From Candidatus Sulfobium mesophilum (GTDB taxonomy: Bacteria > Nitrospirota > Thermodesulfovibrionia > Thermodesulfovibrionales > UBA6898), in assembly GCA_900302705.1 (NCBI GenBank), contig OUUY01000141.1:1-49673 (forward strand): a stretch of 49,673 nt of DNA, in the 5' to 3' direction. This document shows positions 1 through 49,673 of the stretch, piece after piece (position 1 is the first letter of the stretch; every line of letters begins with the position of its first letter). The translations under genes and the position numbers were made by a program. A model generated the notes under the pieces. It worked only from the letters and a program-made list of their open reading frames with translations, was not told the origin of the DNA and did no database searches.

Positions 1-10
1 CAACAAATAG
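1..10 (+). CDS. 3' end of the gene upstream of rplO, probably rpmD
   Basis: Only the last two codons and a TAG stop (8-10) fall in the window. In the spc operon the gene before rplO is normally rpmD (ribosomal protein L30), and the stop is directly followed by the rplO ribosome binding site. The identity rests on gene order alone. Confidence 0.3.
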
Positions 11-31
11 TCTGGAGGTTTGACTGTTACC

Positions 32-472
32 ATGAGGATAGAAGATATAAAGCCGGCTGAAGGCAGCCGAAAGCGCAATAAGAGGGTCGGCAGGGGTGTG
101 GGGTCAGGCCATGGAAAGACATCCTGTAAAGGGCACAAAGGTCAAAAAGCCAGATCCGGGGGAACGACCGGCCTCGGTTTTGAAGGCGGTCAGATGCCGC
201 TTCAAAGAAGGCTCCCAAAGCGGGGGTTCAAAAACAGATCTAAAATTGAATATGCGGTTATCAATCTGGACAAAATAAACAGCCTCGCAGGGATGGACGT
301 TGTTACGCCCGAAGACCTTATGGAAAAGAGGATAATAAGAGACATTAAAGACGGTCTGAAGGTGCTTGGCGCTGGAAAGATCGAAAGGGCCGTCACTGTG
401 AAGGCCACGGCATTCAGCGCTTCCGCAATCGAGAAAATCTCAGCAGCCGGCGGCAAGGCGGAGGTAGTGTAA
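32..472 (+). CDS. rplO: 50S ribosomal protein L15
   Basis: L15 is a late-assembly large-subunit protein that binds 23S rRNA. The 146-residue product has the basic Gly-rich N-terminus of the family ([20 protein letters not shown]), then [18 protein letters not shown], and a compact C-terminal domain. I start at ATG 32 because family members begin close to M-R-x-x-x-I-x-PAEGS. An in-frame TTG at 20 lies one base after the GGAGG (14-18), too close to use. The gene is second in the visible spc-operon tail and secY starts 1 base after its stop. Length and motifs are normal. Confidence 0.96.
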
Positions 473-473
473 G

Positions 474-1781
474 TTGGGGCTCCTTACAAGCTTCCAGAAC
501 ATATTCAAGATAACCGAGCTTAAGAACAGGATATTTTTCACACTTGCCCTTCTGACAGTTTACAGGATAGGCTGCCATGTCCCTACGCCGGGGATAAACG
601 GGGAGGAGTTGAGCAAATTCCTGACCCAGCAGGCAGGCTCCTTTATGCAGTTCTTCGACATGTTTTCCGGAGGGGCTCTTTCCAGAGTTACAATCTTTGC
701 CCTCGGAATAATGCCTTACATAAGCGCCTCGATCATTATGCAGCTGCTTACTGTAGTAATCCCGGCCATAGGAAAACTTGCGAAAGAGGGTGAGGCCGGC
801 AGGAAGAAGATCACTAGGTATACAAGATACGGCACGGTCGTCATCAGCGCCATACAATCTTTTGGTATCGCTGCAGGGCTTGAGAGTATGTCTCAGGGGG
901 CCTTCGTACAAAATCCGGGTTGGCCGTTCAGGCTGATCACTATGATAACGCTTACATCAGGAACGGCCTTTATTATGTGGCTCGGAGAGCAGATTACCGA
1001 GCGCGGGATAGGCAACGGCATATCCCTCATCATATTTGCGGGCATTGTTGCACGGTTCCCTAATGCGATAATAAGCACTGTGAGACTTGTGCAGGCCGGC
1101 GAGCTTTCGATCTTTTTCGTCCTGTTTCTGGTCGCGATGATGGTAGCGGTTGTTGCGGGCATCATACTTATGGAAAGAGGCCAGAGGAAAATACCTGTGC
1201 AGTATGCAAAGAGAGTGGTTGGAAGAAAGGTCTACGGAGGACAGTCTACCCACCTGCCGCTTAAGATCAACACGGCAGGTGTTATTCCGCCAATTTTTGC
1301 CTCCTCTATTATTATGTTCCCGGCTACTGTGGCCGGCTTTATCGCAATTCCATGGGTGCAGTCGGCGGCGAAACAGCTTTCCCCCGGAACAATCTTTCAT
1401 ACGATACTTTATGTTGGCATGATCTTTTTTTTCGCCTACTTTTATACTGCGATAGTCTTTAATCCAGTCGACATCGCCGACAATCTTAAGAAATATGGTG
1501 GTTATGTTCCAGGGATAAGACCCGGGCAGAAGACGTCGGAATACCTTTACCGCGTTCTCACGAGACTGACCTTTGTAGGCGCTATATATCTTGCTATCAT
1601 ATGCGTTATTCCCGAGATCCTGATTACCAGATTCAGAGTGCCTTTTTATTTCGGGGGGACGTCTCTTTTGATAGCTGTGGGCGTGGCCCTGGACACGGTC
1701 TCTCAGATAGAATCACATCTGGTGACCCGCTCCTATGAGGGCTTTCTCAAAAAGGGCAGACTCAGGGGGAGGAAGGGCTGA
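474..1781 (+). CDS. secY: Protein translocase subunit SecY
   Basis: SecY is the central pore subunit of the SecYEG translocon in the inner membrane and passes unfolded proteins across or into it. The 435-residue protein has the expected series of about ten hydrophobic helices. Family landmarks are visible: GCHVPTPGIN near the first helix, the QLLTVVIPAI plug-region helix, ITERGIGNGISLIIFAGI, and the cytoplasmic loop LKKYGGYVPGIRPGQKT. The start is TTG at 474, 9 bases after GGAGG at 460-464, which lies inside the end of rplO. This suggests translational coupling. adk, which usually follows secY, is absent here. Confidence 0.97.
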   Translation: MGLLTSFQNIFKITELKNRIFFTLALLTVYRIGCHVPTPGINGEELSKFLTQQAGSFMQFFDMFSGGALSRVTIFALGIMPYISASIIMQLLTVVIPAIGKLAKEGEAGRKKITRYTRYGTVVISAIQSFGIAAGLESMSQGAFVQNPGWPFRLITMITLTSGTAFIMWLGEQITERGIGNGISLIIFAGIVARFPNAIISTVRLVQAGELSIFFVLFLVAMMVAVVAGIILMERGQRKIPVQYAKRVVGRKVYGGQSTHLPLKINTAGVIPPIFASSIIMFPATVAGFIAIPWVQSAAKQLSPGTIFHTILYVGMIFFFAYFYTAIVFNPVDIADNLKKYGGYVPGIRPGQKTSEYLYRVLTRLTFVGAIYLAIICVIPEILITRFRVPFYFGGTSLLIAVGVALDTVSQIESHLVTRSYEGFLKKGRLRGRKG

Positions 1782-1885
1782 AACATGCGGGGACCGGAGG
1801 TTTGGTTCCTCGTTCTGCAATGAGTAACGTGTCTTCGGCGTAATGCATTAAACCCTGATGGGAATTATTTTACATATAATGTTAT
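1782..1885 (+). other. Intergenic region between secY and map, with a -10-like box
   Basis: This 104-base gap sits where adk usually lies and contains no ORF resembling adenylate kinase. It holds a GC-rich hairpin (about 1787-1812, CGGGGACC pairing with GGTTCCTCG) and a perfect TATAAT at 1875-1880. No convincing -35 box is seen, so a promoter for map is possible but weakly supported. Confidence 0.4.
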
Positions 1886-2647
1886 TTGAGAATTGATGTG
1901 ATCTTCCTAAAATCTCCGCGGGAGATCGAAAAAATGTCGATGTCAGGCCGGATTGTAGCCCAAGTCATCGATTCACTGAAAAAGATGGTGGCAATCGGCG
2001 TTACGACAAAGGAGATTGAAGATTTCGCAGACGAGCGGATAAAGGCGCTCGGAGGTATCCCTGCCTTTAAGGGATACAGGGGTTATCCGTCGAGTGTATG
2101 CATCTCCGTCAACGAGCAGGTAGTGCACGGCATCCCCTCCGATCGGAAACTTAAGGACGGAGACATCGTCAGCATAGACATAGGGGTTTTTCTGGACGGT
2201 TTCTATGGTGACGCTGCGGTAACGATTTCCATCGGCACGATCGACAAGGAGGCTGCCGACCTTATAAGAGTGACCGAAGAGTCCCTGTATTTGGGAATCG
2301 AGAATGCGGTAGAGGGTAAGCGCCTCTATGATATTTCCTCGGCTATCCAGAAGCATGTGGAAGAAAACGGCTTTTCGGTGGTCAGGCTTTTCGTCGGTCA
2401 CGGAATTGGCAGGGAGCTTCACGAGGAGCCGCAGATACCCAATTACGGTGTGCCTGGCCAGGGCCCCAGGCTTAAAAGAGGGATGACGCTTGCGATAGAG
2501 CCAATGGTCAATGCCGGCGGCCATGAAGTGATAGTATTGGAGGACGGCTGGACCGCTGTCACGAAGGACGGCAAAAGGTCGGCACACTTTGAGCATACAG
2601 TGCTGGTTACTCAGGACAAGCCGAGAATCTTGACTAAAAATAACTGA
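1886..2647 (+). CDS. map: Methionine aminopeptidase, type I
   Basis: The enzyme removes the initiator methionine from nascent proteins and uses two metal ions. The 253-residue product has the pita-bread fold signatures: [28 protein letters not shown] (two Asp ligands), [14 protein letters not shown] (His ligand), EPMVNAGG (Glu ligand) and FEHTVLVT (Glu ligand). The start is uncertain. TTG 1886 gives the full ORF and lies only 5 bases after a TATAAT, while GTG 1898 gives a start closer to typical type I enzymes ([12 protein letters not shown]). Neither has a clear Shine-Dalgarno sequence. It is followed by infA, as in most alpha-operon arrangements. Confidence 0.95.
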
Positions 2648-2659
2648 CCAAGTTATACT
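2630..2659 (+). promoter_or_regulatory. Strong sigma70-type promoter for infA, inside the end of map
   Basis: TTGACT at 2630-2635 and TATACT at 2654-2659 are separated by 18 bases. The expected transcription start falls at 2666-2667, one or two bases before the infA ATG at 2668. No ribosome binding site lies between, so the transcript would be leaderless or nearly so. Confidence 0.65.
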
Positions 2660-2667
2660 TACAACTT

Positions 2668-2886
2668 ATGGCAAAAGAAGAAAATATTGAAGTTCAGGGC
2701 ACGATTTTAGAGACCCTGCCGAATGCGATGTTCAGAGTGGAACTCGAAAACGGGCAGGTAATACTTGCATATGTCTCGGGCAAGATGCGGATGCATTTTA
2801 TAAAGATTCTCCCTGGGGACAAGGTGACTATCGAATTGTCGCCTTACGACCTTACTAAGGGAAGAATTACGTATAGATTTAAATAG
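2668..2886 (+). CDS. infA: Translation initiation factor IF-1
   Basis: IF-1 binds the ribosomal A site during initiation. The 72-residue product is a single OB fold of standard length with family motifs: [33 protein letters not shown] and [21 protein letters not shown]. The start is ATG 2668, 20 bases after the map stop and with no Shine-Dalgarno upstream. A near-consensus promoter ends 8 bases before the ATG. This makes leaderless initiation likely from this promoter, while read-through from map would give a leadered version. Confidence 0.97.
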
Positions 2887-2918
2887 TTGCACATCACGAT
2901 ATAATTGAAGGAGCTATT

Positions 2919-3032
2919 ATGAAGGTTCGCTCATCGGTAAAACCGATCTGTGCCAAGTGCAAGATCATAAAAAGAAAAGGTGTTATACGCGTTATCTGCG
3001 ATAACCCTAAGCATAAACAAAGACAGGGTTAA
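2919..3032 (+). CDS. rpmJ: 50S ribosomal protein L36, zinc-binding type
   Basis: This 37-residue ribosomal protein starts at ATG 2919 behind AAGGAG and ends at TAA 3030-3032. It begins [18 protein letters not shown] and keeps the zinc ligands of the C+ type: Cys11, Cys14, Cys27 and His32 (CAKC ... CDNPKH). L36 is among the smallest proteins of the large subunit. It lies between infA and rpsM as in the standard alpha-operon order. Confidence 0.96.
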
Positions 3033-3038
3033 AAGCCG

Positions 3039-3063
3039 GTGAAGGGTGAATAACACCCTTCAC
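3039..3063 (+). other. Perfect intergenic hairpin between rpmJ and rpsM
   Basis: GTGAAGGGTG (3039-3048) and CACCCTTCAC (3054-3063) form a perfect 10-base-pair stem with a 5-base AATAA loop. There is no long T tract after it, so it is not a classic terminator. It lies 10 bases before the rpsM Shine-Dalgarno sequence, so it may affect processing, stability or translation of the downstream ribosomal genes. Confidence 0.6.
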
Positions 3064-3085
3064 TATTTAACTAAGGAGGTTTAAG

Positions 3086-3460
3086 TTGGCGAGAATCGCT
3101 GGAGTTGATCTACCCAAGAATGAACGCATCGAGATCGCGCTTACGCGTATCTTCGGGATTGGAAGGCCGCTTTCCCAGAAGATCCTCGATGAGGCCCAAG
3201 TGAATCCAAACATACGGGTGAAGGAGCTTAAGGACGACGATGCTGTAAAGATCAGGGCCATAATAGAAAGAGACCTTAGGGTTGAGGGAGATCTCAGGCG
3301 CGACATATCAATGAATATAAAAAGGCTTACTGATATTGGCTGCTATAGAGGTACGAGACACAGACTCGGGCTGCCGCTGCGTGGGCAGCGTACAAAGACG
3401 AATGCCAGGACAAGAAAAGGTCCGAGAAAAGCTGTCGTCGGCAAGAAGAAGGAGGCGTAG
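3086..3460 (+). CDS. rpsM: 30S ribosomal protein S13
   Basis: S13 sits in the head of the small subunit and contacts the P-site tRNA and the large subunit. The 124-residue product has [20 protein letters not shown] at the N-terminus, the helix-two-turn-helix core, [20 protein letters not shown] and a basic C-terminal tail. The start is TTG 3086, well placed after AAGGAGG (3073-3079). It is 3 bases upstream of rpsK. Confidence 0.97.
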
Positions 3461-3463
3461 GGA

Positions 3464-3850
3464 ATGGCTCAGAGAAAAAAGGGAGTCAAGAAAGACAAAC
3501 GAAATATCGCAAGCGGTGCAGCCTATATTCAGGCCACCTTTAATAATACTATCGTGACGATAACAGATCCGGCAGGCGGCGTAGTCACCTGGTCCAGCGC
3601 AGGAAATCTCGGGTTCAAGGGGTCGCGAAAGGGAACGCCTTATGCGGCTCAGATTGCGGCCGAGTCGGCCGCCAAAAAGGCGATTGATGTCGGGATGAAG
3701 CAGGTTGATGTATATGTCAAGGGACCAGGCGCGGGAAGAGAATCGGCTATCAGGGCGCTTCAGGCAGCCGGGCTTGATATTAATCTTATCAAGGACGTAA
3801 CGCCGGTGCCGCATAATGGCTGCAGACCGCCAAAGAGGAGGAGGGTGTAA
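3464..3850 (+). CDS. rpsK: 30S ribosomal protein S11
   Basis: S11 forms part of the small-subunit platform and lines the mRNA exit path. The 128-residue protein shows [20 protein letters not shown], the [11 protein letters not shown] segment, [17 protein letters not shown] and the C-terminal [17 protein letters not shown], all diagnostic. It starts at ATG 3464, with GGAGG at the end of rpsM serving as ribosome binding site, and is followed by rpsD after 1 base. Confidence 0.97.
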
Positions 3851-3851
3851 A

Positions 3852-4478
3852 TTGGCTAGATATACCGGACCACAGTGCAGGCTTTGCCGCAGAGAAACGG
3901 AAAAGCTTTTCCTTAAAGGCGACAGATGCTTTACAGAAAAATGCGCGGTTGAGAGAAGGCAATACCCTCCGGGACAACATGGTCAGAGAAGAGGAAAGCT
4001 GTCTGACTATGGGGTCCAGCTCAGGGAAAAGCAGAAGGTGAGGAATACCTACGGCGTTCTTGAAAAGCAGTTCAGAAAATATTTCCACAAGGCCGAGAGG
4101 AAAAAGGGAGTCACCGGCGAGGTGCTTCTGCAGTTCCTGGAAACGCGCATGGACAACATCGTGCATCGCATGGGTTTCGCCCCAAACAGAAACAGCGCCC
4201 GACAGCTAGTAAGGCATGGTCATTTTCTGATCAACGGCAGGGATGTCAATGTACCGTCCTTTAATGTCCATGTGGGTGATATTGTGGAGGTAAGGACATC
4301 GAGTCGTGATCTGGATACCATAAAGGACAGCATTTCGAGGGTGGAACAGAGAGGGATACCCTCTTGGGTAGAGATGGATTTTCAGAACTTTAAAGGAAAA
4401 GTTCTTCAGATCCCTTCGAGGGAAGATATTCAGCTGACAGCTCAGGAGCAGCTCATTGTTGAGCTTTATTCCAAGTAG
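3852..4478 (+). CDS. rpsD: 30S ribosomal protein S4, zinc-binding type
   Basis: S4 is a primary 16S rRNA binder and nucleates small-subunit assembly. The 208-residue product starts at TTG 3852 ([14 protein letters not shown]), just after the rpsK stop and a GAGGAGGAG stretch. A longer in-frame ORF from 3816 overlaps rpsK and is not needed. Cysteines in QCRLC and CFTEKC form the zinc ribbon of C+ S4 proteins. The central S4 RNA-binding domain ([20 protein letters not shown]) is intact. Confidence 0.96.
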
Positions 4479-4553
4479 CTGGGCGGTGGCGGGCTGGTAC
4501 TTTCATATTAACTATAAACATATTTAAATAAATTGACGCAGATGGGGGGCCTT

Positions 4554-5591
4554 ATGAATCTGAAGAAAAAAGGCTTTCAACTACCTGATAAAATCAGGTT
4601 TGATGAAGAGACACTGAGCAGTACATATGGAAAGCTTATAGCGGAGCCGCTGGAGCGCGGCTTCGGTACTACAATGGGAAATTCACTCAGAAGAGTGTTG
4701 CTTTCATCGCTGGAAGGTGCAGCGGTCAGTGCGGTTAAGATCACTGGAGCGCTTCACGAGTTTTCGACTATTACCGGGGTAAAGGAAGATGTTATAGACA
4801 TAATCCTGAATCTTAAGAAACTGAGGTTCAAATTTCACGGAGAAGGCAACAAAATCGGGACCTTTAATGTGAAAGGGCCCGGACATGTTACCGGCGCGGA
4901 TCTTCAGGTTGATTCAACTATCGAGGTCCTTAACCCTGAGACGCCGATTGCCACACTCGATAAAGGCGGCCATTTTGATGCAGAGATCTATATCAGAAAA
5001 GGCAAGGGGTATATCGCCTCTGAACTGAACCAGGAGGACCTGCCGGTGGGAATGATCGCTGTGGATGCTGCATTCACCCCTCTTAGAAAGGTTAATTTCT
5101 GGGTTGAAAAGACAAGGGTAGGCAGGGAAACCGACTATGACAGGCTGATCATGGAGATCTGGACTGACGGAAGCATCTCCCCCGAGAAAGCGATATCACA
5201 GGCTGCCTCGATAGTAATTGAGCATATGGACCTGTTTATATTTGAGGAGGAAGCCGAGGACGTGCCGGTGTCTGCCGAAGTCGGTGCAGGCCATTCTGAC
5301 AGAACAGAGTTTTCCTCGTCGAATGATAACCTCTTTAAAAACGTGGACGAACTCGAACTTTCTGTCAGGTCCTTCAATTGCCTTAAGAACGCTAATATCA
5401 AAACTATCATTGAGCTTGTCCAAAAGACTGAGCCTGAAATGCTGAAGACGAAAAATTTCGGGAGGAAGTCGCTGAATGAGATCAAAGAGATACTCGGCAG
5501 GATGGGGCTCCACTTGGGCATGAAGATAGACGTGGATAACCTCAGTAAAGAAGCCGTGCAGAGCGGAGGTATCAAGCAAAATGCGTCATAA
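4554..5591 (+). CDS. rpoA: DNA-directed RNA polymerase alpha subunit
   Basis: Alpha dimerises to nucleate RNA polymerase assembly and its C-terminal domain contacts UP elements and activators. The 345-residue product has the N-terminal assembly domain (PLERGFGTTMGNSLRRVLLS, DRLIMEIWTDGSISPE) and the alpha-CTD (ELELSVRSFNCLKNANIKTI, KNFGRKSLNEIKEIL). I choose ATG 4554, 4 bases after a G-rich stretch (4544-4549), because it matches family N-termini. In-frame TTG 4533 and ATG 4542 also exist. The 75-base AT-rich gap before it could hold a promoter. Its 3' end overlaps rplQ by 11 bases. Confidence 0.97.
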   Translation: MNLKKKGFQLPDKIRFDEETLSSTYGKLIAEPLERGFGTTMGNSLRRVLLSSLEGAAVSAVKITGALHEFSTITGVKEDVIDIILNLKKLRFKFHGEGNKIGTFNVKGPGHVTGADLQVDSTIEVLNPETPIATLDKGGHFDAEIYIRKGKGYIASELNQEDLPVGMIAVDAAFTPLRKVNFWVEKTRVGRETDYDRLIMEIWTDGSISPEKAISQAASIVIEHMDLFIFEEEAEDVPVSAEVGAGHSDRTEFSSSNDNLFKNVDELELSVRSFNCLKNANIKTIIELVQKTEPEMLKTKNFGRKSLNEIKEILGRMGLHLGMKIDVDNLSKEAVQSGGIKQNAS

Positions 5592-6036
5592 AGTGGATGG
5601 AAGATTATTCGGAAGGCCGGCCAACCAGAGGAAGGCGCTTCTGCGCGGCATAGTCACCGCCCTGTTCGAACAACAGAGGATAGAGACGACGGTCGCCAAG
5701 GCAAAAGAGGCCAAGAGGATTGCGGAAAGGATGATCACATTCGGGATAAAGGGAGATCTGCACTCAAAGCGGCAGGTTCTTTCCTATGTCACTGACAGGG
5801 ACATAGCCTCGAAACTCTTCAGTGAGATCGCCCCCAGGTTCCAGGGGAGAAACGGCGGCTACCTGCGGATAGTTCATACCAGGCAGCGGCTGAAAGACTC
5901 TGCGCCCATGGCTATACTTGAGTTCGTAGATTATGAGGACATAAGGCAGGCCAAGGGCAAGGCAAAGGCCGAGGGGAAATCCGAAAAGACAGAAAAGAAG
6001 ACGGAAAAGAAAGCCGACAAACAGGCATCTGCATAA
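5581..6036 (+). CDS. rplQ: 50S ribosomal protein L17 with a charged C-terminal tail
   Basis: L17 is a large-subunit protein near the exit tunnel. The 151-residue product has the family core RHKVDGRLFGRPANQRKALL and GGYLRIVHTRQRLKDSAPMA. The usual bacterial length is about 115-130 residues. The extra length is a Lys/Glu/Ala-rich tail from about residue 122 (AKGKAKAEGKSEKTEKK), probably disordered. It starts at ATG 5581 inside the end of rpoA, with GGAGG at 5566-5570, so the two genes are translationally coupled. Confidence 0.95.
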   Translation: MRHKVDGRLFGRPANQRKALLRGIVTALFEQQRIETTVAKAKEAKRIAERMITFGIKGDLHSKRQVLSYVTDRDIASKLFSEIAPRFQGRNGGYLRIVHTRQRLKDSAPMAILEFVDYEDIRQAKGKAKAEGKSEKTEKKTEKKADKQASA

Positions 6037-6125
6037 TGAGCGACTTGCTTACATTGCTTGCAATTGTTTCAGTATGGATAATTCTACAGACTGTTATCTT
6101 GCCCAGAATCGGGGTGCCGACCTGA
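6036..6125 (+). CDS. Tiny single-helix membrane ORF coupled to rplQ; its UGA may be read through
   Basis: ATG 6036 overlaps the rplQ stop as TAATG. The 29 codons give one hydrophobic helix (LLTLLAIVSVWIILQTVIL) followed by LPRIGVPT and a TGA at 6123-6125. Reading on in frame adds AVPKVPGRTDKKCK and a TAA at 6168-6170, 5 bases before the operon terminator. A stem-loop with GGTC in its loop lies just after the TGA. The short form is directly visible. Selenocysteine or other read-through at the TGA is a hypothesis. I do not recognise a named family. Confidence 0.5.
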   Translation: MSDLLTLLAIVSVWIILQTVILPRIGVPT

Positions 6126-6175
6126 GCGGTGCCAAAGGTCCCGGGCAGGACCGATAAGAAATGTAAATAAAATCG

Positions 6176-6200
6176 AAGGGCTCTGTGAAGAGCCCTTTTT
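6176..6200 (+). terminator. Rho-independent terminator of the ribosomal operon
   Basis: AAGGGCTCT (6176-6184) pairs perfectly with AGAGCCCTT (6189-6197) across a GTGA tetraloop, and T residues follow. In reverse it is followed by a weaker T-rich stretch, so it may also end the convergent CBS-domain gene. Confidence 0.9.
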
Positions 6201-6238
6201 AGTTTGTTACGATTGTCCTCAAGGCGATAGAGGTTCTC

Positions 6239-6688
6239 TTAAGTGTTTTCGTAAGCATACCCGCCTGTGATATAGCTTTCAAGATCACTGATCGTAATCT
6301 TTTGCTCGGTGATAAGCGCATTCACCACATCTCCGATGCTGATCATGCCAAGGATATGCCCTTTCTCAAGAACGGGAAGATGCCTCAATCTCCTGGCAGT
6401 CATCAACGCCATACATGCCTCTATGGTCTTATCAGGTTCCGTATAAAATACTGGGGCACTCATGAGTTCATCTACTGAGGTTACCTTTGAGGACCTTCCC
6501 TTGAGGATTACCTTCCTGGCGTAATCCCGCTCTGAAAAGATACCCACAATCTCCTCACCGTCAACAACCAGCAGGGCACCTATGTCCTTTTCTGCCATCA
6601 GTTCAAGAGCATCGTATGCCGTGGCTCGAGGTCCAATTTGCCATACAACGGTGCCTTTGGTCTGCAAGACATTTCTAACTGTTATCAT
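6239..6688 (-). CDS. Two-CBS-domain protein
   Basis: CBS pairs bind adenosine nucleotides and usually sense energy state or control partner proteins. The 149-residue protein is essentially two CBS modules: residues about 10-65 (DALELMAEKDIGALLVVDGE, EIVGIFSERDYARKVI) and about 75-140 (TIEACMALMTARRLRHLPV, ILGMISIGDVVNALI). No other domain is present, so it is a stand-alone regulator. ATG 6688 is preceded by GGAGG. The gene has its own promoter about 220 bases upstream and a terminator inside the leader, which suggests regulated read-through. The partner is unknown. Confidence 0.88.
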   Translation of the reverse strand: MITVRNVLQTKGTVVWQIGPRATAYDALELMAEKDIGALLVVDGEEIVGIFSERDYARKVILKGRSSKVTSVDELMSAPVFYTEPDKTIEACMALMTARRLRHLPVLEKGHILGMISIGDVVNALITEQKITISDLESYITGGYAYENT

Positions 6689-6722
6689 TGCCTTGTCCTC
6701 CTCTCTATCGTAATACCGTTAG

Positions 6723-6762
6723 AAAAAAAAGGCCGAACTGCGGAGGTCTTACCGCAGTCCGG
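6723..6762 (-). terminator. Terminator inside the leader of the CBS-domain gene
   Basis: On the minus strand CCGGACTGCGG (6762-6752) pairs with CCGCAGTTCGG (6743-6733), one G-T pair, and is followed by CC and eight T residues (6730-6723). It lies 35 bases upstream of the CBS-domain start codon and downstream of that gene's promoter. This is the layout of an attenuator or riboswitch expression platform. Confidence 0.85.
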
Positions 6763-6908
6763 TCGATAGATCCGGCAGTCATCGGCTCGTTATACCCCTC
6801 CCCTCCTGTGGAGGGATTATCCTTTCCGGCGAGCTGCCTTCGGGTCGGCATTTGCCTTTGCCCTTGTCAATCGTGAGCCCCAGTCATCCGGGGCTGTCCG
6901 GTACTCTT
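6763..6908 (-). ncRNA. Structured leader RNA, candidate riboswitch or attenuator
   Basis: About 145 transcribed bases precede the leader terminator. Visible paired elements include GCCCC/GGGGC (6894-6890 with 6883-6879), GGC-AAAT-GCC followed by GACCCGAAGGC, and GCAGC/GCCGG-rich strands that recur near 6774-6784. The purine-rich AAGGGCAAAGGC is faintly like a c-di-GMP-I aptamer, but the invariant core of that class is not present. I therefore do not assign a class. Confidence 0.4.
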
Positions 6909-6914
6909 AGCCTA

Positions 6915-6943
6915 ACGATACTCCCACGCCGGAAGAATGTCAA
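6915..6943 (-). promoter_or_regulatory. Promoter of the CBS-domain gene
   Basis: On the minus strand, TTGACA (6943-6938) and TATCGT (6920-6915) are 17 bases apart. The predicted start is near 6908, giving a leader of about 220 bases. Confidence 0.65.
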
Positions 6944-7006
6944 TTGGATAATTTTAGTTAACAGGAAGGCTAAAGCAGATGGTTTATTTGGGGCTAAAAT
7001 TGACCC

Positions 7007-7633
7007 CTAACGGTACTGAAACTCTTCGCTTTTGACCTTCTGACGGGAACCTCGACCTGTCTTCCCTTCGAAACGTTGGATTGCATAGAACATCACGCCT
7101 GCCATAATTAACACAAGTGTTATCACAACCCAGTGATTCACTCCCAATATGCCGGGCAAAGTTGCGGTACCCATTGATGAGGAGGTGTAGAAGAACTCGA
7201 GCGCTGGATAAATAACTGCAAACAGCAGCGATCCGGCAATCATGCCCAAAATTGTGACAAACGCATCGATCCTGCCGCTGCCAAGGCCGGCTACGGCTGT
7301 GCCAGGGCAATATCCAGCCACGAGGTAGCCCAGTCCAAAGAGGAACCCACCCGCAATCTGCGGCCAGAAGAAGGTGGGGACTATCCAGATCTTGCTTATA
7401 TCTAATAGTTTAAGATCCCCAAGCATGTAAAGGCCTGTAGCGGCGACGATTATGGCAGAGAACATCGCCTTAGGCACCGCAAAATCCCTGAGATAAAATA
7501 CGCCTGTGAGTTTGTGAGGGTTGCCAAGACCTCCTCTTTCAAGGAACAGACCAAAGAAGAACCCCACAATTACTGCAATGATCAGGCTGACATTTTCGCC
7601 AAATAAACCATACTCATAAAGTGGAGCGTTCAT
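7007..7633 (-). CDS. YeeE/YedE-type transporter half, second gene
   Basis: This family moves sulfur species such as thiosulfate across the inner membrane through conserved cysteines. The 208-residue protein has several hydrophobic helices and the family motif YLVAGYCPGTAVAGLGSGR with one conserved cysteine. The start is ATG 7633, preceded by AGGAGG; the longer reading to 7753 overlaps the upstream gene and is rejected. The upstream half-gene ends in an ATGA overlap with this start, so the two are co-translated and probably form one transporter. The substrate is inferred from the family. Confidence 0.85.
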   Translation of the reverse strand: MNAPLYEYGLFGENVSLIIAVIVGFFFGLFLERGGLGNPHKLTGVFYLRDFAVPKAMFSAIIVAATGLYMLGDLKLLDISKIWIVPTFFWPQIAGGFLFGLGYLVAGYCPGTAVAGLGSGRIDAFVTILGMIAGSLLFAVIYPALEFFYTSSSMGTATLPGILGVNHWVVITLVLIMAGVMFYAIQRFEGKTGRGSRQKVKSEEFQYR

Positions 7634-8139
7634 GACCAAAGCCTCCTGAAGATTGCGGCAAACAGAAAGCCGCTTATAAACATTGATATGACAAATATCC
7701 ATCCGGCCGCTGCCAGTTGGGCACCGCCCGAAAGTGCCACCCCGCTTGTGCAACCCCGTGCAAGCCTGCCGGCGAATCCGATGAGGATACCGCCCGTGAA
7801 GGCTGTAAAAAGCCTCGTTGTGCCACCCATCCCGGGCGCTTTATCGAATCGTATTTGAAAATTCCTGCTTAGCAGGGCACCGGTTAGTGCACCGGCAAAA
7901 AGGCCAAGAATCTCGAAAACGATCCAATCCTTAAGCGGTGAAGCAGTACTGAGGTAGCGTGAAAAATATCTGAGGTTTCCTGCAAATTCCGGATTTATCT
8001 TTTCGACGGCCACTGCGGAGACAATCGAAAAAGCGCTTGATGCCCCGAGCCCTTTTCCCATTATATAGAAAGTAGCAAGAAGGGTCAGTCCAAGACCGAT
8101 GCCCGCAATATAGGGAGACCAGAAATTATTTTTTCCCAT
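7630..8139 (-). CDS. YeeE/YedE-type transporter half, first gene
   Basis: The 169-residue membrane protein carries the other YeeE signature, GRLARGCTSGVALSGGAQLA, with the family cysteine. Single-chain homologs carry both motifs in one polypeptide of roughly 350 residues; here the function is split over two overlapping genes. ATG 8139 follows an AAAGGA-type ribosome binding site and a strong promoter lies upstream. No sulfurtransferase or TusA-like gene is next to the pair, so its use in sulfur uptake is inferred only from the family. Confidence 0.85.
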   Translation of the reverse strand: MGKNNFWSPYIAGIGLGLTLLATFYIMGKGLGASSAFSIVSAVAVEKINPEFAGNLRYFSRYLSTASPLKDWIVFEILGLFAGALTGALLSRNFQIRFDKAPGMGGTTRLFTAFTGGILIGFAGRLARGCTSGVALSGGAQLAAAGWIFVISMFISGFLFAAIFRRLWS

Positions 8140-8171
8140 AAGTGAAATCCTTTCCCATCAACCCTGTTTAT

Positions 8172-8200
8172 ATTATATACGGAGTTTAGTAATTTAGCAA
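8172..8200 (-). promoter_or_regulatory. Promoter of the YeeE-type gene pair
   Basis: On the minus strand TTGCTA (8200-8195) and a perfect TATAAT (8177-8172) are 17 bases apart. The predicted start is near 8165, about 26 bases before the start codon. It is divergent from the smc promoter. Confidence 0.65.
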
Positions 8201-8295
8201 CAGTTTGATTATCTGTTTGCTTCCTGAGATGTTTGAGGGTGGCAATGCGCACGCTTTTGTGGCTCAAAAGAGAAGGGAATTTGCCCCCAAAACTC

Positions 8296-8325
8296 TTGTC
8301 AGTATTTTTGCGCTTAAGGTATACT
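8296..8325 (+). promoter_or_regulatory. Promoter of smc
   Basis: TTGTCA (8296-8301) and TATACT (8320-8325) are separated by 18 bases, placing the start near 8332. The 36-base leader shows no Shine-Dalgarno sequence before the smc ATG. Confidence 0.6.
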
Positions 8326-8367
8326 AAAGCACTCTTGAAAACGGGTATCTCATCTCCTTATTAAATA

Positions 8368-11300
8368 ATGCGAATCGAAAAAATCGAACTTATAGGCTTT
8401 AAGTCGTTTGCCGACAAAACCACGTTTGCCCTTCACCCCGGCATCACCGGGATAGTCGGTCCCAACGGCTGCGGCAAGAGTAATATCGTCGATGCCTTCA
8501 GGTGGGTATTGGGAGAGCAGTCTGCCAAGAGCCTGCGCGGCGAGAAGATGGAAGAAGTCATCTTCAATGGCTCTGCTCAGAAGAAGCCGAAAGGTATGGC
8601 TGAGGTATCAATGGTCATATCAGGCTTAAACGGCGCGGGGGCTCAGGGTAATGGAGGGCAGGGCGAATTGCTGACCATATCGAGACGGCTATACAGATCC
8701 GGCGAAAGCGAATATATGATCAACAAGTCCTCATGCAGGCTGAAAGACATCAAAGACATATTTCTTGATACAGGCCTTGATTTCAGGAGCTATTCGATTC
8801 TGGAGCAGGGCAGGATAGGCGAGATACTGAACTCGAAGCCTATTGAAAGAAGATTCATTATCGAGGAAGTCGCCGGAGTAATGAAGTATAAGATAAGAAA
8901 GGCCGAGGCCCTCTCAAAACTCGAATCCTCCCGGGCAAACCTGTTAAGGATAACTGACATTATCGCAGAAGTCAAAAAACAGATAAATATACTTGACAGG
9001 CTGGCCAAGAAGGCCGAAAGGTATAAAAAACTCTCGGCTGAGATGCACGCAATAGAACTGAAGATAGCAAGAAACGAGTTTCAGCAGATTAGTGAGGCCC
9101 TGGCCTTAATACTTCAGGAATATGATGAGCTCAGGGAAAAAGAGGCGTTGATGAACGCTGAGATCTCGGAGGCTGAGACTAAGACCGAATCCAGGAGGCT
9201 CAACCTTCTTGAAAAAGAGAAGAGCCTTGAGATTGTCCAGAATGAATTTCAGACTGCGGAGCGTGAGATATCCGAGATAGAACGTGCTATTGCTGTCGGC
9301 AAAAACGATATAAGCAACCTCGGAGAATACCGGGCGAAGCTGGCCGGTCAGGAGGAAGAGATTGAGGCCAGGAGCGCCGAGATAACCGGAAAGTGCGAGG
9401 AACTGCGGCTGAACGCAGAGAAACTTTCTGCTGAAATCGAGGGTCATACAGAGATGCTCAGGGAGAAATCGGAGGCCTTCAGATCGATAGAGGAAGAGCT
9501 TTCTGAAAAAGAAGAGCAGATCGAGGACAAGAGGAGGGAGATATTCAGGGTTTCCGAACAGTTGAGCGGCCTGAGAAACGAGCTGGGCAGGCACCAGACC
9601 TCGCATGAGTCGCTGGAGCGGCGTGAGGCGGCAACGGCGAGAGAGTCCGAGGATTTAAGGAAGATGCTGACGGGGATCGAGTCGTCTATTAATGAAGTGG
9701 AGTCCGGTATTCACGGCAGCAATAACGAGGCTCTTCTGCTTAAGGAAAAGAAAGAGGTACTCCTTCTTGAACTCTCGGGGGTCAAGGCGAAGGTCGAACT
9801 TCTTCTTACGTCTCTTAGCGGTGCGCGCGAGGAGTTTGCATCTATTAATTCCAGGCTCGACTCGCTAAAGGAGATCGTCTTTGACACACCAACCAGGGAA
9901 TTGCTTGCTTCTTCTGCGGAAGTCAATATCCTGGCTTCTATGTCAGACATCCTGGATGTGGATGCCAAGTATGAAAAAGCTATAGAAAGCGCCCTTTCCG
10001 AAAAGTCAGATTCTCTCATCACCGGCTCGCCAGAAGATATTCTTCGTGCCGTGTCCTCGCTTAAGGGGAAGGATGTTGGAAAGAGTGCATTTATTGCCGG
10101 TTCCGGGTTGCAGAACCTTACCTTCGGGGATGTACCTGCGGGCATAATAGGCAGGGCGCTGGACTTTGTGAAGGTCGACGAGCGGTATTGCCGGGTGGCT
10201 GAAAACCTGCTCGGCGGGGTGCTGATTGTAAGGGACATCGATACCGCCTTTAAACTAAGGGCCTCCGATCTCTCCCATACATTTGTTACGGGCGATGGCG
10301 AGGTTGTCGAACCATCAGGCGCAGTGGTTCTTGGCGGGGATAAAGGCATATTTCGCAGGAAGCGCGAGATAAGGGAACTGCAGGAGACGAAAGAGGCGAA
10401 GAAAAGCCTTATCGAAAATATGAATAACGAGTTACAGTCCTCGCAGGAGATCATCCAACAAAGGGAAGCGGCGGTGAGAGAGGTCGAGATCTCAATGCAT
10501 AACATCGAAAAGGAGATATCCCTTTCTAGGCTTACAGCGGACAATTACGCCGAAGAAAAAGAGCGTGCGAGCAGAAAGCTCTCTTATCTGACGCTCGAAA
10601 CCGAGGAGATAATGCGCGAGAAAGAGGCTGCCTGCGCTGCGATGTCGGCTGCCGAAGAACAGATCAGATCAGCTGAAGCGAGGAAGGCCGGATTTGAACA
10701 GGAAAGTCTTATGATTCAGGAGGGTATTTCTCACAGGAAGGCGGAAATAGAGGGGTATCGCTCTGAAGTCACTGATCTCAGACTGCTGATCACAACCAAT
10801 AGGGAGAGACTTGATTCCGTAAAGAACGAGACAGAATCTTCAATGAGGACGCTTGAAGAACTTAAACAGAAAAGAGTGGAGCTGCAGTCAGAAAAAGAGT
10901 CTGTCCGCGGACGTATTTCCCAGAGGGAAGAGGAAATATTTGGGCAGGAGGCGAGGCTGAGAAAACTCGTTGCCGATGCCGACACCATCCGGATTGACAT
11001 ATCGAAAAGAAAGGAAGAGATCGAGCTTGAGAACCAGGACCTCTTTGCCGTAGAGCAGGGGCTTAAGACGCTCAGGCAACAGTCATCTGGCGTGGCTCAC
11101 AGGATATCTGAACTCGATGTGGTCAGGGCGGAGCACAAGATGCGCCTTGTAAACCTTGCAGATAACGTGAGAAACAACTATGGCACAGAGATAGAGATGA
11201 TCGAAATTGCCCGGGTCAGCAGCGCTGAGGAGGAGAGGCTTGCCGAGCTGAGAAACAAGGTGCAGGAGATGGGAGTAGTGAACCTTGGTACGCTCGAGGA

Positions 11301-11880
11301 ATATGAGGAACTCATGACAAGATATGAATTCATGACAAAACAGCATGAGGACCTCACGAAGTCCATTGCCGAGCTGGAAGAGGCCATCTCCAAGATCAAC
11401 AGCACTACCAGGAAGAAATTGAGGGAAGCCTATGAGGTGTTGAATGCTAAATTCGGTGAGGTCTTCAGAAGCCTGTTCGGCGGCGGAAGGGCCGAACTTG
11501 TCCTGACTGAGGAAAACAACATACTTGAATCGGGTGTAGACATAATAGCCCAGCCGCCCGGAAAGAAACTCCAGAATATCCATCTCCTGTCCGGGGGAGA
11601 GAAAGCCCTGACTGCTCTGTCGATTCAGTTTGCAAGTTTTCTCATTAAGCCGACGCCCCTTTGTATCCTCGATGAGGCAGATGCTCCTTTGGATGAGTCG
11701 AATACGGAAAGGTATTCAAAGATGCTTGATGATCTCTCCTCTCATACGCAATTCATCGTCGTGACCCATAACAGGACAACTATGGGTGTTGCCCAACACC
11801 TTTATGGCATCACGATGGAGGAGGCAGGTGTTTCTAAGGTGATTTCAATGCAGCTGACCGAAGTCCCAGTAGGTCAGTAA
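8368..11880 (+). CDS. smc: Chromosome segregation protein SMC
   Basis: SMC is the ATPase of bacterial condensin; with ScpA and ScpB it folds and separates chromosomes. The 1170-residue protein has the normal architecture. Walker A GPNGCGKSN is at residues 31-39. Two long Glu/Lys/Arg-rich coiled-coil arms flank a hinge at about 500-660 (SGAVVLGGDKGIFRRKREI at its end). The C-terminal head has the signature LSGGEKALTAL near residue 1075 and Walker B CILDEADAPLD, followed by the H-loop VVTHNR. ATG 8368 gives the canonical start MRIEKIELIGFKSFADKT. scpA and scpB are not in the window. Length is typical. Confidence 0.97.
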   Translation: MRIEKIELIGFKSFADKTTFALHPGITGIVGPNGCGKSNIVDAFRWVLGEQSAKSLRGEKMEEVIFNGSAQKKPKGMAEVSMVISGLNGAGAQGNGGQGELLTISRRLYRSGESEYMINKSSCRLKDIKDIFLDTGLDFRSYSILEQGRIGEILNSKPIERRFIIEEVAGVMKYKIRKAEALSKLESSRANLLRITDIIAEVKKQINILDRLAKKAERYKKLSAEMHAIELKIARNEFQQISEALALILQEYDELREKEALMNAEISEAETKTESRRLNLLEKEKSLEIVQNEFQTAEREISEIERAIAVGKNDISNLGEYRAKLAGQEEEIEARSAEITGKCEELRLNAEKLSAEIEGHTEMLREKSEAFRSIEEELSEKEEQIEDKRREIFRVSEQLSGLRNELGRHQTSHESLERREAATARESEDLRKMLTGIESSINEVESGIHGSNNEALLLKEKKEVLLLELSGVKAKVELLLTSLSGAREEFASINSRLDSLKEIVFDTPTRELLASSAEVNILASMSDILDVDAKYEKAIESALSEKSDSLITGSPEDILRAVSSLKGKDVGKSAFIAGSGLQNLTFGDVPAGIIGRALDFVKVDERYCRVAENLLGGVLIVRDIDTAFKLRASDLSHTFVTGDGEVVEPSGAVVLGGDKGIFRRKREIRELQETKEAKKSLIENMNNELQSSQEIIQQREAAVREVEISMHNIEKEISLSRLTADNYAEEKERASRKLSYLTLETEEIMREKEAACAAMSAAEEQIRSAEARKAGFEQESLMIQEGISHRKAEIEGYRSEVTDLRLLITTNRERLDSVKNETESSMRTLEELKQKRVELQSEKESVRGRISQREEEIFGQEARLRKLVADADTIRIDISKRKEEIELENQDLFAVEQGLKTLRQQSSGVAHRISELDVVRAEHKMRLVNLADNVRNNYGTEIEMIEIARVSSAEEERLAELRNKVQEMGVVNLGTLEEYEELMTRYEFMTKQHEDLTKSIAELEEAISKINSTTRKKLREAYEVLNAKFGEVFRSLFGGGRAELVLTEENNILESGVDIIAQPPGKKLQNIHLLSGGEKALTALSIQFASFLIKPTPLCILDEADAPLDESNTERYSKMLDDLSSHTQFIVVTHNRTTMGVAQHLYGITMEEAGVSKVISMQLTEVPVGQ

Positions 11881-11898
11881 TTTTCTATTTAATCCCTA

Positions 11899-13251
11899 AT
11901 GAAAAAGTTAGCGGAACTGCTGCCCGGCAAAATATCCACTGCTAAGGAAGACCTTCTCTGTTACGGTTTTGACGCCTCGGGTCTTGAGGTTGCCCCTTCG
12001 GCAGTCGCCTGGCCTCAAAGTACAGATGATGTCGTCAAGATTCTCACCTTTGCCCACTCCAATGATGTCCCTGTAATCCCCCGCGGGGCTGGAAGCGGGA
12101 TGACTGGCGGTTCTGTGCCTTCCAAAGGAGCGCTAGTCCTCAGCCTTGAGAAGATGAACAGGATACTTGAGATCGACAAGGATAACATGAGTGTCCTTGT
12201 CGAACCCGGGGTCATTAATGGAAGACTTCAGCGCGAGCTCGAACGTCAGAAGCTCTTCTATCCCCCTGACCCGGCAAGCATGAATTTTTGCACAATCGGC
12301 GGCAATGTGGCCGAAAATGCAGGGGGCCCAAGGGCTGTCAAATACGGCGTGACGAAGGATTATGTGATGGGAGTCGAGGCGGTACTTCCGGACGGTCGCG
12401 TAATCAACACCGGCGTGAAAACGGCAAAAGGCGTTGTGGGATATGATCTGACGCGGCTTATCGTCGGGTCCGAGGGCACGCTTGCTGTTGTCACAAAGGT
12501 CAGACTCAGGGTCTTGCCACTTCCTGAGGACGTGATCACGCTTCTTGCTCTTTTTAATGACGAGGTCAGGGCAGGAGAAGCTGTAAAGCATATACTTGCC
12601 CAGGGAATAATTCCCAGAACCCTGGAATTTCTCGACCGCGAGACGATACACGCTATCGAAAATTACAGACCTACAGGCATTCCAAAGGATATAGAGGCTC
12701 TGCTCATCATCGAGCTTGACGGTCATCCTCAGAGCATAACCAAGGAAGCAGAGAAAGTATCAGGGGCTATCAGAAAGCTTCAGGGAGAGGTGACGATGGC
12801 CGAAGACGAGGCTGCCAGAGAGAAGATATGGAATGCCAGGCGGGCCATTTCCCCGGCACTTTATCACCTTAAGCCTACAAAAATAAATGAAGACATCGTT
12901 GTGCCCAGAAGCAGCATACCGGAGATGCTTAATATCTTAAGAAGACTTTCAGGGGAGACCGGCATTACGATGGTGAATTTCGGCCATGCAGGAGACGGCA
13001 ATATTCATGTTAACATCATGGTCGACAAAAGTAATAAGGAAGAATATGAGAAGGGTCTGAAACTTGTAAAGGAGATTTTCAGGGCAACGCTTGAATTGGG
13101 CGGAACGATCTCAGGGGAACACGGTGTTGGACTTACAAAGGCCGCATATATCAATATGGAGATACCGCCTGCAGAACTGGACCTCATGAAGAAAATTAAG
13201 AGTGTCTTTGATCCTAAAAATATTCTGAATCCCGGGAAGATATTTCCGTGA
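11899..13251 (+). CDS. FAD-binding oxidase of the GlcD / D-lactate dehydrogenase type
   Basis: This flavoprotein family oxidises 2-hydroxyacids such as glycolate or D-lactate. The 450-residue protein has the FAD-binding segment (PRGAGSGMTGGSVPSKGALV, NFCTIGGNVAENAGGPRAVK, RLIVGSEGTLAVVTKV) and the C-terminal substrate domain (MVNFGHAGDGNIHVNIM, LGGTISGEHGVGLTKAAYI). Those histidines are typical of the family active site. The start lies 18 bases after the smc stop without a clear ribosome binding site. No GlcE or GlcF iron-sulfur partner is adjacent, so the electron acceptor and exact substrate cannot be assigned. Confidence 0.9.
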   Translation: MKKLAELLPGKISTAKEDLLCYGFDASGLEVAPSAVAWPQSTDDVVKILTFAHSNDVPVIPRGAGSGMTGGSVPSKGALVLSLEKMNRILEIDKDNMSVLVEPGVINGRLQRELERQKLFYPPDPASMNFCTIGGNVAENAGGPRAVKYGVTKDYVMGVEAVLPDGRVINTGVKTAKGVVGYDLTRLIVGSEGTLAVVTKVRLRVLPLPEDVITLLALFNDEVRAGEAVKHILAQGIIPRTLEFLDRETIHAIENYRPTGIPKDIEALLIIELDGHPQSITKEAEKVSGAIRKLQGEVTMAEDEAAREKIWNARRAISPALYHLKPTKINEDIVVPRSSIPEMLNILRRLSGETGITMVNFGHAGDGNIHVNIMVDKSNKEEYEKGLKLVKEIFRATLELGGTISGEHGVGLTKAAYINMEIPPAELDLMKKIKSVFDPKNILNPGKIFP

Positions 13252-13330
13252 CAAGCAGCGTTAAGTAAGTTGAGTATTAGACAAAGCATCTGTAAAATAA
13301 AACAATAACTGGAGAAAGGTGCCTCGTGGG

Positions 13331-13870
13331 ATGTCACGAATAAGGAAACTTTTTTTATGTGTCTTTTGTGTTTTATTTCTGTCGGCCATGGGCGCCAAAT
13401 TGCAAGCCGGCACTGATACTAAACCTGTCTCTCCTTCAGAGATCGAAAAGCTCGATAAGAATAGGGCCCCGGAGTTTTCGCTAAAAGATCTAAGCGGACG
13501 GCCTGTAACTCTTTCGTCTCTGAAGGGGAAGGTCGTCCTTCTGAATTTCTGGGCAACATGGTGTCCTCCCTGCATCTCGGAGATGCCGGTATTCAACAAA
13601 CTCTACAAGGAGATGAGGGGCCGCGGGCTTGAGATTGTTGCTATTTCAGCGGACAGGTCCGAGAGCTACGTAAGGGACTTTGTAAGCAAACACAGCCTCG
13701 ATCTTAGAGTGCTCTTTGATGCAGACCGCTCAGTGACTAAACAGTACAAGGTTTTTTCGATGCCGACGACTTTTCTGATCGATAAAAACGGGGTTATCGT
13801 TGAGAAATTTTTCGGGGAGTACGACTGGACCGATCAGGAGATAAAAAAGAAGATCGAAAAACTGCTTTAG
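13331..13870 (+). CDS. TlpA-like periplasmic thiol-disulfide protein
   Basis: Secreted thioredoxin-fold proteins of the TlpA/ResA type reduce disulfides, often in apocytochrome c. The 179-residue protein has an N-terminal signal peptide (IRKLFLCVFCVLFLSAMGA), then AlkC/TSA-type sequence APEFSLKDLSGRPVTLSSLK and the active site NFWATWCPPC, and the cis-Pro segment MPTTFLIDKNG. I choose ATG 13331, 11 bases after AAAGG; an in-frame GTG at 13319 overlaps the ribosome binding site. A role in cytochrome c maturation would fit the CcsA/ResB genes elsewhere in the window but is inference. Confidence 0.88.
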   Translation: MSRIRKLFLCVFCVLFLSAMGAKLQAGTDTKPVSPSEIEKLDKNRAPEFSLKDLSGRPVTLSSLKGKVVLLNFWATWCPPCISEMPVFNKLYKEMRGRGLEIVAISADRSESYVRDFVSKHSLDLRVLFDADRSVTKQYKVFSMPTTFLIDKNGVIVEKFFGEYDWTDQEIKKKIEKLL

Positions 13871-13967
13871 CGAATAATCCGACAAATCACCGCCTTAGCC
13901 CCAATTCTCACCAAGGTCGTCGCTTTCTCTCATTCCGAGATTTTCTAGCCTCCCAAAAGAAACAGAC

Positions 13968-13973
13968 TATAAT
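13968..13973 (+). promoter_or_regulatory. -10 box upstream of the fatty-acid-hydroxylase-family gene
   Basis: A perfect TATAAT lies 20 bases before ATG 13994. The matching -35 region (about 13945) is poor, so this is only a candidate. Confidence 0.35.
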
Positions 13974-13993
13974 AGTAGAAATGAGACATTGTC

Positions 13994-14803
13994 ATGAACG
14001 TATTCACCATCGATAATGAGGTATCTATCCGGCTGTTTTTTTTCCTGGCTGTTTTTGCTTGTATGGCGGCCTGGGAAGTGATTGCTCCCCGTCGGATTCT
14101 GACCAGTCCTAAGGGCATCAGGTGGCTTAATAACATAGTGATCTCATTCATAAACAGCGCACTGGTTCGATGGCTTTTTCCAATTTCAGCTGTCGGAGTG
14201 GCACTTCTCAGCAAGGAAAGAGGCTGGGGCGCCTTCAACTATGCAGTAATGTCCTCGTGGTGGACTGGGGTAATAGTGATCGTGGCACTCGATCTCACGA
14301 TATACATCCAGCATTTTCTTTTTCACAAAGTCCCATTCTTCTGGCGTCTCCACAGAATGCACCATACCGACCTCGACATCGATGTCACAACTGGTGCGAG
14401 ATTCCATCCGATCGAGATTATTCTTTCGATGGGCGTCAAGTCGTCTGTGGTGATCATACTTGGAGCGCCAGCCTGGTCTGTCCTGGCCTTCGAGGTATTG
14501 TTGAACGCAACATCGATGTTCAACCACAGTAATGTCCTCACGAATAGGCAGCTCGACCGGATATTGAGGATATTCATTGTCACTCCAGATATGCATCGCG
14601 TGCACCATTCTGTGATAATAAAGGAAACGGATAGCAATTTTGGGTTCAACCTTCCCTGGTGGGACCGCCTTTTTGGCACTTACCGCGACCAGCCGGCATC
14701 CGGGCATGACCGAATAACGATCGGTCTTGCCAATTTCAGGGAACGGAAGTGGTTGACTTTACCCTGGATGTTGGCCGTGCCTTTTTCAGGCAGGTATCGT
14801 TAA
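13994..14803 (+). CDS. Sterol desaturase / fatty acid hydroxylase family membrane protein
   Basis: This di-iron family hydroxylates or desaturates lipids within the membrane. The 269-residue protein has three to four hydrophobic segments and the three histidine clusters: HFLFH, HRMHH (in RLHRMHHTDLD) and HRVHH (in DMHRVHHSVI), with NHSN in between. These supply the eight or so iron ligands. The start ATG 13994 is 13 bases downstream of a predicted transcript start. No lipid-biosynthesis genes are adjacent, so the substrate is unknown. Confidence 0.9.
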   Translation: MNVFTIDNEVSIRLFFFLAVFACMAAWEVIAPRRILTSPKGIRWLNNIVISFINSALVRWLFPISAVGVALLSKERGWGAFNYAVMSSWWTGVIVIVALDLTIYIQHFLFHKVPFFWRLHRMHHTDLDIDVTTGARFHPIEIILSMGVKSSVVIILGAPAWSVLAFEVLLNATSMFNHSNVLTNRQLDRILRIFIVTPDMHRVHHSVIIKETDSNFGFNLPWWDRLFGTYRDQPASGHDRITIGLANFRERKWLTLPWMLAVPFSGRYR

Positions 14804-14985
14804 TAATATCCTCCCTGCCGGTTTCTGTTCTTCTCCGAAACAGAATTTATCGATGTCTTACCAGCGGCGAGGCTTTCAAGCGAAAGCTCTCGTCTCATAA
14901 TGCGCGGTGAGCATTTAGTCGAGTAACAGATAGCGCTTAGCATTAGACGACGCGTAACTATCTCAGGGCGGCCGAAACGCATCAA

Positions 14986-15014
14986 TTGCATGACTGGTTC
15001 GCCAAGGATATAAT
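14986..15014 (+). promoter_or_regulatory. Promoter of the YHS-domain gene
   Basis: TTGCAT (14986-14991) and a perfect TATAAT (15009-15014) are 17 bases apart. AAAGGAGGG follows at 15026-15034. The 182 bases between the previous gene (end 14803) and this promoter hold a small hairpin (GCTTTC/GAAAGC near 14872-14887) and no credible ORF. Confidence 0.65.
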
Positions 15015-15046
15015 TATCACCAACCAAAGGAGGGTCCATTAACAAC

Positions 15047-15522
15047 TTGTTTCAGAACTTCCGATCAAAATGGCTTCTTGCAATGATTTCCGTTGTGCTG
15101 GCATTCTTGTGCTGCACAAAAACCTCATCCATATCTCCGGTCAATGTAACTAAAGAGGGGTTGCTATAAAAGCGTACGATCCTGTGGCCTACTTTACTGA
15201 AAGGAGGCCGGTGAAGGGACTGTCTGAATTCGAATACGTCTGGCGGGGAGCGAGGTGGAGGTTTGCCAGCGCTGAGAATCGGGACGCCTACAGCAAGGAT
15301 CCCGGAAAATACTCCCCGAAGTACGGAGGCTACTGCGCCTATGCGGTGAGTCAGGGCAAAATTGCCGACATTGAACCCAGAGCATGGACGGTCTTTGAAG
15401 GTAAGTTATATCTCAATCTAAACAAAGATGTGCAGAAATTATGGGAGAAAGATATGCAGAAGTATATCCGGTTGGCTGATCAATATTGGCCGCAGATTGC
15501 AGGGAATAGACCTGCCTTATAG
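15047..15522 (+). pseudogene. Secreted YHS-domain protein, broken by a one-base frameshift
   Basis: YHS domains are small Cys-containing, probably metal-binding modules. The first part (TTG 15047, or ATT 15038, after AAAGGAGGG) encodes a signal-peptide-like stretch (KWLLAMISVVLAFLCC) and SPVNVTKEGL, then meets TAA at 15167-15169. Shifting frame at about 15163 restores the family sequence directly: AIKAYDPVAYFTERRPVKG, WRFASAENRDAY, PKYGGYCAYAVSQGK and DVQKLWEKDM, ending at 15522. One lost G (TTGGCT to TTGCT) explains the break. Promoter and ribosome binding site are intact. The lesion is recent or is a sequencing error. Confidence 0.8.
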
Positions 15523-15674
15523 CTGACAAGCGTCATTGATATCTCCCTGCGGCCTCAGGTTTCTTTGCTGAAAATCTCCGCACCTGCTCCATCTGAAAAC
15601 CCTCACATAATCACATCCGCTCTAAAGAGGGATACTCATCCCAACTTGCCATGATATATCGATATGAGGGCCTA
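15523..15674. other. Intergenic stretch before the Vgb-like gene
   Basis: The 152 bases between the YHS gene and the next promoter show no credible ORF and no T-tract hairpin. I see nothing functional in it. Confidence 0.5.
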
Positions 15675-15703
15675 TTGCGCGTCTCGCCAAGGCACTGTAT
15701 ACT
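15675..15703 (+). promoter_or_regulatory. Promoter of the Vgb-like gene
   Basis: TTGCGC (15675-15680) and TATACT (15698-15703) are 17 bases apart. The predicted start near 15710 leaves a leader of about 33 bases with CAGGAGA before ATG 15743. Confidence 0.6.
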
Positions 15704-15742
15704 TCAATCATAGGCCGGCAAAAAAAGGGCCAGGAGACGCTC

Positions 15743-16732
15743 ATGAAAGTCAAATCTCTTTTGAACATATTTATCCTCGTCGCATTGCCCGCTTTTTTGT
15801 TCGCTGCCGACACTATTTCTGTCAGCATCAAAGAATATACACTCCCCAAACCGAATTCCTTTCCTCATGATCCGGCCTTGGGACCCGATGGCTCTCTTTG
15901 GTACACGGGCATGGGGTCGAATACATTAGGGAGGCTCAATCCCAAAACCGGTGAAATCAAGGAATATCGATTAGAACTCCCAGCGTCGGGACCCCACGGA
16001 CTCGTGGCAGATAAAGAAGGCAATATCTGGTTTACCGCAAATTTCAAAGGTTATATTGGCCGACTGGATCCGGAGACCGGCAAGGTAACATCGTACAAAC
16101 TTCCGGCGGCAGCACGTGACCCCCACACCCCTGTTTTTGACGCGAAAGGGATGCTCTGGTTCACCGTGCAGCAAGGCAATGTGGTGGGCCGGCTCAACCC
16201 CAAAACCGGAGAGGTAATGGTCAGATCTTCACCCACGCCTAATTCACTGCCCTATGGAATTGCAGTGAATTCAAAAGGCATTCCTTTTTTTTGTGAATTG
16301 GGCTCAAACAAGCTTGCCAGCATAGATCCGGATACACTGAGTATTAGGGAATATCGACTTCCCGTGAATGCCCGGCCACGGCGTCTGGCGATAACAGCCG
16401 ATGACATTATCTATTTTTCCGACTACACGAGCGGAAAACTTGGCCGCTTCAACCCCTCTGACGGCAAAGTAATTGAATGGGACTCACCTGGCGGCTCGGC
16501 GTCCAAACCTTATGGTATCGCAATTACTCCTGACGGTAGGGTCTGGTACAGTGAATCGGGTATCATGCCCAATACTATCGTAAGATTCGACCCCCCGGTG
16601 GAATCATTTTTGAGTTGGAAAATTCCCTCCGGAGGCGGGGTGGTCCGGAATATAGTAGCGACCCCAGGGGGAAATCTTTATCTAGCCTGTAGCGGCAAAA
16701 ATAAGGTGGCGATAGTCCAAGTCAATAAATAA
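15743..16732 (+). CDS. Secreted beta-propeller, virginiamycin B lyase-like
   Basis: The 329-residue protein has a signal peptide (FILVALPAFLFAADT) and then about six to seven repeats with a common pattern: phrases such as GSLWYTGMGSNTLGRLNPKTG, GNIWFTANFKGYIGRLDPETG, GMLWFTVQQGNVVGRLNPKTG and GRVWYSESG. This is the Vgb/SMP-30-like propeller pattern. True Vgb linearises streptogramin B antibiotics. Most environmental homologs have unknown roles, and secretion here argues against assuming resistance. Catalytic histidines cannot be judged by eye. It may be co-transcribed with the methyltransferase 10 bases downstream. Confidence 0.8.
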   Translation: MKVKSLLNIFILVALPAFLFAADTISVSIKEYTLPKPNSFPHDPALGPDGSLWYTGMGSNTLGRLNPKTGEIKEYRLELPASGPHGLVADKEGNIWFTANFKGYIGRLDPETGKVTSYKLPAAARDPHTPVFDAKGMLWFTVQQGNVVGRLNPKTGEVMVRSSPTPNSLPYGIAVNSKGIPFFCELGSNKLASIDPDTLSIREYRLPVNARPRRLAITADDIIYFSDYTSGKLGRFNPSDGKVIEWDSPGGSASKPYGIAITPDGRVWYSESGIMPNTIVRFDPPVESFLSWKIPSGGGVVRNIVATPGGNLYLACSGKNKVAIVQVNK

Positions 16733-16742
16733 AGTAATTTCC

Positions 16743-17288
16743 ATGACTGACTTCAGAAGAGAGTCCGGTCCAGATGAACTTCTTACCCGATATTCATATC
16801 TCTTCTCAGATGATCTGAACGATTCTCCGGTCCTTGATCTTGCCTGCGGCGACGGACATAACGGGATATTCCTCGCATCAAAGGGCTTTTCAGTCGTTCT
16901 GGCGGATCGGTCGGAGGAGGCCCTCAGTCAGGCGAGGTTGAACGCGCCGGCCGCCGGCATGTCCATACAATTCTGGCAGGTGAACTTAGAACAGGAAGGC
17001 GTCAATCCTCTGGAGGGTCGTATCTTCAGCGCGGTCCTTGTCTTTCGGTATCTCCACCGCCCCCTTATCCCATGCATCTCGAAGTCTCTGAAACAAGGCG
17101 GAATTCTTATATATGAGACGTTCACAACGGAACAGGCCCGATTCGGAAAACCGAAAAACCCTGATCACCTCCTTAAAGCCGGCGAGCTTCTTTCATGGTT
17201 TCAGGACTGGGAGGTGATATATACCTACGAAGGGATCATTGGTGCACCGCCGAAGGCAATAGCCCGGCTTGTGTCCAGAAAGACGTAA
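16743..17288 (+). CDS. Class I SAM-dependent methyltransferase
   Basis: The 181-residue protein has the Rossmann-type SAM site VLDLACGDGHNGIFLASKG (motif I), an acidic end of strand 2 (VVLADRSEEAL), and a TehB/UbiE-like layout with FSAVLVFRYLHRPLIP in the region of motif IV. It resembles small TehB-like methyltransferases. The substrate is unknown. Its end is 13 bases from the downstream ADP-ribosylglycohydrolase, suggesting one transcript. Confidence 0.82.
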   Translation: MTDFRRESGPDELLTRYSYLFSDDLNDSPVLDLACGDGHNGIFLASKGFSVVLADRSEEALSQARLNAPAAGMSIQFWQVNLEQEGVNPLEGRIFSAVLVFRYLHRPLIPCISKSLKQGGILIYETFTTEQARFGKPKNPDHLLKAGELLSWFQDWEVIYTYEGIIGAPPKAIARLVSRKT

Positions 17289-17301
17289 AGAAAGAATAGT
17301 C

Positions 17302-18078
17302 ATGATAGGCGCTATAGCAGGCGACATCATCGGTTCTGTCTACGAATGGGAAAATGTAAAGACAACGGATTTCGATTTTTTTGATCCTCGTTGCCGGTTT
17401 ACCGACGACACTGTCATGACTGTCGCTGTTGCTGACTGCCTCCTGAGCGGAAGGGAATATTCGGAAGTTTTCAGGGAGTACGGCCGGAGATATCCCGATG
17501 CCGGGTATGGAGGTCTTTTCAGGAAGTGGCTTTTCTCCCGCAATCCGCAGCCCTATAACAGCTATGGCAACGGCTCTGCGATGAGGGTCAGCCCGGTGGG
17601 GTTTGCGTCTTCCAAACTTGAGGCTGTCATTGATGAAGCAAAGAAGAGCGCCAAGGTCACTCACAACCATGTTGAAGGGATAAAGGGTGCTCAGGCAGTC
17701 GCCTCAGCGATTTTTCTCGCCCGTGAAGGGAAAAATAAAGAGGAAATTCAGATTTTTATAAAGGACCGATTTGGATACGATCTGCACAAAAGGCTGGATG
17801 ATATTAGGCCGGGCTACAGCTTCGACGCGACCTGCCAAGGCTCGGTGCCGGAGGCGATTATCGCCTTTTTAGAATCACGGGATTATGAGGACGCGGTCAG
17901 AAAAGCTGTTTCACTTGGTGGCGACAGCGATACTATCGCCTGCATAACAGGTGGCATAGCGCAAGCTTACTATAAACACATTCCCCGCTTCATCGTCGAA
18001 AAGGTGCGGGGCGCCCTTCCTGCTGATTTTCTGAAGATAGTCGATGATTTCAACAATGCGTTCGGGGTGGCCATCTGA
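17302..18078 (+). CDS. ADP-ribosylglycohydrolase (DraG family)
   Basis: The family removes ADP-ribose from modified arginine or related targets using two Mg ions. The 258-residue protein begins IGAIAGDIIGSVYEWEN, has the metal-site motif FTDDTVMTVAVADCLL, a second conserved GNGSAMRVSPVG segment, and the C-terminal SLGGDSDTIACITGGIAQAYY with paired Asp ligands. ATG 17302 is chosen; a longer ORF from 17269 overlaps the methyltransferase. No DraT or nitrogenase gene is nearby, so the physiological target is open. Confidence 0.9.
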   Translation: MIGAIAGDIIGSVYEWENVKTTDFDFFDPRCRFTDDTVMTVAVADCLLSGREYSEVFREYGRRYPDAGYGGLFRKWLFSRNPQPYNSYGNGSAMRVSPVGFASSKLEAVIDEAKKSAKVTHNHVEGIKGAQAVASAIFLAREGKNKEEIQIFIKDRFGYDLHKRLDDIRPGYSFDATCQGSVPEAIIAFLESRDYEDAVRKAVSLGGDSDTIACITGGIAQAYYKHIPRFIVEKVRGALPADFLKIVDDFNNAFGVAI

Positions 18079-18250
18079 AGCAGGGTGATTCGGAGGCGAG
18101 TGGGCGTTTAGTGCAGGGTGGTTTTGGATATTAGAACGGCAATGGTGAACTGCGCAGGACGGTCTCGTCGTTTGCTCCCCGAATGCGTCAAGGTGACCGG
18201 GCGTCACACCAAAGGTTAACGGTTAGCCGGGCCCTGCGGAAAAGACATAT

Positions 18251-18508
18251 TTATTTGCCGCCTTCGGTGTCCTTAGAATTCTCGGCATAGAGTTTTTTTG
18301 CACAGTCAGGGCAGATGCCGTGGCTGAACTCGGCCTGGGAATGGTCGCGGATATAGACCTCCATCTGGTTCCAGTTGCCCTTATCGTCGCGTATATTCTT
18401 GCACGAGGCACATGTGGGAAGCAGGCCGCTCAGCGTCTTCACTTCGGCTAGAGCCTGTTGGAGCTGGCTGGTCAGTTTTTCACGCTCCTCCTCTGCTTTT
18501 TGCGCCAT
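18251..18508 (-). CDS. Short coiled-coil plus zinc-finger tail, detached signalling-protein C-terminus
   Basis: The 85-residue product is a charged coiled coil (KAEEEREKLTSQLQQALAEV) followed by KTLSGLLPTCASCKNIRDD and HGICPDCAKKLY, a four-Cys tail commonly found at the end of PAS or receiver-domain proteins. A stand-alone version is unusual. GAGGGA precedes ATG 18508 and overlaps the stop of the H-NOX gene. Its frame stays open upstream into the H-NOX gene (TKGHAEGRDRM), so it probably was once the C-terminal part of that protein. Confidence 0.6.
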   Translation of the reverse strand: MAQKAEEEREKLTSQLQQALAEVKTLSGLLPTCASCKNIRDDKGNWNQMEVYIRDHSQAEFSHGICPDCAKKLYAENSKDTEGGK

Positions 18509-18521
18509 ACGATCTCTTCCC

Positions 18522-18911
18522 TCAGCGTGTCCTTTTGTCCTTCCACTTATAATCGAAGCGGGGCGGGGTTGAGTCTTTCAGCGATGTTGTCATATCCACA
18601 TGCACTCTGTCCATCGCGAGGAGGAATTCTTTCGCATTCCCGTATTTTCTATAAAAGGTTCCATAAATTTTCTGTGAGAAATTGCACACCCAGTATTCGC
18701 CGAATGAGTCGGCAATCTGCTGCAAAGAGATGCCGAGCGTCTTGCATGCAGTCTGAAACATCTTCATCACGACCTCATCATGCATGTCGCTGGTTGCAAG
18801 AATCGGGGTATCCTGAGCCTCTCCAATATTCTTAAGGCATTCAGCCCACTTATCCGCGCCGAATTTATTGACAACCAGATCTTTCAAACACATTGCAATG
18901 ACGCCCTTCAT
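18522..18911 (-). CDS. Truncated H-NOX (heme-NO-binding) domain protein
   Basis: H-NOX proteins bind heme b and sense NO or O2. The 129-residue protein matches the N-terminal two thirds of the domain: KGVIAMCLKDLVVNKFG, LGISLQQIADSFGEYWV, and KEFLLAMDRVH, where His104 is the expected heme ligand, then TPPRFDYKWKDKRT. Full domains run to about 180 residues and continue with the YxSxR heme-propionate motif. Here the frame stops exactly before it. The start may also be the ATG one codon upstream. It is probably a decayed or deleted gene, though a translated fragment is possible. Confidence 0.75.
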   Translation of the reverse strand: MKGVIAMCLKDLVVNKFGADKWAECLKNIGEAQDTPILATSDMHDEVVMKMFQTACKTLGISLQQIADSFGEYWVCNFSQKIYGTFYRKYGNAKEFLLAMDRVHVDMTTSLKDSTPPRFDYKWKDKRTR

Positions 18912-19144
18912 CATAATGGCATCTTTCCTTACTCCTATCACAAGATATTTGTTCTGTCAATGAGTTGGCTCGCCACAGATGTCCCAGCCTTCCCCGACCC
19001 CATCCACCATTCTTTCGTTACCCCTATCACCCCAAAGGATATCTTTAGAGGTAAACTATATTTATAGAGCAGAAGATTTTGGTGAGCATGGATTTTTCGC
19101 CGGCTTAAATGAGAACTGAATTTGGTCGGCATTGAGGAGTTAAT

Positions 19145-20284
19145 ATGAAGAACTTACTTGTCGTTCTTGCTGTCTTGATGACTCTCATACTGATGTTGTC
19201 TCCTGCGAATGCGCAGACTGACCAGACGTCAATAAGTCCTCCACTTTCACAGCCTCTGGTTCGCGAAGGCGATTTTGCTATGAAACTGGCCGATTCGCTC
19301 AAGCTTGGGGCTTCGACCAACGAATCCGAAGCAGAGAGCGAATTGAGCGCGGTCGGGATAGCCCCCCGAAACGGGTGGATCGCCGATTACCCCATAACCC
19401 CTGATATTGTTGGAGAATTGCAGACGGCAGTGAGTGAAGCGGCCAAAGCAGGAAGACTGGCTATGGCTGAAGAAGCGGCATTAAGCGCATTTCAAGACGC
19501 TATAACCGAGTATAACCTGGATGTGCAAATGGATGCCTCAGGTCGTGATGTTGGTGATACGTCCGGCGTGGAGTATTCCGACTCGACATTTATGAACGAT
19601 TATTATTCCAGCGAAGGACCTCCGGTGGTTACTTACTACGCCCCGCCTCCTGATTATGCATACCTTTATACGTGGGTGCCATATCCGTTTTGGTGGTGGA
19701 ATTATTGGTTCCCTGGTTTCTTTGTCCTGGCAGACTTTGACGGGCATGACCATGGTGGACACGACCGCGGACATGATCGCGGCCGCGGGGACCATGATAG
19801 CGGACACAGGGGATTTGTGAGCAACCATTACAGAGATCCGCAAACAGGCAAGATATCGCGCATCGACCCTACCAACAGATTCCTGGGCGGGACATTACCT
19901 GGCAAAGGACGCTCGGTATGGTCCAGTCCTTCCACCCAGAGCGGGGCGAGGTCAATTGTCAATACTCCTCGCCGTGCGCCGTCTGGTCAGGTCTCCACCG
20001 GGACAACGACGACGGGCGGAGAATATAGGGGGTATGGTGCCCCAAGATCTTCTGTAGGCACCAGGTCAAGCGTCTTTGATCGTTCCGTTAACAGGGGAAT
20101 TGAGCGTTCTTCAAGCGATCGCGGATTCCAAAGCCGCACAAATGCCGGCCAACCCAGCGGCAGAGGTGCCGTTAGCGGGACAGGTACGCGTGGCGCAGGA
20201 GCAGGGGCTGGGAGTTCCCGCGGGGGAGGTGGAGGATTCCGTAGCGGAGGTGGCGGGTTCCACGGCGGCGGTGGGCGTCGCTGA
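19145..20284 (+). CDS. Secreted Gly/Arg/Ser/His-rich protein of unknown function
   Basis: The 379-residue protein begins with a signal peptide (LLVVLAVLMTLILMLSPANA). The middle has an aromatic block (YTWVPYPFWWWNYWFPGFF, residues about 176-195), then a His/Asp/Gly/Arg-rich segment (HDHGGHDRGHDRGRGDHDSG) that could bind metals. The C-terminal half is low complexity and ends in repeated Gly-rich units (GGGGGFRSGGGGFHGGGGRR). It resembles the tail of DUF3300-like proteins that often accompany DUF2950 genes, and a DUF2950 gene is next, but the DUF3300 N-terminus is not evident. GAGGAG precedes ATG 19145. Confidence 0.75.
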   Translation: MKNLLVVLAVLMTLILMLSPANAQTDQTSISPPLSQPLVREGDFAMKLADSLKLGASTNESEAESELSAVGIAPRNGWIADYPITPDIVGELQTAVSEAAKAGRLAMAEEAALSAFQDAITEYNLDVQMDASGRDVGDTSGVEYSDSTFMNDYYSSEGPPVVTYYAPPPDYAYLYTWVPYPFWWWNYWFPGFFVLADFDGHDHGGHDRGHDRGRGDHDSGHRGFVSNHYRDPQTGKISRIDPTNRFLGGTLPGKGRSVWSSPSTQSGARSIVNTPRRAPSGQVSTGTTTTGGEYRGYGAPRSSVGTRSSVFDRSVNRGIERSSSDRGFQSRTNAGQPSGRGAVSGTGTRGAGAGAGSSRGGGGGFRSGGGGFHGGGGRR

Positions 20285-20369
20285 CGGGACTATTCATCCT
20301 GGAACAGGCTGCTGCTTTTGACCATAAGCCCAGACGATGAATTTAGTTCATCAAAAGATGGAGGAATGA

Positions 20370-21359
20370 ATGATGCCTAGAGATAAAGGTAGTTCAAAAA
20401 ACATTTTGTGTTCCTGTCGTATTTTGGCGGGTCTCATAATCGGAGTTATTGCTATCGCTACATTCGGAACTATTGCCTATGCTCAAGATATAAAGCATAA
20501 GATGTTCAACTCTCCCCGGCAAGCATTTAACGCACTGGTCGAGGCGACCCGGGACAATGATACTACGGCACTGCTGGCTATTTTCGGTCCCGAAGGCAAG
20601 GATATCATATCTTCAGGAGATGTGGTTGCCGATGAGAGGGCACGCGAGCGTTTCGTAAAGGCGGCGGGAGAAGCGGTCAAGTTTTCGAAATTAGATAATA
20701 AGACGGTGCTCGTGGTCATCGGAAAAGACAAGTGGCCTTTCGCCGTGCCCATAGTGAAGTCTGGCAAGCAATGGATTTTTTCGACCAAAGAGGGAAGGGA
20801 AGAGGTGCTGAATCGAAGAATCGGTAGAAATGAATTAAATACGATTCGAATTTGTCTGACCTATGTGACCGCGCAACGAGAGTATGCCGCCAAGGACCGC
20901 GACGGTGATGGGGTGCTTCAGTTCGCCCAGCACTTTCTGAGCAACAAGGGCAAGAAAGATGGCCTTTACTGGGATGCCGCACCCGGGGAGGAAATGAGCC
21001 CGATGGGCCCTGTGATCGCCCATGCCTCCGAAGAGGGCTATCCTGTCAAAAAACATGAAAAGCCAGTACCATACCACGGATACTACTTTAAGATTCTGAA
21101 AGGCCAGGGACCAAATGCTTCGGGTGGCGAAAATGATTATGTAAACAACGGAAAGATGACCGGGGGATTCGCGCTCGTGGCATACCCTGCGAGGTATGGT
21201 GTTTCGGGTGTCATGACCTTTATGGTAAACCAAAGGGGTATAGTCTATGAGAAGAATCTGGGGCCGCAAACGGAAGAGATCGCAAGGGCGATCACAAAAT
21301 ATGACCCTGATAAAACATGGATCAAGGTGGAAATAATCAAGTCTGGCCTGGCCAAGTAG
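20370..21359 (+). CDS. DUF2950 family secreted protein
   Basis: The 329-residue protein has an N-terminal signal peptide (ILAGLIIGVIAIATFGTIAY) and the DUF2950 pattern: FNSPRQAFNALVEATRDND, LLAIFGPEGKDIISSGD, AQREYAAKDRDGDGVLQFAQ, GYYFKILKGQGPNASGG and GGFALVAYPARYG. It is exported and of unknown function. Starts ATG 20370 and 20373 are both possible after GGAGG. The preceding Gly-rich gene ends 85 bases upstream; a GATGAA/TTCATC hairpin (20335-20351) lies in between. Confidence 0.85.
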   Translation: MMPRDKGSSKNILCSCRILAGLIIGVIAIATFGTIAYAQDIKHKMFNSPRQAFNALVEATRDNDTTALLAIFGPEGKDIISSGDVVADERARERFVKAAGEAVKFSKLDNKTVLVVIGKDKWPFAVPIVKSGKQWIFSTKEGREEVLNRRIGRNELNTIRICLTYVTAQREYAAKDRDGDGVLQFAQHFLSNKGKKDGLYWDAAPGEEMSPMGPVIAHASEEGYPVKKHEKPVPYHGYYFKILKGQGPNASGGENDYVNNGKMTGGFALVAYPARYGVSGVMTFMVNQRGIVYEKNLGPQTEEIARAITKYDPDKTWIKVEIIKSGLAK

Positions 21360-21435
21360 ATGGAGTACCGTTTAATAGAGGACTATTTGCAAGTCATCTG
21401 TATGAGAATCTTGTACCTTAAAAGAACGAGTGCCG

Positions 21436-22497
21436 CTAAAATACGCTAAACTTGAAATATTGGTACGGCCTCGCCTTCATGTCCTCCATCAACGCCCTAA
21501 GTTCAGCCACAGTCTGTTTGATGTCATTGGCCATCTCCTTGTCACCTATGAGTGCCCCCGCCGCGCCTTCGCCCTTATCAATCTTTTCAAGAATCGAGGA
21601 GATGTGATGTGAAGTCCTTGCAAGGTTGTCGTAAAGCTCAGGGTCCTCAATCAGTTTATGCAGCGTCCCCGAAGGGCTATTTAGCTTATTGCCCAGGTCT
21701 TCGAGCGAAGATGCCGCTCCCAGAAGACGCTTGTAAAGGAGATCGTCTTCTATCAGCTTGTTCAAAGTTCCTGAGCCCTTTTCAAGTCTCTGGCTGAAGT
21801 CTTCCAGGGATTTTGAGGCAGAGGCAAGTCTATCGTAAAGCGAGGGGTTTTTAATGAGCATCCCCATCGTTCCCCGTCCTTCACTAATGTCCCTGGCGAT
21901 GAGGGAGAAATACCTGGAGGATTCCTTCAGGTTGTTGTAAAGGGCAGGGTCTTCGATAAATTGTGAAAGGGTCCCTTTACTTTTTTCGAGCTTGTCTGTG
22001 AGTTTTCCCATCTTTTCCATGAATTCATTTATTTTCTGGACGGACTGACCGCTCGCCGCCATCACGTCCTTCAGATCGATCTGCGCTGCTCCGCGGATCA
22101 TCTCGCCTGCTTTAAGGGGAGGAAACTCCGGAGTGCCGGGGTTCAGCTCAATATATTTATCACCGAGGAGCCCCATCGTCATGACACTTGCAGAGGAGTC
22201 CTTCCTTAAGAAACCAAGGACTTTTTTGTATATCGAGATGGTCACGATCGTCCCGTATTTTGTATGAAGACTGATATCTTCAACATTCCCCTCTTCGATC
22301 CCATAGACCCAGACAGGGGCGCCTTTCTTTAAGCCTTTAACGTCTGATATGGCAGCGTTTATCATGACCTTTGGATGGAGAATCCGCTCAATGCTCCCGG
22401 CAAAAAAAACGCTTGTTAGAAGGATTCCGAGGGCAACGGTCAGGATAATTCCTGTCTTTATCTGAGCCCACCGGACCTGTTTCTTTAAATCAAACAT
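21436..22497 (-). CDS. mlaD: MlaD-like MCE-domain lipid transporter subunit with 34-residue repeats
   Basis: MlaD-type proteins anchor in the inner membrane and carry lipids between membranes with the MlaEF ABC transporter. The 353-residue protein has one N-terminal helix (TGIILTVALGILLTSVFFAG), an MCE domain (residues about 44-135, with SDVKGLKKGAPVWVYGI and MGLLGDKYIEL), and a C-terminal part made of five units of exactly 34 residues. These begin at G175, G209, G243, G277 and G311 (GTLxxLIEDPxLYxxL). AGGAGG precedes ATG 22497. It is last in the mlaE-mlaF-mlaD order. Confidence 0.9.
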   Translation of the reverse strand: MFDLKKQVRWAQIKTGIILTVALGILLTSVFFAGSIERILHPKVMINAAISDVKGLKKGAPVWVYGIEEGNVEDISLHTKYGTIVTISIYKKVLGFLRKDSSASVMTMGLLGDKYIELNPGTPEFPPLKAGEMIRGAAQIDLKDVMAASGQSVQKINEFMEKMGKLTDKLEKSKGTLSQFIEDPALYNNLKESSRYFSLIARDISEGRGTMGMLIKNPSLYDRLASASKSLEDFSQRLEKGSGTLNKLIEDDLLYKRLLGAASSLEDLGNKLNSPSGTLHKLIEDPELYDNLARTSHHISSILEKIDKGEGAAGALIGDKEMANDIKQTVAELRALMEDMKARPYQYFKFSVF

Positions 22498-22518
22498 AAA
22501 TTCCTCCTGGTGTCTGTG

Positions 22519-23268
22519 TCATCGGGCATGTGAAGAATCCCGGGGAACCACCTCTCCGACGAAAGCCTTTAAGTCTGTGTAAGTGGTATTGAGCAGCTCG
22601 TGACTGTTTCCGTCGAAAAGCAGTCTGCCGTCCCTTAGGAACACGAACCTGTCAGCGACCTTCAAGGCGTCGCTTACCTTGTGGGTGACCATAATAAACC
22701 CCTTCCCCTCCCTGGAAAGGTCCGCTATAAGCCTGCATATGTTGTCCGCATTCAGCGGGTCCAGTCCGGTTGTGGGTTCGTCATAAAGAAACATCAGGGG
22801 TGTGGCAAGAGCGAGAGAGCGGGCCAGGGAAACCCGCCGGTGCATGCCGCCGCTTAACTCCTCAGGCATTAGTTCCAACGCATGTTCGACCCCCACAGTG
22901 TGGAGAATACGCCTGACTTTCTTATCGATAGCGTCTTCTGAGAGGTTCGTATACTCGCGAAGGCAGAACGCGACGTTTTCTTTCACATTCAGTGAATCGA
23001 AAAGGGCACCGTCCTGGAATACCATATTGAACTTCATCCTTATGTCCCGGAGTTCGCTTTCCTGTTTGACCGTTATGTCTTCGCCATCGACAAATATCTT
23101 TCCCCCATCGGGCCGGATAAGTCCCAAAATAAGTTTGAGAATCGTTGTCTTTCCCTCGCCGCTGCCGCCTAAAACAGCCATGCGTTCGTGGAACCCGACC
23201 GAAAAATTAACATCTTTCAGGATCTCCCGTGAGTTGTAGGAAAAATGGACCTGCCTAAATTCTATCAT
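22519..23268 (-). CDS. mlaF: MlaF-like ABC transporter ATP-binding protein
   Basis: This 249-residue ATPase powers the MCE lipid transporter. Walker A is GGSGEGKTTILKLILG, the signature LSGGMHRRVSLARSLA and Walker B PLMFLYDEPTTGLDPLNAD, followed by the switch His in MVTHKV. The SGG-M-x-RRVxLARxxA form is typical of the MlaF/Ttg2A group. Its ATG overlaps the mlaE stop as ATGA, so the two are translationally coupled. mlaB, mlaC and mlaA are not adjacent. Confidence 0.93.
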   Translation of the reverse strand: MIEFRQVHFSYNSREILKDVNFSVGFHERMAVLGGSGEGKTTILKLILGLIRPDGGKIFVDGEDITVKQESELRDIRMKFNMVFQDGALFDSLNVKENVAFCLREYTNLSEDAIDKKVRRILHTVGVEHALELMPEELSGGMHRRVSLARSLALATPLMFLYDEPTTGLDPLNADNICRLIADLSREGKGFIMVTHKVSDALKVADRFVFLRDGRLLFDGNSHELLNTTYTDLKAFVGEVVPRDSSHAR

Positions 23269-24032
23269 ACCGAGAACCCCAGGACGTGCAAAAGCAGCCT
23301 CGTAAGAAGAAAGTCCGATATTATAATTGTCACGATTGACAGAACAACTGCCTTTGTCGTCGATTTCCTCAGCCCAATAGATCCCCCTTTAGTGGAAAGA
23401 CCGGTATAGCAGCATATACAGGCTATCAGGTATCCAAAGACAAAGGGTTTTATCGCGCCTGCAAGCACATTTTCGATAGTCAGTATGTTTCTTATGGAAC
23501 TCCAGTAGAACGATCCGCTCTGATGACTGACGAATACGGCTATGTAGTAGCCTCCAAGTAAAGAGACTGCAACCCCGATTATGGTCAGCGCTGGCAGCAT
23601 TATAAGTGAACTCAGGATCCTTGGTGTCACGAGTTTTTTTACCGGATCGAACCCAAAGACTCTTATCATATCCACCTGATTACCTAAGGCCATCGACCCA
23701 AGTTCAGAGGCCATTCCGGCTCCGACGCGGCCCGTAAACACGACGGCGGTCACTACAGGTCCGAGTTCCCTCACTACGGATATGCCGACGATCATGCCTA
23801 TGTACATCTTCAGCCCCAGCCTTGAGAGCTCCGCAGAAAGCTGAAGGGAGAGGGCCATACCGACGAAGAGGTCCACGATAAAGACTATCAGGAGAGAGCC
23901 GGCCCCTGCGTAATCCATTTGAAGGAGCATGTCCTTGAAATAAAAGGGCCTGCGGCCTATGCCCAGAAGGCCGCTAAACGACAAGGAATAGAAATCCTGC
24001 AGATCGCGTAATGTTTCTTTGATATTTATCAC
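23265..24032 (-). CDS. mlaE: MlaE-like ABC transporter permease
   Basis: The 255-residue inner-membrane protein belongs to the MlaE/YrbE permease family. It shows five to six hydrophobic helices and the conserved stretch VVRELGPVVTAVVFTGRVGAGMASELGSM, with VDMIRVFGFDPVKKLVTPR after it. Start codon GTG 24032 lies 18 bases after the oppF-like gene stop. With MlaF and MlaD it should form the core lipid transporter between inner membrane and periplasm. Confidence 0.92.
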   Translation of the reverse strand: MINIKETLRDLQDFYSLSFSGLLGIGRRPFYFKDMLLQMDYAGAGSLLIVFIVDLFVGMALSLQLSAELSRLGLKMYIGMIVGISVVRELGPVVTAVVFTGRVGAGMASELGSMALGNQVDMIRVFGFDPVKKLVTPRILSSLIMLPALTIIGVAVSLLGGYYIAVFVSHQSGSFYWSSIRNILTIENVLAGAIKPFVFGYLIACICCYTGLSTKGGSIGLRKSTTKAVVLSIVTIIISDFLLTRLLLHVLGFSV

Positions 24033-24050
24033 GTTGTCGTCGCTCTTCCG

Positions 24051-25022
24051 TTACTCATAAGGGTTCCACAGATGGCAGGAAACGAGTCTCCCTTGGCTCA
24101 TTTTCAGTTCAGGCACTATTTTGTCACAAGGTTCGAAACGTTTCGGGCACCTGGGGTGGAAGGGACATCCCGGGGGTATATGTATCGGACTTGGCACTTC
24201 GCCCTTAAGGACTACCCTTTCAATTTTTTTTTCTTCTTTGGTCACGATTTTTGGAGCCGAGGCAAGCAGTACCGCGCTGTATGGATGGAAAGGCTTATCG
24301 AAGAGTTCTTCTGTCTTAACCTGTTCGACTATCTTTCCGAGATACATCACACCGACTTCGTCGCTGAAGTACTGAACTACCCTGAGATCGTGGCTTATGA
24401 AAAGGAAAGATATCTTCGTCTTCTTTTTAAGCTCTATAAGAAGATTGATTATCTGGGCCTGTATGGAGACATCCAGGGCTGAGAGAGGCTCATCAGCAAC
24501 AATTACCTCGGGAGACACTGCAAGCGCCCGTGCGATGCATATCCTCTGCCGCTGGCCACCGCTGAACTCGTGAGGATACCGGTCGAGCAGCTCGGGTCCG
24601 AGTCCGACCTGCCCGATGATTTCTACGACAGCATCCTTCATTTTCTGCCGGGGCATCAGTCCATGGATCACAAGAGGTTCTGAGACCGTATCGTAAACTG
24701 TTCTTCTTGGGTTCAAAGATGCAAAAGGGTCCTGAAAAATGATCTGGACCGATTTTCTGAAGTTTTTTATCTCCTTACCCTTTATGGCGAATACGTCCTG
24801 CCCTTTGAAAAATACTGAGCCTGATGTGGGCTCCAACAGCCTGAGAACGAGCCTTGCTACAGTCGATTTCCCACATCCGCTTTCCCCTACCATGGCAAAA
24901 ATGCTGTCCTTGTATATGGAAAAATTCACGCCGTCGACTGCCTTAAGGATGCTGTGGTCAGAGGCGAATGCCTTCCTCATTTCAAAATGTTTTCTTAAAG
25001 AGTCAGCCCTGATAAGTTCCAT
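24051..25022 (-). CDS. Oligopeptide/dipeptide ABC transporter ATPase, OppF/DppF type
   Basis: The 323-residue ATPase has Walker A GESGCGKSTVARLVLRLLEP, the signature FSGGQRQRICIARALAV, Walker B VIVADEPLSALDVS, and the C-terminal oligopeptide-transporter extension with cysteines (CPFHPRCPKRFEPCD) that in this family can bind an Fe-S cluster. ATG 25022 is preferred; TTG 25034 is an in-frame alternative. It pairs with the OppD-type gene upstream. No permease or substrate-binding gene is in the window. Confidence 0.88.
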   Translation of the reverse strand: MELIRADSLRKHFEMRKAFASDHSILKAVDGVNFSIYKDSIFAMVGESGCGKSTVARLVLRLLEPTSGSVFFKGQDVFAIKGKEIKNFRKSVQIIFQDPFASLNPRRTVYDTVSEPLVIHGLMPRQKMKDAVVEIIGQVGLGPELLDRYPHEFSGGQRQRICIARALAVSPEVIVADEPLSALDVSIQAQIINLLIELKKKTKISFLFISHDLRVVQYFSDEVGVMYLGKIVEQVKTEELFDKPFHPYSAVLLASAPKIVTKEEKKIERVVLKGEVPSPIHIPPGCPFHPRCPKRFEPCDKIVPELKMSQGRLVSCHLWNPYE

Positions 25023-25043
25023 GCATTTTCCCAAGCACTTTTT

Positions 25044-25991
25044 TCATGTCAGCCCGCACCGTACAAAATGTCCCTCAGAAACCTCTATGAATGGAGTTTC
25101 CTCACCTCTACAAGAGCCTGTTTTCATTGAGCATCTGTCTATGTAACGGCACCCCTTTGGAAAATCCTCAGGACCCGGGACATTCCCGGAGATGGGCTTT
25201 AACGGTATCCCCTTGCCCTTTGGTATTGATTCAAGAAGCCCTATTGTATAAGGATGCCTGGGATTGCTGAACATCTCGGAGGTTTGGGCGAGCTCGACGA
25301 GTTTGCCGGCATACATGATGGCGACCCGCGAAGCGTTTTCAGCGATTATACCGAGGTCATGTGTGATGAAAAGTATCGACATCTTGTGCTCTTCTCTGAG
25401 GTTTTGCACCAGTTCGAGGATCTGAGCCTGAATAGTCACATCGAGTGCTGTTGTGGGCTCGTCCGCAATAAGAAGTGAGGGATTGCACGCGATGGCCATG
25501 GCTATCATGACCCGCTGCCTCATCCCGCCTGACATCTGGTGTGGATACTCTTTTATCCTTACCTCCGGAGAGGGGATCTTCACAGAGCGGAGAAGCTCTA
25601 TGGCCCTGTCAGAAGCGTCTTTCATCGACATTCCGCGATGTGTAACTAAGACTTCTGCGATCTGATACCCTATTGTGAGGACCGGATTAAGTGATGTCAT
25701 AGGTTCCTGAAATACCATGGACATCTTGTTTCCTCTCAGATGCCTTTTGGATTCCTCGTCGAGTTTAAGAAGATCCCTTCCATCAAAAAAAATCTGCCCC
25801 TTTGCAAAAGCGCTGCGAGGCAGTATCCCCATGATAGAGAGGGCGGTGATGCTTTTGCCGCACCCGCTTTCACCTGCCAGTCCGAATATCTCCGATTCTC
25901 CGATAGAGAAATTCAGACCTGATACCACCTCGACGGCATTGGATGCCGATCCGAAATAAATGTGGAGATCCCTCACGTCTAGAAGGGACAC
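25044..25991 (-). CDS. Oligopeptide/dipeptide ABC transporter ATPase, OppD/DppD type
   Basis: The 315-residue ATPase has Walker A GESGCGKSITALSIMGILP, signature MSGGMRQRVMIAMAIA, Walker B LLIADEPTTALDVTIQAQIL and the C-terminal oligopeptide-family extension (GCRYIDRCSMKTGSC). It starts at GTG 25991, 3 bases after the TPR gene stop. OppD and OppF ATPases work as a heterodimer with two permeases and a binding protein. Those are missing here, so the pair must serve membrane components encoded elsewhere or have been recruited. Confidence 0.88.
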   Translation of the reverse strand: MSLLDVRDLHIYFGSASNAVEVVSGLNFSIGESEIFGLAGESGCGKSITALSIMGILPRSAFAKGQIFFDGRDLLKLDEESKRHLRGNKMSMVFQEPMTSLNPVLTIGYQIAEVLVTHRGMSMKDASDRAIELLRSVKIPSPEVRIKEYPHQMSGGMRQRVMIAMAIACNPSLLIADEPTTALDVTIQAQILELVQNLREEHKMSILFITHDLGIIAENASRVAIMYAGKLVELAQTSEMFSNPRHPYTIGLLESIPKGKGIPLKPISGNVPGPEDFPKGCRYIDRCSMKTGSCRGEETPFIEVSEGHFVRCGLT

Positions 25992-25994
25992 TTT

Positions 25995-26702
25995 TTACTG
26001 TTTTTCCTCTTTTTTCAGCAGCCTGATGTAGTTTTCAGCTTCTTTCAGGGAGGGGTTGTCCTGCAGGGCTTTTTCCCATTCCTCAAATGCAAGTCCTGTA
26101 AGCCCCTGCATGTAGTAAGTGAGCCCGAGCTGGACCCAAGCCGGCCCATACGCAGGATTGATCGTCTTTGCGTCTATGAAATGAACGATTGCCTCCTCAG
26201 TCAGCCCTTTATTCCTTAGCGCTACACCCAGTTTTGTATGCCCGTCGGGAAGTTTAGGATACAGTTTCAGGGCCTTTTTGTATTCTGTAATAGCCTCGTC
26301 GTTCATATTGAGCTCAAGATACTTGTTGCCCAGCTTGTAATGCTCGTTAGCAAGCTTTCCGGCTATAAAAGGCTCAAGGGCATGGGGGTCGGGTCGGGCG
26401 ATCTGAGCAGCTGTCGTGAAAACTTCCTCTGCTCTTTTAAAATCGCCCAGGTCATTATATGTAATTGCCAGGTTTAGCGATGCCTCCGTATATTTTGGAT
26501 TGATCTGAACGGCCCTCTCAAAATGTGCTGAAGCCTTTTTGAGTTCGCCTTTCATGCTATAGATTATCCCAATTTTGTTATGAACATCAGCATATTCCGG
26601 ATTAAGGGCGATCACCTCCCGCAAAAGCGGCTCTGCTTCGTCAAGTTTCCCTTCATTGAAAAGTTTCGTGCCGAGCTCATAAAGCTCAGATACCGGTGTC
26701 AT
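25995..26702 (-). CDS. TPR-repeat protein
   Basis: The 235-residue protein is built of about five to six tetratricopeptide repeats, such as AEPLLREVIALNPEYADVHN, KASAHFERAVQINPKYTEA, AITEYKKALKLYPKLPDGH and AFEEWEKALQDNPSLKEAE. No signal peptide is seen, so it is probably a cytoplasmic scaffold. It is first in the TPR-oppD-oppF-mlaEFD unit. Its ATG (26702) lies only 8 bases after a -10 box, so its own mRNA would be leaderless. Confidence 0.88.
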   Translation of the reverse strand: MTPVSELYELGTKLFNEGKLDEAEPLLREVIALNPEYADVHNKIGIIYSMKGELKKASAHFERAVQINPKYTEASLNLAITYNDLGDFKRAEEVFTTAAQIARPDPHALEPFIAGKLANEHYKLGNKYLELNMNDEAITEYKKALKLYPKLPDGHTKLGVALRNKGLTEEAIVHFIDAKTINPAYGPAWVQLGLTYYMQGLTGLAFEEWEKALQDNPSLKEAENYIRLLKKEEKQ

Positions 26703-26710
26703 ACGTATCT

Positions 26711-26740
26711 ACTATAGGGATATAAAAGAAAATTTGTCAA
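26711..26740 (-). promoter_or_regulatory. Promoter of the TPR-opp-mla unit
   Basis: On the minus strand TTGACA (26740-26735) and TATAGT (26716-26711) are 18 bases apart. Eight bases separate the -10 box from the ATG, the same spacing as at infA, so transcription should start at or next to the start codon. A small hairpin (26750-26768, CGGCT/AGCCG) just upstream may end the preceding unit. Confidence 0.65.
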
Positions 26741-26842
26741 GAAATGAAGCGGCTTGCAAAAGCAGCCGATTTCACCAGCTTTTAATCTTTGATACGGATA
26801 TTTTCGGGGATAAAGATGACGAAAAAATGCGTATGGTCTTCG

Positions 26843-27259
26843 CTAAGTCTTTACGGTCTTAATAAGAAAATTTCTGTCTGCGAATTCGTCGGTTTTTTTG
26901 ATGAGGAGCCAGTCTTTATCTTTGCCGGACATCCTGGTGAGGACGAACATGCCGTTTAGCTTCCTACCCTTAAAGACAACCTCCAGTTTCCCGGACGTAA
27001 TGTTTCCGCCCTTAATGACGCAGGTGCCTTTGTCCCATATAAAGACATCTCCTGCTCCATAATTCCCCTCAGGGATTTTGCCTTCGAAGCCGGCGTAGTC
27101 AAGTGGATGGTCGTCGACCAACACAGCAAGCCTCTTGTCAGCCGGGTTCATTGAAGGGCCTTTTGGTACTGCCCATGACTTAAGAACTCCGTCCATCTCA
27201 ATCCGCAGGTCGAAGTGGAGTCGTTTTGCGTGGTGCTCGTGGACGACAAAGACAGACAT
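26843..27259 (-). CDS. Stand-alone DNA ligase D 3'-phosphoesterase domain protein
   Basis: The LigD phosphoesterase domain trims 3' ends during bacterial end joining. The 138-residue protein is the whole domain and nothing more: VVHEHHAKRLHFDLRIEMDG, LKSWAVPKGPSMNP, DHPLDYAGFEGKIPEGNYG, and VLTRMSGKDKDWLLIKK. The conserved HxxxRxHxD-like and EGxIPEGxYG motifs are present. I choose ATG 27259 after GAGG; GTG 27265 is an alternative. No ligase, polymerase domain or Ku gene is visible. It sits at the end of the Tol/Moa/Ccs unit. Confidence 0.88.
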   Translation of the reverse strand: MSVFVVHEHHAKRLHFDLRIEMDGVLKSWAVPKGPSMNPADKRLAVLVDDHPLDYAGFEGKIPEGNYGAGDVFIWDKGTCVIKGGNITSGKLEVVFKGRKLNGMFVLTRMSGKDKDWLLIKKTDEFADRNFLIKTVKT

Positions 27260-27286
27260 ATTCACACCTCACTTATGCGCCGCCTG

Positions 27287-28012
27287 TCATTGCTCCTTTT
27301 TTATTTTCAAAGCAAGCAGCGTTGTCATTCCGGATAAGAAAAGTATACCACCGATAAGCGCCCACATCGCTCCGGGGTCTCGGCTTACTTCTATGAGAGC
27401 CACCGGCAAGGGCTGAAACCTGACTGTCTTAATATAAATGCCATACCCTCCATGGAAAGACGGGCTGTTTGGTCTTATGATATCACTCTTAAAACGGACT
27501 CCTTCCCTCAGATAGCTTATCCCGGCGGACCAGTCACCGACATAGCCTGAGGAATCAATATCAGCCTTGATCTCTTCAAAAAGTACTGATGTGCCGTCAG
27601 AAAGCGGGACTGTGGTTCCTCTTGCCACAAAGCCGGTTTCTTTGAAACTTCCATAGGAACTAAAAAGATGGGCAAGAAGGACAAAAAGAAAGCCGATATG
27701 AATTACCTGCGGAGAAAGGGTCAGGAGCATATTCCTGGCCCCTGTTTTCTTCATAACGGACTCAATGCTGCAAACAAGCGTATTTGCGGTAAGGAGCGAC
27801 AGAACCCCCACCGCTGCCCACAACCACCAGACAGACCCTAAAGGGTTATCCGCCATCCACTGAAAAAGAGGCATTACGTGCAGTGTTTGGAACTCCTCCT
27901 TCAGAGGCATGATGAACGAACCATAGAGAATAATGCACAATAGCACGAAAAGCAGCCATAGAGCGGTCCTCAAAGAAAGGAAAAAGTCGAGGATCTTCTT
28001 TCCCATACCCAT
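27287..28012 (-). CDS. ResB-like cytochrome c biogenesis protein
   Basis: ResB/Ccs1 works with CcsA in system II cytochrome c maturation and helps deliver heme to apocytochrome in the periplasm. The 241-residue protein is short compared with typical ResB (over 400). It has helices near residues 15-33, 60-80 and 100-118, a periplasmic beta-rich segment (residues 120-205) and a C-terminal helix (MWALIGGILFLSGMTTLLAL). It lies 9 bases after ccsA, which supports the assignment. Confidence 0.82.
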   Translation of the reverse strand: MGMGKKILDFFLSLRTALWLLFVLLCIILYGSFIMPLKEEFQTLHVMPLFQWMADNPLGSVWWLWAAVGVLSLLTANTLVCSIESVMKKTGARNMLLTLSPQVIHIGFLFVLLAHLFSSYGSFKETGFVARGTTVPLSDGTSVLFEEIKADIDSSGYVGDWSAGISYLREGVRFKSDIIRPNSPSFHGGYGIYIKTVRFQPLPVALIEVSRDPGAMWALIGGILFLSGMTTLLALKIKKEQ

Positions 28013-28021
28013 TATTTTGTC

Positions 28022-28777
28022 TCAGAATGTATGTGAACTTTTCATAAGCAAACTTACGCCCAGATAGGTAAACATCACAATAACGAAGCCGACGATGCCA
28101 AGCACGGCAGAGGGCTTCCCTGACCACCACCTTCTCAATCGCGCATGCAGATAAAGACTGTAAAATAACCATAGGATCACTGTCCATAGCTCCTTAGGTG
28201 TCCAGAGCCAGTAAGTGCCCCATGCCAGATAGGCCCATATGCCCCCAAATACCATTGCCGCGGAGAAGAGAAAGTAGCCTACGAGTATTGCCTTGTACTG
28301 AAGCACTTCGATATTGTCAACAGATTTCTGTGCCGTTCCGCCCGTATTTTCTTCGTAACCTTTGAACAAAATGAAAGTCATGCCTAATGCCGCGGCAATG
28401 CCGAAAAGCGCGTAAGAGAAAAAAGACAGTGTGACATGCGATTCAAACCAGAAGGTTTTCAACACAGGAGGCAGCGGCGTATTGTGCGGCGGATAAAAAA
28501 GCGAGATGAGGGCGAAAAATACAGCCATGCCCACTATGGGGATTAGATGTCTTCGCCTGCTGCTGAGCCCCAAAGTCATGGGCAGGCCAAAAAGCACTGT
28601 CGATGCAGAAAGGAAATAAAGCGTATCGTGCGGACCGATTATCGGAAGTCTCCCCAGTTGCATTCCCCTGAATAACATGTACCCCGCCTGCACTATAAAG
28701 CCGGCATACACGAAGGCAGTCCTGTAAAGTCCCATAAGGTACAGACCGACCGGAATCAGTGGCGCCAGGTTTGTCAT
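28022..28777 (-). CDS. ccsA: CcsA/CcmC-type cytochrome c assembly protein
   Basis: CcsA handles heme at the outer face of the inner membrane for attachment to cytochrome c. The 251-residue protein has seven to eight helices, a conserved His region (WFESHVTLSFFSYALFGIAA) and the tryptophan-rich motif WGTYWLWTPKELW. The usual form has Asp after the third Trp (WDPKE), whereas Thr is present here. Start ATG 28777 overlaps the HD-domain stop as ATGA; a longer ORF from 28804 is not needed. Paired with the ResB-like gene, it makes system II maturation likely. Confidence 0.87.
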   Translation of the reverse strand: MTNLAPLIPVGLYLMGLYRTAFVYAGFIVQAGYMLFRGMQLGRLPIIGPHDTLYFLSASTVLFGLPMTLGLSSRRRHLIPIVGMAVFFALISLFYPPHNTPLPPVLKTFWFESHVTLSFFSYALFGIAAALGMTFILFKGYEENTGGTAQKSVDNIEVLQYKAILVGYFLFSAAMVFGGIWAYLAWGTYWLWTPKELWTVILWLFYSLYLHARLRRWWSGKPSAVLGIVGFVIVMFTYLGVSLLMKSSHTF

Positions 28778-29589
28778 ACTTTGCTGCCCGGAAATGCTTG
28801 GCAAAATGCCTTTGCCTTGCCGCTGACAAAATCATTAATAAGGTTTGACGCCTTCAGGATATCGTCTGTTCGGGGAAGAAGCGCAAAGAATTTTTCAATA
28901 TACCCTTTCTCCTTAACCAACTCGAAAGAGGGCTGGAAGTTAAGGTCAAAGACCCACGAGGTCAGGAGCAGCTTAAAATCATTTAGATTCTTAAGGAGCC
29001 CGTGTGATACGACCTTGCTCTCCTGGATCGACGAGAGCACTTCGGTTGAATAGCAGGCTGTGTCGGGGAGTCCCAGTACCGCTCCCATCGGCCTGTCGTT
29101 TTCGTCCGCCTGAAAGAAGTCCAGGAAGATCCGCCAGATATCAAGCTTGTCAGCGTCGCGGATCAAACGCAGAAAGAAAAGGTCTTCAGAATAATCCATC
29201 CGAGGCTCCAGAAAGGCGTTATGAAACCTGACTGCGTTTATGACGGTACGGCTTTCTTCCCGACCTATTCCTCCCAGGAACCTTTCCTCAATCAGGATGT
29301 CTGCCCCCAGCTTCCCGTGGTTTACGGATATGCTGTCACGAAATGTCTTGTAGCGGGCATATTGTGGGAACCTCCCGATGTCATGAAAAAGTCCGATTGC
29401 TTCGGCCAGCAGGACTTTTTCAGGCCCGAGCGAAAGCCTCTCTGCAAGTAACCTGATAGTTTCACAGACCGAGGAGGTATGCTCTTCTTTGAGCGTGAGA
29501 TTCATCTGTTCCTTGGGATCCGACAGATAAAAAGATTTGACATATCCTGAAAAGAGGTCTCTTAAGTTGTCAAGGTCTTTTTCGGTCAT
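28774..29589 (-). CDS. HD-domain phosphohydrolase
   Basis: The HD superfamily hydrolyses phosphate esters using metal ions bound by His and Asp. The 271-residue protein has EAIGLFHDIGRFPQYARYKT (the HD pair), an upstream His region (EEHTSSVCETIRLLAERL), AVRFHNAFLEPR and IRDADKLDIWRIFLDFF, a second His/Asp-containing set. I choose ATG 29589 because the longer ORF (to 29661) overlaps moaC. Its substrate is unknown. It is coupled to ccsA by an ATGA overlap. Confidence 0.8.
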   Translation of the reverse strand: MTEKDLDNLRDLFSGYVKSFYLSDPKEQMNLTLKEEHTSSVCETIRLLAERLSLGPEKVLLAEAIGLFHDIGRFPQYARYKTFRDSISVNHGKLGADILIEERFLGGIGREESRTVINAVRFHNAFLEPRMDYSEDLFFLRLIRDADKLDIWRIFLDFFQADENDRPMGAVLGLPDTACYSTEVLSSIQESKVVSHGLLKNLNDFKLLLTSWVFDLNFQPSFELVKEKGYIEKFFALLPRTDDILKASNLINDFVSGKAKAFCQAFPGSKV

Positions 29590-29620
29590 CTCGGCGATCA
29601 ACCCGGGCCCCGGGCTGGAA

Positions 29621-30094
29621 TCATCTTTTGAATGTGCCGCTCTTCCCGCCGCGTTTCTCAATAAGCAGGATATCGGAAATCACTATCTCCCTGTCGACTG
29701 CCTTGCACATGTCATATATTGTCAGGGCGGCAGCGGCAACAGCAGTGAGGGCTTCCATCTCCACACCAGTCTGCCCATTGACCCTGACCCTTGACTCTAT
29801 ATGTATTCGGTCACCTTTTTTGCCGTATTCGAATGCGACCTCAACGGAGGTTATATTCAGGGGATGGCATAGCGGTACGATCCCAGGGGTCTTTTTAGCA
29901 GCCATGATACCTGCGATGCGCGCGACCCCAAGTACATCGCCCTTGGACATCCGGCCCTCCTGTATCAGTCTCAGGGTGGTCTTCTTCATCGATACGGTGC
30001 CTCTGGCAACCGCCTCTCTTGCAGTCGGCGGCTTTTCGGACACATCAACCATCCGGGCCCTCCCCCGGGTATCAAAGTGGGTAAGTTTGCTCAT
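29621..30094 (-). CDS. moaC: Cyclic pyranopterin monophosphate synthase MoaC
   Basis: MoaC converts the 3',8-cyclo-GTP made by MoaA to cyclic pyranopterin monophosphate, the first intermediate of molybdenum cofactor. The 157-residue protein has the family landmarks [20 protein letters not shown], the catalytic region [33 protein letters not shown], and the C-terminal [11 protein letters not shown]. Its ATG overlaps the moaA stop as ATGA. Confidence 0.96.
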
Positions 30095-31101
30095 CCGCCT
30101 ATCTTAGACATCGGCCTTCTTCTGCCGGTTCCGAGGGCTTCGGGGCCCTTCAGTGCGGCAATGTTACTAATATTGTGACCCTCAGGCTTTATCTCTATGG
30201 ACAACCTCAGGAGGCGCTCTATCTCTGAATCCGGTTCCCCGCTTCTGATGGCTGCCTTAAGATCGATTTCAGTTTCAGAGAAAAGACAGGGTCTCAGTTT
30301 TCCGTCTGATGTTAACCTTAGGCGGTTACACTCCTTGCAGAAATGGTGCGTAAGGGCGCTGATGAACCCGATGACGCCCCTGGCACCTTTCAGTCTGAAA
30401 TACCGGGAAGGCCCTTCTTTTCTCATATGAACGGGCGTAAGAGGCGCAATAGTCTCTATCGTCTTTTTCAGTTCGTCGGTCGTAATGTACTTATCGGAAC
30501 TCCAGTAATCATTATTGCCAGAAGGCATAAACTCTATAAATCTGACATGATGGTCCGAGTTGAAAGTAAGACTGGCGAATTCGATCACCTCGTCGTCATT
30601 TACTCCACGAATAGGCACCATATTGATTTTAATGGGCCTGAGACCGGCCTTTTCAGCCTCCGAAATCCCTCGCAAAACAGCCTCAAGGGAGCCGCCTCTG
30701 GTAATCTTTTCATACCTTACAGGATCGAAAGAATCGATGCTTACATTTACCCTGTCGAGACCGGCTGAGGCCATCTCTGCCGCGTATTTTTCAAGCAAAA
30801 TACCGTTTGTCGTGAGGCTGAGGTCTTCGATCCCACGGATCTTCTTTATTGAGGATATAAGAAATGAAATATTCTTTCTCGTCAGCGGTTCTCCGCCTGT
30901 AAGGCGGACCTTTCTGACCCCAAGTCCGGCTCCTATTTCTATTATCCTGACTATCTCTTCATAGCTGAGAATTTCCTTGTGCTCGGAAGGAACGACCCCT
31001 TCGGGCGGCATGCAATACAGGCACCGCAGATTGCAGCGGTCCGTAACAGAAACCCTGAGGTAATCTATAACCCTGAAGAAAGTGTCCTTCAGTCCGGTCA
31101 C
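30091..31101 (-). CDS. moaA: GTP 3',8-cyclase MoaA
   Basis: MoaA is a radical SAM enzyme that rearranges GTP in the first step of molybdenum cofactor synthesis. The 336-residue protein has the N-terminal cluster site CNLRCLYC (Cys23, 27, 30), [13 protein letters not shown], and the C-terminal cluster ligands [18 protein letters not shown]. It ends in SKIGG with the double-glycine tail needed for activity. Start is GTG 31101, overlapping the cpoB stop as GTGA. All catalytic residues that can be checked are present. Confidence 0.96.
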
Positions 31102-32009
31102 CTTTTCTTCCCATTCTTCCCGGCGGGTTTTTTCTCCAGTTCTGCGATCTTCTTTTTGGCTAACGGCGCCTCCTTTGAATTGGGGTATTTCTCCAGAAGT
31201 CTCGCCAGGATTGTCTTGCCTGTTTTCTTGTCCCCTATCTCGATGAAGGAGAGCCCCTGCTTCAAAAGCGCTCCGCTTGTCTTGTCACTTTCAGGGTATT
31301 TCTTCAGAAGCGTTTCATAGGCAAGGATTGCGCTTTCGTAGTCCTTCTCTGCGTAATAGGATTCGCCTATCCAGAACTGCGCGTTTCCCGACAGCTTGTC
31401 TTTTGGAAATTCTTTTAGGAATCCCTCGAATTTACCTCTGGCATCCTTGTATTTTTTGTCCTTGAACGCCTGATACGCAGCCTCATATGTCTTTGTTTTA
31501 TCATTTGTCTTCACCTTGTCATTAGCTGGTTCCTTAGCATGCTCTTCTGTAGCGGGCTCGGTCTTCGCCTGCTCGGGCTCCGCTTTCTGGCCTTCGGGCT
31601 GCTTCTGCGCCGCCACTTCACCAGATGCAAGTTTGTCTTTAACGGCCTTTATCTGGGTCTCGATTGAGGCTATCTGTGCCCGCGCTATGTCCCTTTCGGC
31701 TGCTGCCTCCTTCAGTGTCTTTTCCGTGTTATATTTGTACTCTTCGAATCTCCCCTGCAATTCACGAAGATTTGAGGAAACTTCCGTAAGCCTTGAGTTG
31801 ATATCCGCCTGGTTTTCGCGCACTGCAGAGAAAGAGTCTTCCTTTACAACACCGGTCGTTCTTTCCTTCAGGCGATCCACGTCTTTTTTTGTCTCATAGG
31901 AATCACGCCGGACGTCGTTTATGTCCCGTTTGAGCATGTCAAAGTCACTTGAAGATGCGCACGCAGAGACAAAAAGAAACAGAAAGGAAACAAGATAGGT
32001 GCGTGCCAC
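31098..32009 (-). CDS. cpoB: Tol-Pal system protein CpoB/YbgF-like lipoprotein
   Basis: CpoB coordinates peptidoglycan synthesis with Tol-driven outer-membrane constriction. The 303-residue protein has a lipobox (FLFVSAC), a long coiled coil (residues about 22-120), a Lys/Glu/Pro/Ala-rich linker and a C-terminal TPR domain (AYQAFKDKKYKDARGKFEGF, AQFWIGESYYAEKDYESAIL). E. coli CpoB is about 260 residues and lacks the lipid anchor, so the lipoprotein form and long linker differ. The GTG start shares one base with the pal stop. Confidence 0.88.
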   Translation of the reverse strand: MARTYLVSFLFLFVSACASSSDFDMLKRDINDVRRDSYETKKDVDRLKERTTGVVKEDSFSAVRENQADINSRLTEVSSNLRELQGRFEEYKYNTEKTLKEAAAERDIARAQIASIETQIKAVKDKLASGEVAAQKQPEGQKAEPEQAKTEPATEEHAKEPANDKVKTNDKTKTYEAAYQAFKDKKYKDARGKFEGFLKEFPKDKLSGNAQFWIGESYYAEKDYESAILAYETLLKKYPESDKTSGALLKQGLSFIEIGDKKTGKTILARLLEKYPNSKEAPLAKKKIAELEKKPAGKNGKKR

Positions 32010-32575
32010 TACTTGCTCACCTTTCCAAGCACCACGAAATGAGCGCGGCGGTTCTTAGCCCAGCAATCTTCCGTCTCCTCGGTGCACAGAGGTTTCTCTT
32101 CCCCGTAACTGACCGTTTCGATCTTTGAGGAAGACACGCCGAGGGAGAGCAGATAGTCTTTCACTGCCTTTGCCCTTCTGTCGCCCAGGGCGAGGTTGTA
32201 TTCATTTGTCCCGCGGTCGTCGCAATGGCCTTCGACAGACAGCTTTGCACCCGGATTCTTTGTCATCCACGAGGCGATTGCCTTAAGTGCAGACTTGTCT
32301 TCATTTTTTATATCGTATTTATCGAAATCGAAGTGGATGTCTTTAAAAATGCCTTCCTTTTCCTCCATGGCCCCGGCGGCCTTTTCCTGCGATTCAACAG
32401 ATTCCTTTCCCGAGGCGATCTTCTGTTCCGTGACCTTTTCCGGAGGCTTCTGCACGCTCTCCTTCTCTTCTTTTTCAGGTGCAGGCTGCACGGCCTCGGG
32501 CTTTGTGGCCGCCTTCTGGCAGCCGAAAGAGATAAAGGCCAACAACGCAAATAAAACCCAAATCCTTTTCATCAT
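32009..32575 (-). CDS. pal: Peptidoglycan-associated lipoprotein Pal
   Basis: Pal links the outer membrane to peptidoglycan through an OmpA-like domain. The 188-residue protein has a lipobox (FALLAFISFGC), a Glu/Lys/Pro-rich linker (residues about 20-75), and the OmpA domain with FDFDKYDIKNEDKSAL and VEGHCDDRGTNEYNLALGDR, which holds the diaminopimelate-binding Asp/Arg. AGGAGG precedes two adjacent ATG codons. It lies after tolB, as usual. Confidence 0.95.
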   Translation of the reverse strand: MMKRIWVLFALLAFISFGCQKAATKPEAVQPAPEKEEKESVQKPPEKVTEQKIASGKESVESQEKAAGAMEEKEGIFKDIHFDFDKYDIKNEDKSALKAIASWMTKNPGAKLSVEGHCDDRGTNEYNLALGDRRAKAVKDYLLSLGVSSSKIETVSYGEEKPLCTEETEDCWAKNRRAHFVVLGKVSK

Positions 32576-32608
32576 GTTCCTCCTCTGTTTATAAAAAAAA
32601 TAAAAATA

Positions 32609-33955
32609 TTAGTTCGGGGACCATCTCGGGCCAAAGGCCCTCATGTCCTTCGGGGTTATCCTTCGCTGCGATTCTCCATTTGCCCGCATGATATAAATAC
32701 TCTTTGTTCGATCCCTGTCCGACATAAAGGTGATATACCTTCCATCAGGTGAAAAAGAAGGGTCTTCGTTGTTGCCCGAATCGGTCAGCTGCATCAACTC
32801 CGAGCCATCCGGCTTTATTGTGAAGATCTGGTTCTTGCCGCGTCTTCCTGAAAATGCTATCCTGTCGCCACTTGGCGACCAGCAGGGAGAGGTATTGTAA
32901 GAGCCTTCAAATGTAACCCTCCTTACTTCGCTTCCGTCTGAACGCATTATGTAGATCTGCGGGGTCCCGCCCCTGTCCGAAACAAAGGCTATCGACTTTC
33001 CATCAGGTGAGACCGAGGGAGACACATCAATCCCGTGGGTGAAAGTCAGCTTCTTCATGGTACCGGTATCTATATTATACGAAAAGAGTGCCGGGGTGCC
33101 GTCTTTGGTTGAAGAGAAGATAAAGGCGTTTTCTTTGGGGAAAAAATCACCGGCCATATTTGTCCCCTTCGAAACGAATATCCTCTTTTCTGTCATTTTC
33201 AAAAAGTCTAACAAATATATGCCCCATTGTCTACCACGCTCAGAGGAGTACACCGCCTTTGTCCCCTCCCTGGACCAATGCGGCGACAGAAGGATTGAGC
33301 TTTTCAGACCAAGTTTTCGCGCGCGCTGCCCATCCCAATCAACCAGATACAAATCTTTCCCCCCTCCGCGCTCCCCTACGAAAAGGATCCTGGTGCGGAA
33401 GATTCCCGCACTTCCCGTAAACAGGTTATATATATCATTTGAAATCGTATGTCCAAGCTGCCTGACAAGAGACTTATCGGTCTGATATTCCTTGCTCAGG
33501 ACTGCTTTCCCTTCCGAAGTGTCATAAAGAGTAATGGATACTGTAAGGTTTGCACCTTCCTGTACTGTTCCCTTGACAACCGCCTCTACGCCAAGAGGCG
33601 TCCAGTTTCCGGGATTGAAAGGCTGCGAGATTTGTTCAACGTATGATGCACTGTCTACATAGGTGAAAAGTCCTGTGAAGACCAGATCGCCTTTGATCAC
33701 CTCAGAGATTTCTCTGCCTGCCGAACCCGGCAGTTCATATATCGCTATAGGGACCTTTTTGGCTGATGGGGAGGTGATGTCGATATAGATCTTGGCATCC
33801 GAAGAAGTGAAAAGTGAAAGGTGAATTGCTAAAAGCAAAAGGAAAAACTTTACACTGTAAATGCCAAAAGCAAAGCAACTTCTACTCATGTAACTATTGA
33901 TCCGTTCTCTATGCCCTTGGTCCATTGCCTGATGCCTATTGCCTGTTGAGTTCAT
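32609..33955 (-). CDS. tolB: Tol-Pal translocation protein TolB
   Basis: TolB is a periplasmic beta-propeller that docks on Pal. The protein has an N-terminal domain (KIYIDITSPSAKKVPIAIYE) and WD40-like propeller repeats such as DVSPSVSPDGKSIAFVSDRG, SPCWSPSGDRIAFSGRRGK and DPSFSPDGRYITFMSDRDR. ATG 33955 overlaps the tolA stop as ATGA but gives a signal region with a long 35-residue N-terminal part; ATG 33889 gives a more normal one (FFLLLLAIHLSLFTSSDA). The N-terminal coding stretch is made largely of degenerate 7-base repeats. Confidence 0.93.
   Translation of the reverse strand: MNSTGNRHQAMDQGHRERINSYMSRSCFAFGIYSVKFFLLLLAIHLSLFTSSDAKIYIDITSPSAKKVPIAIYELPGSAGREISEVIKGDLVFTGLFTYVDSASYVEQISQPFNPGNWTPLGVEAVVKGTVQEGANLTVSITLYDTSEGKAVLSKEYQTDKSLVRQLGHTISNDIYNLFTGSAGIFRTRILFVGERGGGKDLYLVDWDGQRARKLGLKSSILLSPHWSREGTKAVYSSERGRQWGIYLLDFLKMTEKRIFVSKGTNMAGDFFPKENAFIFSSTKDGTPALFSYNIDTGTMKKLTFTHGIDVSPSVSPDGKSIAFVSDRGGTPQIYIMRSDGSEVRRVTFEGSYNTSPCWSPSGDRIAFSGRRGKNQIFTIKPDGSELMQLTDSGNNEDPSFSPDGRYITFMSDRDRTKSIYIMRANGESQRRITPKDMRAFGPRWSPN
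33804..33951. repeat. Two clusters of degenerate 7-base tandem repeats within tolB
   Basis: At 33804-33845 the plus strand reads as consecutive heptamers GAAGTGA, AAAGTGA, AAGGTGA, ATTGCTA, AAAGCAA, AAGGAAA. At 33924-33951 it reads ATTGCCT, GATGCCT, ATTGCCT, GTTGAGT. Both lie in the part of tolB that encodes the leader and signal peptide. Confidence 0.7.
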
Positions 33956-34617
33956 GGATAAAACCTTATTCCGATCTCCATCTCATAGGGCGGAGGCGCG
34001 ACAGGGCTTGCTTTTTGTACTGCCTGAAGAACCGACCTGTCAAAAAATCTGTCCCCTGATTTTTGTTCAAATTTCAGGTCGGAGAGTGTCCCGTCTTTTT
34101 GGATCCTTATGGATATAACGGCCTGGAGATTCTTTTTGCTATAATCCGGCCAGCTCCACTGCTCGTGAATCTGTCCAGCAACCTTATCAATATAGCTCGC
34201 TTCTCCCGGGCCGATGACAGCACCCGAAGCCGCGCCCTGCGAGGGCGACTTTGAAGGTGTTCGTCCCCCTTTGCCCTGGATGGCCACGAGGGAACGCAAC
34301 CTGACTATCTGCCTGAGCTTCTCTTCTGCCTGCCTCTTGGCCTTCAGTGCAGCGATGCTCTCTTCAATCGATTTTGTCTCTTTCTTATCGTCAACATGTG
34401 TTGTTGTCTGATTTCTTTTAGCGGGCAACGGTTCGCCTGGTTCAGCGGCCACTCCTTTTTTCTGGGTCTGTCCCGCGGGACCCACCAGACTTACTGTATA
34501 TGGAGAGGGCATGATCATATCATGGGATTGTCTAAGGATGAGGAAAGACAGCAGAAAGAAGGTCAGATGAAGGCCAGTGGAGAGGACCGCTGTCTTCTGA
34601 AGAGAAGGGCCTTTCAT
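33952..34617 (-). CDS. tolA: TolA/TonB-type energy-transducing protein
   Basis: The 221-residue protein has one N-terminal helix (AVLSTGLHLTFFLLSFLIL), a charged coil (ESIAALKAKRQAEEKLRQIV) and a TonB-like C-terminal domain (EQWSWPDYSKKNLQAVISIR, DLKFEQKSGDRFFDRSVLQA). In this position between tolR and tolB it acts as TolA, which transmits proton-motive energy from TolQR to the outer membrane. It is shorter than E. coli TolA. Start and stop each overlap neighbours by 4 bases. Confidence 0.9.
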   Translation of the reverse strand: MKGPSLQKTAVLSTGLHLTFFLLSFLILRQSHDMIMPSPYTVSLVGPAGQTQKKGVAAEPGEPLPAKRNQTTTHVDDKKETKSIEESIAALKAKRQAEEKLRQIVRLRSLVAIQGKGGRTPSKSPSQGAASGAVIGPGEASYIDKVAGQIHEQWSWPDYSKKNLQAVISIRIQKDGTLSDLKFEQKSGDRFFDRSVLQAVQKASPVAPPPYEMEIGIRFYP

Positions 34618-35015
34618 TTCATGTCAAGCTTCGGTTCTGTTATCATCCCGAGTTTTTCTATCCCTGCCTCCTTAATCTCCCCCATGACCTCGACGACGAG
34701 ACCGTAAGGAACGTCTTTGTCCGCTTTAAGAAAGATATTTGGGTTTAATTTGCTGATCGCCTCAAGTTTTTGACGCATCTGTGAAATAGTAATGGGAGTG
34801 TCATTCATATAAATCGTGCGGTCTCTCTTAATTACGAGTGAAATCCTTTCCTCAGGAGGCAATTCTTTGCCCTTTGCCTTCGGGAGATTTACGTCTACCC
34901 CCTGTTGAAGAAGCGGGGCCGTCACCATGAAGATGACCAGCAGAACGAGCATTACATCAACAAACGGCGTAACATTTATCTCAGATAGGACGTTCCTGTC
35001 TCTGTTGGTTTTCAT
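34614..35015 (-). CDS. tolR: TolR/ExbD-type proton-channel subunit
   Basis: The 133-residue protein has the family layout: NVLSEINVTPFVDVMLVLLVIFMVTA with the transmembrane Asp required for proton flow, then a periplasmic domain (NIFLKADKDVPYGLVVEVMG). It forms the motor with TolQ. Its ATG overlaps the tolQ stop and its stop overlaps the tolA start, both as ATGA. Confidence 0.94.
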   Translation of the reverse strand: MKTNRDRNVLSEINVTPFVDVMLVLLVIFMVTAPLLQQGVDVNLPKAKGKELPPEERISLVIKRDRTIYMNDTPITISQMRQKLEAISKLNPNIFLKADKDVPYGLVVEVMGEIKEAGIEKLGMITEPKLDMK

Positions 35016-35638
35016 TGGCCTGTTGTGAACAGTTCGAGAAGGTCCTCTGAAAAATCCTCCATCTCGACTATCATCTTTCTTGCCATGCTCAGGTAATAGT
35101 TGTAGGCGATGACGGCGGGGATTGCGGCTGCAAGCCCCACAGCGGTTGCGATAAGGGCCTCCGCAATACCGGGGGCTACCACCGCAAGAGACGCGGACCC
35201 GGCAGAGCCTATGCCGTGGAAAGAATTCATGATACCCCAGACAGTGCCGAAAAGACCTATAAATGGTGACGTTGATCCGGTAGTGGCGAGGAAGTTAAGA
35301 TATTTTTCGAGTTTCACAGATTCCAGGGTCTCATATCTTCTCAGCAGGCGCTTCACCTCACTCTTATCCCGCTCGGCCCCGTCAGTATAAACAGACTTAA
35401 AGACGTTTGCGATGGGACTGAGAGAGAGGTTTTTTGTCGACTTGAAAAGGTCTTTGGGGTCCCGATTCGCGCGGTATGCCCTCAAAAACTGTTCCGACTC
35501 GCCGTTTGCCTTCGAAAAATACCTTTGTTTAAAGAAGATAATCGCCCACGACATAACAGAGAAAAAAAGAAGAATAATAAGAACGATTTTAACAACGATC
35601 CCTGCGTGGAGAATTATGGAAAAGACTGACTCTTTCAT
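35012..35638 (-). CDS. tolQ: TolQ/ExbB-type proton-channel subunit
   Basis: The 208-residue inner-membrane protein has three helices: an N-terminal one (IVVKIVLIILLFFSVMSWAI) and two near residues 110-190, with the conserved loop LATTGSTSPFIGLFGTVWGI and GIAEALIATAVGLAAAIPAV. TolQ and TolR convert proton motive force into movement of TolA. GAGG precedes ATG 35638. It heads the Tol-Pal/Moa/Ccs unit. Confidence 0.94.
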   Translation of the reverse strand: MKESVFSIILHAGIVVKIVLIILLFFSVMSWAIIFFKQRYFSKANGESEQFLRAYRANRDPKDLFKSTKNLSLSPIANVFKSVYTDGAERDKSEVKRLLRRYETLESVKLEKYLNFLATTGSTSPFIGLFGTVWGIMNSFHGIGSAGSASLAVVAPGIAEALIATAVGLAAAIPAVIAYNYYLSMARKMIVEMEDFSEDLLELFTTGQ

Positions 35639-35665
35639 TCACTACCTCGTCAAAGTTTTGTTAGA

Positions 35666-35694
35666 ATTTAAAAAATTAATCTGACAAAAGTCAA
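35666..35694 (-). promoter_or_regulatory. Candidate tolQ promoter overlapping a TTGAC-N4-GTCAG palindrome
   Basis: On the minus strand TTGACT (35694-35689) and TTAAAT (35671-35666) are 17 bases apart. The -35 box is also half of the palindrome 35681-35694 (CTGAC-AAAA-GTCAA on the plus strand), which resembles an FNR-type half-site pair. The rest of 35695-35870 is AT-rich, with a 7-base inverted repeat (TGTGCGA at 35761, TCGCACA at 35804), and shows no gene. Confidence 0.35.
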
Positions 35695-35870
35695 ATTAAG
35701 ATTTATTCACGTATATAATACATTATTTCTATACTTTGAACGCTAATTAATATTAACCCATGTGCGACTGGAATGCTTTTCATACGACCGGGCGCAAATT
35801 TTTTCGCACATTAATTGCCTATCACCCCAGACAATGAACTCAATAAATTCCTGCCGGAAGTGAAGCATCA

Positions 35871-36254
35871 TCACTGTCGGGTGGGGTGTTCATCGCGGAC
35901 ACCGGAGCCGGATGACAAGTGGCTGGCAATGAAAAAAAGACAGAAAGACGCAAAAATGGTAATGAAGGCTATCGTGAATGCGAGTGATTTCCCATGCCAC
36001 AACCCGACAAACCACCTCGTTAACTCATTCGCAAGCACATTTATCTTTCCGCCATAAAGCTCCAGGTTATGCATATACATTTTGGAATCTTCGGGCGTAA
36101 CAGGATAAACGTTTCCCCCGGCCATTTCATAGCCTAAAGCATCGTTAGGATTATCCACTGCCGTCAGATAAATCAATATTGCGCTGCCTAACCCCGTCAG
36201 CAGGATAGTCACTGCTATGAGGTAAAGACGTGATTGATGTCTTGCCAATTTCAT
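35871..36254 (-). CDS. Small membrane protein of unknown function
   Basis: The 127-residue protein has an N-terminal helix (LYLIAVTILLTGLGSAILIY), a soluble loop of about 55 residues (YEMAGGNVYPVTPEDSKMY, HNLELYGGKINVLANELTRW) and a C-terminal helix (SLAFTIAFITIFASFCLFFI). I do not recognise a named family. It begins 8 bases after the deaD stop, so it is probably co-transcribed with the helicase. Confidence 0.7.
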   Translation of the reverse strand: MKLARHQSRLYLIAVTILLTGLGSAILIYLTAVDNPNDALGYEMAGGNVYPVTPEDSKMYMHNLELYGGKINVLANELTRWFVGLWHGKSLAFTIAFITIFASFCLFFIASHLSSGSGVRDEHPTRQ

Positions 36255-36262
36255 TCCGCCAA

Positions 36263-37903
36263 CTACCTTCTTTTCTTTTTTGGAAAGGATTTTGAAGATG
36301 TTGCCTTTGCCTTTGTGACTGTTACCTTCTTTCCCCTTATGACAGCCCTGTTCATGGCGAGCAGGACTTTTTCGACTATCTCTGACGGGACTTCGAAGAA
36401 CGTAAAGTTATCCATGATATCTATCCTGCCGACGCGCTTTCCCGGAATGCCAGCCTCAACAGCTATAGCCTTAAGTATCTCTGCTGTCTGAATTTTGTCC
36501 TTACGGCCAAGTGTCATAAAGAGCCTTGTCATGCCTCTTTCTGCCATCCCCGACTGTTCAATCCTTTTCTCGCCGGCTGGACGCGGCTGGCGTTTCGCGA
36601 GCTCCGGCACTTCCATGCTTCCAAAGGCCAGTGAGAGGGCTGCTGCTCCGAGTTCCTCTATGTCGGCGGATTCGGCAAGTTCACGGATAATGGCCATATA
36701 CGTTCTGTGCTTCCCTTTTTCTATGACATCAGAAAGGTCTGCTTTTATCTGCCGCTGACGGGCCTTCCTTACCTCCGCGGCAGAAGGGATCTCCTGACGG
36801 CTCAGCTTTGTCCTGGCGATCCTTTCTATCAGCTGTAGCTGCCTGTATTCGCGGGGTGTTACAAATGTTACGGCTATGCCGGTGCGTCCCGCCCGTCCGG
36901 TTCGGCCGATCCTGTGGACATACCCTTCGGGGTTTTGGGGGATGCTGTAGTTGATGACGTGGCTGATATTTTCTATGTCTATGCCTCTTCCCGCCACATC
37001 AGTGGCGACAAGGATGTCGACCATGCCTTCCCGGAATTTTCCCATTATATCTTCTCTGTGGGACTGGGTGAAATCACCATGGAGGGCGCCGGAGTTATAA
37101 CCCAGTTTCTGCAGTCTGGCGGAAACGTCATCGACCTCCCTTTTGGTATGACAAAATATAAGCGTCCGTTCAGGCGACTCCACATCAAGAAGCCTTCTCA
37201 GTACCTCGGGCTTGTCTCTTTCAAGCACTTCGTAGAAGACCTGTTTGATTTTGGGAGCGATGACGTCTTTTACGTTGATCGCGATCTTCAGCGGATCGCG
37301 CATATATTTCTTCGCGATCTTAAGGATCTCAGGCGGCATGGTAGCTGAATAGAGCATCGTCTGTCTCGATGAAGGCGTCATCTCGAGTATCTTTTCGATA
37401 TCGGCGATAAAACCCATGTCCAGCATTTCATCTGCCTCATCGAGGACAACCGTTGAGACGTTTCCTACCGACAAAGTCCCTCTGGTGAGATGGTCGATGA
37501 TGCGCCCGGGGGTGCCGACTATAATATTGGTGCCCTGCCTGAGGGCCTTCATCTGTTCCACGATTGATGCGCCTCCATAGACCGTCAGAACCGAACACTT
37601 CCTGTATTTTGCAAGCTGCCCCAGTTCCTCGGAAACCTGAATGGCCAGTTCGCGGGTAGGCTCTATGATAAGGGCAGCAGGTTTCTTGCCGGAGAAATTC
37701 TTTTCGATGATGGGGATGCCGAAGGATGCTGTCTTCCCGGTTCCTGTCTGGGCCTGACCGATGATGTCCCGGCCTTCAAGCGCATGGGGTATTGTCAGTT
37801 CCTGTATTGGCGTGGGCTCCTCGAAACCCATTTCATTGATTGCCCTGGCCACTGCCGGGCTTAAGTTGAGGGCATCAAAACTTCCTGTCAGTTTCTCGTT
37901 CAA
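36263..37903 (-). CDS. deaD: DEAD-box ATP-dependent RNA helicase
   Basis: DeaD-type helicases unwind structured RNA and help ribosome assembly, often in the cold. The 546-residue protein has the Q motif (FEEPTPIQELTIP), motif I AQTGTGKT, motif II VLDEADEMLD, motif III SATMP, motif VI YVHRIGRTGRAGRTG, and a C-terminal DbpA/CsdA RNA-binding domain (RLFMTLGRKDKIQTAEILKA, VGRIDIMDNFTFFEVP) ending in a basic tail. Start is TTG 37903, 8 bases after AGGAG. A terminator and a promoter lie directly upstream, suggesting control in the leader. Confidence 0.95.
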   Translation of the reverse strand: MNEKLTGSFDALNLSPAVARAINEMGFEEPTPIQELTIPHALEGRDIIGQAQTGTGKTASFGIPIIEKNFSGKKPAALIIEPTRELAIQVSEELGQLAKYRKCSVLTVYGGASIVEQMKALRQGTNIIVGTPGRIIDHLTRGTLSVGNVSTVVLDEADEMLDMGFIADIEKILEMTPSSRQTMLYSATMPPEILKIAKKYMRDPLKIAINVKDVIAPKIKQVFYEVLERDKPEVLRRLLDVESPERTLIFCHTKREVDDVSARLQKLGYNSGALHGDFTQSHREDIMGKFREGMVDILVATDVAGRGIDIENISHVINYSIPQNPEGYVHRIGRTGRAGRTGIAVTFVTPREYRQLQLIERIARTKLSRQEIPSAAEVRKARQRQIKADLSDVIEKGKHRTYMAIIRELAESADIEELGAAALSLAFGSMEVPELAKRQPRPAGEKRIEQSGMAERGMTRLFMTLGRKDKIQTAEILKAIAVEAGIPGKRVGRIDIMDNFTFFEVPSEIVEKVLLAMNRAVIRGKKVTVTKAKATSSKSFPKKKRR

Positions 37904-37925
37904 TACACAGCTCCTTTAGTCTAAT

Positions 37926-37962
37926 GAAAAAATAAAACCTCAGGGCCTTAATATCCCTGAGG
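37926..37962 (-). terminator. Terminator in the deaD leader, possible attenuator
   Basis: On the minus strand CCTCAGGG (37962-37955) pairs perfectly with CCCTGAGG (37945-37938) over a 9-base loop, followed by TTTTATTTTTT (37937-37927). It lies 22 bases before the deaD start codon and 37 bases or so after the predicted transcript start. It could also end the upstream membrane-protein gene. Confidence 0.8.
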
Positions 37963-37998
37963 TCGATCATGAATAAGAGATTATACTATGGCCTGATT

Positions 37999-38028
37999 AT
38001 TATCGGCCATTTACATGGGCATTGTCAA
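37999..38028 (-). promoter_or_regulatory. Promoter of deaD
   Basis: On the minus strand TTGACA (38028-38023) and GATAAT (38004-37999) are 18 bases apart. The predicted start is near 37992, upstream of the leader terminator. Confidence 0.6.
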
Positions 38029-38041
38029 CGAAAGCACAGGA

Positions 38042-38545
38042 TCAAGATTTCCGTCCAAGCAATACGGCCTGGACGATAATGCCGGTAAGCACCAGCAAAA
38101 TAAATAGCGTCCCGGCCAGCCCCTGACCGAAGTGAAATGATCTGATGATGAGACCAGCCCCTATAAAAGAGGAGAGCACGATGAGTGTCCAGCGGAACAA
38201 TACCTTCATGAGGATGGCGCCTATCACGCCGCCCAAAATAAAATACAGCAAGTAATAGTTGCCGGGGCCTTTGCCGAGCTCCCTGAGGAGTTCGATAAAA
38301 AGGTAGCCCCCGGCAATAAAGCCTCCTGCCAATATTGCGACCTTCTGAAAATAAAAGGTCAATACTGCGCCTACTGCGCCCACGAAAAAAGCAATGACGA
38401 GCGCTGTATGGTGGGGCTGTCCGTGTACAAAATGTTTAGCCAGATCAAAGCCCAGGACGAACCCAATCCCGCCAATGAAAAGCCAATAAAGCCTTTGGCC
38501 CATTGTAAGCAATGCGGCCCCGAGTATTAATCTTAAGATATCCAT
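38042..38545 (-). CDS. Polytopic membrane protein, DUF4203/TMEM198-like
   Basis: The 167-residue protein is nearly all hydrophobic helices with short Gly-rich turns (YWLFIGGIGFVLGFDLAKHF, LAGGFIAGGYLFIELLREL, YFILGGVIGAILMKVLFRW, LSSFIGAGLIIRSFHFGQG). The pattern of GG/GxxG-containing helices suits DUF4203/TMEM198-type proteins, whose role in bacteria is unknown. It is divergent from norC, and one copy of the repeated 14-base motif lies 22 bases before its start. Confidence 0.72.
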   Translation of the reverse strand: MDILRLILGAALLTMGQRLYWLFIGGIGFVLGFDLAKHFVHGQPHHTALVIAFFVGAVGAVLTFYFQKVAILAGGFIAGGYLFIELLRELGKGPGNYYLLYFILGGVIGAILMKVLFRWTLIVLSSFIGAGLIIRSFHFGQGLAGTLFILLVLTGIIVQAVLLGRKS

Positions 38546-38566
38546 GGAAGTATTAGTCTATCATGC

Positions 38567-38580
38567 ATTTTCGGAAATAG
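38567..38580 (-). promoter_or_regulatory. Candidate operator, copy 1 (membrane-protein side)
   Basis: ATTTTCGGAAATAG on the plus strand is the exact reverse complement of copy 2 at 38674-38687. Each copy is itself nearly palindromic (TATTT-CCGA-AAATA type). This copy lies 22-35 bases upstream of the divergent membrane-protein start, in the likely promoter region. Confidence 0.5.
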
Positions 38581-38673
38581 CCGCAGCAGGAGAACTCCTT
38601 TTTGTGCCTATATGATTAGCGTCATAGCAGGTCTCCCCCAGAAGTCTTTATTATCTAGGTATGAAATCGGGAC

Positions 38674-38687
38674 TATTTCCGAAAATA
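38674..38687 (+). promoter_or_regulatory. Candidate operator, copy 2 (norC side)
   Basis: CTATTTCCGAAAAT is the exact inverse of copy 1 and lies 20-33 bases upstream of the norC ATG, just before the GGGGAGG ribosome binding site. A TATTAT box at 38650-38655 would place the transcript start at about 38663, so this site would be downstream of it, a position suited to a repressor. Confidence 0.5.
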
Positions 38688-38706
38688 TTCAAGGGGAGGT
38701 GTTTGT

Positions 38707-39378
38707 ATGAGTAACAAGGCTGCAAGAAATCTGTTCATCTTCGGCAGTCTCTTTTTTTTCGTGATCTTTCTTGGCATGACTTACGACACGTTGGGAAATC
38801 TCGATAAGCGTGCGCCGGAGATAACTGATGAGGTGGACGCAGGCAAGCATGTGTGGCATAAGTATGACTGTATAGGCTGTCATACCATCTTTGGAAACGG
38901 GTCGTATTTTGCCCCGGAACTGGCAAAGATAACCGAAAAGAAACCGAAAGGATATCTGAAAAAATTCCTCATGGACCCCAAAGCCGTGAATCCGGCTGCA
39001 GCAATGCCTAAATTCGGCATAACAGCGGATGAGGCCGACAAACTTCTGGCTTTTCTTGACTGGTCTTCAAAGGTTGACACCAATGGATGGCCGCCAAAAC
39101 CTATCCTTGCCGTGGCAGCCGGGGTTGCAGGGCAGGAGCTGTCTGCAGGTGAGAAAGTTTACCGGGCGCACGGCTGTTCCGACTGCCACATTATAAGCGG
39201 CATCGGCGGTACCTCAGGACCCGATCTCACCCATGTCGGTGCCAAGAGAGACAGAGCATGGCTGATAGGCCATTTCAAGGACCCTGACGACTATGTGAAG
39301 GATTCCGCCATGCCTAAGGTTGAGGCGCCTGAAGCCGACATAGAAAAATTGGCCGATTATATGCTTACGCTTAAATAG
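38707..39378 (+). CDS. norC: Nitric oxide reductase NorC-like subunit with two heme c sites
   Basis: NorC is the membrane-anchored cytochrome c that feeds electrons to NorB. The 223-residue protein has an N-terminal helix (FIFGSLFFFVIFLGMTY), a first heme site CIGCH at residues 55-59 with KYDCIGCHTIFGNGSYFAPE typical of NorC, and Met100 in AAMPKFG. It then has a second cytochrome c domain with CSDCH at 157-161. Standard NorC is about 150 residues with one heme, so this is a fusion with an extra monoheme module. It is 12 bases upstream of norB. Confidence 0.92.
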   Translation: MSNKAARNLFIFGSLFFFVIFLGMTYDTLGNLDKRAPEITDEVDAGKHVWHKYDCIGCHTIFGNGSYFAPELAKITEKKPKGYLKKFLMDPKAVNPAAAMPKFGITADEADKLLAFLDWSSKVDTNGWPPKPILAVAAGVAGQELSAGEKVYRAHGCSDCHIISGIGGTSGPDLTHVGAKRDRAWLIGHFKDPDDYVKDSAMPKVEAPEADIEKLADYMLTLK

Positions 39379-39390
39379 GAGGAGATGTAA

Positions 39391-40782
39391 ATGACTATAA
39401 AACACGAAAGCCAGAAGATAGCAGAATATTTCTACACCTTTGCCGTGGTCCTTTTTCTGGTCCAGGTATTGGTCGGCATCATAGCGGCCGTCCAGTTCAT
39501 TTGGCCCGATTTCTTCATCCTGAAATTTAACATCATACGGTCGCTTCATATCAACGCCATGGTGGTCTGGCTGCTGGTAGGATTCATGGGCGCCACGTAC
39601 TATGTTGTACCGGAGGAATCGGAGACGGATCTGTGGGGTCTGCCGCTTGCGAAACTCCAGTTTTGGGCGACCGCCGGCACGGTTACAGCAGTGGTCCTCG
39701 GATATATATGGATGGGATTGAACCCGCAGGCTAACAGTCCCATTATGGGAATAAATCCGCTCAACGAGGGAAGGGAGTATATCGAGGCGCCGCGATGGGC
39801 GGACATCCTGATCGTGATATCTGTCCTCACCTTTATCTTCGTCAATTTCATGACGATGATGAAGACAAAAAAATGGACGGGGATCCAGGGCACCCTTCTG
39901 GGCGGTCTCACCTTTCTTGCACTTATGTACCTGCCAGGGCTGTTCTATACAAAAAGCATGGTGAAGGACCAGTTCTGGTGGTGGTGGGTCGTGCATCTTT
40001 GGGTTGAGGGTGCATGGGAAATTATTGCAGGTGCGCTGCTTGCCTTCATGCTGATGAAGGTTGTAGGCGCCAGAAGGGAAGTCGTCGAGAAATGGATGTA
40101 TATAGAGGTCGGCTTTGTTATGTTTACCGGGATACTCGGCACGGGACATCATTATTACTGGATAGGCACTCCGGGCTACTGGCTCTGGGTGGGCGGCATA
40201 TTCAGCTCCCTTGAGCCCCTCCCGCTGCTCTTCATGGTCTGGGACGCCTTCAGGACGACAAGAAGCGCAAGGAACGTGACCAATAGGGCAGGGCTTTTCT
40301 ATACCGTTGCACATGCGATATTCAACTTTGTCGGCGCAGGACTCTGGGGCGTTATCCATACGCTGCCCCAGGTGAATAAATGGACACACGGGACCCAGAT
40401 AACCACGGCTCACGGACATCTGGCTTTCTACGGGGCATACGTTCTCCTGGTGTTATCCATGATATACATAACGCTGCCGGCCATCAGGGGCGTGAAGGAA
40501 TTTAATGCCTCCAGGGCATATCAGGCATTCTGGTGGATGACGATCTCCATGGTTTTTATCGTCCTGACAATAACAGGCGCAGGGATGGTGCAGACATATA
40601 TGGAGAGGCTGATGGGCCTCGATTATGTCACTGTCAAGGCGACTTATAACCTCTGGTTCTGGATACTGAGGGTGATCTTTGGTGTAGGGTTCCTCTATGG
40701 CGTATGGATATTTGTGGTAGACTTTTTCAAGCTGGGAAGAGAACCTATGCCTGCCGTCAGCGCAGTTCCTGGGGAGGCTTAG
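39391..40782 (+). CDS. norB: Nitric oxide reductase catalytic subunit NorB (cNOR type)
   Basis: NorB reduces two NO to N2O at a heme b3/non-heme iron site in the inner membrane. The 463-residue protein has 12 helices and the expected ligands: His53 (SLHINAMVVW) and His343 for heme b, His341 (TTAHGH) for heme b3, and His202, His253 and His254 (HLWVEGAWE, GTGHHYYWIG) for FeB. The cNOR glutamates appear at Glu206, Glu210 and Glu275. No quinol-oxidase extension is fused, consistent with a separate NorC. GGAGGAG precedes ATG 39391. norQ and norD are not adjacent. Confidence 0.96.
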   Translation: MTIKHESQKIAEYFYTFAVVLFLVQVLVGIIAAVQFIWPDFFILKFNIIRSLHINAMVVWLLVGFMGATYYVVPEESETDLWGLPLAKLQFWATAGTVTAVVLGYIWMGLNPQANSPIMGINPLNEGREYIEAPRWADILIVISVLTFIFVNFMTMMKTKKWTGIQGTLLGGLTFLALMYLPGLFYTKSMVKDQFWWWWVVHLWVEGAWEIIAGALLAFMLMKVVGARREVVEKWMYIEVGFVMFTGILGTGHHYYWIGTPGYWLWVGGIFSSLEPLPLLFMVWDAFRTTRSARNVTNRAGLFYTVAHAIFNFVGAGLWGVIHTLPQVNKWTHGTQITTAHGHLAFYGAYVLLVLSMIYITLPAIRGVKEFNASRAYQAFWWMTISMVFIVLTITGAGMVQTYMERLMGLDYVTVKATYNLWFWILRVIFGVGFLYGVWIFVVDFFKLGREPMPAVSAVPGEA

Positions 40783-40797
40783 CATTAGGTAAAAGAT

Positions 40798-40828
40798 AGG
40801 GGCGGTCTTAACCGCCCCTTCTCCTGTT
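40798..40828. terminator. Terminator after norB, possibly bidirectional
   Basis: AGGGGCGGT (40798-40806) pairs perfectly with ACCGCCCCT (40811-40819) over a CTTA loop. The following T run is weak (TCTCCTGTT), and in reverse there is ATCTTTT. It separates the convergent norB and outer-membrane-factor genes. Confidence 0.7.
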
Positions 40829-40899
40829 AACCAACGCCCTTCGCTGCAGAACCTCACTCTCCCCTCTTAAAACCACGAAATGTCCCGGAGCAATTAGGT

Positions 40900-42459
40900 T
40901 TACACTCCGCCTCCACCCAGCACCTTGTATAGCGTCACCTGATTGGTGAGACGGGAGAGACGCACTGTGAGCAGACCCTGCTGCGCATTGTATAGAGAGC
41001 GCTGTGAGTCCAGGACATCAAGGTAGCTCGCTATGCCTTTTTCGTAGCGGGCTTGCGATAAGCGATAGGTTACGGCAGTGGCATCCGTCAGAGATTGCTG
41101 GGCCTCCAGTTGATCGCCGAGTGTGCCGCGCTGCGCAAGGGCATCTGCCACTTCCCTGAACGCGCTCTGGATCGCCTTCTCATATAGAGCAAGGAGGATT
41201 TCACGGTCGACTTCCGACACCTTCAGGTTGGCCTGGTTTCTCCCTGCATCAAAGATCGGCAGGGTGATTTGCGGCGCAAAGCTCCAAGTCCCGCTTACTG
41301 AATTGAAGAGTCCTGACAAATGATCGCTGGATAGACCAACGCTCGTTGTAAGAGTAATCCTCGGAAAGAACGCAGCACGTGCCGCGCCGATATTGGCATT
41401 GGCCGCCTTTAGGAGATGCTCGGCTTGCATTATGTCGGGGCGGCTTTGCAGCACGTCGGACGGCAGACCTGCGCTGAGTTCACTCAGTGAAGTAATCTCA
41501 CTTAGCCCGGACGGCAGAAGATCAGACGGCACAGGCGCGCCTACAACAAGCGCCAGCGCGTTTTCGTCCTGGGCCACCTGGCTTGTAAAGCGGGCAATAT
41601 CCACCCTGGCCGAATCAACACTGGTCTGGGCCTGACGGAGGTCTAGTTCCGAGGAGGCGCCCGCTTCGAAGCGGCTCCTGATAAGGTTGTACGATGTCTG
41701 CCGGCTTGCCAATGTTTCCTGCGCTATCTTCAGTCTCTCCTTATCCGCCGCAAGGGTCAGGTAGTTGCTTGCGACCTCGGCCACCAGGCTGATCTGTATG
41801 CTCCGACGTGCCTCATCGGTTGCAAAAAATTGCTCCAGGGCCTGGTCTTTAAGGCTTCTGACCCGGCCAAAAAAATCGATCTCGTAGGCGCTGAAACCCA
41901 GGTTGACGCTGTACTGGTGTGATGTTAGGGGCTGACCGGTGCCGGAGAGCACTCCAGGTGTCCTCGCCTCAATTGCGCTGCCGGTTGCGTTAACCGTTGG
42001 GAAAAGATCGGCGCGCTGAATCTGATAAACCGCCTGAGATCTTTCGATATTGAGTGCGGCTATTAGCAGGTCACGGTTGTTTTCCAGCGCCAGCGTAATC
42101 AGCTTTTGCAACTGTTCGTCGATGAAGAACTCTTGCCATGTAACATCTGCGGCGTTCCGCTCGCCTGATTTGGATGCACTCTCTTTATAAGCCGGGCCGC
42201 TTGGCCATTCCGATGGAACAGGCGCCTCCGGTCGTGTATATTTTGGGGCCATGCTAGCGCAACCGGAGAGAACTAATAGGACGATAGCAACTGTTGCGCT
42301 ATGGAGTCCAAGAACGCGTCCCGCGTTCTTCCCAGTCTTGTCATTCCACGACTTGATCGGGGAATCCAGGTTTTCGAACAACCTCTGGATTGTCCGGTTA
42401 AGCCGGACAACGATACCTGTAACGTATTTTATTGCCGGAACTCTAAATCCTCTTCTCAT
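40900..42459 (-). CDS. RND efflux outer membrane factor lipoprotein (NodT/OprM family), N-terminus interrupted by a repeat
   Basis: This is the outer-membrane channel of the efflux pump. The 519-residue protein has the lipobox LLVLSGC and the family sequence [16 protein letters not shown], followed by the two OEP repeats ([60 protein letters not shown]). In relatives the lipobox Cys is near residue 20, but here it is at about residue 67. ATG 42459 follows GAGGG 9 bases upstream. Residues 17-50 are encoded by a hairpin-rich repeat (42310-42410). Export may therefore be impaired. Confidence 0.9.
42310..42410. repeat. REP/MITE-like hairpin-rich element inserted in frame in the outer-membrane-factor gene
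   Basis: The element contains four inverted repeats in a row: AAGAACGCG/CGCGTTCTT (42310-42330), ATTCC...GGAAT (42343-42365), AATCCAG/CTGGATT (42363-42391) and TTGTCCGG/CCGGACAA (42390-42410). GTCATTCC...GGGAATCC sequence is typical of dispersed intergenic repeats in many bacteria. Here it keeps the frame open. Confidence 0.65.
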
Positions 42460-42460
42460 C

Positions 42461-45400
42461 TCACTTACCCTCCGCATTATTGACAGCAGCAGGTGCTGCT
42501 GCATGCGGTTTATATTTCTTACGGCCCAATAGCCGTGACACCATCACAAAGAAGAACGGAATAAAGATCAGGTCGATGAAAGTAGCCGATAGCAGTCCGC
42601 CTGTGACAGCGGTGCCGATAGCATTCTGAGCTGCGGCCCCTGCTCCCCGGGTCAAGGCCAGCGGCAAGGTGCCGAAGAAGAAGGCCAGCGAGGTCATTAT
42701 CACCGGACGCAATCTGATCCTCACCGCCGTGAGAGTGGCATCAATCAGCTCATGGCCTTCATGAAGCTGAGCCTTAATGAACTGGATGATCAGTATAGCG
42801 TTTTTGGTAGAAAGACCCAGGGTGGTAAGCAGACCGATCTGAAGATAGACGTCGTCCGGCAGTCCACGCAGAGTGACTGCAGTGACCGCACCCACCAAGC
42901 CGAGCGGCAGCATCAACATATTGACAAAGGGAATAGTCCAGCTCTCGTACAATGCGGCCACGGAAAGAAACACCACTAAAAGCGAGATTGCATACAGCGC
43001 AGGCGCCTGCGCGCCGGCATGCTTTTCTTCATACGAGAGGCCGGTCCAGTCGTAGCCGATCCCTGACGGAAGTTGAGCAGCCATCTTCTCCATCTCTTTC
43101 ATCGCCTGGCCAGTACTCACCCCGGGGGCCGCCTGCCCCATGATCTCCACCGCTGGAATGCCGTTATAGCGTTCCAGACGGGGAGAAGCGTACTTCCAGT
43201 GAGCCGTGGAAAAAGCAGAGAACGGTACCATATTGCCGTTTTTGTTGCTGACATACCAGCTGTTTATGTCCTCTGGCAGCATTCGGTATTTGGCGTCGGA
43301 CTGGAGATAGACCTTCTTCACACGTCCGTTCTGGATGAAGTCGTTAATGTAGGCGCTTCCCCAGGCAGTGGCCAAAACACTGTTAACATCGGCCACTGAG
43401 ACCCCAAGGGCGCCTGCCCTCACGTCATCTATATCCAGTTTGAACTCCGGCGAGTCATCCTGACCATTGGGGCGCACGGCTATCAGTTTAGGGTTTTTCA
43501 TTGCCATGCCCAAAAGCTGGTTGCGCGCCTCCATCAGCTTGTCATGTCCAAGGCCGCCGCGGTCCTGCAGTTCTAAGTCAAAGCCGTTTGCCTGCCCAAG
43601 TTCCACCACCGCCGGAGGTGAAAATGCGAAGACCAGACCGTCCCGGATCTGGGAGAATGCCTTCATGGCCCGGTCCGCCACTGCTGGCGCCTTCAGATCT
43701 GACGACCGCCTCAGCTTCCAGTCCTTGAGTTTCACAAAGGCCAGTCCCATGTTCTGGCCGCGACCCGCAAAACTGAAGCCGGCAACGGTAATTATCGCAT
43801 CCACCGTTTTTGACTCCTTCTCCAGAAAATGCTTCTCCATTTGGCGTATTACCTTTATAGTCCGCTCTTGGGTAGCGCCGGCAGGAAGCTGGACCTGGCA
43901 GATTATGAACCCCTGGTCCTCATCCGGCAGGAAGGCGGTGGGGAGACGCAGGAAGAGGAGTGCCATGATTGTCACTATGCAGCCATATAAAATCAGGTAG
44001 CGTTTCCGTTTTCCAAAGGAGCGGCCGACAATGCCTTCATACTGTGCCCTGAAGAAGTCAAATACTTTATTAAAACGGCGAAAGAACCACTTGAACCGGC
44101 CTGCTTCGCCAAGGTGGTGCCCCTTTTCGATCGGTTTAAGCAAGGTAGCGCAGAGCGCCGGAGTCAGTATCATCGCCACCATGACCGAAAGGAGCATGGC
44201 GGAAATGATTGTGATCGAGAATTGACGGTAGATGACGCCGGTGGAACCGCCAAAGAAGGCCATCGGCAGAAAGACCGCCGCCAGCACGGTGGCGATGCCC
44301 CAGAGCGCGCTGGTGATCTGCTCCATGGACTTGACGGTAGCGTCATGGGGCGACAGTCCTTCCTCTGACATGATACGTTCCACGTTCTCCACCACCACAA
44401 TGGCATCGTCTACGAGCAGGCCGATAACAATTACCAGGGCGAACATCGTAAGGGTGTTAATCGAAAAACCGGCAGCCGCAAGCACGCCCATAGTCCCTAG
44501 CAGAACCACCGGCACTGCGATGGTCGGGATCAGGGTGGCCCGGATATTCTGGAGAAAGATGAACATTACGATAAAGACCAGAAAGACAGCTTCAATAAGG
44601 GTCTCGATAACTTCTTCGATCGAGATCTTGACAAAAGGGGTAGTGTCGTATGGATAGACCACCTTCATCCCGTGCGGGAAGTACTTCGACAGTTCTTCCA
44701 TCTTGGCCCTGACCCGGTTGCCCGTATCAAGCGCATTGGCCCCTGCCGCAAGCCGGATTGCCATGCCGCCCACGGGTTTTCCTTTGTAGAATGACTCGAT
44801 ATCGTAGCTTTCTGTGCCTATACTGCTTACGGCCACATCCTTGAGTTTCACCGTGGAACCATCGCTGTTGGTGCGCAGGACAATGGCATCGAACTGCTCC
44901 GTCGTCTGCAGTAAGGTGCGGGCCGTAATGGGCGCGTTCAACTGCTGCCCCGGCTGGGCGGGAGCGGCGCCGAACTGGCCGGCCGAGACCTGGGCATTCT
45001 GGGCCTGCAGCGCAATTATTACGTCGTTGGTTGTCATATGGAAGTTATTCAGCTTGGCAGGGTCCAGCCAGATACGCATGGCATTCTGGGTCCCAAACAA
45101 TAAAATTTCACCCACCCCTTCCAGACGGCTGATAATATCCTGGATGTTGGAAACCATATAGTCTGTAAGGGCGTTTCGGTTCATTGAGCCGTCTTCCGAG
45201 ACAAGCCCGACAATCATCAGGAAGTTCCTTGTGGATTTAAGCACCTGAATTCCTTGCCGTTGCACGACTTGCGGCAGAAGCGGCGTTGCCAATTGCAGTT
45301 TGTTTTGAACCTGCACCTGCGCGATGTTCGGATCGGTCCCTGCACTGAAGGTCAGGTTAATGGACACCGCACCGGCTGAATCGCTGGTGGATGACATGTA

Positions 45401-45628
45401 GATCAGGTTATCAATGCCGTTCAGTTTCTGTTCAATCACCTGCGTGACCGTATCCTGCACCGTCTGGGCCGATGCGCCGGGATATATGGCATTTATGGTT
45501 ATCTGGGGAGGCGCGATCGGAGGGTACTGGGAGACCGGCAGCGTCTTGATCGCAAGAAGGCCGCCCAGCATAACCATGATCGCGATCACCACGGCGAATA
45601 TAGGACGATTTATGAAGAACTTAGGCAT
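42461..45628 (-). CDS. RND multidrug efflux permease (HAE1/AcrB family)
   Basis: This inner-membrane proton antiporter exports drugs through the tripartite pump. The 1055-residue protein has the usual start [20 protein letters not shown], two large periplasmic loops, 12 helices and the proton-relay pair of Asp in [19 protein letters not shown]. The second half has the repeated family sequence [24 protein letters not shown] precedes ATG 45628. It lies 12 bases after the fusion protein gene, and its stop is 1 base from the outer membrane factor start. Substrates cannot be predicted. Confidence 0.96.
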
Positions 45629-45640
45629 TAAGCTTCTCCT

Positions 45641-46861
45641 TTATTTCTTTACCGCCGCTTTCGGGGCAGCTGCTGGAGTTACATCCACCTTACTTCCGAA
45701 CGGCACGGCCTTGACCACCGTTCCCGGACGCGCCTTCTGCAGCCCTTCCAGGATGACACGGTCACCTGCTTTCAGCCCCTCGCTGACCAGCCAGTTTTCA
45801 CCCACGGTCCGGAGGACCTTGATGCCCCTCGGTTCCACCTTCTCCTGGCTAGCAACAACCATGACCGTTGCGTTGCCTGCCTGGTCGCGGCTGACTCCCC
45901 TCTGCGGAACAAGAATCGCATGCTCGTTAACACCTTCCTCCAAGACAGCGCGGACAAACATACCCGGCAGCAACGTCTGTTTCGGATTTGGAAATACCGC
46001 CCGCAGGATGATCGAGCCTGTGCTCTGGTCTACTGTAACTTCAGAAAACTTCAGTGTGCCGGGCAATGGATAGACGCTGCTGTCCTCAAGCAGCAATCTA
46101 ACCTTTGCCTGGGCTTCGCCCTCGCTTTTCATCAGGCCGCTGGCCATGTCGCGTTTGAGGCGCAGCAGCTCAGCGCTGGACTGGGTGACATCCACGTATA
46201 TCGGACTGAGCTGTTGGATCGTGGCGAGTGCGGCAGATTGATTGGCAGTCACCAAGGCACCGTTAGTCACTGACGACCGGCCGATTCGCCCGGAGATGGG
46301 GGCGGTAACTTTAGTATAGTCAAGGTTGATTCGGGCAGTCTCGAGCGCGGCCTTGCCGGCCTCGACATCTGCCTCGGCCTGTTTGAGAGCCGCGTTTGCA
46401 TCGTCGTAGTCCTGTTTGCTGACAGCGTTGATTTTCACGAGGTCAGCGTAGCGCTCGGCCTTAAGCCGGACAGGATTGAGATTGGCCTCAACTCTTCCTA
46501 GAGCAGCCTTTGCACTGTTGTAGGCCGCATGATACGTGGCAGGGTCGATCTGATAAAGCACGTCACCCGCCTGGACATCTGAGCCTTCTGTAAACAGGCG
46601 CTTCTGGATGATGCCGCCTACCTGCGGTCGAACTTCTGCAATGAGGTAAGCAGAAGTTCGACCCGGAAGCTCTGTTGTAAGCGCCACGCGTTGGGGTTGT
46701 ATAACCATTATTCCCACTTCGGGAGGGCTGCCCTGCGGCGTCCCTCCCTTGGCTTTTTGCTTTCCACAGCCGGCCAGAATCAGGCATATGACCAAGATGC
46801 CCATAATAAGCACAAGTTTGGCTCTGCCCTTGTTTTGCATCTGTATCCTCGAAAGTGTCAT
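45641..46861 (-). CDS. RND efflux periplasmic adaptor (membrane fusion protein, AcrA family)
   Basis: The adaptor links the RND permease to the outer-membrane channel. The 406-residue lipoprotein has lipobox VICLILAGC, the lipoyl-like halves (AEVRPQVGGIIQKRLFTEGS, VTAPISGRIGRSSVTNGALV), an alpha-hairpin (residues about 110-180) and a beta-barrel/membrane-proximal domain. CAGGAG precedes ATG 46861. It follows tetR after 40 bases and begins the structural part of the pump operon. Confidence 0.94.
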   Translation of the reverse strand: MTLSRIQMQNKGRAKLVLIMGILVICLILAGCGKQKAKGGTPQGSPPEVGIMVIQPQRVALTTELPGRTSAYLIAEVRPQVGGIIQKRLFTEGSDVQAGDVLYQIDPATYHAAYNSAKAALGRVEANLNPVRLKAERYADLVKINAVSKQDYDDANAALKQAEADVEAGKAALETARINLDYTKVTAPISGRIGRSSVTNGALVTANQSAALATIQQLSPIYVDVTQSSAELLRLKRDMASGLMKSEGEAQAKVRLLLEDSSVYPLPGTLKFSEVTVDQSTGSIILRAVFPNPKQTLLPGMFVRAVLEEGVNEHAILVPQRGVSRDQAGNATVMVVASQEKVEPRGIKVLRTVGENWLVSEGLKAGDRVILEGLQKARPGTVVKAVPFGSKVDVTPAAAPKAAVKK

Positions 46862-46901
46862 ATCAGTTTCTCCTGTTTATGCAAAATGTAATCAGAAAGA
46901 A

Positions 46902-47513
46902 TTACTTCTGGTAGCCTTTAAGCAATGCATCGACTAATGAGCGTGCGATAACATCACTCCCTCTGTTTAAGAAGTCTGGACAACACAAAATCGTCGTCAC
47001 AAGCCCGTGAGATGTTATTGCCAAAGCTGATACGATTATCTCATCATCGAGTTCCCGAAATCGCCCCGCCTTAATGCAGTCCTGAATTATTTCCTTGAAT
47101 ACAAGATAGGTCTTTCTGGCCATTGACTCCCTCTCAACGAATTCCTCCCGAGTTCCGTAAATATGACGCTTCGAGAAAAAAATTGCCTTATATTGATTTG
47201 GATTCCTGAGCCCAAATTCTATGAGATAAAGAAAGGCTTGATGAAGGGTCTCCATTGGATCCTGAGAGACTGATCGGATATTATTTAATTCAGCAAGAAA
47301 ATTAGTAAAAAACTCTTCACAGATTGCAAAGAGCAGTTCGTCCTTGTTTTTGAAATAAAGGTATATCGTGGTTGGAGAATAGTCAATTTTGCCGGCCAGC
47401 TTTCGCATCGAAAACCCATCGTACCCGTCAGTGATAAATATCTCGCGGGCTGAGTCGAGAATTTCCCTTCGAAACTCCTCCTTATACTTGGCTCTTTTTT
47501 CCTTGACTCCCAT
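46902..47513 (-). CDS. TetR-family transcriptional repressor of the pump operon
   Basis: The 203-residue protein has the TetR helix-turn-helix (REIFITDGYDGFSMRKLAGK, PTTIYLYFKNKDELL) and a ligand-binding C-terminal domain. It is transcribed in the same direction as, and just upstream of, the efflux genes. A perfect palindrome overlaps the -10 box of its promoter, so autorepression together with the pump genes is likely. The inducer is unknown. Confidence 0.92.
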   Translation of the reverse strand: MGVKEKRAKYKEEFRREILDSAREIFITDGYDGFSMRKLAGKIDYSPTTIYLYFKNKDELLFAICEEFFTNFLAELNNIRSVSQDPMETLHQAFLYLIEFGLRNPNQYKAIFFSKRHIYGTREEFVERESMARKTYLVFKEIIQDCIKAGRFRELDDEIIVSALAITSHGLVTTILCCPDFLNRGSDVIARSLVDALLKGYQK

Positions 47514-47541
47514 TAAATCTCATTCTTAACTAGGGTATTTA

Positions 47542-47560
47542 AACTTAACTTAGTTAAGTT
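47542..47560 (-). promoter_or_regulatory. Palindromic operator at the tetR promoter
   Basis: AACTTAAC (47542-47549) and GTTAAGTT (47553-47560) form a perfect 8+3+8 palindrome. It lies 28 bases before the tetR start and overlaps the proposed -10 box. This is the typical size and place for a TetR-family operator. Confidence 0.7.
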
Positions 47561-47585
47561 ATTATTTCACATTCCCTTTTGTCAA
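47556..47585 (-). promoter_or_regulatory. Promoter of the tetR-efflux operon
   Basis: On the minus strand TTGACA (47585-47580) and TAACTT (47561-47556) are 18 bases apart, with TAATAA as an alternative -10 at shorter spacing. The 276 bases beyond (47586-47861) show no convincing gene; the plus-strand ORFs there look like non-coding sequence. Confidence 0.5.
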
Positions 47586-47861
47586 CTTAAATTTGATAAA
47601 GGCGTTTCTGTATAACATCGTTCTCTGAATGCAGTAGGGTGGTTGCGCCTCTAAGCGACCGCATTAATCAGCACTCCTCCCGGCATGTGTTAATTTCGGA
47701 TGGAATTAGATGGTTACGGGAAGAAGAAACGTTTTCATCGCAGGTTTTCAGGGCAGTCCATCTGCAAATGGCGTCGGCGTATCCCCTCATGCTTCAAAGG
47801 AGCTTTTCAGGTTTCATCAGGGAGTAAAGCATTAGCCATATTTTTTCCGGCAATCTCGGGG

Positions 47862-47901
47862 GGAAGAGAAAAGGCCAGCCGTCAAAGGAGAAAGCCGGCC
47901 T
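47862..47901 (-). terminator. Terminator after the DUF4382 gene
   Basis: On the minus strand AGGCCGGC (47901-47894) pairs with GCTGGCCT (47879-47872), one G-T pair, followed by TTTTCTCTT (47871-47863). It lies 13 bases after the DUF4382 stop codon. Confidence 0.75.
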
Positions 47902-47913
47902 GTCCTTTTTCCC

Positions 47914-48759
47914 TCATATGGGGTTGCCGTTTTTCAGGGGATACACTGCCCCTGCCGGAAGAGCAGTCTTCGCAACAGCTTGAGAGTATACTGTGATGCC
48001 GCCGATCTGGACCTCCACAATATAAGATTGGCCAGGAACAAGCCAGTAAATCGAAAAGGGTGTGGGGTCTGACTGTGCCTTTGCTACGACAAGCCTCGTA
48101 TACTCTTCGTCGCCAGGCGTGAGATTTCCGCTATTGTCACTGTCTTGGGTGACGATAACCACAGCCTGATCAAAGCCGTAGGCGGCGACGTTTATGCTTC
48201 CGGTAATTGTTGCAGCCTCGGCCGTATTGACCAGGTGGAGCACAGGCTTCAATTTATAACTTCCGGATCCTGTCACTACGAGTGACTGACTGAGGTCAAA
48301 ATCGACCGTCAAAGTAACGGCCCCTCCACCTGTTACATCGAAGTTAAAGTTCTTGTCTGTTTTCAGATCCCCTGAGGCAATCGTTACGGGAAGCTGCTGC
48401 CCCATATCGGTGACGATCATGGCTGACTGCACTCCCAGACGAAGTTGGGTATACTTTCCGGGAGCCAGTGTCGCCGGAGGAACCAGTTGTGTCGTCCGGC
48501 CGCTTGTAAGCTGAAGTAAATCCATTGTGAAAGGGGTTTGTGCCATAGACAGAGAGACCCATTGCCCGCCGGACGAATGAACCGAAACCTCATCTATTGT
48601 CACAAAGACCTGAGCGACGCCGGTGGGCAAGACGGGCTTGGCATCAGTAATTTCCACGGATAGCGTACCGGAGGAGAATGTGGCAGTTCCTCCCCCTCCG
48701 CCACAGGCGGAAAGAAAAATTCCACAAATAAGGGCAACAAAAATAAAACACTTTTTCAC
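47914..48759 (-). CDS. DUF4382-type lipoprotein
   Basis: The 281-residue protein has a lipobox (ALICGIFLSAC) followed by a Gly run, then the DUF4382 pattern: SGTLSVEITDAKP, AQVFVTIDEVSVHSSGGQWV, LTSGRTTQLVPPATLAPGKY and TVDFDLSQSLVVTGSGSYKL. A C-terminal domain (residues about 185-281) may be an EF-hand-like or carbohydrate-binding-like beta domain (DSDNSGNLTPGDEEY). Start is GTG 48759 after GGAGG. It is exported; its function is unknown. Confidence 0.85.
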   Translation of the reverse strand: MKKCFIFVALICGIFLSACGGGGGTATFSSGTLSVEITDAKPVLPTGVAQVFVTIDEVSVHSSGGQWVSLSMAQTPFTMDLLQLTSGRTTQLVPPATLAPGKYTQLRLGVQSAMIVTDMGQQLPVTIASGDLKTDKNFNFDVTGGGAVTLTVDFDLSQSLVVTGSGSYKLKPVLHLVNTAEAATITGSINVAAYGFDQAVVIVTQDSDNSGNLTPGDEEYTRLVVAKAQSDPTPFSIYWLVPGQSYIVEVQIGGITVYSQAVAKTALPAGAVYPLKNGNPI

Positions 48760-48779
48760 TGTATGCCTCCTTTTTTAAT

Positions 48780-48809
48780 AATATAATTATCCGCCTATTG
48801 GCCAAGCAA
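48780..48809 (-). promoter_or_regulatory. Promoter of the DUF4382 gene
   Basis: On the minus strand TTGCTT (48809-48804) and TATATT (48785-48780) are 18 bases apart. GGAGG of the ribosome binding site follows before GTG 48759. Confidence 0.5.
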
Positions 48810-48965
48810 TCAACCTGCTACCCGGTGAGGAAATCTATCAGGCATAAACCTGTAGCGCAGTATAGTGAAATTATATAAGGTCTCATTGAAGAGATATGAT
48901 TAAAGTTTAATTAAAAAATCTTAATAAGGACGAGATAGAATTTCTATGGGTTTTAAAAAGGTGGT

Positions 48966-48979
48966 ATGACGAAAGTCAT
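48966..48979 (+). promoter_or_regulatory. FNR/CRP-family activator site for the polyferredoxin gene
   Basis: ATGAC-GAAA-GTCAT (48966-48979) is a perfect 5+4+5 palindrome of the CRP/FNR layout, centred at 48972.5. A TATAAA box is at 49003-49008 and there is no -35 box. If transcription starts at 49014 the centre is at -41.5, the standard class II activator position. The exact regulator cannot be named. Confidence 0.55.
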
Positions 48980-49013
48980 GGTCTGCCCTGCCCCTTTGGT
49001 GCTATAAATAAGC

Positions 49014-49673
49014 ATGAACTTAACCGTCTTAAGACGATTCACACAGGTCGCTTTTATTCTTCTTATATTCCTGATGCCGGTCCTGAATATACTGCGCTTC
49101 GACTCAGCAACGAGGGAATTGATCGTCTTTGGCAATGTTTGGGGGCTCGGACTTAAAGAGGGATTTTATGCCGACAGGAGTATGGCCGGGTCTTTGGTGG
49201 TGGCGCTGCAGTTTCTCCTTCATGCGATCCTCCCGTGGATTATCGTCCTGGCGATCTTCCCTCTGCTTGGTTTTCTGACGGGCAGGTTCTTCTGCGGCTG
49301 GCTCTGCCCCGAAGGCGCTTTTTTTGAGCTGTCTGATTATCTGACATCAAAACTTATCGGAAGACGAAGCCTCTACGCAGAAAAGCCGAATGACCCCGAT
49401 GTTAAGCCGGGCAACAAAGCTGTCTATGCCTTTATCGCCATTCTGTCGGCTGTAGTGATCCCAGTCAGCGGGGGGATCGCGCTTACAGGATATTTTGTTA
49501 AGCCTCAGACCATATGGCAACAGATAATTAATTGGGAATTTACCTTCGGGGTGACGGCCGGCATTATCGGTGTGTCCATATATATGATAGTGACCTCGAT
49601 ATTCGTGAGGCACTCGATGTGTAAATATATCTGCGCCGCCGGGCTGATGCAGATGCTCTTTGGCTGGGTGAGC
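49014..49673 (+). CDS. NapH/CcoG-like polyferredoxin membrane protein, 3' end outside the window
   Basis: The 220 codons in the window show an N-terminal helix (RFTQVAFILLIFLMPVLNIL), a CcoG-like RFDSATRELIVFGNVWGLGL segment, further helices and the cysteine motifs CGWLCPEGAFFEL and CKYIC, seen in NapH/YccM/CcoG-type membrane ferredoxins. Such proteins pass electrons across the membrane or assist metal-centre assembly. ATG 49014 has no Shine-Dalgarno sequence and lies 5 bases after a -10 box behind an FNR-type site. The 4Fe-4S ferredoxin part would follow beyond the window. Confidence 0.8.
   Translation, partial: MNLTVLRRFTQVAFILLIFLMPVLNILRFDSATRELIVFGNVWGLGLKEGFYADRSMAGSLVVALQFLLHAILPWIIVLAIFPLLGFLTGRFFCGWLCPEGAFFELSDYLTSKLIGRRSLYAEKPNDPDVKPGNKAVYAFIAILSAVVIPVSGGIALTGYFVKPQTIWQQIINWEFTFGVTAGIIGVSIYMIVTSIFVRHSMCKYICAAGLMQMLFGWVS

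Follow-up and report, generated by a model that had tools for sequence, protein, structure and literature searches.

A candidate genus-specific transcription attenuator upstream of a stand-alone two-CBS-domain gene in Candidatus Sulfobium mesophilum

The stretch of DNA analyzed here (the window) comprises 49,673 nucleotides of contig OUUY01000141.1 of Candidatus Sulfobium mesophilum and includes, on the minus strand, a gene for a small protein with two CBS domains that is preceded by a promoter, a leader and an intrinsic terminator (Table 1). Among solved structures, the protein is best matched by 4fry (E 5.7e-54 with the family profile, a match over the whole length), the structure of Burkholderia ambifaria BamMC406_4587, which is likewise a stand-alone two-CBS-domain protein and which PMC3561365 lists under CBS signal-transduction proteins. 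The CBS gene appears to be monocistronic and is convergent with the ribosomal-protein cluster rpsK-rpsD-rpoA-rplQ (genes named from sequence); upstream of the leader, the same-strand sulfur-transport gene ends at 7007. The preliminary description of this region had reported TTGACA-N17-TATCGT, a leader, an 11-bp terminator stem and eight Ts, and all of these are present on the minus strand. The promoter matches the consensus at 10 of 12 positions, the −10 element being weak (3 to 4 of 6 positions), and the terminator hairpin (6762–6733) has a stem of 11 bp and a loop of 8 nt. The start codon is likewise close, 34 nt separating the last T from the ATG at 6688.

Table 1. Coordinates of the features at the CBS locus and of the c-di-GMP-I-GGC riboswitches found in relatives
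Feature	Positions	Strand	Description and basis
Two adjacent Sulf_transp (YeeE/YedE-type) genes	7007–8139	−	Upstream of the leader
Imperfect dyad GTTAACT-AA-AATTATC	6947–6962	−	Adjoins the −35 element
Promoter	6915–6943	−	−35 TTGACA 6943–6938, 17-nt spacer, −10 TATCGT 6920–6915
P1 hairpin AGCCCCGGATGACTGGGGCT	6876–6895	−	MFE
P2 hairpin, short	6842–6863	−	GGG...CCC with inner GGC/GCC; fold
P3 5' strand GGCAGCTCGCCGG	6826–6838	−	Candidate antiterminator strand; pairs with 6785–6774 in the MFE structure
P4 apical hairpin CCTCC...GGAGGGGAGG	6794–6817	−	Fold
P3 3' strand CCGATGACTGCC	6774–6785	−	Nearly repeats the 5' arm of the terminator, CCGGACTGC
Intrinsic terminator	6723–6762	−	5' arm 6762–6752, loop, 3' arm 6743–6733, CC, T8 6730–6723
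Spacer with Shine-Dalgarno sequence	6689–6722	−	GAGGAGG at 6703–6697; sequence
Two-CBS-domain protein, 149 aa	6239–6688	−	ATG 6688; ORF; Pfam PF00571 8.1e-23
Terminator-like hairpin 3' of the CBS gene	6176–6197	−	Sequence
c-di-GMP-I-GGC riboswitches (Rfam RF03167) with GC-rich terminators	1530–1606 (L131/L174), 1532–1608 (L124)	−	

This order of elements is a rare one in the genome: among the 14 strict terminators found in the 347 kb that served as background, the one at 6762–6723 alone is flanked by a promoter of 10/12 or better on one side and by a Shine-Dalgarno sequence and start codon on the other. The terminator hairpin has a computed energy of about −20.5 kcal/mol in all five leaders known from the genus, and the fold that contains it is the ground state in four of them and within 2 kcal/mol of the ground state in the fifth. 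The pairing elements that had been noted between promoter and terminator are borne out by folding: relative to dinucleotide shuffles, the leader together with the terminator has a z score of −4.2, and the 146 nt preceding the terminator have a z score of −2.5 in the window and about −1.65 in two relatives.

Each of the five genomes of the genus has a single copy of leader and terminator, situated directly before the orthologous CBS gene, so that the conservation among orthologs on which the preliminary description had made its reading depend is observed. Neither covariance-model nor genome searches found the leader away from the CBS gene. The −35 hexamer TTGACA is kept in 5/5 of the genus relatives and, in the other members of the genus, is followed by GAGTA(T/A)NGTT with an 18-nt spacer. 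In the window and in L178–L181, the adjoining dyad has the form GGTAATT-NN-AATTACC, perfect in three relatives and with two or three mismatched positions in the remaining two genomes, and a pattern search for the dyad plus the −35 element finds a single site per genome in all five. To judge from its position next to the −35 element, the dyad is a possible operator for some regulator. The genes upstream of the leader vary: in the relatives they are different from those in the window, or there are none in the same orientation. That these neighbors differ while the linkage to the CBS gene is constant argues that the leader is tied to the CBS gene, and against the hairpin being the terminator of an upstream gene. 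It is thus highly improbable that the terminator serves the sulfur-transport gene and that the promoter is a chance match, a reading favored by the same-strand gene ending at 7007 but opposed by the retention of TTGACA and dyad in 5/5 genomes, once in each, and by L008, which keeps leader, promoter and terminator with no same-strand gene evident just upstream.

Conservation is unevenly distributed along the leader. The terminator, including its loop, is 93–100% identical between species, whereas identity in the part that would form an aptamer falls to about 42%. A hairpin occurs at the position of P1 in all five leaders, with sequences that are unrelated among L006, L008 and the rest; P2 is of the GGGTGG/CCACCC type in the relatives; and in the most diverged pairs of the genus, P2, P3/P4 and the linkers are 27–69% identical. 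The CBS proteins of those species are 74–76% identical to that of the window. In known riboswitches the aptamer is usually conserved and the expression platform variable, and the pattern here, with a conserved terminator and a diverged would-be aptamer, is the reverse. The purine stretch AAGGGCAAAGGC singled out in the preliminary description is present (6865–6854) but is not conserved, since L008 has AGGGTGGACAAATGG in its place. The covariation score of the leader helices lies within the shuffle control, for an alignment of five sequences, three of them close to one another, in which the P3 helices (GCAG/CTGC and CCGG/CCGG) vary too little for covariation to be judged.

A candidate for the antiterminator pairing with 6752–6762 that had been sought is provided by P3. 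The 3' strand of P3 (CCG(G)-n-ACTGC) almost repeats the 5' arm of the terminator (CCGG-ACTGC), so the 5' strand of P3 (6838–6826) could pair with either, and the alternative pairing with the terminator arm is possible in all five leaders. As a three-strand switch would require, GCAG, CCGG and the terminator arm hardly vary among the five leaders, one letter being different in that of the window; the two strands of P3 are 39–40 nt apart in every leader. The conserved candidate exists, but its strength is not exceptional: in no species is the complementarity greater than in shuffled leaders. The form with P3 and terminator is favored over the antiterminator form by a computed 13–18 kcal/mol, and P3 is favored over the antiterminator pairing by 7–8 kcal/mol even before the 3' arm of the terminator has been made. 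Given this stability, the swap, if it is used, needs some driving factor.

The preliminary description proposed a riboswitch that matched no known class by eye. A scan with Rfam 15, at gathering and relaxed thresholds, agrees on the second point, as no family matches the window or the four orthologous leaders; the best matches at relaxed thresholds, PK-BYV and SNORD116, were dismissed as chance. A literature search found no description of the leader. The Rfam test works in this lineage, because it detects c-di-GMP-I-GGC riboswitches in a relative of the same genus (L131) and in one of the same family (L124). With these loci (L131/L174 and L124) as positive controls, no c-di-GMP-I aptamer (RF01051/RF03167) was recognized in the leader of the window or of its orthologs. 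The c-di-GMP-I-GGC riboswitches resemble the CBS leader in being cis-regulatory leaders that end in a similar GC-rich terminator (GCCGAGCTGCCG...CGGCAGCTCGGC-T7), but the resemblance is confined to the terminator. A covariance model built from the five leaders was searched against 230 genomes of the class and 396 of the phylum, and those five alone exceed 34 bits. Below that score, the matches outside the genus that were traced, namely the better ones and part of the weakest, were c-di-GMP-I riboswitches or lone terminators.

These results bear on the proposal that the leader is a riboswitch for a small molecule, possibly of the adenosine type, and belongs to a class not yet described. It has the layout of a transcriptional riboswitch, a structured leader and a possible, conserved pair of mutually exclusive pairings, and CBS domains are generally known to bind adenosyl compounds. 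Against this stand the silence of Rfam on a leader from a genus in which it finds c-di-GMP-I, the lack of a conserved aptamer core, the restriction to one locus per genome and to one genus, a covariation signal not beyond controls and an alternative pairing no stronger than in shuffles. We therefore consider the riboswitch reading, for which the positive evidence goes no further than the layout, doubtful; since a riboswitch would be a special case of an attenuator, its estimate overlaps that of the attenuator given below. The more specific proposal of a lineage-restricted RNA switch, in which the leader would sense a nucleotide-type signal that the CBS protein also binds and would respond through a swap that involves three strands, the two of P3 and the terminator arm, is decidedly unlikely.

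The main rival to cis-acting control is an independent small RNA gene of about 190–200 nt, with the CBS gene transcribed from another promoter. The region is a compact unit with its own promoter and terminator, and its most conserved part (93–100%) is the terminator with its U8 tract, including an anti-SD-like loop (ACCTCC). Small RNAs often act through anti-SD-like motifs, and P4 of L007 and L009 contains another, CACCTCCTT, which we take to be identical to the 3' tail of 16S rRNA. In these two leaders the 5' strand of P4 reads CACCTCCTT and then GGGAGGGGAGG; the leader of the window has only CCTCC. A separate small RNA would, however, leave the CBS gene in need of a promoter in the 34–47 nt between terminator and ATG, and inspection of this interval in the window and its genus relatives revealed no second promoter matching the consensus; the closest approach to a −10 element, TATAAA in L007, is not retained in L010. 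The constant association of the leader with the CBS gene also argues against an independent RNA, as does the TTGACA promoter that orthologous CBS genes from other genera of the family often have 72–198 nt upstream. On balance, we regard a small RNA gene as rather unlikely.

CBS orthologs outside the genus were also considered. Of 32 orthologs from the class, 5 have a strong terminator no more than 130 nt from the start codon, as against none of 70 orthologs from other phyla (Fisher p = 0.0024, or p = 0.10 at a looser energy cut-off), and the lower value is indicative only because the cut-offs were picked after a first scan. These terminators are in L014, L018, L020, L021 and L151, three of which (L018, L020 and L151) have a GGACTG-type 5' arm. 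Homology of the five leaders to that of the genus was rejected, no leader being alignable, and the terminator is patchy even within one genus, being present in L018 and absent from L019. The distribution hints, without proving it, that the CBS gene came under terminator control before the genus arose. In other genera of the family (L013, L016–L021 and L031), the promoter of the CBS gene bears a different common block, roughly AACTTCA-NN-TTGACAGC, and in several of these a TTATAG element is found about 30–40 nt further upstream. In L151, a class relative from another family, the leader contains GGAGG and an ATG, and the frame opened by this ATG extends into a strong terminator (ACCGGACTGCCGCAG...) situated some 40 nt upstream of the CBS gene, an arrangement that may represent a leader-peptide attenuator.

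Ribosome-mediated attenuation through a leader peptide can also be envisaged within the genus, where L007 has a Shine-Dalgarno sequence with a 7-codon ORF and where a start at position 79–80 with a weak Shine-Dalgarno sequence is common to L007, L009 and L010; the frame in L151 would be a parallel from another family. The leader of the window, however, has no start supported by a Shine-Dalgarno sequence, the frame in L008 has three codons only, and indels shift the frames between L007 and L009. Because no open frame or peptide is conserved, control of this kind is very unlikely.

The reading that we prefer is a genus-specific cis-acting transcription attenuator of the stand-alone two-CBS-domain gene, to which we assign a probability of roughly 0.6. 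The attenuation layout that had been recognized in the preliminary description has held up, in that it is rare in the genome (1 of 14 strict terminators), is kept in 5/5 genomes and has no evident consensus promoter after the terminator, to the extent that sequence can tell. Transcripts would begin at the promoter at 6943–6915 and fold into P1, P2 and P3/P4, and, judging from the folding, transcription would halt by default at the strong terminator at 6762–6723, so that the CBS gene would be transcribed by readthrough only. Readthrough would rise under some condition through disruption of the terminator hairpin. In one candidate route, the 5' strand of P3 (6838–6826) would take the 5' arm of the terminator (6762–6752) instead of 6785–6774; alternatively, a protein or other factor may act on the unusually conserved terminator hairpin. 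An attenuator run by a protein or other factor is a possibility to which we give modest weight, and termination that is partial and unregulated is fairly unlikely.

The proposed attenuator has the order of promoter, structured leader, intrinsic terminator and gene with a Shine-Dalgarno sequence that is found in other terminator-controlled leaders, and shares with known attenuators, whether operated by a riboswitch, an RNA-binding protein or a peptide, the possibility of mutually exclusive pairings and a single downstream gene. It differs from them in that the terminator rather than the sensor is conserved and in being limited to one genus. Should the leader respond to a metabolite, stand-alone CBS pairs, a gene family of which both the control and the role are poorly understood, would have an RNA sensor. 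If the attenuator is operated by a protein or is unregulated, it would be an ordinary lineage-specific control element. Either way, the locus would provide a specific regulated gene that is amenable to testing in a group of uncultured Nitrospirota.
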